This document shows positions 1-64,000 of a DNA stretch of 64,000 bases, piece after piece. This DNA comes from an uncultured Lachnospiraceae bacterium. Its GTDB lineage: Bacteria > Bacillota > Clostridia > Lachnospirales > Lachnospiraceae. The stretch spans positions 1-64,000 of the forward strand of contig OMXP01000004.1 of the NCBI GenBank assembly GCA_900315055.1, given 5' to 3'. Position numbers and translations under genes: made by a program. Within the stretch, counting starts at the first letter, position 1, and every line of letters starts with the position of its first letter. The notes under the pieces are model-generated. The model saw only the letters and a list, made by a program, of their open reading frames with translations, had not been told where the DNA came from and made no database searches.

Positions 1-155
1 TTCTCGATCTGATATGTCAAACGGATCACGAACGGTCTCCGGCTGACGATGCGTGCCTTGCCGGACCGGAGCATACGTTTCGCTCTTCCGTAGTGGTGAA
101 TCGGCATCAGCGGCGTGCTGTCCGCATTCTGAACCATGATATTTACTTCGAACAT
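1..155 (-). CDS. iscB: IscB RNA-guided HNH nuclease, N-terminal fragment (runs off the window)
   Basis: Only the first 51 codons are inside the window; the gene continues past base 1. The translation carries the IscB N-terminal PLMP/RRXRR signature: TPLMPIHH at about residues 14-21, then GRAKRMLRSGKARIV and RRPFVIRLTYQ. IscB proteins are the Cas9-ancestral nucleases of IS200/IS605-type elements and cut DNA with an omega-RNA guide; the RuvC and HNH parts would lie outside the window. The start is fixed by AAAGGAGGT eight bases before the ATG. The upstream 250 bases fold into several hairpins, as expected for the omega-RNA. Whether the full gene is intact, and whether a tnpA lies beyond, cannot be seen. 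Confidence 0.85.
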   Translation of the reverse strand, partial: MFEVNIMVQNADSTPLMPIHHYGRAKRMLRSGKARIVSRRPFVIRLTYQIE

Positions 156-159
156 GCGC

Positions 160-405
160 TGATACCTCCTTTCTAAGATTTGGCTGTAAGCCACAGGCAT
201 TTGTGCCTGTTGAGTTTCCATAGCCTTGGTACGCCCTGCGCAGAGCGGGCAGCTTGGAATCACCGCCCGGTGCCGACGTATCACGGCTCTGCTCACTGAC
301 GCCGCGTCGCTTCCGGCGCAGAACTGATCAGGCGTTCCCTTTCGGGTTCCCCCGACCAATCCCCTGGGCTTGCCCAGGGGTCAGTGAAGGATACGATCGA
401 ATCCT
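160..405 (-). ncRNA. IscB omega-RNA (HEARO-type RNA)
   Basis: The roughly 230 bases just upstream of iscB, read on the minus strand, are GC-rich and full of stem-loops: CCCCTGGGC/GCCCAGGGG (380-361), CCC-GAAA-GGG near 335-345, GCGCCGGAAGCGACGCGGCGT near 300-320, and CAGGCA-CAA-ATGCCTG near 200-216. Position and structure match the omega-RNA (HEARO) that accompanies iscB genes. In this family the guide is at the 5' end, so it should be the 15-20 bases before the CCCCTGGGC stem, roughly 388-405, where the element meets flanking DNA. The exact ends are inferred; no covariance search was possible. Confidence 0.75.
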
Positions 406-1297
406 CCTCTAGTGAAAGTTTAAAAAATAAAAAATCGGATTCAGATAAAAAAATCCCTAATACATCTTACAGCAAAAGGATGCTCCGTACAAGAAGAAAT
501 CGACCTGTAATATGCCCCGGATGACTGAAGATTGTCATAAGTGAAAAATATTGTACAAGAATATAAAGAGTAAACTGTGCAGGATGGAGAAAACCAGGTT
601 ATTGAAAAATATTTGTTGATTAATCGTTAAGGCATCCATATAATGACCTCATCGACGCAGACATAATCCAGGACACCGTAAAGGAGGTGAAACGATAAGC
701 AGTCCCATTGGTGTCAGCCAAGGCGGCACAAACAGAAAATCATGTCTTGCAGCACATCGGGCATACCAGACCTTTCAGAACCAATGCCCTCCCCATCATG
801 TCTTCAAGTCTTCTGCTTTCCTGTCTTCCCGATCATTCATGACCGGGATCCGGCACCGATCCAAACAAAATCAAAGTTCATGGCAGGGTTTTCGAACATC
901 GCTGTGACGGAAACTCTGGAGAATCGCAATGACAACATGTTGGTTATCCAACGATTATTGACTGCACACGGGAAAGGGACATCCCGGACGCAGAAACAGG
1001 TTGAAATCCGCCTGGCAGGGCGGTAAAAACCGGTGTTCCTGTCTGTTTCATCAGCCCGGGAGGACCCCGCGGGATTCCTTCTGGAAAACGACGGGCGGAA
1101 GGAGTGCTTACGATTGTTTTTTTAAGGAAGCTCCCCGCTTTGCATAAAGAAATGCAGATGGCATTCCGACCGCCCGTATGTTTCTTCGGATCCTCCAGGA
1201 AGGTCAGATCCGAAAGAACCTGAGAAGAAAACAAAGAAAAACCGGGAATAAGATTCACTGACCGCACGCTGCTTTCGTTTCGGACTGCAGTGCTTTT
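406..1297. other. Gene-poor interval
   Basis: No convincing gene is seen in about 900 bases. It holds an AT-rich stretch (about 415-640), an isolated promoter and ribosome-site-like motif (listed separately), and a GC-rich part (about 1000-1220) with inverted repeats: ACGGGCGG at 1089-1096 against CCGCCCGT at 1169-1176, and TTCGGATC against GATCCGAA near 1183-1213. Open frames of 94 aa (742-1026, plus) and 150 aa (944-1396, minus) lack ribosome sites and resemble no family I know. It may be decayed DNA beside the iscB element. Confidence 0.5.
616..690 (+). promoter_or_regulatory. Sigma-A promoter and ribosome-site-like motif without a gene
   Basis: TTGATT (616-621), a 17-base spacer and TATAAT (639-644) form a near-consensus promoter. 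AAGGAGGTGA follows at 681-690. No ATG lies at a usable distance: GTG inside the motif gives a three-codon frame, and the frame starting with ATA at 695 stays open only to about 903. This may be a broken gene, a leader, or the promoter of an RNA. Confidence 0.45.
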
Positions 1298-1345
1298 GTC
1301 ATGCCCGGAATGCGGGATGACGCTCTCTTCCAAATATGCTAAAAT
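1298..1345 (+). promoter_or_regulatory. Likely promoter of the GH18 gene with overlapping palindrome
   Basis: TAAAAT at 1340-1345 is a good -10 box; GATGAC at 1316-1321 is a weak -35. An imperfect palindrome (GTCAT-GCCCG at 1298-1307 against CGGGATGAC ending at 1321) covers the -35 region and could bind a regulator. Confidence 0.35.
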
Positions 1346-1414
1346 GGCTTGATTAGTCTGTACGGGCAGGAAATCATGCCCGGAAGAACAATTCATGGAA
1401 GGAACGCTGACTTT

Positions 1415-3457
1415 ATGGCGAGAAACAATTCGCGCGGAGGCTATCAGGACCCGGAAAACGGAAATGACGGCTGGCTCGACGATACCGGATACGAAGACCA
1501 GGAGGGGTACTACGACGAGGAGTACTACGATGACTCCTACTACGACGACTACGACTCTCAGGAGGCACAGCCTTCCGGAAGGCGCACGTCTTCGGGCAGA
1601 GCAGCGTCCGGAAGATCCTCCGGACGGAGCACGTCTTCCCGTTCCTCTTCAAGCCGCAGGACCTCTTCCAGAGGGAACGGCTCCTACCGGAACTCCGGAA
1701 GACGCACGTCTTCTTCGGGAAACCGGAACCGGAAGAAAAAGAGCAGCGCCAGCGGCGCCGTGATCGCCACGGTGGCACTCATTGTCATCATGGGCGCGAT
1801 CTTCGGCATCAAGCTCTTTCTGGACAAATATTCCTATTCCAAGGAGAAGGCGGACCTGACGCAGGTCTTTACCGTGACCGATGACGGCACCGTGCCGATC
1901 ACCTGGAACAACGAGATCTCGGACAAGCGTGCCCTGAAGCAGGGAGATACCTATTATCTCGATATCGATACGGTGCACGATGCCCTGAACGAGCGCTTCT
2001 ACTACGGGCACATCAACAGTGACGACACGACAGGCGAGATCCTCTACAGCCTGCCGACCGAGACAGAGTCGATCGACATCGGCTCCTCGAGCCTGACTAC
2101 CTCCTCCGGCACGGAGGACCTCGGGTATACGGCGGCGATTGTGAGCGGGGATACCGTCTATCTTGCCCTGCCGTTCATCCAGCATTTCACGAACTTTGAT
2201 TATTCGGTCTGCTCCGATCCGGACCGTCTGGTCATCACGAGCGACTACACGACGAGCGTGACCACCGCGACGATCAACCGCGACACGCAGGTCCGCACGA
2301 GCGGCGGCATCAAGAGTTCCATCATGGAGGAGGTTGCATCCGGTGATACCGTGACGGTGCTCGAGCAGATGGATACCTGGAGCAAGGTCGCAACGAAGGA
2401 AGGCATCATCGGTTATGTCGAGAACAAGCGCCTTGACAACGTGACCGACGCCGTTCCGACGGCACCGACGAACTACACGGAGCCGGAGTACACGACGCAT
2501 CAGCTCGGAGAGAAGGTCAACTGTGCCTTCCACATGGTCATGAGCGCGGCGGCTGCCGAGAATACGCTCTCTTCCGACATGGCACAGACCAAGACCGTAA
2601 ACGTCATCGCGCCGACGGTCTTCTGGGTCCACGACATGCAGGGCGACATCACGGATCACTCCAGCGCCGCCTATGTCAGCGCCGCCCACGACATGGGCCT
2701 CAAGGTCTGGGCGGTCGTCGACAACATCAACGACCCGGATCTGTCCGACAAGGGCGATTTCCTGGAGTATGCGGACACGAGAGCCAACTGCATCTCGCAG
2801 ATCATGCAGAGCGTTCAGAACTGCGGGTATGACGGCGTCAACGTCGACCTCGAGCTCGTGCCCGAGGAGAACGGCGAGGATTACATTCAGTTCATCCGCG
2901 AGCTCTCCATCGCCTGCCGGAACGCCGGCATCACGCTGTCGGTGGACAACTATCCGGCCTATGAGTTCAACGGCTACTACCACCTGAAGGAGCAGGGCGT
3001 GTTCGTCGACTATGTCATCATCATGGGCTACGACGAGCACTATGCCGGCGACACCGAGGCGGGCTCCGTCTCCTCGATCAGCTATGTCAAGGAGGGCATC
3101 CAGATGGCCCTCGACCGCGTCGACAAGAGCAAGGTCATCAACGCGATTCCGTTCTACACGCGCGTGTGGATGACGACCAACGGACAGCTGACCAGCGAGA
3201 ACATCGGCATGAACCAGATCGACGAGGTCCTGGCAAAGCACAACATGACCGCCACCTGGGACGAGGACTCCGGGCAGAACTACGCGGAGACCACGGAGGA
3301 TGGCACCTACTATCAGGTGTGGATCGAGGACAATCAGTCGATCCAGTTAAAGCTTGACGCCATGACGGCCGCAGACCTTGCGGGCGTTGCGGAGTGGAAG
3401 CTGGAGTTCGACACGGCGGACGTCTGGGACGTCATCGCCAACTACATGAACTCCTGA
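1415..3457 (+). CDS. Membrane-anchored GH18 family protein with SH3-like domain
   Basis: 680 residues from the ATG at 1415, chosen because GGAAGGAA precedes it; the frame is open further upstream. Order: acidic Tyr/Asp/Glu-rich tail (about 15-50), basic Arg/Ser-rich tail (about 52-110), one membrane helix (about 113-135), an extracellular region, an SH3-like domain (about 285-340), and a C-terminal glycosyl hydrolase 18 barrel. The GH18 active-site motif DGVNVDLE is present with the catalytic Glu near residue 480, and the barrel strands IIMGYDEH and AIPFYTRVW fit YaaH/chitinase-like spore and wall enzymes. The likely role is cleavage of peptidoglycan or another GlcNAc polymer at the cell surface; the substrate is not known. 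The long charged cytoplasmic tail is unusual. Confidence 0.85.
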   Translation: MARNNSRGGYQDPENGNDGWLDDTGYEDQEGYYDEEYYDDSYYDDYDSQEAQPSGRRTSSGRAASGRSSGRSTSSRSSSSRRTSSRGNGSYRNSGRRTSSSGNRNRKKKSSASGAVIATVALIVIMGAIFGIKLFLDKYSYSKEKADLTQVFTVTDDGTVPITWNNEISDKRALKQGDTYYLDIDTVHDALNERFYYGHINSDDTTGEILYSLPTETESIDIGSSSLTTSSGTEDLGYTAAIVSGDTVYLALPFIQHFTNFDYSVCSDPDRLVITSDYTTSVTTATINRDTQVRTSGGIKSSIMEEVASGDTVTVLEQMDTWSKVATKEGIIGYVENKRLDNVTDAVPTAPTNYTEPEYTTHQLGEKVNCAFHMVMSAAAAENTLSSDMAQTKTVNVIAPTVFWVHDMQGDITDHSSAAYVSAAHDMGLKVWAVVDNINDPDLSDKGDFLEYADTRANCISQIMQSVQNCGYDGVNVDLELVPEENGEDYIQFIRELSIACRNAGITLSVDNYPAYEFNGYYHLKEQGVFVDYVIIMGYDEHYAGDTEAGSVSSISYVKEGIQMALDRVDKSKVINAIPFYTRVWMTTNGQLTSENIGMNQIDEVLAKHNMTATWDEDSGQNYAETTEDGTYYQVWIEDNQSIQLKLDAMTAADLAGVAEWKLEFDTADVWDVIANYMNS

Positions 3458-3500
3458 GTTGACATCATTTGATTCTTTGCGGAAGAAGGCAGATACAGCT

Positions 3501-4559
3501 TTGGTAACGGAATACATCTCCATGACGGAGGACAACATTGATCAGGGAGGCATTCGGAGGGCAGGAGAGATCCTGAAGAGGGGCGGACTTGTCGCCTTCC
3601 CGACCGAGACCGTGTACGGCCTTGGCGGGGACGCCTTAAACCCCGAGTCCTCAAAGAAGATCTACGCGGCAAAGGGACGTCCCTCGGACAACCCGCTGAT
3701 CGTGCACATCTGCAGGTTTGAGGATCTCTATCCCATCGTGGACCATGTGCCGCCGGAGGCAAAAAAGCTTGCCGACGCGTTCTGGCCGGGACCGATGACC
3801 ATGATCTTCAACAAGTCCGACAAGGTGCCCTATGAGACCACGGGAGGCCTCGACACCGTGGCGGTGCGCTTCCCGAGCAACAAGATCGCCCATGCGATGA
3901 TTGACGCGGGCGGCGGCTACATCGCAGCTCCCTCTGCAAACCGCTCCGGGCGCCCCTCGCCCACGGTGGCACGGTACTGCAAAGAGGATCTCGACGGACG
4001 CGTCGACATGATCATCGACGGCGGACAGGTCGCGATCGGCGTGGAATCCTCGATCATTGATCTGACCGAGGACAGGCCGACGATCCTCCGCCCCGGCTAC
4101 ATCACCGAGGAGATGTTTGAGAAGGTCCTGGGAGACGGGGACGTCGACATCGATCACACGATCATCGCTCCGGACTCCAAGGTGGTGCCGAAGGCTCCGG
4201 GCATGAAGTACCGCCACTACGCCCCGAGGGGAGATCTCTCGATCGTCGAAGGACCAAAGGAGAAGGTCATCTCCTATATCAATGAGCAGTGCGCGGCGCA
4301 GCATGCAGCCGGAAAGAAGACCGGGATCCTGTGCACCGATGAGACGAGAGCGCTCTATCATGCGGACTTTGTCAAGAGCGCCGGCACGCGCAGCGATGAG
4401 GACACCATTGCGCGGGATCTGTTCCTGATTCTGCGTGAGTTTGATGATGAGAACTGTGAGGTCATGTACTCGGAGTCGTTTTCCGACACCGGCATCGGCA
4501 TGGCCATCATGAACCGCCTGATGAAGGCGGCAGGGCAGAAGGTAATACATCTCGACTGA
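3501..4559 (+). CDS. tsaC: Threonylcarbamoyl-AMP synthase (Sua5/YrdC/YwlC family)
   Basis: Makes L-threonylcarbamoyl-AMP from threonine, bicarbonate and ATP for the t6A37 modification of ANN-decoding tRNAs. The YrdC domain shows GGLVAFPTETVYGLG, KGRPSDNPLIVHI and APSANRSGRPSPT; a C-terminal Sua5 domain begins around PGMKYRHYAPRG, so this is the long Sua5 form. The start is uncertain: the frame opens with TTG at 3459, directly after the upstream stop; TTG at 3501 has a purine-rich GGAAGAAGG upstream and gives the usual N-terminal length; ATG at 3522 is also possible. Twelve bases separate it from rpiB, so it probably heads a housekeeping operon. Confidence 0.9.
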   Translation: MVTEYISMTEDNIDQGGIRRAGEILKRGGLVAFPTETVYGLGGDALNPESSKKIYAAKGRPSDNPLIVHICRFEDLYPIVDHVPPEAKKLADAFWPGPMTMIFNKSDKVPYETTGGLDTVAVRFPSNKIAHAMIDAGGGYIAAPSANRSGRPSPTVARYCKEDLDGRVDMIIDGGQVAIGVESSIIDLTEDRPTILRPGYITEEMFEKVLGDGDVDIDHTIIAPDSKVVPKAPGMKYRHYAPRGDLSIVEGPKEKVISYINEQCAAQHAAGKKTGILCTDETRALYHADFVKSAGTRSDEDTIARDLFLILREFDDENCEVMYSESFSDTGIGMAIMNRLMKAAGQKVIHLD

Positions 4560-4571
4560 GGAGGAGAGGCT

Positions 4572-5012
4572 ATGACGATTTCACTTGGCTGTGATCACGG
4601 CGGATTTGCACTGAAGGAGGAGATCAAGAAGCATCTGGTCGACAACGGATGCGAGGTCAGGGACTGCGGCACGTACAGCACGGATTCCTGCGACTATCCC
4701 CGCTTCGCACATGCGGCGGCAAGATGCGTCGCATCGGGGGAGTGCGAGAGAGGAATCGTCATCTGCACGACCGGCATCGGCGTCTCCATTGCCGCCAACA
4801 AGGTGAAGGGAATCCGCTGTGCGCTCTGCCACGACGTGACCACCGCAAGGCTCACCCGTGAGCATAATGACGCCAACATGCTTGCCATCGGCGCCGGAGT
4901 TGTCGGAAAGAACGTCGCGATGGATATCGTGGACACGTTCCTTTCGACCGCGTTCTCCGAGGGAGAGCGCCACAAGAGAAGAATCGCTGCCATTGAGGCA
5001 GTTGATGATTGA
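4572..5012 (+). CDS. rpiB: Ribose-5-phosphate isomerase B
   Basis: 146 residues, normal for RpiB/LacAB isomerases. It interconverts ribose 5-phosphate and ribulose 5-phosphate in the pentose phosphate pathway. Visible: GCDHGGFALK at the N-terminus (substrate phosphate and D8/H9), and the active-site Cys65 in VICTTGIGVSIAANK, where the usual CGTGIG reads CTTGIG. GAGGAGAGG precedes the ATG. It sits between sua5 and upp; both this enzyme and Upp feed ribose-phosphate and nucleotide metabolism. Confidence 0.95.
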   Translation: MTISLGCDHGGFALKEEIKKHLVDNGCEVRDCGTYSTDSCDYPRFAHAAARCVASGECERGIVICTTGIGVSIAANKVKGIRCALCHDVTTARLTREHNDANMLAIGAGVVGKNVAMDIVDTFLSTAFSEGERHKRRIAAIEAVDD

Positions 5013-5024
5013 GGAGGTATGGGA

Positions 5025-5654
5025 ATGGCAAAAGTAGTCGTCATGGATCACCCGCTGATTCAGCACAAGATCGGCATGATTCGCCGCGCTTCGACCGGTA
5101 CCAAGGAGTTCCGCGAGACCGTCGGTGAGATCGCAATGCTCGAGTGCTACGAGGCAACCAGGGACCTGCAGCTGCAGGACGTGGAGATTGATACCCCGAT
5201 TGCACACACCACGGTGAAGGAGCTCAAGGGAAAGAAGCTCGCCGTGGTTCCGATCCTTCGCGCGGGACTTGGCATGGTAGATGGCATGCTGAAGATGATC
5301 CCCGCAGCAAAGGTGGGACACATCGGACTCTACCGGGATCCCAAGACCCTGGAGCCCGTCGAGTACTACTGCAAGCTCCCGGCGGACTGCGCGGAGCGTG
5401 AGATCTTCGTTGTCGATCCGATGCTCGCCACGGGCGGCTCTTCCATCGATGCGGTGAAGCTCCTGAAGCAGCACGGCTGCAGGAAGATCCACTTCCTGTG
5501 CATCATCGGCGCAAAGCCCGGCGTTGAGGCCTTCACGAAGGCACACCCGGATGTGGATCTCTACATCGGCGCTCTCGATGAGAAGCTCAATGAGAACGGC
5601 TACATCATTCCGGGACTCGGTGATGCGGGCGACCGCATTTTCGGCACGAAGTAA
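5025..5654 (+). CDS. upp: Uracil phosphoribosyltransferase
   Basis: Salvages uracil to UMP with PRPP. 209 residues from the ATG at 5025, the standard length. An in-frame ATG at 5019 is rejected because it abuts GAGGAGGT, leaving no spacer. The PRPP-binding loop is [12 protein letters not shown], and the family blocks [12 protein letters not shown] and [13 protein letters not shown] are intact. Six nucleotides after the rpiB stop lies the ribosome site, so the genes are co-transcribed; a pyrimidine deaminase follows. Confidence 0.95.
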
Positions 5655-5672
5655 GCCGGGAAAGGAACAGCC

Positions 5673-6158
5673 ATGGCGGGGAAGCGTACGGATTACATCA
5701 GCTGGGATGAGTACTTCATGGGTGTCGCACAGCTTGCGGGGATGCGCTCCAAGGATCCCCACACCCAGGTCGGCTCCTGTATCGTCTCGAAGGATCACAA
5801 GATCCTCTCGATCGGCTACAACGGGATGCCGATCGGATGCGATGACGATGTTTTCCCTTGGGACAACAGCGAGAAGGGACTGAATTCCAAGTATCCGTAT
5901 GTCACCCACTCGGAGCTCAATGCGATCCTGAACTACCGCGGCGGAAGCCTTGAGGGGGCCACGATCTATGTGACGCTCTTCCCCTGCAATGAGTGCGCAA
6001 AGGCCATCATTCAGGCGGGGATCAAGACGGTTGTCTACGACTCCGACAAGTACGCGGACTCCGATGCGACGATTGCATCCAAGAAGATGTTTATCGCCGC
6101 AGGAGTCAACTTTGTCCAGTACGAGAGGACAGGACGGAGGATCGAGATCACGGTCTGA
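5673..6158 (+). CDS. comEB: dCMP deaminase (ComEB-like)
   Basis: 161 residues. Zinc-dependent deamination of dCMP to dUMP, a source of substrate for thymidylate synthase. The zinc site is complete: H79-x-E81 (THSELNA) and PCNEC with C105 and C108. GGGAAAGGAACAGCC precedes the ATG and the gap from upp is 18 bases. The name comEB comes from the B. subtilis homologue; no competence genes are nearby, so the role here is nucleotide metabolism. A hairpin terminator follows. Confidence 0.92.
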   Translation: MAGKRTDYISWDEYFMGVAQLAGMRSKDPHTQVGSCIVSKDHKILSIGYNGMPIGCDDDVFPWDNSEKGLNSKYPYVTHSELNAILNYRGGSLEGATIYVTLFPCNECAKAIIQAGIKTVVYDSDKYADSDATIASKKMFIAAGVNFVQYERTGRRIEITV

Positions 6159-6183
6159 AAATAGAACAGCAGATGTTTAAGAG

Positions 6184-6215
6184 TGCCGTCCGGCGTAAGC
6201 CGGGCGGCATTTGCC
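6184..6215 (+). terminator. Hairpin terminator after the dCMP deaminase gene
   Basis: A ten-base stem GCCGTCCGGC / GCCGGGCGGC closed by GTAA, followed by ATTTG. The T-run is weak, but the position after the operon is right. Confidence 0.6.
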
Positions 6216-6307
6216 GTATCCGGGGTATAGGACAGGAGAAATATTGACCATAATTGCATTGAGTTTCCTGTAAAAAATAACGAATTTGTTAAATAACCGA
6301 GAAAGAA

Positions 6308-6397
6308 TTGACGTACTCATGGCAATTCTGTATTATAGTAAGCGAATGCAAACGGTTGCATTCGCTTTATTTTTACTGTTTTGTGCAACCGATTGCA
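6308..6397 (+). promoter_or_regulatory. Promoter with two LacI-type operators before the maltodextrin operon
   Basis: TTGACG (6308-6313), 17 bases, TATTAT (6331-6336). Operator 1 (6341-6366) sits at the start site: 11-base arms AGCGAATGCAA and TTGCATTCGCT around ACGG. Operator 2 (6384-6397) is TGCAACCGATTGCA. Both have the TGCAA-N4-TTGCA form with central CG typical of LacI/MalR sites, so autoregulation by the next gene is likely. Confidence 0.8.
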
Positions 6398-6420
6398 TAA
6401 ACATCGGACAGGAGTAAGAG

Positions 6421-7443
6421 ATGGCAGTCACGATCAAGGATATTGCAAAGAAGGTCGGGGTGAATCCCTCAACGGTTTCCCGGGTGATCAATGGGACCGC
6501 AAGCATTTCGGACGAAACCCGCAGGAAAATCTATGAGGCAATGAAGGAGCTGGACTATCACCCGAATTCGCTGGCACGCAGCCTTGCGCAGGGCAGCACG
6601 CGGACGATTGGTATGGTGCTCGATGCCGCAAATACCGATGCCTACTCAAACTCATTCTTTATCCGCAGCATGTCGGCGATTGAGATGGTAGCACAGGAAA
6701 AGGGCTACAACCTGCTGATCGCCAGTGACACCACGCAGATCAATGATCACGCGGTACAGGATCTGGTGCAGGGTCATAAGGTGGACGGCATCATTCTTCC
6801 GGTTTCTTCGGCAACGGACGAGCTTCTGGATCTGCTGATCCGGGACATGTTTCCGTTTGTTGTCATGGGTGAGCCAAACCGCAGGCAGGACGAAATCTCC
6901 TGGGTTGATGTCAACAATGAGACCGGCAGTGCGCAGGCAGTGGAGCATTTGTTCGGGAAAGGGTACCGCTGCCCGGCAATGCTGATAGAGAACCACGGCA
7001 CCGAATTTGAGCAGAAGCGCCTTTCCGGCTTTCGGAATGCCTGCAGAGCTCATGCTGTTGCAGATGGGGGCATGGTACTGACCTGTGAATGCACAAGGGA
7101 AGGCCTGACGGAAGCGGTCCGGACCCTGCTGAGAGAGAGACCTGAAACGGACGCAATCATCTGTCCCGGAAATGTCGCTGCCTGTTATACGCTCCATGCG
7201 CTGAGGACGCTCGGAAAGCGGGTGCCGGAAGACATCGGTGTTGTGACCTTCGATAATTACCCGTTCGCCGAGTACATGGATCCGTCTCTCACCGCGGTGG
7301 ATATTGATACCTATCGACTTGGCGAGGAGGCGATCCACATGCTGTTTGAGATCATGCAGAAAGGAGGACAACAGAAACTGAAGAAACTGATACCGACGCG
7401 GATGATCGAGAGGACATCCACGAACAGAAAGGAGGAGACATGA
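6421..7443 (+). CDS. LacI-family transcriptional regulator of maltodextrin use
   Basis: 340 residues. An N-terminal LacI helix-turn-helix (TIKDIAKKVGVNPSTVSRVING, then the hinge helix HPNSLARSLAQG) is followed by a periplasmic-binding-protein-like effector domain. AGGAG lies six bases before the ATG. The stop overlaps the next start (ATGA), so it is the first gene of the glucan operon and should repress its own promoter through the two palindromes upstream. The inducer is probably maltose or a maltodextrin, judged from the neighbours. Confidence 0.9.
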   Translation: MAVTIKDIAKKVGVNPSTVSRVINGTASISDETRRKIYEAMKELDYHPNSLARSLAQGSTRTIGMVLDAANTDAYSNSFFIRSMSAIEMVAQEKGYNLLIASDTTQINDHAVQDLVQGHKVDGIILPVSSATDELLDLLIRDMFPFVVMGEPNRRQDEISWVDVNNETGSAQAVEHLFGKGYRCPAMLIENHGTEFEQKRLSGFRNACRAHAVADGGMVLTCECTREGLTEAVRTLLRERPETDAIICPGNVAACYTLHALRTLGKRVPEDIGVVTFDNYPFAEYMDPSLTAVDIDTYRLGEEAIHMLFEIMQKGGQQKLKKLIPTRMIERTSTNRKEET

Positions 7444-9200
7444 AGGAAGAGGCATTGCTCTACCTGGAGACGGAGGAGTTCATCTACCCGGTGAGCAGGA
7501 AATGCCTGTGTGTGCGGTTTCGAGCCGCGAAAGGGGATCTGGCCCGATGCAGTGTCATCTTCTATGACCGGACGGACCGGTCCAAGCAGCGATATGGGAT
7601 TCTGGAGAGAAAGTACCGGGACAGGCTGTTCGATTACTACAGCGCCAGGGTGAGTTTCCCGAAGATTGCAAGATACCAGAAGTATTACTTCTGTCTGGAA
7701 GATACCGATCATGAGATCCGGTATCTTGGCCGAAGCGGCCTGCAGAAGGAACCTCCTGTGGAGGACTGCTTCGAATATCTCTACACCAATGAAACGGACG
7801 TGGTGACAACCCCTTCTTGGGCTGAGGGGATGGTCTGTTATCAGATCTTTCCGGAACGGTTCTGCAATGGAGATCCATCCAATGACCCGGAGGGGACGCA
7901 GGTCTGGGGGAGTCCTCCGACCCGTGAGAATTACTGCGGCGGGGATCTGAAGGGAATCCGGGAGAAAATACCGTACCTGAAGGATCTCGGGATCGACTGC
8001 ATTTATATCAATCCGATTTTCAAAGGAGATTTCAACCACAAATACGCCACGACGGATTACTTTGCGATTGATCCCTCGTTTGGAACGGAACAGGACCTGA
8101 AGGACCTGACCGATGCGGCGCACCGGGTGGGGATCCGGATCCTGCTGGATGGAGTATTCAACCACACGGGTGTTCACTTTGCACCGTTTGAAGATCTTCT
8201 GGAACATCAGGAGTCCTCGCAATACCGGGACTGGTTTCATGTGCCATCGTTTCCGCTTCGGGTATCCCATCACTCGTACGAGTGCGTGGGCGCCTACAAG
8301 TGGATGCCGAAGCTCAACACGGCAAATCCGGAGGTACGGTCCTTTGTGATCCGGGTAATGACGTACTGGATTGAGCACTGCGGGATCGATGGCTGGCGCC
8401 TCGATGTTGCGGACGAGGTGGACGGCTGCCTCTGGCGGGAGGCCCGGTATGAGCTGAAACGCAGATACCCGGATGTGTTTCTTGTCGGAGAGACCTGGGG
8501 ATATGGCGGTCGGCTCCTGCGGGGGGATCAGCTGGACAGCGTGATGAACTACCTGTTCCGCGATGCAGTGGCGGCGTTCATCGGGAAAAGGACCATTCCG
8601 CCTTCGGAATTTGACGTCCGGCTGAATCACATGCTGGCACTCTACAAGGAAGAAAACGACCGTGTTCTCTACAACCTGATCGGCAGTCATGACACGGAGC
8701 GGTTCCTGACGCTGTGCGGCGGGGACAGGGAAAGGCTGAAACTTGCGGCGGCATTCCAGATGACGTTTCCCGGAATTCCGGCCATCTATTACGGTGATGA
8801 GGCAGGACTTGCCGGGGAGAATGATCCCGGTTGCCGCGGCTGTATGAACTGGGAAGATCCGGACCGGGATCTTACGGAATGGTACCGGAGACTGATCCGG
8901 CTTCGACATGAGATGCCGGAACTGCAGAAAGGTTCGTTTCATTCCTGGATTGCAGATGATGAAAGACAGATCTACGGGTTCACACGCAGAACTCCGGAAT
9001 CAATCTGCTATGTTCTGTTCCATCTTGGGCAAGCAGAACATACGGTACCGTGCCCGGTGGAAGAGGAAGGAATCTATCGCAACACTCTGGGCAGGGAAAT
9101 TTATCTTACGGAAAGGGGAAAAACTGGATATCGGATCCATGTCCTGTTGGAGCCGGATTCGGTCAAAGTAATCACAAACAAGGAGGAAAAAGACAAATGA
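7440..9200 (+). CDS. GH13 alpha-glucan hydrolase (neopullulanase / cyclomaltodextrinase type)
   Basis: 586 residues with no signal peptide, so it should act in the cytoplasm on imported maltodextrins or cyclodextrins. An N-terminal beta domain (about 1-120, CBM34-like) precedes the GH13 barrel. The catalytic triad is visible: nucleophile D322 (GWRLDVADE), acid E351 (LVGETWG) and D418 (IGSHDTER). YQIFPERFCNGDPSNDP is typical of the neopullulanase subfamily, and a short C-terminal beta domain ends the protein. It overlaps the regulator upstream and the binding-protein gene downstream by four bases. Exact bond specificity cannot be told from sequence. Confidence 0.92.
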   Translation: MKEEALLYLETEEFIYPVSRKCLCVRFRAAKGDLARCSVIFYDRTDRSKQRYGILERKYRDRLFDYYSARVSFPKIARYQKYYFCLEDTDHEIRYLGRSGLQKEPPVEDCFEYLYTNETDVVTTPSWAEGMVCYQIFPERFCNGDPSNDPEGTQVWGSPPTRENYCGGDLKGIREKIPYLKDLGIDCIYINPIFKGDFNHKYATTDYFAIDPSFGTEQDLKDLTDAAHRVGIRILLDGVFNHTGVHFAPFEDLLEHQESSQYRDWFHVPSFPLRVSHHSYECVGAYKWMPKLNTANPEVRSFVIRVMTYWIEHCGIDGWRLDVADEVDGCLWREARYELKRRYPDVFLVGETWGYGGRLLRGDQLDSVMNYLFRDAVAAFIGKRTIPPSEFDVRLNHMLALYKEENDRVLYNLIGSHDTERFLTLCGGDRERLKLAAAFQMTFPGIPAIYYGDEAGLAGENDPGCRGCMNWEDPDRDLTEWYRRLIRLRHEMPELQKGSFHSWIADDERQIYGFTRRTPESICYVLFHLGQAEHTVPCPVEEEGIYRNTLGREIYLTERGKTGYRIHVLLEPDSVKVITNKEEKDK

Positions 9201-10549
9201 CAGGAACAAAAAAAGTACTGGCGGCACTGCTTACAACATCGATCGGCCTGGCAGCTTTCACGGGTTGCGGCAGTTCCACACCAGCACAGTCTGAAACAAC
9301 TGATCAGGTGGACCAGTCATCAGCAACTTCGGAGACGACTGCATCGACTGCCGAAACGAGTGCAGCAGAAGAGCCGTCGGAAGAAGTGACCATTAACTTC
9401 TGGCATCATTATAGCGCACAATCTCCGGAAAATGACACGCTGACCAATGTCCTGATCCCGGAGTTTGAAAAGGAGAATCCCGGGATCACAGTCAACGCCG
9501 TATCACATGAGTGGGCGGACCTGCATGAGAAGATCCTGATCAGCGCACAGTCGGATACCCTGCCGGATGTCGCAAGACTCGACAGCGCATGGGTTCCGGA
9601 ATTCGAGAAGATGGGGATCCTGCAGCCACTAGACGAGACGATGACTGATTTTACGGACGTCTCGGACGGTCTTCTGGAAAGTGCCATGAGCACCGCCAGG
9701 GTCGGGGACCACTACTATGGACTGGCTCTGAACACCAACACGAAGATTCTGTTCTACAACGCGGAAGCCTTTGCCGATGCCGGCATTGAAGCACCGAAGA
9801 CAATGGACGAGTTCGTTGAGGATGCAAAGCTTCTGTCCGGTACCAATGCAAACGGTCAGCAGGTCTGGGGCTATGACGAGCCTGCACTTGCCGGCTGGAA
9901 CCTGTGCCCGTTCATCTGGAGCATGGGCGGCTCGATTACGAACGACGAACAGACCAAGGCAACCGGTTACATCAACAGCAAGGAGACCGTGGCGGCCATC
10001 CAGATGCTCAAGGATCTGTACGATGCCGGTGCCATCACAGGCTGGAACTCCGGTGATATTCCGATGACAGACGGCTTCGGCACGGGACGCTACATGATGC
10101 TTCTTGAGGGCCCCTGGAAGATCTCGGAGATGGCAGGCAGCTATCCGGATTTCAACTACAAGACTGCAGAGGTTCCTGCAGGAGACGGAGGATCGGTTTC
10201 AGTTCTTGGCGGTGAGGATATCGCAATGCTCAGCGATGCCAACAAGGAAGCTTCCTGGAAGTTCATCAAGTTTATGACCGGTGAGTTTGCACAGGAAGAG
10301 ATGGCAAAGTGCGGTCAGATCCCGGTGAACAAGGAAGCGCTCGAGAGTGATACCGTAAAGAATGCGGACTTTGCACCATTCCTTGAGGCTATCACAACGG
10401 CAAAGTCCCGCCCGACCGTGTCCTGCTGGACCGATATGGATTCAGAGCTGTCCGTTGCGGTTTCCGATGTCATGAATGGCAACAAGACGGCTCAGCAGGC
10501 CATGGATGATCTGGCAGCCGAGTTTGATGAGATGCTGGCAGAAGAATAG
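9197..10549 (+). CDS. Maltodextrin-type ABC solute-binding lipoprotein
   Basis: 450 residues. The start is the ATG at 9197, which overlaps the upstream stop and follows AAGGAGG; upstream in-frame codons belong to the shadow of the GH13 gene. A lipoprotein signal ends at Cys24 (LAAFTGCGS), then a Ser/Thr/Glu-rich linker, then a family 1 extracellular binding protein (NFWHHYSAQSPEN, PDVARLDSAWVPEFEKMG). It should capture maltodextrins at the outer face of the membrane and hand them to the two permeases encoded next. Sugar specificity is inferred from the operon. Confidence 0.93.
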   Translation: MTGTKKVLAALLTTSIGLAAFTGCGSSTPAQSETTDQVDQSSATSETTASTAETSAAEEPSEEVTINFWHHYSAQSPENDTLTNVLIPEFEKENPGITVNAVSHEWADLHEKILISAQSDTLPDVARLDSAWVPEFEKMGILQPLDETMTDFTDVSDGLLESAMSTARVGDHYYGLALNTNTKILFYNAEAFADAGIEAPKTMDEFVEDAKLLSGTNANGQQVWGYDEPALAGWNLCPFIWSMGGSITNDEQTKATGYINSKETVAAIQMLKDLYDAGAITGWNSGDIPMTDGFGTGRYMMLLEGPWKISEMAGSYPDFNYKTAEVPAGDGGSVSVLGGEDIAMLSDANKEASWKFIKFMTGEFAQEEMAKCGQIPVNKEALESDTVKNADFAPFLEAITTAKSRPTVSCWTDMDSELSVAVSDVMNGNKTAQQAMDDLAAEFDEMLAEE

Positions 10550-10566
10550 AACAGGATCCATTGCAT

Positions 10567-11448
10567 ATGAAATATTCGGGAAAAAGCAAGGCACAGGTCG
10601 TATTGCTGCTCCTGCCGGGGCTCCTGGTTTTCGCAGTCTTTACGCTGTACCCGATTGTGAAACTGTTTGTCATGAGCTTTCTGCAGTGGGACTTTTCCCA
10701 TGCGCTGGAGCATCCGTTTGCAGGTTTATCCAACTATATGGCGGTGCTCGGCGACAAGTACTTTCGCACTGCCTTCGTGAATTCCCTGGTATACACGGCT
10801 GTAACCGTGCCGGGACAGATGATTCTGGGATTTCTTGTAGCTTTGCTTCTCAACAAGGTATCCCACCTGAAGATCACCTATCGGGTCCTGTACTACCTGC
10901 CGGTGATCACCTCCTGGGTTGTTGCCTCACTGATCTTCCGGTACGTCTTTAATACCGAAGGCATGCTCAATTATGTGCTGGTCAACGTCCTGCATCTGTC
11001 CTCCGCCAATATTCACTGGCTGGACACGAGATGGGGCGGGATGTGGGTTGCAATGCTGCTCGGCATCTGGAAGGGTATCGGCTGGAACATGGTTGTCTTT
11101 CTTGCGGCACTGCAGACGGTGCCGCAGGATCTCTATGAGGCGGCTGACATGGACGGCGCCGGTGCCTGGCAGAGGCTGATTCATGTGACGCTTCCCTCGA
11201 TCCGGGGAACGATTCTCTTTGCACTGGTCATGCTGACGATTGGCGGGTTTAACGTCTACACGTCCATCGAGATGATCACCGGCGGAGGACCGGCACATCA
11301 GACCGACGTGATTCTCACATGGATGTACTACAAGGCCTTTTCAACCGGTGAGTTCGGCTATGCTGCGGCATTGTCGTTTATCGTGACGATCGTTCTTGCG
11401 GTCCTTGCGTCACTGCAGTTCAAACTGATGCAGCAGAAGGAGGTGTGA
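10567..11448 (+). CDS. ABC sugar permease, MalF-like
   Basis: 293 residues from ATG 10567 (a TTG at 10561 is less likely). Six predicted membrane helices and the permease EAA loop near EAADMDGAGAWQRLIHVTLPSI. It pairs with the next gene to form the membrane channel. The final codon region overlaps the ribosome site of the next gene (AAGGAGG), so the two are translationally linked. Confidence 0.92.
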   Translation: MKYSGKSKAQVVLLLLPGLLVFAVFTLYPIVKLFVMSFLQWDFSHALEHPFAGLSNYMAVLGDKYFRTAFVNSLVYTAVTVPGQMILGFLVALLLNKVSHLKITYRVLYYLPVITSWVVASLIFRYVFNTEGMLNYVLVNVLHLSSANIHWLDTRWGGMWVAMLLGIWKGIGWNMVVFLAALQTVPQDLYEAADMDGAGAWQRLIHVTLPSIRGTILFALVMLTIGGFNVYTSIEMITGGGPAHQTDVILTWMYYKAFSTGEFGYAAALSFIVTIVLAVLASLQFKLMQQKEV

Positions 11449-11450
11449 AG

Positions 11451-12290
11451 ATGAAACGATCTGTTCTGCAGCAGGTCATCTGCCATGTTCTTTTGATCGC
11501 GGGGCTGTTTATCGTCGTACTTCCGATGCTGTACATGGTGAGCACCTCACTGAAACCAAACGGTGCTCTCTATCAGTTCCCGCCGAAGTTTCTGCCTTCT
11601 CCGGACGAGATCACCCTGGAGAATTATGCCTATGTCCTCGGCGCGGGAAAGTTCTACATCAACTTCCTGAACAGCGTGTTCGTCTCTGTCATATCGGTAG
11701 TACTGGCGGCACTGATTGCCTCGGCTCTTGCGTTTGTCATTGCAAGATTTCGTTTCCCGGGGCGAAGAGCTCTGTTCATGTTTATCGTGCTGACCATGAT
11801 CATTCCGGGACTTACACTGATCGTTCCCCAGTATCAGCTGGCGGTAAAACTACACCTGATCAATAAGCTGTCCGGGCTGATTCCGTTCTACGTGGCATGG
11901 ACCATTCCCTATTCAACGTTCATGATCAAGGGCTTCATAGATGGCATTCCGAAGGATCTGGACGAAGCCATCTACATGGATGGCGGAAGTGTATTTACAG
12001 TCTTTACCCATGTGGCGATTCCGCTGGCAAAACCCGGGATTGCCTCGGTCTCCATCTTCAACTTTCTGACCTGCTGGGAGGAATTTCCCTGGGCAAATAC
12101 AGTGATCAATGACAACATGAAACGGACGATGCCAATCGCGATCTCCGGTTTCTTCGGACGGCATCAGTTCACGCAGTGGGGCTATGTGTTTGCCCTCTCC
12201 GTGATCAGCCTGCTGCCAGTCCTGATCATTTTCATCTGCTGTCAGAAGTTCTTCGTGAGCGGGCTGACAACCGGCAGCGTCAAGGGGTGA
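11451..12290 (+). CDS. ABC sugar permease, MalG-like
   Basis: 279 residues from the ATG at 11451, seven bases after AAGGAGG; the GTG at 11445 is in frame but too close. Six predicted helices; the EAA loop is DEAIYMDGGSVFTVFTHVAIPLAKPG. Partner of the MalF-like protein. No ATPase gene follows, so a shared MsmK/UgpC-type ATPase elsewhere must power the importer, as is common in Firmicutes. A terminator closes the operon. Confidence 0.93.
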   Translation: MKRSVLQQVICHVLLIAGLFIVVLPMLYMVSTSLKPNGALYQFPPKFLPSPDEITLENYAYVLGAGKFYINFLNSVFVSVISVVLAALIASALAFVIARFRFPGRRALFMFIVLTMIIPGLTLIVPQYQLAVKLHLINKLSGLIPFYVAWTIPYSTFMIKGFIDGIPKDLDEAIYMDGGSVFTVFTHVAIPLAKPGIASVSIFNFLTCWEEFPWANTVINDNMKRTMPIAISGFFGRHQFTQWGYVFALSVISLLPVLIIFICCQKFFVSGLTTGSVKG

Positions 12291-12318
12291 GAAATACAAC
12301 GGAATAACAGATTCATCA

Positions 12319-12361
12319 GGCCGTCGGGGCGGGACAAAAGTCCGTGCTCCGGCGGCTTTTC
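12319..12361 (+). terminator. Terminator of the maltodextrin operon
   Basis: Stem GCCGTCGGGGC / GCTCCGGCGGC (two wobble pairs) with an inner GGGAC-AAAA-GTCC hairpin, ending in TTTT. Confidence 0.8.
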
Positions 12362-12384
12362 ATACGGCCTTGGAAGCTGATGAA

Positions 12385-12528
12385 TTGACTAGTTATAGCC
12401 GATCGGCTATATTTGAACCAGAGAAAGCAGAATAACGCCGATCGACTATATTTTCTTTGAAAGCCGATAAATATAGCCGGGCGGCGATATTTCAGCTGAA
12501 ATCGGGTAAATATAGCCGTTCGGCTATG
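12385..12528 (+). promoter_or_regulatory. hipBA promoter with four operators at 39-bp spacing
   Basis: TTGACT (12385-12390), 17 bases, TATATT (12408-12413). Four palindromes of the form TATAGCCG-NN-CGGCTATA start at 12394, 12433, 12472 and 12511, exactly 39 bp apart. Site 1 is a perfect 18-bp palindrome lying between the -35 and -10 boxes; sites 2-4 lie in the transcribed leader, and site 4 touches the hipB ribosome site GGGAGG. The linkers also share TTT...GAAA...TAAA, so the unit looks tandemly duplicated. The likely ligand is HipB. Confidence 0.85.
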
Positions 12529-12539
12529 GGAGGTACAGC

Positions 12540-12755
12540 ATGCAGAACAGGGTTTTCAGTGCGAAGGATCTGGGAAAATACTTTAAGGTACGCAGAAAAA
12601 AGCTTGGTTATACACAGAAGCAGATTTCGGAGCTGTCGGGGCTGAGCGCCAGTTTCATTTCTGACGTGGAAAACGGAAAGCCGACGATTGAGTTAGATAA
12701 AGCCATCAAATTGGCAAATGTTCTTGGTATCAATTTGCTGATGGCGGAGAGGTGA
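12540..12755 (+). CDS. hipB: HipB-like antitoxin, Xre-family DNA-binding protein
   Basis: 71 residues, almost entirely an HTH_3 domain: VRRKKLGYTQKQISELSGLS with recognition helix ASFISDVENGK. It has the size of HipB antitoxins, which bind HipA and repress the operon by binding spaced operators as dimers. GGGAGG lies six bases before the ATG. Its stop is followed within a few bases by hipA. Confidence 0.9.
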   Translation: MQNRVFSAKDLGKYFKVRRKKLGYTQKQISELSGLSASFISDVENGKPTIELDKAIKLANVLGINLLMAER

Positions 12756-12760
12756 TCCTC

Positions 12761-14050
12761 ATGAGGATATTGCATATTTCGATTGAAAAGAACGGTGAGC
12801 AGACAGCGGTCGGACAGATTACCGGTGACAGCTTTCAGGATGCCAGGTTCCAGTATGACAGCTCATGGCTTGACAGGAGCGATGCGATCCCTGTATCCCT
12901 CAGCCTTCCGCTACAGGAGGAAGCGTTCTCTCCGGAGAAAACCCGCATCTATTTTGCCGGGCTTCTGCCGGAGGGATTTACAAGGAAAACAGTGGCACAC
13001 TGGCTGCATGCCGACGAAGGGGATTACCTTTCCATGCTTGTGGGGCTGGGGCAGGAATGTCTCGGTGCCATTCAGGTGCTTGAGGAGGGGACAACTCCTG
13101 AGAAGGCAGCGTATCTTCGAATGACGAAGCAGCAGCTTCAGGAATTTGCAAGAGAAGGAGCCATGAAGTCAGCAGAACTTCTTGCGGAATCCCACCTGTC
13201 CCTGACGGGAGCCTCCGGAAAGACCGGCCTGTACTATGACGCCGCGAATGATGAATGGTACCTTCCCAGGGGAACAGCCCCCAGTACGCATATCGTAAAG
13301 CAGTGCCATGTGCGGCTGAAGAGCATCATTACCAACGAGCAGCTCTGCATGAATACGGCGGCAAGGCTGGGCATTCCGGTGCCGAAAAGCTTTGTGGTCA
13401 GAACGTCAGAAATACCCGGATCATCAGAGGAAAACATGCTGTTTGCAACTCCCAGATACGACAGGATCATGTCGGATCCGAACAGAAAGCTGGACAATCT
13501 TCCGATTCCTTTCCGGCTGCATCAGGAGGACTTGGCTCAGGCTCTCGGAATCCCGGCGGCAGAAAAATATGAACAGGAGCCGTCCGGATATCTGAAAAAA
13601 TGCTGCGATCTCATTTTGCAGTACACCGGCAGTTATGGCCGGGATATCAAACAGTTCTGGCAGGAGATCATCCTGGATTTTCTGATCGGCAATACCGACG
13701 GGCACATCAAGAACTTTTCTCTTCTGTATCAGGAGAATCTGAAAGGTCTCCATCTTGCGCCGGCGTATGACATTGTCAGCACCACGATTTATCCTTCCGG
13801 CACGAGGAACCTGTCGATGTTCATCGGAGGAAAGAACCGTATTGATGAGATCGGACGGTCGGATTTTGCTCTTGCGGCAAAAGAAACAGGGATACCTTCT
13901 TCTGTGGTGATGGGACAGTTCGACAAGATGGCAGACGGCTTTGAGGCAGCCCTGAAGGAAGCTGCATCAGATCTTATGCAGGAAGGATTTCAGGACGCGG
14001 AAGAGATTCGGGAGAAGATTCTGGAGACCTCCGGATACCGGAATCTGTGA
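12761..14050 (+). CDS. hipA: HipA-like serine/threonine kinase toxin
   Basis: 429 residues from ATG 12761; a GTG at 12752 is in frame but overlaps the hipB stop region. HipA phosphorylates glutamyl-tRNA synthetase in E. coli, halting translation and causing persistence; the target here is not known. N-terminal subdomain (about 1-100, with YFAGLLPEG), then the kinase fold: glycine-rich loop TGASGK at 149-154 with Ser152 at the autophosphorylated position, catalytic GNTDGHIKNF with D313, and the metal-binding APAYDIVST. All key residues are present, so the toxin looks active. Confidence 0.92.
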   Translation: MRILHISIEKNGEQTAVGQITGDSFQDARFQYDSSWLDRSDAIPVSLSLPLQEEAFSPEKTRIYFAGLLPEGFTRKTVAHWLHADEGDYLSMLVGLGQECLGAIQVLEEGTTPEKAAYLRMTKQQLQEFAREGAMKSAELLAESHLSLTGASGKTGLYYDAANDEWYLPRGTAPSTHIVKQCHVRLKSIITNEQLCMNTAARLGIPVPKSFVVRTSEIPGSSEENMLFATPRYDRIMSDPNRKLDNLPIPFRLHQEDLAQALGIPAAEKYEQEPSGYLKKCCDLILQYTGSYGRDIKQFWQEIILDFLIGNTDGHIKNFSLLYQENLKGLHLAPAYDIVSTTIYPSGTRNLSMFIGGKNRIDEIGRSDFALAAKETGIPSSVVMGQFDKMADGFEAALKEAASDLMQEGFQDAEEIREKILETSGYRNL

Positions 14051-14236
14051 CAGCCATATGAACAACTCCGCTGTTGATAATGACTGTCAGAAAGCGTAAA
14101 ATCATTTATTAGTTGTGAATTTTTTATTCGGCTCCGGAGAGACGGCAGGGACAGGATTGTTAAATCTGCGTCAAATCCGGGATGACTGTCGATTCTTGGC
14201 TGTAGAATATTTTCTGATTCAATTATTACTTTATTC
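14051..14236. other. Intergenic region before the ATP synthase operon
   Basis: 186 bases, AT-rich. TAGAAT at 14203-14208 may be a -10 box but no good -35 is visible. No ribosome site precedes the first ATP synthase ORF. Confidence 0.4.
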
Positions 14237-14509
14237 ATGAAGGATCTTGGCAAGGCACTCTCGAATATCGCCTACATCGGGCAGCTGGGGCTGTCGCTGA
14301 TCATGCCGCTTCTTCTGATGATGCTTCTGTGCTGGGTTCTGACCTCGAAGGCGGGCCTCGGGGACTGGGTGTATATCCCGGGGTTTATCCTCGGCATCGG
14401 CGCCGGCTTCATGACAGCCTACAGGTTCTATCAGGAGCAGGAGAAGAAGAGCAAGACAAAAGACGGAAAGAAGAGTTCCACGGGAACGGCCTTCAACCGT
14501 CATCACTAG
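14237..14509 (+). CDS. atpZ: AtpZ/AtpI-family small membrane protein
   Basis: 90 residues with two predicted helices (about 12-35 and 46-66) separated by a short loop, and a basic tail. It has the size, topology and position of AtpZ, the first gene of many Firmicute atp operons, thought to help assembly or Mg2+ supply of the F0 part. No clear ribosome site precedes the ATG, so the start is less certain than for its neighbours. Confidence 0.75.
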   Translation: MKDLGKALSNIAYIGQLGLSLIMPLLLMMLLCWVLTSKAGLGDWVYIPGFILGIGAGFMTAYRFYQEQEKKSKTKDGKKSSTGTAFNRHH

Positions 14510-14530
14510 AAAGGATGCTATCAGCTGACA

Positions 14531-15022
14531 ATGAAGCTTCAGCCGGCAGTCAAAAAGGAAACGGTACATGTAACTCTTGGAACGGGCATCGTCACGGTGT
14601 GCATGGTGGTGATCTTCTATCTCCTCCACAAGGTCATGCCGGAATCCGTACCCGCAGGTTACCGCGTCATTCTCGCCGCCATCTGCGGCTGGATTATCGC
14701 AAGTCTCAATTTCTTTCTCATGGCCATCACCGTGCAGAAGGTGACGGACATGACCGATGAAAAGATGGCAAGAGGCAGGATGACCGTCTCTCTTCGCTAT
14801 CGCACGATCATGCAGGGGATCTGGATTGTTCTTTCGATCGTTCTTCCCTGCTTCAACTTTGTGGCCGGCATTCTGCCGCTGTTCTTCCCGAACTTCGTCA
14901 TCAAGTTTCTGGCGGCGAGGGAGAAGAGAAAGAACGGTTCCGTGGCCACACCCTCATCAAAGGCATCAGATGTTTCATCCGATGGCAATCAAAGTCAAGA
15001 AGGAAAGGAGGTACAAACCTAG
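14531..15022 (+). CDS. atpI: ATP synthase subunit I-like membrane protein
   Basis: 163 residues with four predicted helices and a charged Ser/Lys-rich C-terminal tail. By position and topology it is the AtpI/UncI-type protein that assists c-ring assembly. Sequence conservation in this family is low, so the call leans on context: the previous gene ends 21 bases upstream and atpB starts 3 bases downstream of its stop. Confidence 0.75.
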   Translation: MKLQPAVKKETVHVTLGTGIVTVCMVVIFYLLHKVMPESVPAGYRVILAAICGWIIASLNFFLMAITVQKVTDMTDEKMARGRMTVSLRYRTIMQGIWIVLSIVLPCFNFVAGILPLFFPNFVIKFLAAREKRKNGSVATPSSKASDVSSDGNQSQEGKEVQT

Positions 15023-15025
15023 GGA

Positions 15026-16124
<1,099 letters not shown>

Positions 16125-16173
16125 TGCAGGATTTTGTCACAGCACACAGGTAAGACATAGAAGGAGAACAGTA

Positions 16174-16677
16174 ATGGCAACAGAAGGTCTGGTATCACTG
16201 GATCTGTGGACATTTATTGCGACCATCATCAACCTGTTCATCCAGATGTGGCTTCTGAAGAAGTTCCTGTTCAAGCCGGTCCACAAGGTTCTCGAGGAGA
16301 GAAAGAAACTCGCGGATCAGCAGATTGAGGACGCAAAGGCGGCAAAGGCCGAGGCGGATTCGATCAGGGCAGAGTACGAGAAGAACATGGCCAACGCCAC
16401 TGCGAAGGCTGCTCAGATCGTAACGGATGCCCAGAAGCAGGCGCAGAAGCGTGCGGATCAGATCGTGCAGCAGGCGGAGCAGCAAGCTTCCTCCATGAAG
16501 GCAGAGGCTGCAGCTGACATCGCACAGGAGAAGAAGAAAGCCGTCAATGAGGTCAAGGATCAGATCGGGGGTCTTGCGATGGATATCGCGGGCAAGGTCG
16601 TCGAGAAGGAGATCGATCCGAACGATCACAGAAAGCTGATCGATGAGTTCATTGACAAGGTGGGTGAGGCATCATGA
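16174..16677 (+). CDS. atpF: ATP synthase F0 subunit b
   Basis: 167 residues: one N-terminal helix (about 8-28) followed by a long Ala/Lys/Glu-rich coiled coil, the peripheral stalk. Its stop overlaps the atpH start by four bases (ATGA), so the two stalk subunits are translationally coupled. Confidence 0.93.
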   Translation: MATEGLVSLDLWTFIATIINLFIQMWLLKKFLFKPVHKVLEERKKLADQQIEDAKAAKAEADSIRAEYEKNMANATAKAAQIVTDAQKQAQKRADQIVQQAEQQASSMKAEAAADIAQEKKKAVNEVKDQIGGLAMDIAGKVVEKEIDPNDHRKLIDEFIDKVGEAS

Positions 16678-17213
16678 CGGACACCGCCGGAATCTACGGG
16701 AAAAGCCTCTACGATCTGGCCATCAGCGAAAACCTGACGGAGGAGCTCCTCCCCCAGATGGAGATGGTCCAGCACCTGTTTGAGGAATATCCGGACTATG
16801 TCCGCCTCCTGCTTGAACCTTCGGTGAAGAAGAACGAGAGATTATCTCTTCTCGACAAGGCGTTCGGAGAGGAGATTCACCCGTATCTTCTGAACTTCCT
16901 GAAACTCCTCACGGAAAAGGGACTGCTTCGCAGCTACAGCGGGTGCCTGAAGAGGTTCCGCGCGCTGTACAACCAGGATCACGGCATCACGGATGCCGTG
17001 GTAACGAGTGCAGTTCCGCTCGATGAGGCGCAGGTCAAACGACTTCGGGATAAGCTCGAGGAGGTCACCGGCAAGAAGGTGATCCTCACGCAGAAGGTCA
17101 GCCCCGATGTCCTTGGCGGCATGCGCGTGGAGGTCGACGGGAAGCTCCTTGACGGCACCGTGAAGGGAAGGCTTTCCGACATCAGAAAGACAGTGAACAA
17201 CACCGTTTTATAA
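16674..17213 (+). CDS. atpH: ATP synthase F1 subunit delta
   Basis: 179 residues, normal for the OSCP/delta subunit that ties the peripheral stalk to the alpha3beta3 head. Helical N-domain with YGKSLYDLAISENL, and the C-terminal family block VSPDVLGGMRVEVDGKLLDGTVKGRL. Confidence 0.94.
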   Translation: MTDTAGIYGKSLYDLAISENLTEELLPQMEMVQHLFEEYPDYVRLLLEPSVKKNERLSLLDKAFGEEIHPYLLNFLKLLTEKGLLRSYSGCLKRFRALYNQDHGITDAVVTSAVPLDEAQVKRLRDKLEEVTGKKVILTQKVSPDVLGGMRVEVDGKLLDGTVKGRLSDIRKTVNNTVL

Positions 17214-17229
17214 ATGAGGATGTGGCGCA

Positions 17230-18774
<1,545 letters not shown>

Positions 18775-18801
18775 ACGGCACCTGATTAAAGGAGGATTTT
18801 C

Positions 18802-19671
18802 ATGGCAGCTGCCAATATGAAAGCTGTAAAACTCCGGATCAAGAGCGTTCAGAGCACGATGCAGATCACCAAGGCAATGAAGCTGGTCGCAGGATCCAAA
18901 CTGCGGAAGGCAAAGGCAAGGGCCGAGTACAGCAAGCCCTACCTGAACACCCTGGTAAATACGCTGACCGACATCGCAGAGCAGAACACCGATTTCGTCT
19001 CCCCCTACACAAGGGAGGGAGAGAACGAGAAGTGGCTCTACATCGTGATTGCAGGTGACAGAGGACTGGCAGGCGGCTACAACAGCAACCTGTTCCGGTT
19101 CATGGAGTCCGAGACAAAGGACAGGGACTACACCGTCCTGCCGCTTGGCAAGAAGGCCGTCGAGTACTTCAGGCACAAGAACGTGCCGATCCTCACCGAG
19201 GACTTTGCCGAGGTCGGCAAGATCTCGGTGTCGGACTGCTTCGAGATCGCAGATCTCATCTGCGGGGAGTACAAAAAGGGCACGTTCGGCCATGTGTTCC
19301 TGTGCTTTACGGACTTTGTATCGATGCTCTCACAGGTCCCGGTGGCAACGTCCATCCTGCCGCTCTCGGATCTGAAGAAGGAGAAGACAAAGGAGCCGGA
19401 GGGGAAGGCACGCACACTGATCCTGTACGAGCCGGATTCGGAGACCGTGTTCAACACGATCGTGCCGGAGTACCTCGCAGGACTGCTCTACACCTCGGTC
19501 AATGTCTCGGTGGCGTCGGAGCTGGCAGCCCGCAGCAATGCGATGCAGGCCGCAACCGACAACGCGCAGGAGATGATCGATTCCTTAAGCCTCTACTACA
19601 ACAGAGCGCGCCAGGCGTCGATCACGCAGGAGATCACGGAGATTGTGGGCGGTGCCGAAGGCACCCAGTAA
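18802..19671 (+). CDS. atpG: ATP synthase F1 subunit gamma
   Basis: 289 residues. Central shaft: N-terminal coiled coil LRIKSVQSTMQITKAMKLVAGSKLRKAK, the Rossmann-like middle with AGDRGLAGGYNSN, and C-terminal helix with MQAATDNAQEMIDSL and QEITEIVGGAE. AAAGGAGG precedes the ATG. Confidence 0.96.
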   Translation: MAAANMKAVKLRIKSVQSTMQITKAMKLVAGSKLRKAKARAEYSKPYLNTLVNTLTDIAEQNTDFVSPYTREGENEKWLYIVIAGDRGLAGGYNSNLFRFMESETKDRDYTVLPLGKKAVEYFRHKNVPILTEDFAEVGKISVSDCFEIADLICGEYKKGTFGHVFLCFTDFVSMLSQVPVATSILPLSDLKKEKTKEPEGKARTLILYEPDSETVFNTIVPEYLAGLLYTSVNVSVASELAARSNAMQAATDNAQEMIDSLSLYYNRARQASITQEITEIVGGAEGTQ

Positions 19672-19680
19672 TGGAGATAG

Positions 19681-21090
<1,410 letters not shown>

Positions 21091-21117
21091 TCTTAAGGGT
21101 TCGAGGAAGGAGTCCCC

Positions 21118-21540
21118 ATGGCACAAACCTATCATCTGCAGGTCGTCTCGATGGACGGCCTCGAATATGACGGTCAGGTCCAGAAGATCCTTCTGCGCAC
21201 CGTGGCGGGCGACGTCGAGATCCTGGCGCGGCACATCAACTACTGCACCGCGATCGGCATGGGCACCGCCGTGGTCACCGGTGAGAACGGACAGCAGCGC
21301 AGAGCCGCCTGCATCGGCGGCATGCTCTCCGTGATGAACGGAGAGGTGCGCGTTCTGCCGACCACCTGGGAGTGGGCGGACGAGATCGATCTCGAGCGCG
21401 CAAAGAGCGCAAAGGAGCGGGCAGAGGAGCGCCTGAAGGATCAGCAGATCCCGGAGGCAACAAGGGTGCGCCTCGAGGCAAAGCTCTACCGCGCCCTGGT
21501 CCGCATCGGCACCGCGGAGAACAGACAGAACAACGGATAG
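21118..21540 (+). CDS. atpC: ATP synthase F1 subunit epsilon
   Basis: 140 residues: beta-sandwich N-domain and a C-terminal helical hairpin rich in Ala/Lys/Glu (DLERAKSAKERAEERL), the inhibitory arm. The usual EGDFGILPGH segment reads AGDVEILARHINYCTAIG, somewhat diverged. Last gene of the operon; a terminator follows. Confidence 0.93.
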   Translation: MAQTYHLQVVSMDGLEYDGQVQKILLRTVAGDVEILARHINYCTAIGMGTAVVTGENGQQRRAACIGGMLSVMNGEVRVLPTTWEWADEIDLERAKSAKERAEERLKDQQIPEATRVRLEAKLYRALVRIGTAENRQNNG

Positions 21541-21553
21541 ACCAAAGAAGAAC

Positions 21554-21596
21554 AAAAAGACCTGCTGCAGCACATGGCTGTGGCAGGTCTTTTTCT
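21554..21596 (+). terminator. Terminator of the atp operon
   Basis: Stem AAAGACCTGC / GCAGGTCTTT around an inner CAGCACATGGCTG, ending in TTTTT. On the minus strand it can also serve the convergent ABC operon. Confidence 0.9.
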
Positions 21597-21639
21597 ATGC
21601 CCGCACGGGGCGGGACTTTATTGGAGGAGCAGGTTCTGA

Positions 21640-22434
21640 TCAGTGAGAATACACCATCCTGTCGAAGCGGCGGAAGGCGAAGAAGCCAGGCACTGCGATC
21701 CAGACGATGATTCCGGGGATCGTGAGGGCAAGGGGCAGGGACTCCACCTGCACCGTCATCACGGCGCGGAGGGCTTCATTGACCCAGGTCAGCGGATCGA
21801 TCAGGGTTACGACCTGCATGACGGGGAGAGGAGAGAGCTGCTTCCAGGTGTAGAAGATACCGCCGAGGAACACGACGGGCATCAGGAATCCGGGGAACAT
21901 CGCGGCGACCTGGGAGGGCTTTACGATCGTGCCGACCAGGAGCCCCAGTGCTGCGGACAGGAGCGCTGTCAGGATCAGGACGAGGATCAGGAGAAGGACT
22001 CCGTGCGGGGCAAGCTCAAGGCTGATCGAGGATCCCATGAAGATCAGGCTGATCGGCAGGACGATGAGGCCGCCGATGAAGGACTCCAGGACACCGACCG
22101 TCATCTTGGCGATGGTGACGGTCCTTGTGGAGACCGGTGCAAGGAGACGGTCCTCAATCTCTCTGAGGTTGTGGAAGTCCATCGAGGTCGGAACGGCGGT
22201 TCCGTGGATGCCGGTGATGACCATCGACATGCCGACCATGCCGCAGAACATGTGCGTCGGGAAGGACTCGGGCAGGATGCCGACCCTCGGCAGCATGAAG
22301 CCGTAGGTCAGGATCAGGATAAAGGGGAGCATCGCAACGCGGAAGACAAACTCCCAGCGATCTCTCCACTGGACCAGAAGGTCTCTGTGGACCATTGCGA
22401 AAAAGGCGGTTCTTGTTCTCTGTGCTTCAGTCAT
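21640..22434 (-). CDS. ABC-2 type exporter permease
   Basis: 264 residues with about six predicted helices; ABC-2 membrane protein of the daunorubicin-resistance (DrrB/NodJ) type, with the conserved EIEDRLLAPVSTRTVTIAKM region after helix 2. It is the partner of the ATPase gene upstream, two bases away. Substrate is unknown; these pairs export drugs, lipids or polysaccharides. Confidence 0.88.
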   Translation of the reverse strand: MTEAQRTRTAFFAMVHRDLLVQWRDRWEFVFRVAMLPFILILTYGFMLPRVGILPESFPTHMFCGMVGMSMVITGIHGTAVPTSMDFHNLREIEDRLLAPVSTRTVTIAKMTVGVLESFIGGLIVLPISLIFMGSSISLELAPHGVLLLILVLILTALLSAALGLLVGTIVKPSQVAAMFPGFLMPVVFLGGIFYTWKQLSPLPVMQVVTLIDPLTWVNEALRAVMTVQVESLPLALTIPGIIVWIAVPGFFAFRRFDRMVYSH

Positions 22435-22436
22435 TT

Positions 22437-23219
22437 CTATTCCCTCCCGTTTGCGCTTTTTCTGTCATCCACGCCGTCGTGATCCGTCAGTACCAGGAAC
22501 ACGTCGTTGAGTGAATGCGTACCGGTCTTCTCCTCGAGCTCCTGCACGGTTCCCCGTGCGAGGATCGATCCCTGCTTCATGATCGCCACATGGGAGCAGA
22601 AGTGCTCGACCTCTTCCATGTAGTGGGTGGTAAGGAAGATCGTCGTACCGTTCTTGTTCATCTCCAGCATCTCGTCCCAGAGGATCTGCCGGTAGTTCGG
22701 GTCAAGGCCCGTCGTCGGCTCATCGAGGAAGAGGATCTTCGGGTCGTGGAGCATTGCGCGGGCGATCTTCAGGCGCTGCGCCATGCCGCCGGAATAGCTG
22801 CCGACGTAGTCATTGCGTCTTTCCCAGAGACCGAAGCGCTGCAGAAGATCCTCGGATTTTTCTTTGATCTCTGCCTTCGACATCGCAAAGTAGCGGCCGT
22901 GGAAGTAGAGGTTTTCCATCGCGGTAAGTCGCCGTTCCAGGTTGTTGTGCTGGGCGACGACACCGATGTTTCTACGGATTTCCGCGGTGTTCTTCGTCAG
23001 ATCCTGTCCGCCCACCACGATGCGGCCGGCGTCCGGCAGAAGCTGTGTCGTGATCATGCCGATGGTCGTCGACTTGCCCGCGCCGTTGGCGCCGAGGAAC
23101 CCGAACACCTCGCCGCGCTCTACGTTGAATGAAATGCCCTTTACGGCGTTCACGACGCCGTTCTTTGTGTGGAAGGTCTTTGTCAGTCCTTCGACTTCAA
23201 GGATCGAATCCTGTGCCAT
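22437..23219 (-). CDS. ABC exporter ATPase (DrrA-like)
   Basis: 260 residues. Walker A GANGAGKST, signature YSGGMAQRLKIARAM, Walker B ILFLDEPTTGLDP and the H-loop TTHYMEE. Fits the CcmA/DrrA class with a short C-terminal tail. The ribosome site AAAGGAG is part of the right arm of the palindrome at 23230-23258, which implies direct control of this two-gene operon. Confidence 0.92.
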   Translation of the reverse strand: MAQDSILEVEGLTKTFHTKNGVVNAVKGISFNVERGEVFGFLGANGAGKSTTIGMITTQLLPDAGRIVVGGQDLTKNTAEIRRNIGVVAQHNNLERRLTAMENLYFHGRYFAMSKAEIKEKSEDLLQRFGLWERRNDYVGSYSGGMAQRLKIARAMLHDPKILFLDEPTTGLDPNYRQILWDEMLEMNKNGTTIFLTTHYMEEVEHFCSHVAIMKQGSILARGTVQELEEKTGTHSLNDVFLVLTDHDGVDDRKSANGRE

Positions 23220-23229
23220 TTCCTGCTCC

Positions 23230-23258
23230 TTTCAAATACCCCGTAGGGGTATTTGAAA
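23230..23258. promoter_or_regulatory. Palindromic operator resembling CsoR/CstR sites
   Basis: Thirteen-base perfect arms TTTCAAATACCCC / GGGGTATTTGAAA around GTA. The ATACCCC...GGGGTAT core is like operators of the CsoR/CstR (DUF156) family, which respond to Cu(I) or persulfide. It overlaps the ribosome site of the ABC operon on the minus strand and lies between two divergent genes. No CsoR-family gene is in the window. An RNA hairpin hiding the ribosome site is an alternative. Confidence 0.55.
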
Positions 23259-23323
23259 AGCCCTATTTTCAAAATTCTCCGGGGAGCAAATCATGGTAGA
23301 ATGTTTCCCATGGAGTACGACAA

Positions 23324-25906
23324 ATGAAAAACCTGATCTTTCGAATTCTCTATCCGGTTCTGGTCTTTATCGCCGCCGTTTTTGTGCTGGAAGCGGTTTC
23401 CTTCCATGAGGGCGGCAGCACGACGACGGCCATGGCAGCCCCGACGCTGCCGGTGGTCTCCATGGAGACAGAGGACGGAGTCCTGTTCAACCGCATGACC
23501 GGCTATACCTCGGCGAGATCCCTCTCGACCTTCCGCCCGGACTACACCCCGCTCTCAACGGACCGCTCCGGATCCTTTGTTGTGGATCCCAAGGGGCAGA
23601 CCATCACCGGGATCACGATTGAGGTGCGCGACAGCTCCGGAGAGGATCTCATCGAGAACACGGATCTTTCCGATTACACGACAGCCGACGACGGCACGAT
23701 CACGGCATCGTTCACGTTAAAGGATCTCATCAGTCCGGACACGCCCTATCTTCTGGTGATTCTCCTCGACACCGAGGATCAGCAGGATATCCGCTACTAC
23801 ACGAGGGTCTCCTATTCGGAGGACGAGACGATCGCAAAGGACTCAAACCTTCTACTGTACGAGTCCGCCCTGGACTTTGTGACGAAGTTCCATACCTACG
23901 CGGTCGACGGTTCGAACGAGGCCTGGATTACGACCTATATCGAGCCCGATGCGGCAAAGGACAACTCGGACCTGTCCTTTGTGGACATCACCTCGTCCTA
24001 CACGGCGGTGAGCTACGGCAGCATGGACGTCACACAGGTGACTGCCCCGGTGTTCGGTATCCGCGGGTGCACCTCGGATACGTACGTGCTCTACGGCACC
24101 TATACGCTCTCGGCACCGGATTCGAACAACATTACCTGCTACTTCGACTGCACCGAGACCTTCCGCATCCGCGAGGGCTTTGACGGATTCCATCTCATCA
24201 GCTACAGCCGCTCGATGGAAGAGGTCTTTGATCCGCAGAACGCGGACTATCAGGCAAGCAGCGTCCCGCTCGGGATTGCCGATGACAACATGCAGGTGGA
24301 GGCAAGTGAGGATTCCTCCTGTCTTGCTTTCGTGCAGGCGGGGCGCCTCTACAGCGTCATGAGCTCCGACAGCGCGGTGGCAACGATCTATTCCTACGGC
24401 ACTGGTGCCGAGGCGGACTGCCGCATTGAGAATCCGAATCACGGCATCCGCGTTCTGTCGGTGGACAATGACGGCAACGTCGATTTCCTGGTCTACGGCT
24501 ACTTCAACAGCGGGGAGCACGAGGGACAGGTCGGCGTCTCGGCCTGCACCTATTCCGGGGCGCACCACACGATCGAGGAGAAGGTGTTCCTGAACTACGA
24601 GGGCTCCGCCGATGTGCTCGACAAGCAGGTGGAGAATGCGACATATCTCTCGGACGACGGGAGCCTGTATCTTCTGCTTGACGACATTCTCTATGAGATC
24701 TCCCTGAAGAACAGCACCGTAAAGCCCATCGAGGAGGACCTCGAGGCCGGAGAGGGCATCGTCTCCGCCGGCGGGAGGCTCATCGCCTACAAGGAGATGG
24801 GAGAGGACGGGAACCCCACCGGAAACATCATCCTGCTGGATCTTTCGGACCTCTCGAGGCAGACGATCACGGCAGCGGACGGCGAGGAGCTGCTTCCCAT
24901 CGGGTTCATGAACGAGGACCTGATTTACGGCGCTGTCCGGAAATCGGATCTGTCCTCGGATGCGGTCGGCACGATATACACGCCGATGTACGCGATCTAC
25001 ATCGTGGACTCGGATCTCAATACCCTGGAGACGTATCAGAAGGACGGCATCTATGTCTATGAGGCGGTGCTCGAGGACAATCAGATCCAGCTGCACCGGA
25101 TCGTAAAGGCGCAGGACGGCTCGTTCGTGACAACGGACGATGACCAGATCGTAAGCTCCGGGTCGTCCGGCAGCCGCTCCTCCTACCTGCAGAGCGCATC
25201 CTCGGATCTGTTCGGCACGACGCTCACCCTTTACGTGAATGCCTTTGATCCGGACAACTACCGGTTTTTATCGCCCCGGTTTGTGGTGACAAAGAGCGCG
25301 GACTTTAAGGTCAGCGACCTTGCTTCCGGTGTCGAGGGAGAGGATACGGCGGTGCGCTTCTATGTCTACGGCATGGAGGGGTACCTCAGGTCCTACTACG
25401 ATGCATCCTCTGCCGTCCGAAGCGCTGCGTCGGATATGATGGGCGTTGTCGTCGACAAGGCAGGCCGCACGGTCTGGGCGGCAACAAGTGTGGACCGGTG
25501 TCAGATCGACGGCATCGGCGACAGCGTCGATGTGGCGGCAGATGGCAGCACGGTGGCTGCCTGCCTTGATGCGATGCTTCGCTATGAGAACGTCTCCGCC
25601 TCGGTGGCAGATCTCGTCTCCCAGGGCCTTACCACGGGGCAGATCATGGAACAGACCTTGAGCGATGCCGAGGTCCTCGACCTCACCGGTTGTGACATGG
25701 ACGATGTGCTCTACTATCCGAGCGTCGATATTCCGGTGCTTGCGATGACGGGCAGCGATTCCGCGGTCCTCATCATCGGCTACGGCCCGGAGAAGGTGGC
25801 ACTCTATGATCCTTCGACGGGAGATTCAATGACGCTGATGACAAGAGAGGACGCCAAGAGCCTGTTTGCGGGCTACGGCAACCGGTTCCTGTCGTATGTG
25901 AGATAG
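23324..25906 (+). CDS. Large exported protein with C39-like C-terminal domain, function unknown
   Basis: 860 residues. An N-terminal hydrophobic segment (about 5-24) acts as signal or anchor; the rest should be outside. Residues about 50-250 look like beta-rich domains; about 300-700 contains repeated strand-turn patterns with YLSDDGSLYLLLDD and DNDGNVDFLVYGY, suggestive of a beta-propeller. The last 120 residues resemble a peptidase C39-like fold (CLDAMLRYENVS ... IPVLAMTGSDSAVLIIGYG ... VALYDPSTG), but the usual His before the VGY motif is absent, so it is probably inactive. I do not recognise a named family and give no function. Confidence 0.7.
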   Translation: MKNLIFRILYPVLVFIAAVFVLEAVSFHEGGSTTTAMAAPTLPVVSMETEDGVLFNRMTGYTSARSLSTFRPDYTPLSTDRSGSFVVDPKGQTITGITIEVRDSSGEDLIENTDLSDYTTADDGTITASFTLKDLISPDTPYLLVILLDTEDQQDIRYYTRVSYSEDETIAKDSNLLLYESALDFVTKFHTYAVDGSNEAWITTYIEPDAAKDNSDLSFVDITSSYTAVSYGSMDVTQVTAPVFGIRGCTSDTYVLYGTYTLSAPDSNNITCYFDCTETFRIREGFDGFHLISYSRSMEEVFDPQNADYQASSVPLGIADDNMQVEASEDSSCLAFVQAGRLYSVMSSDSAVATIYSYGTGAEADCRIENPNHGIRVLSVDNDGNVDFLVYGYFNSGEHEGQVGVSACTYSGAHHTIEEKVFLNYEGSADVLDKQVENATYLSDDGSLYLLLDDILYEISLKNSTVKPIEEDLEAGEGIVSAGGRLIAYKEMGEDGNPTGNIILLDLSDLSRQTITAADGEELLPIGFMNEDLIYGAVRKSDLSSDAVGTIYTPMYAIYIVDSDLNTLETYQKDGIYVYEAVLEDNQIQLHRIVKAQDGSFVTTDDDQIVSSGSSGSRSSYLQSASSDLFGTTLTLYVNAFDPDNYRFLSPRFVVTKSADFKVSDLASGVEGEDTAVRFYVYGMEGYLRSYYDASSAVRSAASDMMGVVVDKAGRTVWAATSVDRCQIDGIGDSVDVAADGSTVAACLDAMLRYENVSASVADLVSQGLTTGQIMEQTLSDAEVLDLTGCDMDDVLYYPSVDIPVLAMTGSDSAVLIIGYGPEKVALYDPSTGDSMTLMTREDAKSLFAGYGNRFLSYVR

Positions 25907-25940
25907 CAGCGAGCAATCCAAACAGAATATTGGATACAGC

Positions 25941-25977
25941 AATCGCCTCTGGCAGAAATGCAGAGGCGATTTTTTAT
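25941..25977 (+). terminator. Strong hairpin terminator
   Basis: AATCGCCTCTG / CAGAGGCGATT with loop GCAGAAATG, followed by TTTTTT. It ends the transcript of the 860-residue protein. Confidence 0.92.
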
Positions 25978-26106
25978 AGGCTGCGAGAGATGGTCGGAAA
26001 CACCTTCAGGTTTTCGGAGGGCAGAAACGAGGATGGAAAATGCCAAAAAAGGTTGATTCCGCAAGAAAAATCGTAAGATGAAAATTTTCTGTCAAAGAGT
26101 AAATAT

Positions 26107-26203
26107 TTGGACACAAGAAATTGAAAAAAGTAGTATCATGATAAAGAGACAGAATCAGTGCGAGAGTGGCGGTCAGGGCAGTCGGCACCTAACAATTTTA
26201 AGT
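26107..26203 (+). promoter_or_regulatory. Leader and probable promoter of CRISPR array 1
   Basis: TTGGAC (26107-26112), 18 bases, TAGTAT (26131-26136) is a possible promoter in an AT-rich leader. The last 22 bases before the first repeat (26182-26203, from TCGGCACCTAAC to TTTTAAGT) match the leader end of array 2 at 21 of 22 positions. Such leader-proximal conservation directs Cas1-Cas2 integration. Confidence 0.75.
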
Positions 26204-26597
26204 GTCTTCCCCGCGCAAGCGGGGGTGAGCCTATATCACATACATGATATTTGTGCATCCTGCAGTCTTCCCCGCGCAAGCGGGGGTGAGCCTGTTCAGC
26301 GGCTTGCATTGCTCTATACCGTAAGGTCTTCCCCGCGCAAGCGGGGGTGAGCCTATGGGAGAGGGCGCAGAACGAACAGCACTTGCGTCTTCCCCGCGCA
26401 AGCGGGGGTGAGCCTCACAATGGTGACGCGAGTTGGTTCACCGCTTCGTCTTCCCCGCGCAAGCGGGGGTGAGCCTCATGCCATTCCGTGCAGATGTAGG
26501 ATGCCCAGGTCTTCCCCGCGCAAGCGGGGGTGAGCCTCAATGTTTGCAACCTTGCATTCCTGAACATCCGTCTTCCCCGCGCAAGCGGGGGTGAGCC
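26204..26597 (+). CRISPR. Type I-E CRISPR array 1: 7 repeats, 6 spacers
   Basis: The 28-base repeat runs from GTCTTCCCCGCG through GCAAGCGGGG to GTGAGCC, with the palindrome CCCCGC-GCAA-GCGGGG that forms the Cas6e hairpin. Repeats start every 61 bases, giving 33-base spacers; all seven copies look identical. All six spacers begin with T. The array reads toward cas3, and its leader lies on the left. Confidence 0.98.
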
Positions 26598-26742
26598 GGA
26601 CCTCTTCGGGGCCCGAGAAAAGAAACCGGGGATTGCCCTGCATTAGCGGTAGTTGGGTGGCGGCTTATGAAGGCAAGAGGCGTTTCTGCATTGAGAGGGG
26701 TTTGCTCGTTTTGCGTGGCCGACAGGCACTGGAGGAGAGAGT

Positions 26743-29454
26743 ATGCAGCAGGTTTCGGAACAATTTCAGGCGATGTGTGCCAAGAGCTGCAGAGAAACTC
26801 CGTCCTTCTATCTGCCTCTCTGGTGCCATCTCCTGGATACTGCATCGATGGCAGAACTTCTTTTTGCCCACTGGATTCCGGCCTCCGTTACTCATGCTGA
26901 TTCCTGCCTGTCAGAGCAGGACTTTGTCCGGACCACGGAATTTCTCTGTCTTGTGCATGACATTGGCAAGGCAACGCCTGTTTTTCAGTCCCGCATTTCC
27001 GACCATGTGGACGGGCAGAAAGAACGACTTGACTCTGTTGGAGTGGAACTGCCTGCAGGGTTTCGCACACCGCAGGCGACGCCTCATACGATTGCCGGGG
27101 AGATTATTCTGAATGATCTCCACTGTCCCTGCGGTCTGTCTTCCGTTGTCGGTGCACACCATGGCAGACCGCAGGGATATGAAAAGCTGACGACGCTGGA
27201 GGGGACACCCTGGAAAGAAAACTTCTATGAGGAACAGCCTTCGCTGTGGAGAGGACTCTGGAAGGAGTGGTTTGCCTTTGCACTCCATCGTTACGGTTTT
27301 GAACAGGCCTCAGATCTGCCGGTTGTGCAGCAGTCGACCCTGATCCTGATGACGGGGATCGTGATCGTCTCAGATTGGATTGCAAGTAATCAGGAACTGT
27401 TTCCTCTGATTTCAACTTGGAAAGCTGAGAAACTGCTGGATCCTGAGGCGAGAGCCGAACAGGCATGGAAGGAACTGCATTTCCCGGAGCGGTTGAAATC
27501 CGGTTCCATAGTCATGGGTGATTCGGATTTCCGGAGGAAGTTCGGTTTTCTTCCCAATGAACTGCAGAGGGAGGTGCTGCACATCTGCAACACCGAACAG
27601 CCGGATCTTCTGATTATTGAGGCACAGATGGGTGTCGGTAAGACTGAAGCGGCACTGTCGGCGGCAGAAACGATGGGAAACTTCCATCAGGACAGCGGAC
27701 TGTACTTTGGCCTTCCGTCTCAGGCAACAGCGGACGGCCTGTATCCGAGAGTGCGAAGCTTTACAGAGGATCTCTCACAGCATGGCTCGCATACCATGGA
27801 TCTGATGCACGGAAACGCCGCCCTGAACCGGGAATACACATCCCTGTTTCAGACAGGAGCATCTTCCGTTGCAGAGGACATGCCGGATGCTGGTGTCTAT
27901 ATCAATGCCTGGTTTGATCAGGCAAAGACGGGGCTTCTGGCAGATTTCGTAGTCGGGACTGTCGATCAGATGCTGATGGCATCGGTTCGAACCTCTCATG
28001 TGATGCTTCGGATCCTGGGACTTTGCGGCAAGGCTGTTGTTGTCGATGAGTGCCACGCTTACGACGCCTATATGAACTACTACCTGGATCATGTGCTCAC
28101 CTGGCTGGGACATTACAGAGTGCCGGTGATTCTGTTGTCTGCAACACTTCCTTCCATAAGGCGTCGGGAACTTCTGACCGCGTATGAGAAGGGGGTCTGC
28201 CTAGAACAGAAGACGGAAAAACCGCACTTCCCGGAGGAGACAAAGATCGGGTATCCGCTTCTTACCTGGTCGCGGGGAACGCAGGTTCTTCAAAAGCGTA
28301 TGGAAATCCCGGAGAGTGTCACAGCAGTCACGATGGAAAAGCTGGCGGAAGAACAGCTTGTCCCCCGCCTGAAGGAGGCACTGGACGAGGGCGGCTGCGC
28401 CGGCATTATTGTCAACACGGTCCGGAAGGCACAGGAGATCAGCCAGCTGGTTCAGAACGAATTTCCGAACTTTGATGTGATCCTTACGCACTCTGCCTTT
28501 ACCCGTGAAGACCGGGCACGGATCGAACAGAACCTGCTGAAACGGATCGGCAAAAAGTCGGGTGTGCGGGACCGGAATCATTTGATCGTTATCGGAACTC
28601 AGGTGCTGGAGCAGTCGCTGGACATTGACTTCGATTTTCTGATCACACAGATCTGTCCCATGGACCTTCTGCTTCAGAGAATCGGGAGAGAACACCGCCA
28701 TCAGCGTGTCCGGCCGCAGAAGCTGAAGGAAGCCCGCTGCGCTGTACTTGATGCCGACGATGGAACAAGGGCGGTCTACGGGGACTGGTTGCTGATGCAG
28801 ACGAGGGAAGAGCTGGATCATCTGAAGGATCAGCAGATCCGGATTCCGACGATGATCCCGGGACTTGTAGAAAGCGTTTACCGGGAACCGGAAGAGGAAA
28901 CACTGCCCGAAGAGGCCAGGGAGTACTGGCATATATATCGCAGTCAGATAGAAGAGAAGAAGGCACGGGCACAGGCCTTCTGTATGCCGGTACCCCGGCG
29001 GCTGAATCCAGGCAGGCCGGAGCGAAGCACTCTGGACGGTCTTCTGGAGAGCCTGCCGGATACCGATTCGCAGCAGGCACAGGCAGTGGTCCGTGACGTT
29101 GCTCCGTCACTGGAAGTGATTGTTCTGAAGAGTGCACAGGACGACATGGTGTGTACGGTCTCAGGAGAGCCGGCATACTTTTCACGTCTGAATCCTCTGC
29201 AGGACGAGGAACTCGAGAGCGTACTTCTGCAGACGGTAAAACTCCCGTCCGTGTTTACACGAAGGTGGGGGCAGACAATGACGGAACTGAACGATCGCGC
29301 ATTTGATGCATGGAGAGAGGGCAACAGTGCCTTCCGGTACAGGCATTTCCTTCTGCTTGATGCTGATGGCAGGGGAAGGCTTCTGAGCTATGACATCATG
29401 TACAGCAGTAAAAACGGCTTCTGCTATCGAAGGGAGGAAACAGAGCATGAGTGA
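26743..29454 (+). CDS. cas3: CRISPR type I-E helicase-nuclease Cas3
   Basis: 903 residues, full length. It unwinds and degrades DNA marked by Cascade. N-terminal HD nuclease with H72-D73 (CLVHDIGKATP) and later GAHHGRPQG; SF2 helicase with Walker A MGVGKTEAAL, DECH box VVVDECHAYD, motif III LSATLPS, and motif VI QRIGREHRH. GGAGGAGAG lies three bases before the ATG. First gene of the eight-gene cas operon; its end overlaps cas8e by eight bases. Confidence 0.97.
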   Translation: MQQVSEQFQAMCAKSCRETPSFYLPLWCHLLDTASMAELLFAHWIPASVTHADSCLSEQDFVRTTEFLCLVHDIGKATPVFQSRISDHVDGQKERLDSVGVELPAGFRTPQATPHTIAGEIILNDLHCPCGLSSVVGAHHGRPQGYEKLTTLEGTPWKENFYEEQPSLWRGLWKEWFAFALHRYGFEQASDLPVVQQSTLILMTGIVIVSDWIASNQELFPLISTWKAEKLLDPEARAEQAWKELHFPERLKSGSIVMGDSDFRRKFGFLPNELQREVLHICNTEQPDLLIIEAQMGVGKTEAALSAAETMGNFHQDSGLYFGLPSQATADGLYPRVRSFTEDLSQHGSHTMDLMHGNAALNREYTSLFQTGASSVAEDMPDAGVYINAWFDQAKTGLLADFVVGTVDQMLMASVRTSHVMLRILGLCGKAVVVDECHAYDAYMNYYLDHVLTWLGHYRVPVILLSATLPSIRRRELLTAYEKGVCLEQKTEKPHFPEETKIGYPLLTWSRGTQVLQKRMEIPESVTAVTMEKLAEEQLVPRLKEALDEGGCAGIIVNTVRKAQEISQLVQNEFPNFDVILTHSAFTREDRARIEQNLLKRIGKKSGVRDRNHLIVIGTQVLEQSLDIDFDFLITQICPMDLLLQRIGREHRHQRVRPQKLKEARCAVLDADDGTRAVYGDWLLMQTREELDHLKDQQIRIPTMIPGLVESVYREPEEETLPEEAREYWHIYRSQIEEKKARAQAFCMPVPRRLNPGRPERSTLDGLLESLPDTDSQQAQAVVRDVAPSLEVIVLKSAQDDMVCTVSGEPAYFSRLNPLQDEELESVLLQTVKLPSVFTRRWGQTMTELNDRAFDAWREGNSAFRYRHFLLLDADGRGRLLSYDIMYSSKNGFCYRREETEHE

Positions 29455-31078
29455 GTTCAATCTGCTCGATGAGCAGTGGATCAGGGTCATGACAGAGGAA
29501 TACAAAACGGAAGAGATCTCCCTGTCACAGGCCCTGCTTCATGCAGACCGGTATATCGGACTCAGAGGGGAACTGGAGGCACAGAACACCGCCATCCTCC
29601 GGATGATGCTGGGGCTTCTGTATGACGTTTTCTCGGAAGTTGACGGTGACGGAACACCGGCGCCCTTTGAGGATCCGGACGATGCACAGGACCGGTGGGA
29701 AGAGCTCTGGAACCGCGGCAGTTTTCCGGAAGAGCCGCTGGAAGAGTACTTCCGGAAATATCACGACCGGTTCTGGCTGTTCGATGAGAAGTTCCCATTC
29801 TACCAGGTGCCAGATGCCAAAATCGGCACACACAATCTGGCAGCCAAGCTGATCGGCTCCATCGGAGAGAGCAACAACAAGGTCCGGATGTTTGCGGAAA
29901 GGGGAGGCGAACACAAGGAGAAACTCTCCTTTTCAGAGGCGGCGAGATGGCTGCTGTACATCAACGGATTCGATGATACTGCAGCAAAACCGAAGGGAAA
30001 GGGGCTTCCTTCTCCGGGAGCCGGCTGGCTTGGAAAGCTGGGCCTGATTGAAGCCCTTGGCAGCAACCTGTTTGAGACGCTGATGCTGAATCTTGTTTTC
30101 CTCAGACCGGACGGTGAACTTTGGGATCAGACGGACAGGAAAGCCGGAAAATGTGCGGCATGGGAACTGGCTGTTCCACGCTCAGCGGAACGTGTACAGA
30201 TCCCGCAGCCGACCCATTTCGGTCAGCTGATGACACTGCAGAGCAGAAGAATTCTGCTGGAGCGCGAAGGAGATTCCGTGATCGGTTACTGGCTGCTCGG
30301 CGGGGATTTCTTTGAGCGGGAGAATGCTCTGTGTGAGCCAATGACCCTGTGGCGTGTAACCGAGGATAAAGGCAGAAAGACGATCACACCGAGGCGACAC
30401 AATCCGGCCCGACAGATCTGGAGAGAGTTCGGATCCATCACGGAAACTGCAGCCGGCAATGAAAGACCCGGCGTAGTGGCATGGACGTCGAGACTCGTTC
30501 ATGATCACAGTCTCAGTGAGAACGCACAGATCCGATTCCGGATCGTCTCCGTACAGTATGGCGACAAGGACTTCTTTGTCACGGACGAATACGCAGATAC
30601 GATTGCCATGTATTCCTCCATTCTGACGGAAGCGGGGAACGCATGGAGAAGACGAATCGAGGATGATATTGTCAGGTGCGATCAGTGCGCAAAACTGGTC
30701 TACGGACTTTCGATCCGTCTCCAAAAGGCTGCAGGTGCGAGCGGAGATCTCACCGGTGCAGCTGCCACGCAGCGATTCTATGCGATGATCGATCCTCTGT
30801 TTCGCAGATGGCTGATGAATCTGGATCCGAAGAATTGCACGACGGATTATGAGCAGGAGCTTTTTGAAGAAGTCGAACAGACGGCATTTCGACTGGGACG
30901 GGATCTTGTCCGGGAGGCAGGACCGGCGGCGGTCCACGGGCGAATCGTGAAGGAAAAGATGCCCGGCGGTGCGCAGGAAAAGGAGAATTTCTACTGGGCA
31001 CCCGGTGAAGAGGTGACATTCCGGGCGGGGATCCGGAAGATCTGTAATGGAGGTGCGCTGAATGAGCAGAGCAGATGA
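29447..31078 (+). CDS. casA: Cascade large subunit Cas8e (Cse1/CasA)
   Basis: 543 residues from ATG 29447, which follows GGGAGG; in-frame codons further upstream lie inside cas3. Cse1 recognises the PAM and recruits Cas3. The start FNLLDEQWIRVM is the family hallmark, and PFYQVPDAK and the C-terminal four-helix region fit. It overlaps both neighbours, as is usual in I-E operons. Confidence 0.95.
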   Translation: MSEFNLLDEQWIRVMTEEYKTEEISLSQALLHADRYIGLRGELEAQNTAILRMMLGLLYDVFSEVDGDGTPAPFEDPDDAQDRWEELWNRGSFPEEPLEEYFRKYHDRFWLFDEKFPFYQVPDAKIGTHNLAAKLIGSIGESNNKVRMFAERGGEHKEKLSFSEAARWLLYINGFDDTAAKPKGKGLPSPGAGWLGKLGLIEALGSNLFETLMLNLVFLRPDGELWDQTDRKAGKCAAWELAVPRSAERVQIPQPTHFGQLMTLQSRRILLEREGDSVIGYWLLGGDFFERENALCEPMTLWRVTEDKGRKTITPRRHNPARQIWREFGSITETAAGNERPGVVAWTSRLVHDHSLSENAQIRFRIVSVQYGDKDFFVTDEYADTIAMYSSILTEAGNAWRRRIEDDIVRCDQCAKLVYGLSIRLQKAAGASGDLTGAAATQRFYAMIDPLFRRWLMNLDPKNCTTDYEQELFEEVEQTAFRLGRDLVREAGPAAVHGRIVKEKMPGGAQEKENFYWAPGEEVTFRAGIRKICNGGALNEQSR

Positions 31079-31655
31079 GGTAAAGCATTTCACAGAAGGC
31101 AGGCTGAAATGGCTTTCGGGGCTGCCGGAGAACCGCCGCAAGGCGGTGCTGTCGCAGCTGCGGCATGGCGTCGGGAAATCACCGGAGGAGAGCCCGAAGA
31201 CCTGGGGCATTCTGATGCTGGATATGCCGGATGCCTGGCTGCATGAGGATGGAAAGGTCAGCTATGAAGAAAAGGCCATCTATGATGCACTGACACTGTA
31301 TGCCCTTCACATGCAGGGCGTTGACGGTGCCTCGCGCTCCATGTATGACCCGGAGTGCAGAGTTGGCAGTGCCATCGCAAGACTTGCAACGGACAAGGAC
31401 GAGGAGGAACGAATCCGAAAACGCTTTGTCATTCTGCTTTCTGCTTCCAATGAAGACGGATTTGCCTATTATCTGCGGGAGATGATCCCACGGCTTTCCA
31501 AGGCGGGGATCGGACTCGATTACGGCACGCTGGTATCGGATCTTTATCGGGCATGTTTTACGGACAACATTCCGACAGTAAGTTTTTCCTGGGGACAGGA
31601 TTATTACAGAACGCTGACTCACAGCAAGGAGGGTAACTCAAATGCGCAGAACTAA
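31062..31655 (+). CDS. casB: Cascade small subunit Cse2 (CasB)
   Basis: 197 residues, all-helical, with the family pattern LRHGVGKSPEESPKTWGIL near the N-terminus. Two copies form the belly of Cascade and steady the displaced strand. It overlaps cas8e by 17 bases and cas7 by 14 bases. Confidence 0.93.
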   Translation: MSRADEVKHFTEGRLKWLSGLPENRRKAVLSQLRHGVGKSPEESPKTWGILMLDMPDAWLHEDGKVSYEEKAIYDALTLYALHMQGVDGASRSMYDPECRVGSAIARLATDKDEEERIRKRFVILLSASNEDGFAYYLREMIPRLSKAGIGLDYGTLVSDLYRACFTDNIPTVSFSWGQDYYRTLTHSKEGNSNAQN

Positions 31656-32724
31656 CCTTTACATTGATTTCCATATCGTACAGACGGTACCGCCGAGCTG
31701 CATCAACCGCGATGATACCGGTACGCCGAAGACCTGCACCTATGGCGGCACGACAAGAGCCAGGGTTTCCTCGCAGGCCTGGAAGCATGCAATGCGTGAG
31801 GCATTTCGCCAGGAATTTGATGCGGAAAAGATCGGCAGCAGAACCAAGCATGTACAGGAACTGCTTGCAGGCAAGATTCGTGAGATCAGCAGTCTGTCCG
31901 AGGAGGACGCAATGAAGAAGGCAACGGAAGTCCTGAAGGATGCGGGACTGTCCGTCTCCGAGAAGACTAATACGCTGGATACGTTGCTGTTCATCAGTGA
32001 GGATCAGCTGAAAGCACTTGCAAAGTGTGCCTGTGAAGCAGGTGATAAGAAGGGCAAGGAGAGCAAGGAGGCCTACAAACATGCGCTGAAGGAGAATCCT
32101 TCCGTGGACATGGTGCTTTTCGGTCGAATGATCGCCAGCGATCCCTCGCTCAATTATGATGCAGCAGCTCAGGTGGCACATGCCATTTCCACCCATGCTC
32201 TCCAGCAGGAATATGACTATTTCACGGCTGTAGACGACTGTTCACCGGAAGACAATGCCGGAGCCGGTCATATCGGAACGACGGAGTTCTGCAGTGAAAC
32301 GCTTTACCGCTATGCCTCGGTCAATGTGGCAGAACTTGAGTCACATCTTGGAGCAGACAGCGCGGAGGCGGTGACCGGATTTGCAAAAGCCCTGATCCTG
32401 TCCATGCCCACCGGAAAGCAGTCAACCTTTGCAAACCGCACCATTCCGGATCTTGTCTATGTAACTGTCCGCAGAGATCAGCCCGTCAACCTGTGCGGCG
32501 CCTACGAAAAGGCAGTGCCGGCAAGCAAAAACGGCTATGTTGAGGAATCGGAGAAGAGACTGTTCTCTTATGCAAAGAAGGTGTATGAGGATTTCGTGGA
32601 TCAGCCGGAAGCCGAATATCTCATTGGCGGCGAGGAGAGCGGCCGGAACGGAGTTACCCTGAAGGAACTTCTCTCTGCACTGGAGGAGACCGTAAAGTCG
32701 TACACCAGAGAACTCTCAGACTGA
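31642..32724 (+). CDS. casC: Cascade backbone subunit Cas7e (Cse4/CasC)
   Basis: 360 residues. Six copies coat the crRNA spacer. The N-terminus NLYIDFHIVQTVPPSCINRDDTG and GGTTRARVSSQAWKHAMR are strongly conserved in I-E backbone proteins. The start has AAGGAGGG upstream inside cse2. Confidence 0.96.
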   Translation: MRRTNLYIDFHIVQTVPPSCINRDDTGTPKTCTYGGTTRARVSSQAWKHAMREAFRQEFDAEKIGSRTKHVQELLAGKIREISSLSEEDAMKKATEVLKDAGLSVSEKTNTLDTLLFISEDQLKALAKCACEAGDKKGKESKEAYKHALKENPSVDMVLFGRMIASDPSLNYDAAAQVAHAISTHALQQEYDYFTAVDDCSPEDNAGAGHIGTTEFCSETLYRYASVNVAELESHLGADSAEAVTGFAKALILSMPTGKQSTFANRTIPDLVYVTVRRDQPVNLCGAYEKAVPASKNGYVEESEKRLFSYAKKVYEDFVDQPEAEYLIGGEESGRNGVTLKELLSALEETVKSYTRELSD

Positions 32725-32736
32725 TGGGAGGTAAGT

Positions 32737-33462
32737 ATGGCAACACTTTTATTACGGCTTGCGGCGCCATTGCAGTCGTATGGAACCGGATCGAAATTTG
32801 AAATCCGGAAGACAGATGCCCTGCCATCAAAAAGTGCTCTGATCGGTCTGCTTGCTGCAGCTTTGGGAAGACGCAGGGATTCTGACCTTCAGGACCTGAA
32901 TGCCCTTCGGTTCGGTGTCCGTGCGGATCTGCCGGGAGAGGTGACATACGACTTTCAGATGGCAAGACTCGTCCGAAAAAAGAGAACCGGCGACGATGTC
33001 GTTCCGTACATCACCTACCGGTACTACATTCAGGACGGGATCTTCCTTGTCGGTTTTGAGAGTGAAGACATGGCATTTCTGAGGGAACTCGACGAAGCAA
33101 TGCATCACCCGGTATTTCATCTGTTTCTTGGCAGAAAGTCCTATGTTCCGACACCGCCGATCAGCCTGGGAGTCCGTGATCTTTCTCTGGAAGATGCCCT
33201 GCGGCAGGAAGCCTGGCTGGTACCGGACTGGAGACAGAGCAGGGCAGACCGCCATCTTCTTCTGCAGTTTGAATCTACAGAGGGAACTGCGGTTGACGGG
33301 CTTCGAAGAGATCATGCGGTATCGTTTGATCCGGCGCAGCGGCTCTATGCCGACCGGGCCGTGTATCAGGACATGATGACGATTGATGCGGCAAAGCCCA
33401 CAAACGAGGACACGGAGCACGATATTTTTGCCGCACTGGAAGAGGAGGAGTCATGTACCTGA
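32737..33462 (+). CDS. casD: Cascade subunit Cas5e (CasD)
   Basis: 241 residues. Cas5e caps the 5' handle of the crRNA. RAMP fold with LLLRLAAPLQSYGTGSKFE at the N-terminus and KSALIGLLAAALGR, both typical. GGGAGG precedes the ATG 12 bases after cas7; the end overlaps cas6e. Confidence 0.95.
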   Translation: MATLLLRLAAPLQSYGTGSKFEIRKTDALPSKSALIGLLAAALGRRRDSDLQDLNALRFGVRADLPGEVTYDFQMARLVRKKRTGDDVVPYITYRYYIQDGIFLVGFESEDMAFLRELDEAMHHPVFHLFLGRKSYVPTPPISLGVRDLSLEDALRQEAWLVPDWRQSRADRHLLLQFESTEGTAVDGLRRDHAVSFDPAQRLYADRAVYQDMMTIDAAKPTNEDTEHDIFAALEEEESCT

Positions 33463-34088
33463 GCAGAGTAGAACTGGATCTTGGAAAACGGAAGACTCTG
33501 CAGGCACTGGCGGTGCCGAACCTGTTTCATGGTGCGGTGGAGTCATCTTTCCAGGAAGAGGAGAGAGCAAGGAATCTCTGGAGAATTGATCGAATAGGCG
33601 GCAGATGGTATCTGCTGATTCAGAGCCCGCAGGTTCCTGATCTTTCGCAGCTGGTACATCAGTTCGGAAAAGAACCGTTCGATCCGTCAAAGGCAACGAA
33701 GAATTATGACCATTACCTGGACCGTATTGAGACGGGGCAGGTAATGCGCTTCCGACTGACAGCTAACCCGACAACCTCGGTATCCTGCAAGGGTCAGGAC
33801 AGGGGAAAGATCATGGCGCACATCACTCCGGAATACCAGAAGAAATGGCTGGTGGGAAAGCAGGAAGCCTGCGGATTCCGGCTGGATGAGAATGATTTCG
33901 ATGTCAGTGAAAAGCAGTGGTATCACTTTCGGAAGAAGGCAGGCATGGAAGTGACCCTTCTTGCGGTCAGTTTTGAAGGTGTGCTGAAGGTGGAGGACGC
34001 CGAGATCTTCCGGAAAACGCTGATATCCGGCATCGGACGGGAGAAAGCGTACGGAATGGGGCTGATGACAGTCATCAGTGTACAGTGA
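33453..34088 (+). CDS. casE: crRNA endoribonuclease Cas6e (CasE)
   Basis: 211 residues. It cuts pre-crRNA at the base of the repeat hairpin and stays bound to the 3' end. Catalytic His26 is present in NLFHGAVE, and the C-terminal glycine-rich loop reads GIGREKAYGMGLMTV. Overlaps cas5e by ten bases. Confidence 0.95.
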   Translation: MYLSRVELDLGKRKTLQALAVPNLFHGAVESSFQEEERARNLWRIDRIGGRWYLLIQSPQVPDLSQLVHQFGKEPFDPSKATKNYDHYLDRIETGQVMRFRLTANPTTSVSCKGQDRGKIMAHITPEYQKKWLVGKQEACGFRLDENDFDVSEKQWYHFRKKAGMEVTLLAVSFEGVLKVEDAEIFRKTLISGIGREKAYGMGLMTVISVQ

Positions 34089-35026
34089 TGGAACTTCCGG
34101 GGATCAGAAAACCGGATCTCAGTACCATGCCCCAGATCAGTGACCGTCTGTCGTTTCTGTATCTGGAGAAGTGCGAGATCAGCAGGACGGACAGCGCCAT
34201 CACGGCGACAGACCGCAACGGGACGGTGGAAATTCCCGCGGATACACTCTCGGTGCTGCTTCTGGGACCGGGGACAAGTATCACGCATCGTGCGATTGAA
34301 CTGATCGGTGATGCAGGTGTTACTCTGATCTGGACAGGTGAAAATGGCGTCCGCTATTATGCTGCCGGCCGTGCACTGACACAAAGTTCCAGATATCTGC
34401 AAAAGCAGGCAATGCTTGTCAGCGATGAGAAGAGTCACATGGAAGTCGTCCGGAAGATGTACATCATGCGTTTTCCGGACGATGATGTTTCCGGCCTTAC
34501 GCTGCAGCAGCTTCGTGGCAGGGAAGGAGCCAGGATCCGTGAAGTCTATCGCAGAGAATCTAGGCAATGGGGTGTTCCGTGGTCGGGCAGGAGATATGTA
34601 CCAGACCAGCTGGGAGCTTCAGATACGGTCAATCAGGCACTTTCCATTGGCAACAACTGTCTGTATGCACTGGCTCATGCGGTCATCAGTGCCCTGGGGT
34701 GTTCTCCGGGACTTGGGTTTATCCACGTGGGACATGCCCTGTCTTTTGTATATGACATCGCGGATCTCTATAAAACGGAGATCAGCATTCCGGTAGCTTT
34801 TGAAATCGCTTCCCAAGGGACCACACAGGTTGAGTCGATGACAAGAAGACGTATCCGGGATGAACTGGTAAGGCAGCATCTGCTGGAGCGCATGACGAAA
34901 GACATCAAAACACTGTTGGACGTCGATGACCAGGACGAGGAAGAGATAGACCGCCCGGCGCTGTGGAATGGAGGTGGAGCGGAAACCCCTCAGGGAGTCA
35001 ACTACGGTGGGGGAGATGGATCGTGA
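34088..35026 (+). CDS. cas1: CRISPR integrase Cas1 (I-E type)
   Basis: 312 residues from the ATG at 34088; a GTG directly before it is in frame. Integrates new spacers with Cas2. The metal ligands are present: Glu in LRGREGARIREVYRR, and His and Asp in FIHVGHALSFVYDIADLYK. The sequence around it is typical of subtype I-E. Its stop overlaps the cas2 start as GTGA. Confidence 0.96.
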   Translation: MELPGIRKPDLSTMPQISDRLSFLYLEKCEISRTDSAITATDRNGTVEIPADTLSVLLLGPGTSITHRAIELIGDAGVTLIWTGENGVRYYAAGRALTQSSRYLQKQAMLVSDEKSHMEVVRKMYIMRFPDDDVSGLTLQQLRGREGARIREVYRRESRQWGVPWSGRRYVPDQLGASDTVNQALSIGNNCLYALAHAVISALGCSPGLGFIHVGHALSFVYDIADLYKTEISIPVAFEIASQGTTQVESMTRRRIRDELVRQHLLERMTKDIKTLLDVDDQDEEEIDRPALWNGGGAETPQGVNYGGGDGS

Positions 35027-35910
35027 TCGTCGTCGTGCTTTCGAAGTGTCCTCCAGCACTTCGCGGGGATCTGACAAAGTGGCTTCTGGAAGTAAGCCCC
35101 GGGATATACTGCGGCAACACGACCGCCAGAGTTCGTGATGAACTCTGGGAACGGATCGTCAAACACCTGAAAACCGGGCAGGCAACAATGGTGTTCAGTT
35201 CTGACGGTGAACAGAGGCTGGACTTCCGGGTTCATAACACCGAATGGATCCCGGTGGATTATGAAGGAATCAAGCTGGTACGTCATCCGAGCAATGCACG
35301 GGTAGAAGGAAAAAGCAGGCCTTCAGAAGATCGGGAAACAACGGGGCAGCGGGAAAAGAAATGCAGTCAGCCAAAAGCAGAAGTAAAATCAGCCCTCCCA
35401 TCTGATTACTGCCTGCTGGATCTTGAGACAACCGGACTGAAGCCAGAAGCAGACGAGATACTGGAAATCGGTCTGCTGAGAGTACGACAGAATCAGGTGA
35501 CGGACCAGTATCAGGCCATATTGAGGACAGAAGCGGATCTGCCGCAGTTGATTACGGATATCACCGGAATCACGACGGAAGAGATGAAGGCAAACGGCAA
35601 AGATGGTACAGAGGCACTGAAAGAGGTGCTGCATTTCGTGGGACGGGATCCTGTTCTTGGCTATAATCTGCCGTTTGACATGGCATTCCTGCAGCATGGA
35701 TTCGTGAAGTTGCAGATGGCAGGACTTGCCCAGAACCGGACGGTCGACGTGTTGTCACTGGCAAGATTGAAGATGCGGGGACTGCAAAACTACAGGCTGG
35801 CAACTGTTGCAACACATTTCGGCATTGAGCGGAAGGAAAAGCACAGGGCCATTGAGGACTGTTGGACAACTTTCCGAATATACGAGCGGCTGAGGACTAT
35901 CGACACCTAA
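35023..35910 (+). CDS. cas2: Cas2-DnaQ fusion: Cas2e with DEDDh exonuclease domain
   Basis: 295 residues from GTG 35023, which overlaps the cas1 stop and follows GGGGGAG; an ATG at 34963 would add 20 residues of cas1 shadow. Residues 1-95 are Cas2e (IVVVLSKCPPALRGDLTKW, GNTTARVRDELWE), then a charged linker (about 95-130), then a DnaQ-like 3'-5' exonuclease with DLETTG, NLPFDMAFL and HRAIEDC, the full DEDDh set. Such fusions are known in type I-E systems, where the domain trims prespacer 3' ends. No cas4 is present. The last codons form part of the array 2 leader. Confidence 0.96.
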   Translation: MIVVVLSKCPPALRGDLTKWLLEVSPGIYCGNTTARVRDELWERIVKHLKTGQATMVFSSDGEQRLDFRVHNTEWIPVDYEGIKLVRHPSNARVEGKSRPSEDRETTGQREKKCSQPKAEVKSALPSDYCLLDLETTGLKPEADEILEIGLLRVRQNQVTDQYQAILRTEADLPQLITDITGITTEEMKANGKDGTEALKEVLHFVGRDPVLGYNLPFDMAFLQHGFVKLQMAGLAQNRTVDVLSLARLKMRGLQNYRLATVATHFGIERKEKHRAIEDCWTTFRIYERLRTIDT

Positions 35911-35921
35911 CAATTTTAAGT
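35900..35921 (+). promoter_or_regulatory. Leader core of CRISPR array 2, overlapping the cas2-dnaQ stop
   Basis: The 22 bases before the first repeat match the leader end of array 1 except for one G-to-A change. Eleven of them lie inside the cas2-dnaQ gene, including its TAA at 35908-35910. No separate promoter is obvious, so the array may be transcribed with the cas operon or from a promoter inside cas2. Confidence 0.75.
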
Positions 35922-38389
35922 GTCTTCCCCGCGCAAGCGGGGGTGAGCCCGCTCACGCCTGCAGACTCAGCTACCTCCCGGAGTCTTCCCCGCGCAAGCG
36001 GGGGTGAGCCTATGATTGGCACGACTGTTTACGCTGACTATAAGTCTTCCCCGCGCAAGCGGGGGTGAGCCTACTCTAGCTGTGTCATATCTACTCCCTA
36101 TAAAGTCTTCCCCGCGCAAGCGGGGGTGAGCCTCAGTCGTGTTGCGTGATCGATGGCATTCTGCAGTCTTCCCCGCGCAAGCGGGGGTGAGCCTGTTCTT
36201 GCACGAATGGCACTTAATCTGCATATGTCTTCCCCGCGCAAGCGGGGGTGAGCCTCGGACGCACACAGAAGAAACGAATCCGGAGAGGTCTTCCCCGCGC
36301 AAGCGGGGGTGAGCCTATAGCAATCAAAGACATAAAACCATATGAGCGGTCTTCCCCGCGCAAGCGGGGGTGAGCCGAAGAACCTACGATGCACTGAAGA
36401 GGGAATCGGGTCTTCCCCGCGCAAGCGGGGGTGAGCCTGGGGCGGAAAGATCCCCGGCAAGCTGACTGAGGTCTTCCCCGCGCAAGCGGGGGTGAGCCCA
36501 AGCGGCCAAGCTATCAGGCAATGGCTGCCTTGTCTTCCCCGCGCAAGCGGGGGTGAGCCTCAGCCTCCCACACCTTGCTGAACCACGTCGAGGTCTTCCC
36601 CGCGCAAGCGGGGGTGAGCCCATGAAGGAGCTGAAGCACCTTGACTCGTGGGAGTCTTCCCCGCGCAAGCGGGGGTGAGCCTTCTCTATACTGCCTTGTA
36701 TACTCATAGCTGTCGTCTTCCCCGCGCAAGCGGGGGTGAGCCTTACACGTTCAACATCTATCAGCGAGAGGGAGAGTCTTCCCCGCGCAAGCGGGGGTGA
36801 GCCTAATCAGGGCGTCGAGGTCGACCACTTCTACACGTCTTCCCCGCGCAAGCGGGGGTGAGCCCAGACCGAGGCGCTCGAAAGCGATGAGCGCGAGGTC
36901 TTCCCCGCGCAAGCGGGGGTGAGCCTTGTCGGGAGGGTTCACGAGGTCGATCGTGACGGTCTTCCCCGCGCAAGCGGGGGTGAGCCCTAATGACGAAAAC
37001 AGAAAAAGCTGTGCAATGGGTCTTCCCCGCGCAAGCGGGGGTGAGCCGTCTCCCGCGCGGAGAAGGCAGAGAAGGCCAACGTCTTCCCCGCGCAAGCGGG
37101 GGTGAGCCCTGGGTCGGCAAGGTCGGTGCCTGCACGGTCAAGTCTTCCCCGCGCAAGCGGGGGTGAGCCTGAATGGGACCTACGGAGAGCTGTGGGTGAA
37201 TGGTCTTCCCCGCGCAAGCGGGGGTGAGCCTGAACGACAAACAGCAGCTGATCGCGGATCAGAGTCTTCCCCGCGCAAGCGGGGGTGAGCCTCGTGGTCG
37301 GGATAACTGCGCCGTTGTCGGTCAGTCTTCCCCGCGCAAGCGGGGGTGAGCCTTACGCCGAACCATACATAAGCAGACAAACCTTGTCTTCCCCGCGCAA
37401 GCGGGGGTGAGCCTTGACCCGCAGGGTGCTGTTATTCTGGATGATGGTCTTCCCCGCGCAAGCGGGGGTGAGCCTGAAAAAGGAATACACAAAAGAGACC
37501 CGCATGGGTCTTCCCCGCGCAAGCGGGGGTGAGCCGTTGATAAGAACATGGGCGATAGCAGTCACCCCGTCTTCCCCGCGCAAGCGGGGGTGAGCCCTGT
37601 ATGCAGAGCGATGATGATGAGAAGGTCAGGTCTTCCCCGCGCAAGCGGGGGTGAGCCCTCGTAATGCTCCACCTGTATCGGCTTTTTCATGTCTTCCCCG
37701 CGCAAGCGGGGGTGAGCCTGTCACGAGCGACACGAAACCGCCCGAGCCCAGGTCTTCCCCGCGCAAGCGGGGGTGAGCCTGGCGCCGGAGGTTGAAGAGT
37801 TGCTGAACGATCGTCTTCCCCGCGCAAGCGGGGGTGAGCCTTATGGAATGCTCGATAACCTCAAATTAGGTTAGTCTTCCCCGCGCAAGCGGGGGTGAGC
37901 CTCATTATGGAGATTTTTAAGGCCTGTGCAGTGCGTCTTCCCCGCGCAAGCGGGGGTGAGCCCAAGAACGAGTGGACGTTGGCTGCTGTCAAGGAGTCTT
38001 CCCCGCGCAAGCGGGGGTGAGCCCGGGTCCGACATCTGGATCATGTGCCCGAGCGGGTCTTCCCCGCGCAAGCGGGGGTGAGCCCCCGGTCCAGCATCCG
38101 TTCCCGGATGACGTCTTGTCTTCCCCGCGCAAGCGGGGGTGAGCCTGCGATCTGATGACGCGCGGCTCCCTGATCCGAGTCTTCCCCGCGCAAGCGGGGG
38201 TGAGCCTGAGCAGGGTTTTACCCTGGGATCCGACGCGGAGTCTTCCCCGCGCAAGCGGGGGTGAGCCCTCCGAGATCATGGTCCACGGGCCTCAGGTGGC
38301 GTCTTCCCCGCGCAAGCGGGGGTGAGCCCGGGACCATGCCGCACGGCAATAACAACTTTGGGTCTTCCCCGCGCAAGCGGGGGTGTTTG
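35922..38389 (+). CRISPR. Type I-E CRISPR array 2: 41 repeats, 40 spacers
   Basis: Same 28-base repeat as array 1. Starts run from 35922 to 38362, exactly 40 steps of 61 bases, so every spacer is 33 bases on average and all I checked are. The last copy is altered at its end (TTTG instead of AGCC), marking the trailer. First spacer bases count 24 T, 13 C, 3 G and no A. Repeats otherwise look identical, consistent with an active array. I saw no duplicate spacers by eye. Confidence 0.98.
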
Positions 38390-38591
38390 ATGGCACAAAG
38401 CTGAAATTTACCTTGAAACCGGCAAAAACTTTGCAGGTTTCCCGGTGATCTTTTTGCCGTATTGGTCCAATTGGAGACGAGAACTGTACAAATCCGGGAA
38501 AGAAGAGTAGAATAATACGAGTGATTAGGCCGGCAGGTCTTGAAACATTGCAAGGGCGAATAGAGGGTAGAGGCAGAAATGCCTGAAAAGA

Positions 38592-38630
38592 AAAGAGCAG
38601 TGGCACATCGGTGCACTGCTCTTCTTTATA
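38592..38630 (+). terminator. Hairpin terminator after array 2
   Basis: AAGAGCAGTG / CACTGCTCTT with an inner CAC-ATCG-GTG, then CTTTAT. It would stop the pre-crRNA about 200 bases past the last repeat. Confidence 0.7.
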
Positions 38631-38658
38631 ATCAGGACGAACCGGGAGCGAGGAAAAA

Positions 38659-39204
38659 ATGTCATTCAAGAGACAGGTAGTCAGTGACATCGTGGACATG
38701 TACCACGACAAGATCGCAGATGCGGAATGCAAATATACGCGCGGCGGAGAGATTGATGCGGGACTTCTTCGCTGGATTCAGGTGGGCTTTGATCCCGCAA
38801 TCGATAGGGAGGAGATCGCGGCCTACTTTGACACAAGGCTTGTGGGCTTTAATCCGGCGCTGGCACAGCTCTCCGCCATTCGTCCCCGGGGAAGTCAGGG
38901 GCTGCTGTTCATGAGCGACGGGTTCTACTACAAGGACCGGAACCTCGGCGGGGTATACGTCAGATATTCGGACATCGACCGGGTGCACCCGGCACCGAAA
39001 TCGCTCTCGCCCCTTGTCACGGGACTTGTGGTCACGGTGCATTCCCAGACGCTCCGGACAGTGACCATTCGCTCCGGCTTCCAGATCGAGAAGACGAAGG
39101 AGCTTCTCGAAAAGCTCCAGGAGGTCGACAGGGCGCATGGAAAGACAATGTCAAAGACCACGGGGAAGATCGGACTGCTCCGGAACCCGCTGCCATATTG
39201 CTGA
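38659..39204 (+). CDS. Hypothetical protein, possible PH-like domain
   Basis: 181 residues, soluble, no signal or membrane helix. I do not recognise the family. The C-terminal half (about 70-150: GLLFMSDGFYYKDRNLGGVYVRYSDIDRV then TVTIRSGFQIEKTKELLEKL) has alternating strands and a final helix like bacterial PH/GRAM-type domains. GAGCGAGGA lies before the ATG. It has its own terminators on both sides and is not part of the cas operon. Confidence 0.65.
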   Translation: MSFKRQVVSDIVDMYHDKIADAECKYTRGGEIDAGLLRWIQVGFDPAIDREEIAAYFDTRLVGFNPALAQLSAIRPRGSQGLLFMSDGFYYKDRNLGGVYVRYSDIDRVHPAPKSLSPLVTGLVVTVHSQTLRTVTIRSGFQIEKTKELLEKLQEVDRAHGKTMSKTTGKIGLLRNPLPYC

Positions 39205-39208
39205 GGAA

Positions 39209-39241
39209 CAGGACTGCTGCACAGTGCGGCAGTCCTTTTTG
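39209..39241 (+). terminator. Hairpin terminator
   Basis: AGGACTGC / GCAGTCCTTTTT, directly after the 181-residue protein. Confidence 0.85.
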
Positions 39242-39287
39242 GATGGATCAGAACAGGAAGCAGAGAAAACAGTTCTTTGGTCTTCCT

Positions 39288-39331
39288 GCCACCACATCGG
39301 CAAAAATGCGGTAATTTGCCGATATGGTGGC
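39288..39331. repeat. Long inverted repeat between convergent genes
   Basis: Seventeen-base arms GCCACCACATCGGCAAA (39288-39304) and TTTGCCGATATGGTGGC (39315-39331) with one mismatch and a ten-base loop. It lacks a T-run and lies between two separate terminators, so it is not needed as one. The mismatch would be a G-U pair in a minus-strand RNA. Confidence 0.6.
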
Positions 39332-39353
39332 GGACGACAAATTCTGCAGAACG

Positions 39354-39388
39354 GAAAAAGGAGCACCCGCGCGGATGCTCCTTTTCTT
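39354..39388 (-). terminator. Terminator of the dnaD-dnaC-prs operon
   Basis: On the minus strand, GGAGCATCC / GGGTGCTCC with U-run from the plus-strand AAAAAG. The flanking A and T runs make it bidirectional. Confidence 0.85.
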
Positions 39389-39420
39389 GATTCGATATTG
39401 GTTTGTCTTACTGCCCTGCT

Positions 39421-40629
39421 TTATTCGTAGCCCTTCAGGGACTTGCCGCCCTTGTTGTAGCGGTCCACGATGTTCGTGATGCGGTTCACCGGATCGAGGA
39501 GATCGCTGATCGAGCTGTCGTGGTTTAACGTGTCGATGATGTAGGCGATGTACTTGCTCATCGAGCAGGAGATGTACCAGCTTCTCTCCAGAAGCTCCGG
39601 CTTCTGGTAGATCAGGTTGGTGGTCAGCACGCGGTCGATGATGCCGTCGCTGAAGGCCTGATCGAAGACGGACAGACCCTGGGTGAACAGACCGAAGGTC
39701 GCGAAGATGAAGATGCGGTTTGCCTTGCGCTCCTTCAGAGCCTTTGCAACCTCCAGGCAGCTCTCGCCCGAGGAGATCATGTCGTCGATGATGATCATGT
39801 CTTTGCCGGCCACATCGGAGCCGAGGAACTCATGGGCGACGATCGGGTTCTTGCCGTTGACGACGCGGGTGTAATCCCTTCTCTTGTAGAACATGCCGAC
39901 ATCAAGGCCGAGGACGTTGGCGATATAGATCGCACGCTGCATGCCGCCCTCATCCGGGCTGATGACCATCATGTGGTCGTTGTCGATGTTCAGGCCCTCG
40001 ACATTCAGAAGAAGGCCCTTGATGAACTGATAGGACGGGCGGACCGTGTCAAAGCCGGAGAGCGGAATCGCGTTCTGGACGCGGGGATCATGGGCATCGA
40101 AGGTGACGATGTTGTCGACTCCCATGCGGTCGAGCTCCTGCAGCATGATCGCGCAGTCGAGGGACTCGCGCTGGGTTCTGCGATGCTGACGGCCCTCGTA
40201 GAGGTAGGGCATGATCACGGTGATACGGCGTGCCTTGCCGCCGACGGCTGCGATCGCGCGCTTGAGGTTCTGGTAGTGGTCATCGGGGGACATGTGGTTC
40301 TCTTCCCCGAAGAGCTTGTAGGTCTTGGAGTAGTTGACGACATCCACCAGGATGTACAGATCCATGCCGCGCACGGACGACTCCAGGACGCCCTTGCCCT
40401 CGCCGGTACCAAACCGGGGCAGGTCGCAGTTGATGATGTAGGACGGGCGCTGATAGCCGGCAAAGGCCAGGGAGTTCTTGTGCTCTCCCTCGCGCTCCTC
40501 ACGCCATCTGACGAGATGGCTGTCGATTTCTGCGCCGATTTCCTCGGTTCCTTCCAGAGGAATCAGTCCCAGAGAGCCGACCGGGATGGTGTTGAGGTTT
40601 CGCTTGTCATGTCGCTTAGTCTGTTCCAT
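39421..40629 (-). CDS. prs: Ribose-phosphate pyrophosphokinase, long form
   Basis: 402 residues; makes PRPP from ribose 5-phosphate and ATP. It is about 80 residues longer than B. subtilis Prs and belongs to the long clostridial group. Active-site blocks: FDAHDPRVQ, VISPDEGG, FYKRRDY and the PRPP loop IIIDDMISSGES. AAAGGAGAG lies before the ATG, 32 bases after dnaC, so it appears to be the last gene of the dnaD-dnaC-prs operon. Its product feeds Upp and other nucleotide routes. Confidence 0.94.
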   Translation of the reverse strand: MEQTKRHDKRNLNTIPVGSLGLIPLEGTEEIGAEIDSHLVRWREEREGEHKNSLAFAGYQRPSYIINCDLPRFGTGEGKGVLESSVRGMDLYILVDVVNYSKTYKLFGEENHMSPDDHYQNLKRAIAAVGGKARRITVIMPYLYEGRQHRRTQRESLDCAIMLQELDRMGVDNIVTFDAHDPRVQNAIPLSGFDTVRPSYQFIKGLLLNVEGLNIDNDHMMVISPDEGGMQRAIYIANVLGLDVGMFYKRRDYTRVVNGKNPIVAHEFLGSDVAGKDMIIIDDMISSGESCLEVAKALKERKANRIFIFATFGLFTQGLSVFDQAFSDGIIDRVLTTNLIYQKPELLERSWYISCSMSKYIAYIIDTLNHDSSISDLLDPVNRITNIVDRYNKGGKSLKGYE

Positions 40630-40661
40630 TTCTCTCCTTTACTCGAAAGACGCAAGGTCTG

Positions 40662-41654
40662 TCATGAATGTTCGGAACGCGAAAAACGCTGCTGAAACCG
40701 GATATCCTGACCCGAGAATTTCAGCACGACGTAATTGGTGGTAATGCGGGAGAGGACGCGGTCGGAATAGCGGTCCTGCAGATCCCGCAGCGATAAATTG
40801 GTCGAGATAATGGTGGATTTGCCGTTGTTGTGCCGCTCGTTGATCAGCGTGAAGAACTGACTGGAAACGAACGAATTGGTCGATTCCGTCCCGAGATCAT
40901 CGATGATCAGAAGATCACACCCGTACAGATCCCGGCGGAAGGCATCATAGGTCTCCCGCTGCTGATAGTTGAAGGCAAGCGTCGAGATGGAAGAGAACAG
41001 CTCTTCCGAGGAAAAATACAGGACGCTGTGGTTCATCTCCAGAACTTCGCGGGCGATACAGACGGAAAGGAACGATTTTCCGGTACCGACTGTACCATAA
41101 AAATACAGGTTTTCATAGTCTGAGTTTTTTCCGAAGTTCGCAAGAAACGCCTTTGCGGCGGACACTGCGCGCTGGAAATTCTGGAGATCCTCTCCCTTGT
41201 AGTAGTCGTAGCGAAGAAGCGAGAAGTTGTTCTTCGGGAACAGGCGCTTTAAGTGCGACTGATCGTAGAGCACATCGATTTCCTTCTGCACCAGGCAGTG
41301 GCATTTCTTCCCGTCGATGTAGCCGGTATCCCTGCAGTCCGGGCAGGTGTACTGCATCTCCAGATAGTCCGCAGGGTATCCGCAGGTGACCAGGAGCTGC
41401 TTCTTTCTCTTTGCGATCTGGTTCAGCTCCATGCGAAGGGCCCGGTTCGACCCCTCCTGATCCTTTGCCCCTTCCGCAAGGGATGCCTTCAGGGACTCCA
41501 TCCCGAGACGCGGGACGCAGTCCTCAAGCTCCCGGTACTCCGGGATTCTGGCATAGATTTCCTTTTTGCGTTCTGCAAGCTCATGCATGTGCTGATCCCG
41601 CGTCTGCGAGTAGCGCATCATGATCCTGTCGTACTGTTCCTTGGATAATCCCAT
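40662..41654 (-). CDS. dnaC: DnaC/DnaI-type helicase-loading ATPase
   Basis: 330 residues. Loads the replicative helicase at origins and restarted forks. N-terminal helical part, a zinc-knuckle-like CPDCRDTGYIDGKKCHC (about 105-121), then AAA+ core with Walker A GTVGTGKS, Walker B LLIIDDLG and sensor STIISTNLS with the arginine-finger region RVLSRI. AAGGATCT precedes the ATG. Nine bases after dnaD. Confidence 0.92.
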   Translation of the reverse strand: MGLSKEQYDRIMMRYSQTRDQHMHELAERKKEIYARIPEYRELEDCVPRLGMESLKASLAEGAKDQEGSNRALRMELNQIAKRKKQLLVTCGYPADYLEMQYTCPDCRDTGYIDGKKCHCLVQKEIDVLYDQSHLKRLFPKNNFSLLRYDYYKGEDLQNFQRAVSAAKAFLANFGKNSDYENLYFYGTVGTGKSFLSVCIAREVLEMNHSVLYFSSEELFSSISTLAFNYQQRETYDAFRRDLYGCDLLIIDDLGTESTNSFVSSQFFTLINERHNNGKSTIISTNLSLRDLQDRYSDRVLSRITTNYVVLKFSGQDIRFQQRFSRSEHS

Positions 41655-41663
41655 AGATCCTTA

Positions 41664-42455
41664 TTACTGATTGAGCAGCTTCTTCTCGAGCTCGTCAAAG
41701 TCATACTGATTCTGCTCGAAGCGGTTGAAGCTGTTGGCGGCGCCGGTCTTGGCCGTGCGCTTTTTCTTCGGCCCGCGGGCGGTTTCGTTCTTCGCCTGGG
41801 ATACCGTTGTGATTCCTTCCTCTGCCCAGTTGATGGCAACCTTCTCGATGTAGCGGAAATCCCGCTTGCCCATGCCGACGCAGTACTGCATCAGATAGTC
41901 GATGAGATCCGGGGAGAAGTGCAGCTCATCACGGATATAGTAGATGGTCTGCATCTCTGAGACCTGCAGGGGCTTGCCGATATACTGCTCGCAGACAAAC
42001 AGAAGCTCCTGGCTCTCCTTGTCGGGCGTGTCGGGAACCGGCTTCTTCTCCGGCTTTGCGGCACTCTTCCTTGCGGCAGTGCGCTTTGCGGCCTTCTGCT
42101 GGCGTGCGGCGCTGATCGAGATCACCTGGCTCTCACTCTGGCCGGGCTCGAGATCATTTAAGTGGATGCCGAGGATGTTGCCGCGCTCGTCCTTCTGGAG
42201 CGTCAGGAGACCGTGATTCTCCCAGTAGACGAGAGAGCGCACGACTTCCTTTTCGGTGTGATTGAACGTGTCCGCCATCTCCGTGATGCTCGTCGTGCGG
42301 CCCTGGCTCATGGTGCGCACAAGATACAGATAGATCTTGAGCTGCGCATCGTTTGCGTCCTTCATATATTCATCGATAAAGATGTTGGAAATCGCCGTAG
42401 AGTCCATGTCTTCATCACTGTCCAATACATCCGTAAATGCTACTTCACCCATCAT
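41664..42455 (-). CDS. dnaD: DnaD-domain primosome protein
   Basis: 263 residues. N-terminal winged helix (about 35-95: NDAQLKIYLYLV, ITEMADTFNHTEKEVVRSLVYWENHGLL), a Lys/Ala-rich linker (about 115-150), and a C-terminal DnaB/DnaD domain (ELLFVCEQYIGKPLQVSEMQTIYY ... YCVGMGKRDFRYIEKVAINWAEEGI). It partners DnaC/DnaI in helicase loading. The start may be the second of two adjacent ATGs. A cluster of DnaA boxes lies 160-250 bases upstream. Confidence 0.88.
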   Translation of the reverse strand: MMGEVAFTDVLDSDEDMDSTAISNIFIDEYMKDANDAQLKIYLYLVRTMSQGRTTSITEMADTFNHTEKEVVRSLVYWENHGLLTLQKDERGNILGIHLNDLEPGQSESQVISISAARQQKAAKRTAARKSAAKPEKKPVPDTPDKESQELLFVCEQYIGKPLQVSEMQTIYYIRDELHFSPDLIDYLMQYCVGMGKRDFRYIEKVAINWAEEGITTVSQAKNETARGPKKKRTAKTGAANSFNRFEQNQYDFDELEKKLLNQ

Positions 42456-42612
42456 AGCCTGAAATCACTCACCCTCTGTATAAATTGGCGGACCGTTTCC
42501 GGACCGCCTCACGCGTGAGTATACAGCGGGGGCTCAGGACGCGGAATGGGCAACCTGAACAGAAAAAATCTCAGGGGTTTCCGGTGCGGACAATCGTCTG
42601 AAAAGGGGATTG

Positions 42613-42707
42613 TGTGGATAACGTGGATAAGTGCCGCAAAAGCCCTCATCTGCATACGGGTTATCCACAGTGGATTCCCGGCCCTTCTCTGTTCATTGTG
42701 TGGATAA
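42613..42707. promoter_or_regulatory. Cluster of four DnaA boxes upstream of dnaD
   Basis: TGTGGATAA at 42613-42621 and 42699-42707, its reverse TTATCCACA at 42661-42669, and CGTGGATAA at 42622-42630 directly abutting the first. Three are perfect consensus boxes within 95 bases. They lie between the murC stop and the dnaD start. No AT-rich unwinding element is obvious. Confidence 0.85.
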
Positions 42708-42715
42708 CCTTCGGG

Positions 42716-44110
42716 TCAGGCCTTCTCACCTGTCAGATCTGCCGCAATATCCGTGACATTTCCGGCTCCCATCGTTATCAACACATCGCCCTTCCGGCAA
42801 TTTTCACGAACGAAGTTTTCAATCTTCTCGAAGCTGTCAAAGTAGTAGGTCTTGTCATGGCCGAGCTCTTTGATCTTCTCTGCAAGAAGCTCTGAGGATA
42901 CGCCGAGGGTATCGGTCTCCCGCGCCGCATAGATGTCCGCAAGGATCACCACGTCCGCAAGGCACAGGGCCTTTGCGAAGTCGTCAAAAAGCGCCTTCGT
43001 TCTCGTGTAGGTGTGCGGCTGGAAGATGACGTAGAGCTTCTTATGAGGAACATGGCGGGCTGCCGTAAGGGTTGCCCGGATCTCCGTCGGGTGGTGGGCA
43101 TAGTCGTCGATCACCGTGACGCTATCCCCGAAGGTGCCGCGAAGCTGGAACCTTCTGTCCGTGCCGCCAAAGGAAGCGAGGGCCTTTGCCTCATTGTCAC
43201 GTCCTGCCTCGAGGAGGTCACCGACTGCGATTGCCGCCATGGAGTTGAACACGTTGTGCTCTCCGGGGACATCAAGCCGGATCGTCTGCTTCGAGCCGTC
43301 CGCCTTCCGGACAAGCGTATAGGTCGGGTGCGCGAGGGCATCAAAGGAAATATCCTCCGGATGGTAATCGTTTTCCGCCCCTCTGCCGAAGGTCACGACC
43401 CTGCAGGAAAGGCCATCCGTGATCTCTTTGAGGTTTTCGATATCGCCGCTTACAACAAGCGTTCCATCCGCGGGGACAAGCTCTGCAAACTTCCGAAAGC
43501 TCCTCCTGATATCCGCAAGGTCCTTGAAGAAATCGAGGTGGTCGGCGTCGATGTCCAGGATCACCGCGATCTTCGGGAACAGGGAGAGGAAGCTGTTCGT
43601 GTACTCACAGGCCTCCGCGACAAAGTATCTGTCGGAGCCAAGGCGTACGTTTCCTCCGATGTCCTTCAGGACACCGCCCACGGAGACCGTAGGATCCGCA
43701 TCGTCTGCAAGAAGGATCTCCGAGATCATCGAGGTCGTCGTGGTCTTTCCGTGGGTGCCTGCGATGGCAACGGGGACCTTGTAGAACTTCATGACCTGTC
43801 CCAGGAGCTGTGCCCTTGTCAGGTGCTCGAGATGAAGACGCATCGTCTCCTGATACTCCGGGTTGTCCGGGTGAATGGCACTCGTAAAGATGACACAGTC
43901 GATGTCCGGCGTGATGTTCTCCTTCTTCTGGCCGATCATCACCGGAATCCCGCTCTCTTCGAGGTGCTTTACCGTCGGGGACTTGGCGCGGTCGGAGCCC
44001 GTGACATCAAAGCCGCGGCTTTTCAGGATTTCGGCAAGTCCGCTCATCGAGATGCCGCCGATGCCGCAGAAGAAGACCTTCTTCGGCTGTGTAAGATCTA
44101 ATTCAAACAT
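42716..44110 (-). CDS. murC: UDP-N-acetylmuramate--L-alanine ligase
   Basis: 464 residues from ATG 44110, which follows GGAAGGCAGG and gives the usual N-terminus FELDLTQPKKVFFCGIGGISMSGLAEIL; an ATG at 44152 would add 14 residues. First amino-acid ligase of the peptidoglycan precursor pathway. ATP loop GTHGKTTTTSM, central-domain block AEACEYTNSFLSLFPKIAV, and ligase C-domain with DDYAHHPTEI. Full length. Confidence 0.95.
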   Translation of the reverse strand: MFELDLTQPKKVFFCGIGGISMSGLAEILKSRGFDVTGSDRAKSPTVKHLEESGIPVMIGQKKENITPDIDCVIFTSAIHPDNPEYQETMRLHLEHLTRAQLLGQVMKFYKVPVAIAGTHGKTTTTSMISEILLADDADPTVSVGGVLKDIGGNVRLGSDRYFVAEACEYTNSFLSLFPKIAVILDIDADHLDFFKDLADIRRSFRKFAELVPADGTLVVSGDIENLKEITDGLSCRVVTFGRGAENDYHPEDISFDALAHPTYTLVRKADGSKQTIRLDVPGEHNVFNSMAAIAVGDLLEAGRDNEAKALASFGGTDRRFQLRGTFGDSVTVIDDYAHHPTEIRATLTAARHVPHKKLYVIFQPHTYTRTKALFDDFAKALCLADVVILADIYAARETDTLGVSSELLAEKIKELGHDKTYYFDSFEKIENFVRENCRKGDVLITMGAGNVTDIAADLTGEKA

Positions 44111-44152
44111 GGTTATCTGCCTGCCTTCCAAATAGGTTTTTTGGCTATCCAT

Positions 44153-44594
44153 ACCATTTTACAACATATGGGAAGCAACAGACAGTCCCACATGACAGTG
44201 CGTGAATGCAAGACCAAAAATAGACAGGAAACGTTTCGAAGACCCCTCTGACGTTGTCGAAATACACAATGAAACGAGTACAGATTTTTCACCGTTTCAA
44301 ACATCATGTGCTATAATCGGAACTGAAGATAGAATGAATACGTCAGAAGTGACAAAGCTGTCGATCCCCGGGCAGAAGAAAAATGATCCCATTGCCTGAG
44401 GATTTTTCCGTTCTTTATCCGGCACTTTTTATTTTGTAGTGACAGATCTGTGGTTGAAGTGCTAAAATGAGTGGAATTTGCATTGCAAGGGGCCTGGAAT
44501 CGTCACTTTGACGATTCTGCACGGGAATACAGCAGACGACAGCCATTTCTGCAGTACCTTGTGACAGAAAATATTCTGCATTTGAGGTGAGGGT
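44153..44594. other. Intergenic region between murC and glgC
   Basis: 442 bases between divergent genes. It holds TATAAT at 44312-44317, a 21-codon frame starting ATG at 44335 (ending TGA at about 44399) with a weak ribosome site, a second possible promoter GTGACA-N18-TAAAAT (44439-44468), and a hairpin with nine-base arms GAATCGTCA / TGACGATTC at 44497-44517 in the glgC leader. Confidence 0.5.
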
Positions 44595-45869
44595 ATGATC
44601 AAGAAAGAAATGATAGCCATGCTGCTTGCCGGCGGCCAGGGAAGCCGGCTCGGAGTTCTGACCTCGAAGATGGCAAAGCCGGCCGTGCCGTTCGGCGGAA
44701 AGTACCGCATCATCGATTTCCCGCTCTCGAACTGCATCAATTCCGGTATTGACACCGTGGGCGTGCTGACCCAGTACATGCCGCTCAAGCTCAATACGCA
44801 CATCGGCATCGGAATTCCGTGGGATCTGGACAAGCTGGTCGGCGGCGTCTCGGTTCTTCCTCCCTATGAAAAGAAGGAGGGCACCGAGTGGTACACCGGC
44901 ACGGCGAACGCCATTTACCAGAATCTCGCCTACATGGAGACCTACAACCCGGACTATGTGCTGATTCTCTCGGGCGATCACATCTACAAGATGGACTATG
45001 AGTCCATGCTCGACTTCCACAAGGAGAACAATGCGGATGTGACGATCGCGGTCATGCCGGTTCCGATGGAAGAGGCAAAGCGCTTCGGCATCATGATCGC
45101 CGACGAGGACAAGAGGATCACGGATTTCGAGGAGAAACCGGAACACCCGCGCAGCAACCTCGCGTCCATGGGTATCTACATCTTCTCCTGGAAGGCCTTA
45201 AAGGACGCGCTCATCACGAACAGGGAGATGCCCGGGCTTGACTTCGGCAAGCACATCATTCCGTACTGCAAGGACAAGGGCGAGCGGCTGTTCGCGTATG
45301 AGTTCAACGGCTACTGGAAGGATGTCGGCACGCTGACGAGCTACTGGGAAGCGAACATGGAGCTGATCCAACCGATTCCGGAGTTCAATCTCTACGAGGA
45401 GTACTGGCGCATCTACACGAACGTGTCGAGTCTTCCGCCGCAGTACTACGGACGCAACTCCCACGTGGAGCGGACCATCGTCGGCGAGGGGAGCGAGATC
45501 TACGGCAGAGTCGAGAATTCCGTCATCGGCAATGACGTCGTGATCGGCGAGGGAGCTTATGTCAGGGACTCCATCATCATGAACGGCGCCAGAATCGGCA
45601 GCGGATCCGAACTCGAGAAGGCGATTGTTGCGGAGAACGCGGTGATCGGAAACAACGTCCGCATGGGCGTCGGTGAGGAAAAACCGAACGAGACGGCACC
45701 GACCATCTACACGGCCGGCCTTGTCACCGTCGGTGACGGCGCGGTGGTACCGGACAATGTCGTCATCGGAAAGAATGTCATGATCAACGGCACCACAGTG
45801 TACGGGGATTATCCCGGCGGCACTCTGGACAGCGGCAGAACGCTGGACAAGGGGGGTGAGGCACAATGA
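44595..45869 (+). CDS. glgC: Glucose-1-phosphate adenylyltransferase, catalytic subunit
   Basis: 424 residues. Makes ADP-glucose for glycogen. The nucleotidyl-transfer loop [19 protein letters not shown], the catalytic Asp in [11 protein letters not shown], and a C-terminal left-handed beta helix (from about 290). GAGGTGAGGG precedes the ATG. The stop overlaps glgD (ATGA), matching the Firmicute pairing of GlgC with GlgD. Confidence 0.96.
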
Positions 45870-46990
45870 GAGCGATCGGAATCATTCTTGCCGGGGGCAG
45901 AAGCAACCGGATGAGGGAGCTGTCGAAGAAGCGCGGCGTCTGCGCGATGCCGGTGGCGGGCAGTTACCGCGCCATTGACTTTGCGCTGAGCAACATGGAA
46001 TACTCCCGCGTGCAGAAGGTTGCGGTCCTGACGCAGTTCAATTCACACAGCCTGAACGAACACCTCAGTTCCTCCAAATGGTGGGACTTTGGCCGCAAAC
46101 AGGGTGGTATGTACCTGTTTACCCCGTCCTTTACAAACGAGAACAGCAACTGGTACCGAGGAACAGCCGATGCTATCGCACAGAACATCAGCTTTCTGAA
46201 GAACTCGCATGAGCCCTATGTGCTGATCGCATCGGGCGACTGCGTTTACAAGATGGATTACAACGAGGTGCTGGAGTACCACATCGCAAAGCGGGCCGAC
46301 ATCACGGTGGTGGTGAAGGATGTCCCCGTGGACACGAACGTGGAGCGCTACGGTACCGTCAGCATGGACGATGACGGAAGAATCACAGAATTCGTGGAGA
46401 AACCGCTGATTACGAACAGCCACACCATCTCCTGCGGCATCTATGTCATTCGCCGCAGACAGCTCATCGAGCTGCTCGAGAAGTGCGAGGAAGAAGGCAG
46501 GTTCGACTTTGTCCAGGATATCTTGATTCGCTACAAGGACATCAAGAGGATTTACGGCTATAAGATGAACGACTACTGGAGCAATATCGCTTCGGTGGAC
46601 GACTATTACAACACCAATATGGACTTTTTGAAGCCGGAAGTGCGGAACTTCTTCTTCAAGCAGTATCCTGAGGTTCATTCAAAAGTCAAGGATCTTCCTC
46701 CCGCGAAGTACAACACCGGCGGCAACATCAGAAACAGTCTGCTGTCGTCCGGCTGCATCGTCAACGGGACGGTCGAAGATTCGGTGCTGTTCCAGCAGGT
46801 TTATGTTGGAAACAACTGCGTAATCAGGAATTCACTGATATTGAATGACGTTTACATCGGGGATAATACATTTATAGATAATTGCATCGTGGAATCTGAC
46901 AGCACAATACAGACAAATTCTTATTATAAGGGAGAAAATGGTATCCGAATCATCGCGGAAGAGAAAGGCGAACGCTACACGTTTAGTTAG
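45866..46990 (+). CDS. glgD: GlgD, regulatory partner of ADP-glucose pyrophosphorylase
   Basis: 374 residues, GlgC-like but diverged in the phosphate-binding loop ([22 protein letters not shown] instead of the GSRL...KPAVPFG form), as in other GlgD proteins, which mostly act as activating subunits. [10 protein letters not shown] keeps the Asp. C-terminal beta-helix repeats follow. Coupled to glgC by a four-base overlap. Glycogen synthase and branching enzyme are not in the window. Confidence 0.93.
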
Positions 46991-47001
46991 GAGTTTGCGC
47001 G

Positions 47002-47283
47002 ATGAAAATCACAGATGTGCGTATCCGTCAGATCGCTTCTTCAGGAAAAATGAAGGCGGTTGTTTCGATCACCGTGGACGGTGACTTTGTTGTCCATGAC
47101 ATCAAGGTCATCGAGGGTGAGAAGGGGCTGTTTATTGCCATGCCCAGTAAGAAGACGGCGGATGGAGAATACCGCGATATTGCCCATCCCATCAACCAGG
47201 AGACGAGAGCCATGCTGGAAGATGTGATTCTGAAGAAGTATCGCGAAAGTCTGGAAGCGGACAGCGAAGCCGCTCCCCAGTAA
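47002..47283 (+). CDS. spoVG: SpoVG family regulator
   Basis: 93 residues with the family pattern [10 protein letters not shown]...[25 protein letters not shown] and [21 protein letters not shown]. SpoVG is a nucleic-acid-binding protein of sporulation, division and exoprotein control in Firmicutes; its presence does not prove spore formation. GGAGTTTGCGCG precedes the ATG. A strong terminator follows. Confidence 0.95.
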
Positions 47284-47373
47284 CCCATGGAAGATGGGAG
47301 AGTGCGCGGAGAGTTAAGCCGCGGCACTTTAACGGAACGACGAAACCGACCCGGAAAGGTACTGTGCGACAGG

Positions 47374-47406
47374 AAGAGAGAGGCATGAAACCTCTCTCTT
47401 TTTGTT
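47374..47406 (+). terminator. Terminator after spoVG
   Basis: AAGAGAGAGG / CCTCTCTCTT with loop CATGAAA and TTT after. Confidence 0.9.
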
Positions 47407-47467
47407 GTACCTTTTTGGTGCTTGGGGTAAAGTACCTTATTGAAAAATGGCAGGAGGACGCATTTCT

Positions 47468-48043
47468 ATGGAAGAATTCTGGCTGATTGCAGGCCTTGGA
47501 AACTATGGCAGGGAGTATGACGGCACCCGCCACAACGTGGGTTTTGAGACCCTGGACCGCCTGCTTTCCGACTACAACATGTCCTGCGACGAGCGCTTCG
47601 GAAAGAGCCTCATCGCAAAGGGCAGGATCGGGGATCATAAGGTGATCCTCATGAAGCCGCAGACCTACATGAACCTATCCGGCGAGGCAGTGCGGGAGGG
47701 GATTGACTACTACAGGATCGATCCCGAAACGCATCTTATCGTGATCTCGGACGACATTGATCTTCCCGTGGGGAAGCTGCGTCTTCGGAAGAAGGGAAGT
47801 GCCGGCGGGCATAACGGTCTTAAAAACATCGTGTTGCATCTCGGAACCGACGCGTTCCAGAGGGTGCGCGTCGGGATCGGCGCAAAGCCCAACCCCCAGT
47901 ATGACCTTGCCGACTGGGTCCTCGGCCGCCCGAAGGGAGAGGAGAGAAAGACCCTGGACGAGGGAATGGACCGTGCCGCAAAGGCGGTGGTCGAAATCAT
48001 GGACAGCGGCATCGACAAAGCGATGTGCGATTTTAACGGCTGA
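47468..48043 (+). CDS. pth: Peptidyl-tRNA hydrolase
   Basis: 191 residues from ATG 47468, placed ten bases after AGGAGG; an ATG at 47447 is upstream of that site. Frees tRNA from peptidyl-tRNA that drops off the ribosome. Active-site residues are N12 (AGLGNYGREYDGTRHNVGF), catalytic H22, and the Asp/Asn of ISDDIDLPVGKLRLRKKGSAGGHNG. pth followed by mfd is a conserved clostridial order. Confidence 0.95.
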   Translation: MEEFWLIAGLGNYGREYDGTRHNVGFETLDRLLSDYNMSCDERFGKSLIAKGRIGDHKVILMKPQTYMNLSGEAVREGIDYYRIDPETHLIVISDDIDLPVGKLRLRKKGSAGGHNGLKNIVLHLGTDAFQRVRVGIGAKPNPQYDLADWVLGRPKGEERKTLDEGMDRAAKAVVEIMDSGIDKAMCDFNG

Positions 48044-48053
48044 CAGGTAATTC

Positions 48054-51000
48054 ATGAAAACACTGAGCGAACCGCTCCGGGAATCGGAGTCTTACAACAG
48101 AATCGTGGGCGCCCTGAAGGGCGAGGCCGGGCAGGTACTTGCCGACGGGTGCGTCGGCACCCAGAAGATGCACCTTGTGGACACCGTATCGCGCGATCCC
48201 GCGCTCTCGATGCACGCGCGCTACCGGCTGATCCTTGCCGATTCCGAGCAGAGGGCAAGGACGATCGCGGAGGAGTACCGCTTCTATGACCGGAACACCT
48301 TCGTGTTCCCGGCAAAGGATCTCATCTTCTACCAGGCGGACCTTCGGTCCGGACAGGTGGAATCGGAGCGCATCCGCTGCCTTCGAAAGCTCATGGACGC
48401 AAAGCCCGTCTGCATCGTCACGACCCTCGCCGCCCTGATGACCCCGCAGGTGCCCTTAAAGGACCTGAAGAAGAGCATCCTCACGATCAAGAAGGGCGAT
48501 ACCATCGACACCATGGACCTCTCCCAGAAGCTGATCTCGATGGGATACCAGAGGAATACGCCGCAGGTCGGGGGACCGGGGCAGTTTGCCATCCGGGGCG
48601 ATATCATCGACATCTTCGACCTGACCGGCGAGAACCCGGTGCGCATCGAGCTTTTCGGCGATGAGGTGGACAGGATCCGAACCTTTGATGCCTTAAGCCA
48701 GCGGCAGATCGAGCCCCTCGATGTGGCAAGGATCTACCCCGCGTCCGAGATGATCCTGCCAAAGGACCGCCTTGATGCCGGTCTTGACAGGATGGAACGG
48801 GACCTTGTAAAGACCGCGGAGGCTCTCCGCTCCCAGGGGAAGATGGAGGCCGCCCATACCCTCGAGGAGAACGTCGGCGAGACTCTCGAGGAGGCAAGGC
48901 AGTGGGGACACTACGAAAAGCTCGAGGGATACATCAGCTACTTTGCGGAACAGACCGAGAGCTTTCTCGACCTGTTTCCGAAGGACATGACCCTCGTCGT
49001 CCTGGATGAGCCCTCGCACCTTTCCGGCTCCGCAAACGCCGTGGAGGAGGAATTCCGTCAGAGCATGATCTCGAGAGCGGAGAAGGGTCTTTGTCTTCCG
49101 GGGCAGATGGACCTCATCAAGGGGACGGAGGAGCTCACCGCAAAGCTGACATCCTGCAGGAGGCTTGGCCTTACGACCCTTGCGGAGAACAACCCGTTTA
49201 TCGACAGCGCATCCATCGTGCGGCTCTCCGTCCGGGAGGTTGCAGCCTACAACAAGCGCTTCGACCTTCTCGTCTCGGACATCCGGCGCTACCGGAAAGA
49301 TGGCTGGCGCGTCGTCCTCTTTGCACCCTCGAGGACGAGGGCAAAGCGCCTTGCGGACGACCTGAAGGAGCAGGACGTTCCCGCCTTCTACAGCGAGAAC
49401 CCGGAGAAGGTCCTCGAGAAGGGCGAGGTGATGACCTACTACGGCCACCTCACCCGGGGCTTTGAGTACACGGACATCCGCTTTGCCGTCATTACGCAGA
49501 GCGACATCTTCGGGCAGGAGAAGGAGAAGAAGGCAAAGAAGAAGCGCTACGAGGGCGACGGCGCCATCGCAAGCTTCCAGGACCTTCATGTCGGCGACTT
49601 CGTGGTCCATGAGGACTACGGCATCGGCATCTACCGGGGTGTCGAGAAGATCGAGGTCGAGGGAGTCCGGAAGGACTACCTGAAGATCGAATACGGGGAT
49701 CACTCGATCCTGTACATTCTCCCGAACGAGATGAACGTGCTGCAGAAGTACGCATCCGAGGGAGAGGGAAAGCCCCGCCTTAACAAGCTGGGGACCAGGG
49801 ACTGGCAGAAGACCAAGAACAAGGTCAAAGGTGCCGTCGAGGAGGTCGCGCAGGATCTTGTCGATCTCTATGCAAAGAGGGCCGAGGAGAAGGGCCATGC
49901 CTTCCCGAAGGACAGCCTCTGGCAGCAGGAGTTCGAGGAGATGTTCCCCTATGAAGAGACCGAGGATCAGCTCGCGGCGATTTCCGCTGTCAAGAAGGAC
50001 ATGGAGTCCACGAAGATCATGGACCGCCTCATCTGCGGAGACGTGGGATTTGGCAAGACGGAGATCGCCATCCGCGCGGCCTTCAAGGCCGTGCAGGACG
50101 ACTGCCAGGTGGCGGTTCTTGTTCCGACGACCATCCTTGCACAGCAGCATTACAATACCTTTACGGAGCGCATGAAGGACTTCCCGGTGACCATCGAGAT
50201 GCTCTCGCGCTTCAGGACGCCCGCGGAGAACAAAAAGACGATCGAAAAGCTCGCAAAGGGGCAGGTCGACATCGTGATCGGCACCCACCGGCTGCTCTCG
50301 AAGGACGTGAAGTTCAAGAAGCTGGGCCTTCTTGTCGTCGACGAGGAGCAGCGCTTCGGTGTCACCCACAAGGAGCGCATCAAAAAGATGCGTGAAAACG
50401 TGGATGTCCTGACGCTCTCCGCAACCCCGATCCCGAGGACCCTGCACATGAGTCTTGTGGGGATCCGGGACATGTCGGTCCTTGAGGAGGCGCCGCAGGA
50501 TCGGCAGCCGATTCAGACGTATGTGTGCGAGTACAACGAGGAGATGGTCCGGGAGGCGATCCTTCGGGAGATCTCAAGGGGCGGACAGGTCTACTATGTC
50601 TACAACCGCGTAAACGACATCGACCTTGTGACGGCGCGCCTGCAGCAGGCGGTGCCGGAGGCGAGGATCCGCTTTGCCCACGGGCAGATGAGTGAGCAGG
50701 AGCTCGAGAAGGTGATGTATGATTTCATCTCCGGAGAGATCGATGTCCTCGTCTCGACGACCATCATCGAGACCGGCATGGACATCTCGAACGTGAACAC
50801 GATCATCATTCACGATGCCGAAAACATGGGTCTCTCCCAGCTCTATCAGCTCAGGGGCCGTGTTGGCCGCTCGAGCCGGACCGCCTATGCGTTCCTCATG
50901 TACAGGAAGGGAAAGATGCTGACCGAGGTCGCCCAGAAACGTCTTGCGGCGATCCGCGAGTTCACGGACCTTGGCAGCGGATTCCGCATCTCCATGCGGG

Positions 51001-51653
51001 ATCTCGAGATCCGCGGCGCGGGATCGGTCCTCGGCCGCGCCCAGTCGGGGCACATGGCCCAGGTCGGCTATGATCTCTACTGCAAGATGCTGGAAACCGC
51101 GGTGCGCACCGCAAAGGGCGAGACGGTCGAAGAAGAGAAGAACACCAGAGTCAGCCTTGAGGTCGATGCGTTCATCCCCGAGAGCTACATCACGAACGAG
51201 GAGCAGAAGCTCGACATCTACAAGAAGATCTCCGAGTGTCAGAGCCTCGAGGACTGCGACGACGTGCGCGATGAGCTGCGCGACCGGTTCGGAGACAAGA
51301 TCCCGCAGGCGGCCGAAAACCTGCTCCGGATCGCGCTGATAAGGTCCATCGCATCAAAGCTCGACATCGAGGACATCACGGGAGGCGGAGGATCCTGCCG
51401 CTTTACGATGCGGGCAAAGGCGGATGTCAGGGTGGAGAATATCCCCCGGCTTCTTGCAATCTACAATCATGGAAAGATCCGCCCTCTGCAGTTCTTCCCG
51501 AACGGCATGGCGAAGGGGGATTATAAGGGGCAGCCGTATTTCGAGCTTGCCGTGAAAGTCGAAAACATCAGCATCAAGGACGAACAGAACCTGCTGTCCG
51601 CGGTCGAGGAGTTCCTCGTGAACTTCTCTGCAACACTTCGGGCGGCAAACTAA
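48054..51653 (+). CDS. mfd: Transcription-repair coupling factor Mfd
   Basis: 1199 residues, full length. Removes stalled RNA polymerase and recruits UvrA. N-terminal UvrB-like module (GGPGQFAIRGDIIDIF), the CarD-like RNA-polymerase-binding domain near residues 500-570 (LHVGDFVVHEDYGIGIYRGV), RecG-like helicase with P-loop ICGDVGFGKTE near 660, DEEQ box and LSATPIPRTLHMS, and the C-terminal TRCF domain. Ten bases after pth, so co-transcribed. Confidence 0.97.
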   Translation: MKTLSEPLRESESYNRIVGALKGEAGQVLADGCVGTQKMHLVDTVSRDPALSMHARYRLILADSEQRARTIAEEYRFYDRNTFVFPAKDLIFYQADLRSGQVESERIRCLRKLMDAKPVCIVTTLAALMTPQVPLKDLKKSILTIKKGDTIDTMDLSQKLISMGYQRNTPQVGGPGQFAIRGDIIDIFDLTGENPVRIELFGDEVDRIRTFDALSQRQIEPLDVARIYPASEMILPKDRLDAGLDRMERDLVKTAEALRSQGKMEAAHTLEENVGETLEEARQWGHYEKLEGYISYFAEQTESFLDLFPKDMTLVVLDEPSHLSGSANAVEEEFRQSMISRAEKGLCLPGQMDLIKGTEELTAKLTSCRRLGLTTLAENNPFIDSASIVRLSVREVAAYNKRFDLLVSDIRRYRKDGWRVVLFAPSRTRAKRLADDLKEQDVPAFYSENPEKVLEKGEVMTYYGHLTRGFEYTDIRFAVITQSDIFGQEKEKKAKKKRYEGDGAIASFQDLHVGDFVVHEDYGIGIYRGVEKIEVEGVRKDYLKIEYGDHSILYILPNEMNVLQKYASEGEGKPRLNKLGTRDWQKTKNKVKGAVEEVAQDLVDLYAKRAEEKGHAFPKDSLWQQEFEEMFPYEETEDQLAAISAVKKDMESTKIMDRLICGDVGFGKTEIAIRAAFKAVQDDCQVAVLVPTTILAQQHYNTFTERMKDFPVTIEMLSRFRTPAENKKTIEKLAKGQVDIVIGTHRLLSKDVKFKKLGLLVVDEEQRFGVTHKERIKKMRENVDVLTLSATPIPRTLHMSLVGIRDMSVLEEAPQDRQPIQTYVCEYNEEMVREAILREISRGGQVYYVYNRVNDIDLVTARLQQAVPEARIRFAHGQMSEQELEKVMYDFISGEIDVLVSTTIIETGMDISNVNTIIIHDAENMGLSQLYQLRGRVGRSSRTAYAFLMYRKGKMLTEVAQKRLAAIREFTDLGSGFRISMRDLEIRGAGSVLGRAQSGHMAQVGYDLYCKMLETAVRTAKGETVEEEKNTRVSLEVDAFIPESYITNEEQKLDIYKKISECQSLEDCDDVRDELRDRFGDKIPQAAENLLRIALIRSIASKLDIEDITGGGGSCRFTMRAKADVRVENIPRLLAIYNHGKIRPLQFFPNGMAKGDYKGQPYFELAVKVENISIKDEQNLLSAVEEFLVNFSATLRAAN

Positions 51654-51663
51654 GGAGACGAAC

Positions 51664-52626
51664 ATGAATCACAGCTGGAACATCACCGTGGCACTGCCGA
51701 TGACAAAGGAGAGAAGAGAGATCCTCGAGGCGGCTTCTCCCGCGTCCACGTTCACTTACGTGGAGCCGGGAAAGGCAACGGAGGAAGATGTAAAGGACGC
51801 CGATATCCTCATCGGACTCATTTCGTCGGCAATCTGCCATGCGGCGAAGAACTGCGTCTGGTACCAGGCAAATGCCGCAGGACCGGACGCCTATGTAAAG
51901 CCCGGCGTGTTCCCGAAGGAGAACGTCATCGTCACGTCTGCCGTCGGCGCCTACGGGCCGGCGGTCGGAGAGCACATGCTGGCGCTGACCCTTGCGGCCC
52001 AGAAGAACCTCGGGCTCTACCGGGACAATCAGAACAATGCGATCTGGAGGGACGAGGGAAGAGTCGGAACCCTTTACAACGCAAATGTCCTGGTCCTGGG
52101 ACTCGGGGATATCGGAGGCACCTATGCAAAGTACTGCGCGGCCTTCGGAGCAAGGGTCGTGGGCTTTCGGCGCCACAAGAGCGCTATCCTGCCGGAGGGC
52201 GTTCGCATGGTCTGCACGATGGACGAGCTCGACCTGTACCTGAAGGATGCGGACGTCGTCGCCATGTGTCTTCCGGGATCGAAGGAGACGTATCACGTGA
52301 TCGATGAGAGAAGGCTTTCCCTCATGAAGCCGACGGCAGTCCTTGTGAACTGCGGGCGCGGCAATGCCGTCGACTGCATGGCCCTTGCCGCGGCGCTTAG
52401 GGAGCGGCGGATCTTTGCCGCAGGCCTTGATGTCACGGAGCCGGAGCCTCTGCCGGTGGGACACCCGCTCTGGAGCGAGAAGCACTGCATCCTGACACCC
52501 CACAGTGCCGGGTGGTTCCACATGGACGAGACCGTGGACCGGATTGTCCGGATTGCCGCGGAGAACCTTCGGCACTTTGAGCGGGGCGAGACCATGAAGA
52601 ACGTGATGACAGGCGCCAGGGGATGA
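51664..52626 (+). CDS. D-isomer-specific 2-hydroxyacid dehydrogenase
   Basis: 320 residues. NAD-binding motif VLGLGDIGGTYAKY, then catalytic Arg in VNCGRGNAVD, Glu in DVTEPEPLP and His in LTPHSAGW. It belongs to the broad D-lactate/glycerate/phosphoglycerate-type family, but the sugar or keto acid used cannot be read from sequence. GGAGACGAAC precedes the ATG, ten bases after mfd. Interest arises from the lar genes 10 kb away, but a link is only a guess. Confidence 0.9.
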   Translation: MNHSWNITVALPMTKERREILEAASPASTFTYVEPGKATEEDVKDADILIGLISSAICHAAKNCVWYQANAAGPDAYVKPGVFPKENVIVTSAVGAYGPAVGEHMLALTLAAQKNLGLYRDNQNNAIWRDEGRVGTLYNANVLVLGLGDIGGTYAKYCAAFGARVVGFRRHKSAILPEGVRMVCTMDELDLYLKDADVVAMCLPGSKETYHVIDERRLSLMKPTAVLVNCGRGNAVDCMALAAALRERRIFAAGLDVTEPEPLPVGHPLWSEKHCILTPHSAGWFHMDETVDRIVRIAAENLRHFERGETMKNVMTGARG

Positions 52627-53609
52627 AGAAGGCGGCAAAAACTGCAGAACGGATCGCTGCCTTTCTCCTTGCCGTATCGATTCTCCTTGTCCTTGTCTGG
52701 TGCGTGCCGCAGTTTGCGGGATACCGGCCGCTGACCGACGGAAATAAGGTCCTGTACGTAAAGGAAGGAAAACTTCCGGACCGGAATACGGAAACCTCCT
52801 ACTACTATGAGGACAAGGAGATGGTTCTCGGGACCCTGACAAAGGAGGCAAACAATACCTACGCTGCAGAGGACGGGACGATCATCGGCGAAAAGCAGGT
52901 GATCGGGACGGTGGCTTTTACGGTGCCGTGTATCGGCGCGTTCTACCGGCACTTCACGCCTCCGCGCACCGTGGTGGTACTCCTTGTCCTGATCCTGGTC
53001 TTCGGCCTTTTGCACGGCAGCGGGAAGGACAAAAAGCCGCAGAAGGAAGAAGAGAAGAAGACACAGCCGGCGAGGGAAGAGAAGAAACCGGAGATGGCAG
53101 CGGAAGAACAGAAGGCACCTGAAGAGCCGAAGCCGGAGGAGAAAACGGCAGAAGAAAAGCCGGAGAAGAAAGAACCTTCGCCTGCTCCTGTTTCTGCACC
53201 CGCCCCTGCACCCGCCCCTGTGGCTCCGGACGAGGACGACTTCTTCGACCTTGCGGACGGGAACGAAACGGATACCCTGAAAGAAGACGATCAGGGGAGT
53301 CGGAAAGAGAAGACCAAAGTCAGAGAGGAAGACGGAAAAGCCAGAGAGGAGAAGAAAGAGGAGACGGGGAAGACTCTTCTTCCCGAGGACGAGGAAGAGA
53401 GCTCTCTTGATATGGTGGATCTCGATGCGCAGTGGGGCATGGATGTCACCGATGATCCCCACTGGGCGGATGATGTCCCTGACGATACGCCGGAAGCTGT
53501 TCCCGGCAAAGAGGACAGTACAGACGGGAAGACGGAAGAGAAGGAGACCTCCGATGACGAGGAGGACTACCCCGAGGATCCGAATCCCGATGATGATTTT
53601 GACATTTAG
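52623..53609 (+). CDS. Membrane protein with long acidic/lysine-rich tail, function unknown
   Basis: 328 residues. Helix 1 (about 12-30) and helix 2 (about 115-135) enclose an extracellular segment of about 85 residues (KVLYVKEGKLPDRNTETSYYYEDKEMVLG). From about 140 on the protein is low-complexity Glu/Lys/Pro/Ala and then Asp-rich, likely disordered and cytoplasmic. I recognise no family. The start overlaps the stop of the dehydrogenase (ATGA). Confidence 0.7.
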   Translation: MKKAAKTAERIAAFLLAVSILLVLVWCVPQFAGYRPLTDGNKVLYVKEGKLPDRNTETSYYYEDKEMVLGTLTKEANNTYAAEDGTIIGEKQVIGTVAFTVPCIGAFYRHFTPPRTVVVLLVLILVFGLLHGSGKDKKPQKEEEKKTQPAREEKKPEMAAEEQKAPEEPKPEEKTAEEKPEKKEPSPAPVSAPAPAPAPVAPDEDDFFDLADGNETDTLKEDDQGSRKEKTKVREEDGKAREEKKEETGKTLLPEDEEESSLDMVDLDAQWGMDVTDDPHWADDVPDDTPEAVPGKEDSTDGKTEEKETSDDEEDYPEDPNPDDDFDI

Positions 53610-53632
53610 TTACTGGAAAGTGCTGCTTTGCA

Positions 53633-54997
53633 ATGAGCTATAAGACATCAGATCCGCAGTATCTTCGCATGACCGGGGAGCCTGTGGGGAAGCTGATCCG
53701 GGAGCTCGCCGTGCCGACGATCCTCTCGATGCTGGTCACCAATATCTACAACATGGCCGATACCTACTTCGTCTCGGGCCTTGGTACCTCGGCATCCGGG
53801 GCGACGGGCGTGGTGTTCTCGCTGATGGCGGTGCTGCAGGCTTTCGGATTCATGTTCGGGCACGGAGCGGGCTCGAACATCTCAAGGCACCTCGGGGCAG
53901 GGCATCTCGACGATGCACGCACCTACAGTGCGGTGAGTTTCTATCTCTCGATTGCCGCGGGGGCTATTGTCGGTGTCGTGGGAATCGCCTTCCTCGACCC
54001 GTTCATGGTGCTTCTTGGCAGTACGCCGACGATCCTTCCCTATGCGAGGATCTACGGATTCTACATCCTCATCGCGGGACCCGCGATGACGGTGTCCTGC
54101 GTCATGAACAATATTCTTCGCTATGAGGGCAAGGCCTTCTATGCGATGGTGGGCCTGACGCTCGGCGGCGTGCTGAACATCTTCGGAGATGCGCTGCTGA
54201 TCCTGGGGTTCCACATGGGGATCGCAGGTGCGGGACTCTCCACCGCGGTGTCCCAGTACATATCCTGCGTGGTGCTGATCCTGCCCTACCTTCGGGGAAA
54301 GACAAAGAGCAGCTTTCACCCGAAGTACTTTAAGCCGACGCCCCACATCGTGGCGGACATCATCATGACCGGCTTCCCGTCCCTGGTGCGCCAGGGCCTC
54401 AATGCCGTCTCGACGATGGTGCTCAACAACTGCGCCGGCGTCTACGGCGATGCGGCCGTCGCGGCGGTCTCCATCTGCAGCCGCGTGGTCATGTTTTTCT
54501 CCTGCATCACGATCGGCATCGGCCAGGGCTATCAGCCGGTGGCGGCGTTCAACCAGGGCGCCGGGATCTACAGCCGTGTGAAGAAGGGCTTCTTTGCAGC
54601 CTTAAAGGGCGGCCTTTGTGTCATGATCATTCTTGCGGTGATCTCCTTTGTCTTTGCAGGCCCCATCGTCGAGATCTTCCGCGATGACCCGGAGGTCATC
54701 GACATCGGCACCGTGATGCTCCGGATCGAGGCACCGGCAATCGCCGTCTGCCCGCTGTCCGTGTTCGGAGACATGATGTTCCAGGCAACCGGGCATGCGG
54801 GACGCGCGTCCTTTCTTGCCGGCCTTCGCCGCGGAATCCTGCTGATCCCGATTCTTCTGATCCTCACGCACTTCTTCGGACTGACCGGTCTTGAGTGGAG
54901 CCAGGGCATTTCCGAGATGCTGACGGCCCTCATCACCCTGCCGCTTGTGGCATCGTTCTTCAGGACGCTGCCGCCGGATGCGGCGCAGGAGGAGTGA
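53633..54997 (+). CDS. MATE family efflux transporter
   Basis: 454 residues with about 12 predicted helices in two MatE repeats. Family features: PTILSMLVTNIYNMADTYFVSGLG in helix 1, and GAGSNISRHLGAG. These transporters export drugs or metabolites against Na+ or H+. The ribosome site (GGAAAG, about 14 bases away) is weak. A terminator follows. Confidence 0.93.
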   Translation: MSYKTSDPQYLRMTGEPVGKLIRELAVPTILSMLVTNIYNMADTYFVSGLGTSASGATGVVFSLMAVLQAFGFMFGHGAGSNISRHLGAGHLDDARTYSAVSFYLSIAAGAIVGVVGIAFLDPFMVLLGSTPTILPYARIYGFYILIAGPAMTVSCVMNNILRYEGKAFYAMVGLTLGGVLNIFGDALLILGFHMGIAGAGLSTAVSQYISCVVLILPYLRGKTKSSFHPKYFKPTPHIVADIIMTGFPSLVRQGLNAVSTMVLNNCAGVYGDAAVAAVSICSRVVMFFSCITIGIGQGYQPVAAFNQGAGIYSRVKKGFFAALKGGLCVMIILAVISFVFAGPIVEIFRDDPEVIDIGTVMLRIEAPAIAVCPLSVFGDMMFQATGHAGRASFLAGLRRGILLIPILLILTHFFGLTGLEWSQGISEMLTALITLPLVASFFRTLPPDAAQEE

Positions 54998-55035
54998 GAC
55001 TCCCCAATACTTGAAAAAATCCAGGAAAGATTTTT

Positions 55036-55066
55036 GGGACCCCTGCCTCCGGACAGGGGCTTTATT
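55036..55066 (+). terminator. Terminator between the MATE and fruK genes
   Basis: CCCCTG-CCTCCGGA-CAGGGG followed by CTTTATT. The same bases could lie in the fruK leader. Confidence 0.6.
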
Positions 55067-55129
55067 ATATGATGGAGCAGGGGTCTGTTTTGCCCTGTCA
55101 TGGAACCTCCAGAGGAAAGGAAACATCAG

Positions 55130-56038
55130 ATGATCTATACGGTCACATTCAATCCGGCGATCGATTACGTCGTTCACATGAAGGGAGAGCTGGTTCCCGG
55201 CAGTACCAACCGCACGGTGTCGGAGGAGATCTACTTCGGCGGCAAGGGCATCAACGTCTCCATGGTCCTTCAGGAGCTGGGACTTGAGACGACAGCTCTG
55301 GGCTTCATCGCGGGCTTTACCGGACGCGCCATTCGGGAGGGTGTGGAAAAGGCCGGCATCCACGCGCAGTTCATCGAGCTGCCGGATGGAAACTCCAGGA
55401 TCAACGTGAAGATCAAGGGAGAGGAGGAGACCGAGATCAATGCCCAGGGACCGAGGATCCCCGGGGTGTGCATCGACAGGCTCTATGAGAAGCTCGATGA
55501 GATCCGCGCGGGTGACCTGCTCGTCATCTCGGGCAGCATTCCGTCCTCTCTTCCGGATGACATCTACGAGAAGATCCTGCAGCGCCTGTCGGGGCGCGGC
55601 ATCGACTTTGTGGTCGACGCGACGGGAAAGCTTCTTTGGAACGTCCTGAAGTACCGCCCGTTCCTCATTAAGCCGAACCGTCAGGAGCTTGGCGGGATGT
55701 TCGGCGTAGAGATAAAGACAGAAGAGGATATCAGGACCTACGCGAAAAAGCTGCAGGAGCAGGGCGCGGGGAACGTCCTCATCTCCATGGCAGGCGACGG
55801 CTCGATGCTCCTTACAGAGGACGGACAGGTCCTCCGGAAGGGTGTCTGCAGGGGCAGGGTTTTGAACTCCGTCGGCGCCGGCGACTCGATGGTTGCCGGG
55901 TTCATTGCCGGGTACAAGAGGAGCCATGATTACAGGGTCGCTCTCGATCTTGGCACGGCGGCCGGAGGAGCGACAGCCTTCTCCGAGGGGCTTGCAAAGA
56001 AAGAGCTCATTGAAAGGCTGTATCAGACGCTTGTGTAG
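55130..56038 (+). CDS. fruK: 1-phosphofructokinase
   Basis: 302 residues from ATG 55130, after AGAGGAAAGGAAA; an ATG at 55100 would add ten residues outside the family N-terminus IYTVTFNPAIDY. PfkB-family kinase making fructose 1,6-bisphosphate from the fructose 1-phosphate produced by FruA. GGKGINVS near residue 33 and the catalytic GAGDSMVAGF near 247 are intact. The fructose PTS gene follows 45 bases later; no FruR regulator is present. Confidence 0.93.
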   Translation: MIYTVTFNPAIDYVVHMKGELVPGSTNRTVSEEIYFGGKGINVSMVLQELGLETTALGFIAGFTGRAIREGVEKAGIHAQFIELPDGNSRINVKIKGEEETEINAQGPRIPGVCIDRLYEKLDEIRAGDLLVISGSIPSSLPDDIYEKILQRLSGRGIDFVVDATGKLLWNVLKYRPFLIKPNRQELGGMFGVEIKTEEDIRTYAKKLQEQGAGNVLISMAGDGSMLLTEDGQVLRKGVCRGRVLNSVGAGDSMVAGFIAGYKRSHDYRVALDLGTAAGGATAFSEGLAKKELIERLYQTLV

Positions 56039-56083
56039 AGAGCAGCAAGGGGATTCGTTCAGAAAGCAAGAGGGAAGATTGAG

Positions 56084-58192
56084 ATGAAGATCCAGGACCT
56101 TCTGAAACCGGAGGGCATTCGGCTCGGGGTGACCTGCAGGGATCAGATGGAGGCGATCGATACACTGGTATCGCTCCAGGAAAAGAGCGGGAACCTCAAG
56201 GATGCGAAGGCCTACAAGGATGCGATCCTTTCCCGTGAGGCCAGGGGCACGACGGCGATCGGCATGGGCATCGCGGTGCCGCATGCAAAGACGGCCGCGG
56301 CAAAGCGCACGGGGCTGAGTGCGATCACCGTTCCGGAGGGCGTGGACTACAAGGCTTTTGACGGAGCGCCGGCAAAGCTCCTGTTCATGATTGCAGCGCC
56401 CGAGGAAACCCCGGACACACATCTCGAGATCCTTTCCGGGCTGATGACCATGCTGATGGATCCGGCCTTCACGGAAAAGCTCATGGCCGCGGATACGGTG
56501 GATGATTTCCTGAAGGCCATTGATGAGAAGGAAGCAGAGAAGGACGGGGAGGACGCGGAAGAGGAAGCGCAGCAGGAGGCTTTGGCAGAGGGGAAAACCG
56601 CAAGGATCCTTGCCGTCACGTCATGTCCCACCGGCATCGCCCACACCTTCCTGGCGGCGGAAGCCCTTGAGAAGGCAGCCAGGGCAAGGAACCTTCTGAT
56701 CCGGGTCGAGACCGACGGGCAAAGCGGCGCTCAGAACAGGCTGACCGAACAGGAGATCGCCGGCTGTGACTGCATCATCTGCGCAACAGACCGGAAGACC
56801 GAAATGGCGCGCTTTGACGGAAAGCCGCTGATCCTGACGTCCACCAGAAAGGCCATCAGCGAGCCGGACGCTCTCCTGGACAGGGCACTTTCCGGAAATG
56901 CCCCGGTGTATCACCACGCGGGAGACAGGGCAAAGAGCAGCCCCTCCTCCGGCTTCTCCCCGGGCGGGGAGAAGGGCTGGCGCAGGATCTACAGGAACCT
57001 GATGAACGGTGTCTCCCACATGCTGCCGTTTGTCATTGCGGGCGGTCTTCTGACCGCCATCTCGTTCCTCATCGATACGATCGCAGGCTACGGCGGATCC
57101 GGAAGCTCTTCCTTCGGTTCCATGACCCCGCTCTCCGCCCTGTTCCGGTACATCGGCGGTCTGTGCATGGGTCTTATGGTACCGGTTCTTTCGGGCTTCA
57201 TCGCAGAGTCCATCGCCGACAGACCGGGGCTTGTAGCCGGCTTTACCGGCGGTCTTCTTGCCGCCAACGGTAATGCCGCTGCTCAAAACTTCCTGTCCGG
57301 CTGGGGTGCGGACAGCATCGGGCAGCTCCCGGGCGCCTCACGCTTCATCGCACGGTTTGCCTTCCAGGGCAGCGGCTCCACCGTCTCCGGATTCCTCGGC
57401 GGCATCGCCGCGGGCTTTATCGCAGGGGGTCTGGTCCTCTGGCTTACAAAGGTCTTCCGTCATCTGCCGTCTTCGCTTGAGGGCGTGAAGTCGATCCTTC
57501 TGATCCCGCTTCTTGGCGTGCTTCTCGAGGGGCTTCTGATGTGCTTTCTCCTGAACCCGGTCATCGGCCTCATCAACACCGGGTTCTCGGCAATGCTCAC
57601 TGCGCTGGCCGATGCAAACCTGATGTGGCTTCTGGGTCTCGTGCTTGGCGCGATGATGGCGACCGACATGGGCGGCCCCATCAACAAGGCAGCCTACGTC
57701 TTCGGTACGGCGATGCTCTCCAACGCGGCGGATCTCATTGCGGCAGGAGCGCAGGTCTCCGATCCGAAGGTGCAGGCCTGCTACATGATGATGGCATCGA
57801 TCATGGCCGGCGGCATGGTTCCGCCGACGGGCATCGCCCTTGCATGCATCTGTTTCCCGGACAGGTTCACGCAGGTGGAGAAGGATACCACTGTCACGAA
57901 CCTCATCCTGGGCGCGTCCTTCATCACCGAGGGTGCGATCCCGTTTGCGGCAGCGGATCCGAAGCGCGTGATTCCATCCTGCATGGCAGGCGCAGGGGCT
58001 GCGGGCCTTTTATCCGCGATCTTCCACTGCACGCTGGTGGCACCACACGGCGGCATCTTCGTCTTCACGATGATCGGCAACCCGGGACTCTATATCCTGG
58101 CATGGGCTGCAGGCTCCGTCATCACCTGCGTGATCCTTGGCATGAGCCGGAAGGAACTGCCGGAAGAGACGCGGCAGGAAACAATGCGGTAA
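56084..58192 (+). CDS. fruA: PTS fructose transporter, EIIABC
   Basis: 702 residues. Imports fructose and phosphorylates it to fructose 1-phosphate. EIIA with phosphorylated H67 (GIAVPHAKT), EIIB with C181 (AVTSCPTGIAHTFL), then EIIC from about 305 with ten or so helices (GVSHMLPFVIAGGLL). Order A-B-C in one chain, as in Firmicute FruA. The gene sits between fruK and an HPr gene, forming a self-contained fructose unit apart from EI. Confidence 0.95.
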   Translation: MKIQDLLKPEGIRLGVTCRDQMEAIDTLVSLQEKSGNLKDAKAYKDAILSREARGTTAIGMGIAVPHAKTAAAKRTGLSAITVPEGVDYKAFDGAPAKLLFMIAAPEETPDTHLEILSGLMTMLMDPAFTEKLMAADTVDDFLKAIDEKEAEKDGEDAEEEAQQEALAEGKTARILAVTSCPTGIAHTFLAAEALEKAARARNLLIRVETDGQSGAQNRLTEQEIAGCDCIICATDRKTEMARFDGKPLILTSTRKAISEPDALLDRALSGNAPVYHHAGDRAKSSPSSGFSPGGEKGWRRIYRNLMNGVSHMLPFVIAGGLLTAISFLIDTIAGYGGSGSSSFGSMTPLSALFRYIGGLCMGLMVPVLSGFIAESIADRPGLVAGFTGGLLAANGNAAAQNFLSGWGADSIGQLPGASRFIARFAFQGSGSTVSGFLGGIAAGFIAGGLVLWLTKVFRHLPSSLEGVKSILLIPLLGVLLEGLLMCFLLNPVIGLINTGFSAMLTALADANLMWLLGLVLGAMMATDMGGPINKAAYVFGTAMLSNAADLIAAGAQVSDPKVQACYMMMASIMAGGMVPPTGIALACICFPDRFTQVEKDTTVTNLILGASFITEGAIPFAAADPKRVIPSCMAGAGAAGLLSAIFHCTLVAPHGGIFVFTMIGNPGLYILAWAAGSVITCVILGMSRKELPEETRQETMR

Positions 58193-58241
58193 CGGCGGCA
58201 GGCAGGAAAGTCATCTGTTTTTTTCGATAGGGGGAATTATC

Positions 58242-58514
58242 ATGGTATCTGAAAAGGTCAGGGTCATCAACAAAGAGGGGATGCACATGCGCCCGGCAGG
58301 TCTCATCGCACAGACGTGCGGTCTGATGAAGTCATCGGTCAGGATCTCCTACAACGGGAAGTTCTATGACTGCAAGTCGATCATCATGCTCATGAGCGCC
58401 GGCATCGGGTACGGCGCCGAGCTCGAGGTCATCGCAGAAGGCGAGGACGAGGAGGAGGCACTGAAGGATGTCGTGGACCTGTTTCACGCAGGCCTTGGCG
58501 ATCGTACAGCGTGA
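58242..58514 (+). CDS. ptsH: Phosphocarrier protein HPr
   Basis: 90 residues. Carries phosphate from EI to EIIA. Active-site His15 lies in GMHMRPAG (usually GIHARPA), and Ser46, the HPr-kinase site used in catabolite repression, is in YDCKSIIMLMS. AGGGGG precedes the ATG. The ptsI gene for EI does not follow, so HPr here is probably linked to fructose supply; it may or may not be the only HPr of the cell. Confidence 0.94.
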   Translation: MVSEKVRVINKEGMHMRPAGLIAQTCGLMKSSVRISYNGKFYDCKSIIMLMSAGIGYGAELEVIAEGEDEEEALKDVVDLFHAGLGDRTA

Positions 58515-58605
58515 ACCGCCTCCTGTGCTGACGGATCGCTGCACGACTGGCAGGCAGCCGGAAAAAGCAGCGGCAGAAAAAGAGCAAATGGGGGCAATTT
58601 AGTGG

Positions 58606-58634
58606 TTCAAGAAGTCCTGAAAGTGTGCTATTCT
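58606..58634 (+). promoter_or_regulatory. Possible promoter of a small RNA
   Basis: TTCAAG (58606-58611), 17 bases, TATTCT (58629-58634). Weak -35, acceptable -10. Confidence 0.4.
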
Positions 58635-58640
58635 AACAAC

Positions 58641-58866
58641 ATAACGGGAACCGATAAGGTCCGATCACGGAAACAGCAGCACCCGGTTTTAGGCTAGTTT
58701 GGAAGATTCAGAACAGTTTTTCAGAAGATTCGTAATACAGAAGCAGAAAATTCAGGGGGCTGATGTCTCATCTATATGAAATTCCCGCACGGAGCAGAAA
58801 CTCACGTGCGGGATTTCTCTATACAGAAAGAATGCGCCGCAGATGCAGGATCTGCGGCGTTTTTTC
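58641..58866 (+). ncRNA. Candidate small RNA ending in two hairpins
   Basis: About 225 bases from the possible promoter to two stem-loops, with no coding frame of note. Hairpin 1 is ATTCCCGCACG / CGTGCGGGATTT (58779-58816); hairpin 2 is listed as a terminator. It faces the tandem 26-codon genes on the other strand. It may instead be the 3' untranslated end of the fru-ptsH transcript. Confidence 0.4.
58835..58866 (+). terminator. Strong terminator
   Basis: CGCCGCAGAT / ATCTGCGGCG with loop GCAGG, followed by six T. Confidence 0.92.
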
Positions 58867-58885
58867 GGAGGAGAAGCGAAAGCAG

Positions 58886-58932
58886 AAAAACGCCGCCGAC
58901 TTACAACACCATCTGTGCTGTACGCCGGCGGC
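58886..58932 (-). terminator. Terminator of the tandem micro-protein genes
   Basis: On the minus strand, GCCGCCG / CGGCGGC with a 27-base loop, then GUUUUU. It lies 46 bases after the second micro-protein stop. Confidence 0.7.
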
Positions 58933-58977
58933 TTACTATTATCCTGACTCATTTGGGGATTCCCTTCTCTTTCCTGT

Positions 58978-59058
58978 CTATCCTCTTGCATACATGTGAT
59001 TCGGGAACAGCTCACCAAATCTCATCAGAAAATCAGCGATTTCTCTTAAGACCTTCAT
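58978..59058 (-). CDS. 26-residue micro-protein A, unknown family
   Basis: Starts MKVLREIADFL, continues MRFGELFPNHMYARG. It matches micro-protein B at 21 of 26 residues, with the two ends and FGE-FP-HMYA core kept. Between the two genes 13 codons differ, eight only synonymously, which argues for selection on the protein. GAGAGG lies seven to eight bases before the ATG. No membrane helix; the N-terminal half could be an amphipathic helix. I do not recognise the family and give no function. It is the downstream gene of the pair. Confidence 0.65.
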   Translation of the reverse strand: MKVLREIADFLMRFGELFPNHMYARG

Positions 59059-59108
59059 ACCTGTACCTCTCTTCCTGGTTTTTACTCTGTGCGTTGCACT
59101 TCTTCACT

Positions 59109-59189
59109 TCAGCCCTTTGCGTACATATGCTCCGGGAACATTTCACCGAACTCTTTCAGAAAATCAGCAATCTCTCTTAAAACCTTCAT
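59109..59189 (-). CDS. 26-residue micro-protein B, unknown family
   Basis: Starts MKVLREIADFL, continues KEFGEMFPEHMYAKG. GGAGG lies five bases before the ATG, a strong site. Fifty bases separate its stop from the start of copy A. A hairpin (GGTGTTCC / GGGACACC) lies in the leader at about 59207-59228, and AT-rich sequence near 59280-59325 could hold the promoter. Paralogue of A, so the pair is a tandem duplication. Function unknown. Confidence 0.68.
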   Translation of the reverse strand: MKVLREIADFLKEFGEMFPEHMYAKG

Positions 59190-59387
59190 TTTATCCTCCA
59201 ATCCGGTGTCCCTTATGTGGAACACCCTGTTGTTGTTTCTCTTTGTGCCTAAAGAATATCACCAACCCGTTATCATGTTAAATACATATTGTAGAGGTAA
59301 AATTATACGAATTTAATATAATAGCGCGGGCCGCTGCGGGATGATAGAATCAGGACAGAACGACACAGATTGTTGGAGATCAGGGGA

Positions 59388-61244
59388 ATGGAGGCTGTTT
59401 TGGAAGCACTGGTTCTGATGATTCTGGCACTGCTTGGCTGGGCACTGCCGCGTATTCTGCGCTGCCGGAATGAACAGGAAAAGGACAATGAGGGAAAGGG
59501 GAAGGCAAAGGGCCTCAAGGGGCTGAAAAAGCGCCTGTTGCGCCCTACCGGGGTGGATATCCGGCGGTTTCTGCTCTCGCTCCTTATCACCCTGGTGATT
59601 CTTGCCATACTCTATTACTTTACGCTCCCTGCCATGAACCCGAAGAGTGCGGGCTTCTGGGTGTTTCTGTTCGGGGCGGTGCTGCTTCTCGATCTTAGCT
59701 ACCGGGGGCTTTGCGCCATTCTCGTCTACCGGCATGCAAAGGGCGGGGATCATGCGTTTTCCAGGGCGCGCTTTGGCGCAAGCGGTGCGATCCTTTTCAT
59801 CCTTCGGGCAGCACTCCTCGCCCTTATTGCCCTGCCGCTTCTTATTGCCCTCTTTGGCAGTGCGCCCTTCTTTCATGCAAGAGCCTACAGCAGGATTCTG
59901 ACCGTTACGGACGGGGACGTGACGGATATCCCGTCCGTTGAGGGAACAAGTTCCATCGCCCTCATGGACACCCAGTCCGCGGCAAAGCTCGGAAGCCGGG
60001 AGATGGGATCCCTCTCGTCCGTCATCAGCCAGTACGAAGTTTCCGCCTACACGCAGATCAACTACCACGACGCCCCGGTAAAGACCTCTCCCCTTCGCTA
60101 TGCGGGATTCTTCAAGTGGATCGGGAACCACAAGAACGGCGTCCCGGGCTATGTTCTCGTGGATCCGGTGCGCATGGAGGCGGACTACAACGCCCTGCCG
60201 CAGGGCATGATCTATGTCCCGTCTGCCTATCTTCAGGAGGACCTCTCCCGGAGGATTCGCTTCCGGTATCCCACAAAGATGTTTACAAACGTTCACTTCG
60301 AGATCGACGAGGACGGCAATCCCTGGTATGTGGCGAGCGTCTGTGACCACACGATCGGCCTTTTTGGCGGAACGCAGGTCGTCGGTGCGATCCTTGTGAA
60401 TCCCGTGACCGGGGACATGGAGTACTGCGATGTCTCGGAGGTCCCGCAGTGGGTGGACTGCGTCTTCCCGGGGGAGCTCATCTGCGAGCAGTACAACAAC
60501 TACGCCCAGCTCTCCGGCGGGTTCTGGAACTCGATCATCGGGCAGGTCGGGTGCCGCAGGGTGACCGAGGCGGCGGGAACGAGCGAGCAGGACGCGGCCT
60601 CGGACTACGGCTACATCGCAAAGAACGGGGACGTCTGGGTCTACACGGGTGTCACCTCGGTAAACACGGACTCCAGCAACATCGGCTTTATCCTCTCCAA
60701 TCAGAGAACCGAAGAGACGCTGTTCGTCTCCTGTGCCGGAGCAGACGAGTTCTCCGGCATGGCGGCTGCCGAGGGCGAGGTACAGGAGAAGGGCTATCAG
60801 GCATCCTTCCCGTCTCTTATTCTCGTCGACGGCAATCCGACCTACATCATGGTGCTCAAGGACGACAACGGCCTCGTGAAGATGTACGCGGCGGTGAATG
60901 TCGAGCAGTACAACATGGTTGCGACTGCGGCAACACAGGCGGACTGCATCGGGAAGTACCGGGCACTGGTCGGCGGCGAAATCAGCCAGGAGGAGGCAAT
61001 CGGCGAGGAGACTCCGGAGACCGAGACGGACACTTCGGGGTATGAGACAAAGACCGTTACGATCCAAAAGCTCCAGACCATCGACCGGGACGGCAACACC
61101 TGGCTCTACCTCGTGGATACCGACGACAACATTTACTGCGCAAAGTACGAGGACGTCATCGGCATGCTGCTGTATGAGGAAGGGGACCGGATCACGATCC
61201 TCACGGACGGCACGAACTTTGCCCTGCCGGATACGGCGGACTAG
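59388..61244 (+). CDS. Polytopic membrane protein with large extracellular domain, unknown function
   Basis: 618 residues from ATG 59388; the frame also opens at TTG 59370. Four predicted helices (about 4-25, 60-82, 87-110, 135-165) are followed by an exported domain of about 430 residues with GNPWYVASVCDHTIGLFGG, NPVTGDMEYCDVSEVPQWVD, and AEGEVQEKGYQASFPSL. The repeated strand pattern suggests a beta-rich fold. I do not recognise a named family. No operon partner upstream; larB starts 60 bases downstream. Confidence 0.72.
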   Translation: MEAVLEALVLMILALLGWALPRILRCRNEQEKDNEGKGKAKGLKGLKKRLLRPTGVDIRRFLLSLLITLVILAILYYFTLPAMNPKSAGFWVFLFGAVLLLDLSYRGLCAILVYRHAKGGDHAFSRARFGASGAILFILRAALLALIALPLLIALFGSAPFFHARAYSRILTVTDGDVTDIPSVEGTSSIALMDTQSAAKLGSREMGSLSSVISQYEVSAYTQINYHDAPVKTSPLRYAGFFKWIGNHKNGVPGYVLVDPVRMEADYNALPQGMIYVPSAYLQEDLSRRIRFRYPTKMFTNVHFEIDEDGNPWYVASVCDHTIGLFGGTQVVGAILVNPVTGDMEYCDVSEVPQWVDCVFPGELICEQYNNYAQLSGGFWNSIIGQVGCRRVTEAAGTSEQDAASDYGYIAKNGDVWVYTGVTSVNTDSSNIGFILSNQRTEETLFVSCAGADEFSGMAAAEGEVQEKGYQASFPSLILVDGNPTYIMVLKDDNGLVKMYAAVNVEQYNMVATAATQADCIGKYRALVGGEISQEEAIGEETPETETDTSGYETKTVTIQKLQTIDRDGNTWLYLVDTDDNIYCAKYEDVIGMLLYEEGDRITILTDGTNFALPDTAD

Positions 61245-61303
61245 GAAGGATACGCCACGTTTTCCCGGGATTGGTGTTTTCCATTTCGGCGGGGATCCTT
61301 ATA

Positions 61304-62080
61304 ATGAATGGCATGAATCAGACGGAATGCAAAACACTGCTGGAATCGTATAAGAAGGGGGAGGTTTCCGAGGAAGAGGTGCTGCTGCGCCTTCGGGAGG
61401 CTCCCTATGAGGATCTTGGCTTTGCAAAGCTCGATCATCAGCGCGCGATGCGAACCGGAGCAGCCGAGGTGATCTACGGCGCCGGAAAGACGAAGGAGCA
61501 GATCGCTACAATCGCAGACGCTGCCTGGAGAGCGGGGCAGAAGACCATCCTCATCACGAGGATCTCCAGGGAGAAGGCGGACTATCTCATCGCCGGAGAA
61601 CACGGATTCTGTGTCTCCTACAACGAGACCGCGCAGGCGGCGATCGCGGGCAAGGTGCCGGAGGCTGACGGACTCGGGAGCATTGTCATTGCAACCGGCG
61701 GGACGAGCGACCAGAGAGTTGCGGAGGAGGCCTATGTGACGGCGAGAGCTCTTGGCAACGATACGGTGCGCCTTTATGACGTCGGTGTTGCGGGACTCCA
61801 CCGTCTTCTCGACAACCTGGATCCTCTGATGGAGGCCAATGTCGTCATCGCGATCGCCGGCATGGAGGGCGCTCTTGCCTCCGTGATCGGAGGGCTTGTC
61901 GACTGTCCCGTCATCGCGGTCCCGACCAGCGTCGGCTACGGCGCGAACTTCGGCGGACTCTCGGCACTTCTCTCCATGCTCAACTCCTGCGCGAGCGGGG
62001 TCAGCGTCGTCAACATCGACAACGGCTTCGGTGCCGCCTTCCAGGCGAGCATGATCAATCACCCGAAACATCTGAACTAG
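61304..62080 (+). CDS. larB: LarB, pyridinium-3,5-biscarboxylic acid mononucleotide synthase
   Basis: 258 residues from ATG 61304, nine bases after GGGG; another ATG lies nine bases on, and the frame opens at TTG 61271. LarB carboxylates and cleaves nicotinic acid adenine dinucleotide, the first step to the nickel-pincer cofactor. N-terminal region, then the PurE-like domain with IVIATGGTSDQRVAEEAYV and IAGMEGALASVIGGLV, PTSVGYGANFGGLSALLSML. First gene of larB-larC-larE. Confidence 0.93.
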   Translation: MNGMNQTECKTLLESYKKGEVSEEEVLLRLREAPYEDLGFAKLDHQRAMRTGAAEVIYGAGKTKEQIATIADAAWRAGQKTILITRISREKADYLIAGEHGFCVSYNETAQAAIAGKVPEADGLGSIVIATGGTSDQRVAEEAYVTARALGNDTVRLYDVGVAGLHRLLDNLDPLMEANVVIAIAGMEGALASVIGGLVDCPVIAVPTSVGYGANFGGLSALLSMLNSCASGVSVVNIDNGFGAAFQASMINHPKHLN

Positions 62081-62093
62081 AAGAAGGAAACAT

Positions 62094-63353
62094 ATGCGCA
62101 CCCTGTATCTGGAACTGAACATGGGGGCTGCGGGGGACATGCTCACCGCGGCCCTTCTTGAACTTCTGCCAAAAGACAGGCAGGAAAACGTCCTGCACAC
62201 CCTGAACGGCCTCTTCCCCGGAAGAGTGCATGTGGAGAGGCAAAGCCTTGTAAAGTGCGGCATCCCCGCAACGCATCTTCAGGTGATCGTGGACGGAGAG
62301 GAAGAAGAGAGCGTGGACGAGAACGCCCATGATCACGGGCATGAACACGAGCATCCTCATGACCATGATCATGAGAACGGCCATGACCATGATCACGAAC
62401 ATCACCACCACCATCACACATCCCTGGCCCAGATCGAAGAGATCGTAAACACTCTTCCGGTAGATCCTGCCGTGAAGACGGATATCCTTTCGGTGTATCA
62501 TCTGCTGGCCGAGGCGGAGGGACATGCCCACGGGATGCCGGTGGATCAGATCCACTTCCATGAGGTCGGAAGCCTCGATGCGGTGGTGGACATCTCTGCT
62601 GTCTGCGTCCTGATGCATGAGATCGCACCGGACGTCGTGCTCGCTTCCCCGGTCCACACGGGACAGGGAGAGGTGCGCTGCGCCCACGGGATCCTCCCCG
62701 TGCCGACGCCGGCAACCGAGTATCTTCTCCGCGGGATTCCGACCTATGCAAGGGAGGACATCACGGGAGAGCTCTGCACCCCGACCGGGGCAGCGCTTCT
62801 CCGGTACTTTGTAAAGGACTTCACATCCCGTCCGGTGATGAGAGTTGAACAGACAGGCTATGGCTGCGGGAAGAAGGACTTTGCCCTGGCAAATATCGTC
62901 CGGGCGTTCCTCGGGGAGACGAAGGAGGAGCCTGCCGATCAGGTGGCAGAGCTTTCCTGCAACGTCGATGACATGACAGCCGAGGAGATCGGCTATGCTG
63001 TGGAGGCCCTCTTTGCGGCGGGAGCACGGGATGTATTCACGGTGCCGGCATACATGAAGAAGAACCGCCCGGGGACGCTGATTACGGTAATCACCGACAG
63101 GGAACACGAAGAGGCGATTGTCCGGACCCTCTTTGCGAACACGACCACCATCGGCGTCCGCAAGACGGTCTGTGAGAGGTATGTGCTGAATCGCACCGAA
63201 AAGACGATGGACACCGCATACGGGCCTGTCCGCGTCAAGACTTCCACCGGGTACGGCACGACCCGCACAAAGGTAGAGTATGACGATATCGCCAGGATCG
63301 CGAAGGAGCAGAACAGAAGCCTTCGGGACATCAGAGAGGAGCTGAAACTTTGA
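62094..63353 (+). CDS. larC: LarC, nickel-insertion cyclometallase
   Basis: 419 residues in one frame; in Lactobacillus plantarum larC is read through a frameshift, which is not needed here. Starts LYLELNMGAAGDM, has a His-rich loop at residues 79-108 (17 His) likely to hold nickel, and the conserved AAGARDVFTVPAYMKKNRPG and GVRKTVCER blocks. LarC uses CTP to insert Ni into the pincer. Thirteen bases after larB; the larE start overlaps its stop. Confidence 0.95.
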   Translation: MRTLYLELNMGAAGDMLTAALLELLPKDRQENVLHTLNGLFPGRVHVERQSLVKCGIPATHLQVIVDGEEEESVDENAHDHGHEHEHPHDHDHENGHDHDHEHHHHHHTSLAQIEEIVNTLPVDPAVKTDILSVYHLLAEAEGHAHGMPVDQIHFHEVGSLDAVVDISAVCVLMHEIAPDVVLASPVHTGQGEVRCAHGILPVPTPATEYLLRGIPTYAREDITGELCTPTGAALLRYFVKDFTSRPVMRVEQTGYGCGKKDFALANIVRAFLGETKEEPADQVAELSCNVDDMTAEEIGYAVEALFAAGARDVFTVPAYMKKNRPGTLITVITDREHEEAIVRTLFANTTTIGVRKTVCERYVLNRTEKTMDTAYGPVRVKTSTGYGTTRTKVEYDDIARIAKEQNRSLRDIREELKL

Positions 63354-64000
63354 CCACCGACGAAAAGTACCGGCAGCTGCTGGAGAATCTCCGTTCTTTG
63401 GGGAGCGTGATTGTTGCCTTCTCCGGGGGCGTTGATTCGACATTTCTTGCAAAGGCAGCCCATGAGGCCCTGGGAGATCACATGATGGCGGTGACGGGAA
63501 CGTCCCTTGCCCTGCCGAAGATGGACGAGAAGGAGGGCGAGGCGTTCTGCAAAAAGGAGGGCATCCTGCACCGGGAGATGCCGGTGAACGAGCTCTCCAT
63601 TCCGGAGTACGTCGCAAATCCCTCGAACCGCTGCTATTACTGCAAGAAAAACCTGTTCCAGCACCTTCTGGAGCTGGCAGAAAAGGAGCACTACGCGGCA
63701 GTCTGCGAGGGCTCCAATGTCGATGACCTTTCGGATTACCGCCCCGGCCTTCAGGCCATCCGCGAACTTGGCATCCACAGCCCGCTCCAGGACGCGGGCC
63801 TTACGAAGGCGGAGATTCGGGAGCTCTCGAAAAAGCTCGATCTCCCCACCTGGGACAAGCCATCCGCTGCCTGCCTTGCCTCGCGCTTTGTCTACGGCGA
63901 GCACATCACAAAGGACAAGCTCCTGAAGGTCGGAGAGGCGGAGGAGTATCTCCACGGCCTCGGGTTTACGCAGCTGCGGGTGCGCATGCACGGAGAGAGC
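63350..64000 (+). CDS. larE: LarE, sulfur transferase of nickel-pincer cofactor synthesis (cut by window end)
   Basis: 217 residues visible, start TTG 63350 overlapping the larC stop, with AGAGGAG seven bases upstream. LarE adenylates and thiolates the pyridinium dicarboxylate. PP-loop SGGVDS at 25-30. Cysteines C95 and C98 (NRCYYCKKN) and C175 (SAACLASRF) are present; C175 aligns with the sacrificial Cys176 of L. plantarum, and three-Cys LarE proteins are reported to hold a [4Fe-4S] cluster. No larA is in view; it may lie just outside. Confidence 0.92.
   Translation, partial: MTTDEKYRQLLENLRSLGSVIVAFSGGVDSTFLAKAAHEALGDHMMAVTGTSLALPKMDEKEGEAFCKKEGILHREMPVNELSIPEYVANPSNRCYYCKKNLFQHLLELAEKEHYAAVCEGSNVDDLSDYRPGLQAIRELGIHSPLQDAGLTKAEIRELSKKLDLPTWDKPSAACLASRFVYGEHITKDKLLKVGEAEEYLHGLGFTQLRVRMHGES

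What the first reader, a model, noticed from the sequence alone, without database searches (positions are those of the whole stretch)
58978..59189. Two tandem paralogous 26-residue micro-proteins
Two 81-base genes on the minus strand encode peptides with 21 of 26 identical residues. Of 13 differing codons, eight are synonymous, and each gene has its own good ribosome site, with a terminator after the pair. This is direct evidence of a small coding family that standard length cutoffs miss. No family is recognised; it is soluble and amphipathic rather than a membrane toxin. It may be a secreted or regulatory peptide.
Basis: partly seen in the sequence, partly recalled or inferred. Interest (0 to 1): 0.75.

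Follow-up and report, generated by a model that had tools for sequence, protein, structure and literature searches.

The report
Clade-restricted tandem 26-residue micro-protein genes
Two real, very small genes that ordinary gene finders are likely to miss encode near-identical 26-residue helical peptides; relatives in one clade of uncultured rumen and gut Lachnospiraceae carry the same gene on its own small transcript, usually followed by two even smaller conserved peptide genes, and what they do is unknown.

Summary
Two 81-base ORFs (59189-59109 and 59058-58978, minus strand) encode MKVLREIADFLKEFGEMFPEHMYAKG and MKVLREIADFLMRFGELFPNHMYARG (21/26 identical; 18 nucleotide changes, 12 at third positions; pN/pS 0.18). 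They are the only copies in their genome. Homologues occur in 9 of 62 genomes of the genus (own included), and in a tenth species elsewhere, always under protein-level selection, with M1, E6, F10, G15, F18, H21, M22 invariant. Nothing convincing appears in 334 genera of the family, an order sample, phages, plasmids or viral contigs.

In relatives the 26-mer ("A") is followed by two more conserved micro-ORFs, B (...RKLNKRGLK*) and C (...SDRTDI[NQ]*), mostly abutted or overlapping, closed by a terminator and found only beside A. The window species has a second A and no recognisable B or C. The unit has its own promoter, a hairpin before its ribosome site, and no fixed neighbours.

Best reading: a clade-specific small-protein transcription unit whose core product is an amphipathic helix, most likely docking on a partner protein. 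Coding is near certain; function is inference. No known family matches. New member of the known kind "lineage-specific small proteins", with unusually clean multi-cistron anatomy.

The parts
59109..59189 (-). micro-gene A1 (26 codons + TGA): MKVLREIADFLKEFGEMFPEHMYAKG
58978..59058 (-). micro-gene A2 (26 codons + TAG): MKVLREIADFLMRFGELFPNHMYARG, tandem paralogue of A1
59253..59281 (-). sigma-70-type promoter TTAACA-17-TATTCT with TG before the -10
   Evidence: (on its own no better than chance), supported by the same position in relatives, e.g. TTCACA-17-TATAAC in G028
59274..59288 (-). operator-like near-palindrome TATGTATTTAACATG overlapping the -35 (TATGTATTTCACATA in G028 and G059)
59205..59226 (-). 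stem-loop GGTGTTCC-ACATAA-GGGACACC just before the A1 ribosome site; a stem-loop stands at this place in most relatives with unrelated sequence
59195..59199 (-). ribosome site GGAGG of A1
59066..59071 (-). ribosome site GAGAGG of A2 (moderate)
58886..58932 (-). intrinsic terminator: about 17 bp stem, then TTTTT
58933..58977 (-). stretch where relatives carry B and C; here neither is recognisable (possible vestige ...RKEKGIPK* without a start codon, then ATGAGTCAG... open through the terminator)

Best explanation
The pair are genuine protein-coding micro-genes, members of a 26-28-residue family (A) found in one clade of an uncultured Lachnospiraceae genus. Each unit is its own short transcript: a promoter with an operator-like site over the -35, a stem-loop ahead of the ribosome site, A, then in most species two still smaller conserved ORFs (B and C) whose starts mostly touch or overlap the preceding stop, then a terminator. 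Product A is a leaderless amphipathic helix (residues 1-17) that ends at a kink with a conserved F..HMY tail. I think it works in the cytoplasm by laying its hydrophobic face (positions 3, 4, 7, 10/11, 14, 18) on a partner protein or on itself, so tuning a cellular process under a regulated promoter, and not by piercing membranes. In the window species A was duplicated and B and C were lost or decayed, so A is the core part. Shown here: coding, conservation, unit anatomy, clade restriction, computed amphipathicity. Inferred: helix in solution (modelled only), location, partner binding, regulation.
For: Purifying selection on A in every pair, also against random changes; invariant residues; sharp separation of members from noise; clade restriction; B and C coding in frame only (pN/pS 0.18 and 0.03, against about 1 or more in the other frames) and only beside A; coupling of starts and stops; promoter, hairpin, terminator; amphipathic helix; low lipid-binding score for both window peptides; neighbours not conserved.
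Against: No expression data. No partner is known and none is encoded next to the unit. The HeliQuest-type score (formula and threshold from memory) does pass for two relatives (G059, G031), so peripheral membrane binding is open. The structure was predicted for an artificially extended 38-residue form. The promoter call is weak on its own.
Confidence: 0.42

Rival explanations
1. A is a leaderless secreted or membrane-active peptide, working like staphylococcal phenol-soluble modulins or leaderless bacteriocins: tandem, 20-30 residues, helical, exported with its start methionine.
For: Size, lack of leader, amphipathicity and tandem copies fit; independent tandem duplication in G000 and G028.
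Against: Net charge near zero and low lipid-binding score in most members; invariant polar residues E6 and H21 suggest a specific contact; no transporter or immunity gene stays beside the unit.
Confidence: 0.17
2. A is a peripheral membrane micro-protein (an amphipathic helix lying on the inner membrane surface), like SpoVM of Bacillus or AzuC of E. coli.
For: Hydrophobic face and length fit; [quoted passage not shown]
Against: Too few positive charges for most members by the lipid-binding score.
Confidence: 0.17
3. The transcript is chiefly a regulatory RNA with ORFs on board (dual-function RNA).
For: Length about 360 nt, own promoter and terminator, stable fold (z -3.7), hairpin ahead of A in most members.
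Against: Selection is plainly on the peptides; hairpin sequences differ between lineages; no Rfam match to the unit. The low fold energy rests largely on the terminator and on pairing of the duplicated stretches.
Confidence: 0.1
4. A is the precursor of a short signalling peptide (quorum sensing), read by a receptor encoded elsewhere.
For: Tiny ORF with conserved C-terminal tail HMYIGK in most members; operator-like site.
Against: No receptor or exporter beside the unit; conservation runs through the whole peptide and not only the tail; no signal peptide.
Confidence: 0.07
5. The ORFs are leader peptides that control transcription of a downstream gene by attenuation.
For: Small coupled ORFs before a terminator; a terminator-like hairpin before A in G030 and G004.
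Against: In the window all large genes beyond the terminator are on the other strand for about 10 kb, and in most relatives the next gene is convergent.
Confidence: 0.03
6. The ORFs are chance open frames in repeated non-coding DNA.
For: Very short ORFs are common by chance.
Against: Synonymous bias in several independent comparisons, invariant residues across species, no frameshifted copies found.
Confidence: 0.02

Closest known systems
Staphylococcal phenol-soluble modulin operons and delta-toxin (established knowledge; called small amphipathic secreted peptides in PMC10653798)
   Same: About 20-30 residues, no leader, amphipathic helix, tandem related genes on one short transcript
   Different: No sequence relation recognised; here polar residues are invariant, lipid-binding score is low, no export is shown, and relatives add two unlike micro-ORFs
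AzuC of E. coli (28 residues, small regulatory-RNA-borne protein; established knowledge and PMC7549839) and SpoVM of Bacillus (26 residues; established knowledge)
   Same: Similar size and a short helix that may sit on a surface
   Different: No sequence relation recognised; other phyla or other contexts; membrane attachment of A is not shown and is weakly predicted
Catalogued small-protein families of the microbiome (GMSC, PMC11364881; Sberro et al. 2019 as cited there)
   Same: Same kind of object: conserved small ORF under usual gene-finder cut-offs; A may already be listed there as an anonymous sequence
   Different: The catalogues themselves could not be searched here; whether any of them links A, B and C as one unit was not examined

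Membership tests
Conserved bacterial small-protein family (general kind) | Homologues in several species with selection on the amino acids | tested here: met
Conserved bacterial small-protein family (general kind) | Translated product | not testable with these tools
   needs ribosome profiling or mass spectrometry
Any family in Pfam, NCBIfam, PHROGs or PADLOC | Profile match | tested here: not met
Known RNA family (Rfam) | Covariance-model match over the unit | tested here: not met
   (the one real match, Clostridiales-1 in G015, lies outside the unit)
Phenol-soluble modulin-like peptides | Short leaderless amphipathic helix in tandem copies | tested here: met
Phenol-soluble modulin-like peptides | Dedicated exporter beside the genes or export shown | tested here: inconclusive
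   no conserved neighbour; an exporter elsewhere in the genome was not sought
Membrane-piercing small toxin (type I toxin-antitoxin) | Hydrophobic transmembrane segment | tested here: not met
   amphipathic with charged residues throughout
Leader-peptide attenuator | Co-directional regulated gene directly downstream | tested here: not met
   window: genes beyond the terminator on the other strand; relatives mostly convergent
Mobile cassette of phage or plasmid | Occurrence in phage, plasmid or viral records | tested here: not met

The most novel reading that the evidence does not exclude
The A-B-C unit is a three-peptide system: one transcript making three different conserved peptides (A 26-28 residues; B about 14-34 depending on the start; C 13-21) by coupled translation, which act together, for example as a complex or as a signal plus its modulators. 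To my knowledge such a micro-operon has not been described.
Probability: 0.15. Interest if true: 0.7.

Novelty: new member of a known kind. Interest (0 to 1): 0.42.

Why it matters
It is a clean case, resting on evolution alone, of protein-coding genes down to about 13 codons in uncultured rumen and gut bacteria, arranged as an operon of micro-ORFs. It gives a ready test set (invariant residues, two independent duplications, natural loss of B and C) for asking what such peptides do, and shows that unannotated micro-ORFs can come in conserved sets.

Tried and rejected
Protein family libraries, Rfam, PDB sequence search (only designed coiled coils at E above 2, meaningless), phage, plasmid and viral collections: nothing. 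Papers holding the peptide strings: none on these peptides. Weak profile hits in other genera cover 14-19 residues inside longer open frames (96-1646 codons); I judged them chance, though only the G718 one (L113) was looked at. The Rhodoferax pattern hit is chance. Regulon of the operator-like motif: in the carriers it marks this unit, with only scattered one-mismatch sites elsewhere. Synteny or empty-site comparison: neighbours are not conserved, so no empty site could be read. Programmed frameshift joining A, B and C: rejected because relative frames differ between lineages. C-like matches elsewhere in the genus are pieces of longer frames without the stop.

Full report
What was checked. The two ORFs are present exactly as described on the minus strand. 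They differ at 18 of 78 nucleotides, 12 of them third positions; 8 of 13 changed codons are synonymous and 21 of 26 residues are kept, which random changes in the same number never gave in 20,000 trials. The genome (98% complete) holds only these two copies.

Family. A search of relatives found homologues in eight further species of the genus. A profile search of all 62 genomes held for the genus separates members sharply (57-67 bits, next best 16). A pattern built from the invariant residues, run over one genome per species for 84,980 species, found nine uncultured Lachnospiraceae-type genomes (RUG and SUG bins, UBA2734, UBA2860, Firmicutes CAG:791) and one chance hit in Rhodoferax. Samples of 397 family genomes (334 genera) and 392 order genomes gave no convincing member outside the genus. 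A tree of a DAHP synthase shows that the carriers fall in one part of the genus; the label needs three gains or losses, and none of 500 shuffles was as low. So the family looks inherited within a clade with some losses, while its neighbours change.

Coding evidence for A. pN/pS is below 1 in every pair that differs: 0.18 for the window pair, 0.07 for the separate tandem pair in G028, 0.10 and 0.15 for sister species. M1, E6, F10, G15, F18, H21 and M22 never vary and Y23 varies once. The histidine and tyrosine codons vary synonymously, so selection is on the protein.

Unit anatomy. Reading past the 26-mer in relatives shows two further conserved micro-ORFs. B ends ...RKLNKRGLK and C contains SDRTDI, followed by N or Q and the stop in most species. 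In frame, pN/pS is 0.18 for B and 0.03 for C; in the other two frames it is about 1 or more (these are the conserved cores, chosen because they are conserved, so the contrast between frames matters more than the value). The longest B frame overlaps the A stop as ATGA in five genomes, and C starts touch or overlap the B stop in most. Relative frames differ between lineages, which excludes one programmed frameshift. A pattern for B finds six genomes of 62, all with A; C as an ORF with its stop is found only beside A. G051 has a weak B and G015 an altered C; in G031 C lies further from B. In the window neither B nor C can be recognised, and a second A stands there instead. The duplication in G028 is independent of the one in the window.

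Control elements. A sigma-70-type promoter (TTAACA-17-TATTCT) lies at 59281-59253 (on its own no better than chance), at the same place as similar pairs in relatives, for example TTCACA-17-TATAAC in G028. It overlaps a near-palindrome, TATGTATTTCACATA in G028 and G059, with one mismatch here. A stem-loop stands just before the ribosome site in the window and most relatives, with unrelated sequences; in G030 and G004 it resembles a terminator. The transcript should run from about 59246 to 58886, some 360 nt (inference).

Product. The first 18 residues have a hydrophobic moment above 97.6% or more of shuffles in every member tested and a constant hydrophobic face at positions 3, 4, 7, 10/11, 14 and 18. 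AlphaFold, given a 38-residue upstream extension because shorter input is not accepted, predicts one long helix with a break near the proline (mean pLDDT 76, about 92 in the core). Net charge is near zero for most, and a HeliQuest-type lipid-binding score (formula and threshold of 0.68 from memory) is below threshold for both window peptides and four of six relatives. I therefore favour partner binding in the cytoplasm over membrane attack, at modest confidence.

Context. Neighbours differ by lineage: ptsH (Pfam PTS-HPr) and a 624-residue protein without Pfam family in the window; plsY-like, glpK-like, or DAHP synthase with a MATE-type transporter elsewhere (names read from sequence, not family-tested). 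In the window and most relatives the next gene beyond the terminator is convergent, which argues against leader-peptide attenuation; G030 is an exception. No phage, plasmid or viral record holds the family.

Judgement. What is worth keeping is larger and more sober: a clade-specific micro-operon with three conserved peptides in its fullest form, function unknown, most likely acting through the amphipathic A peptide. Small-protein catalogues already predict ORFs of 30 bases and more (PMC11364881), so the existence of such families is not new; the linked three-ORF anatomy is the unusual part.

Noticed in passing
L007 3-169 (-), G015: A Clostridiales-1 RNA (RF01699, E 1.5e-25) lies some 200 nt downstream of the A-B unit on the same strand; no such neighbour at the other units scanned.
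   Followed up: partly
L020 7136-7671 (+), G030: A RelB-like (below cut-off) and YoeB-type toxin-antitoxin pair stands directly downstream of the A-B-C unit; the sister genome G004 (L021) lists no such pair at that place.
   Followed up: partly
L022 (G028), between its two A genes: The spacer holds a 22-codon ORF MISEYRRVRSETEQPEFSSAAR that faintly recalls C, perhaps a decayed copy from duplication of the whole unit.
   Followed up: no
window 59370-61244 (+): A 624-residue predicted membrane protein with no Pfam family, present in only five other genomes of the genus at 56-61% identity.
   Followed up: partly
window 61271-64000 (+): A cluster that looks like larB-larC-larE (nickel cofactor of lactate racemase): AIRC and Ni_insertion domains confirmed, the third read from sequence only.
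   Followed up: partly
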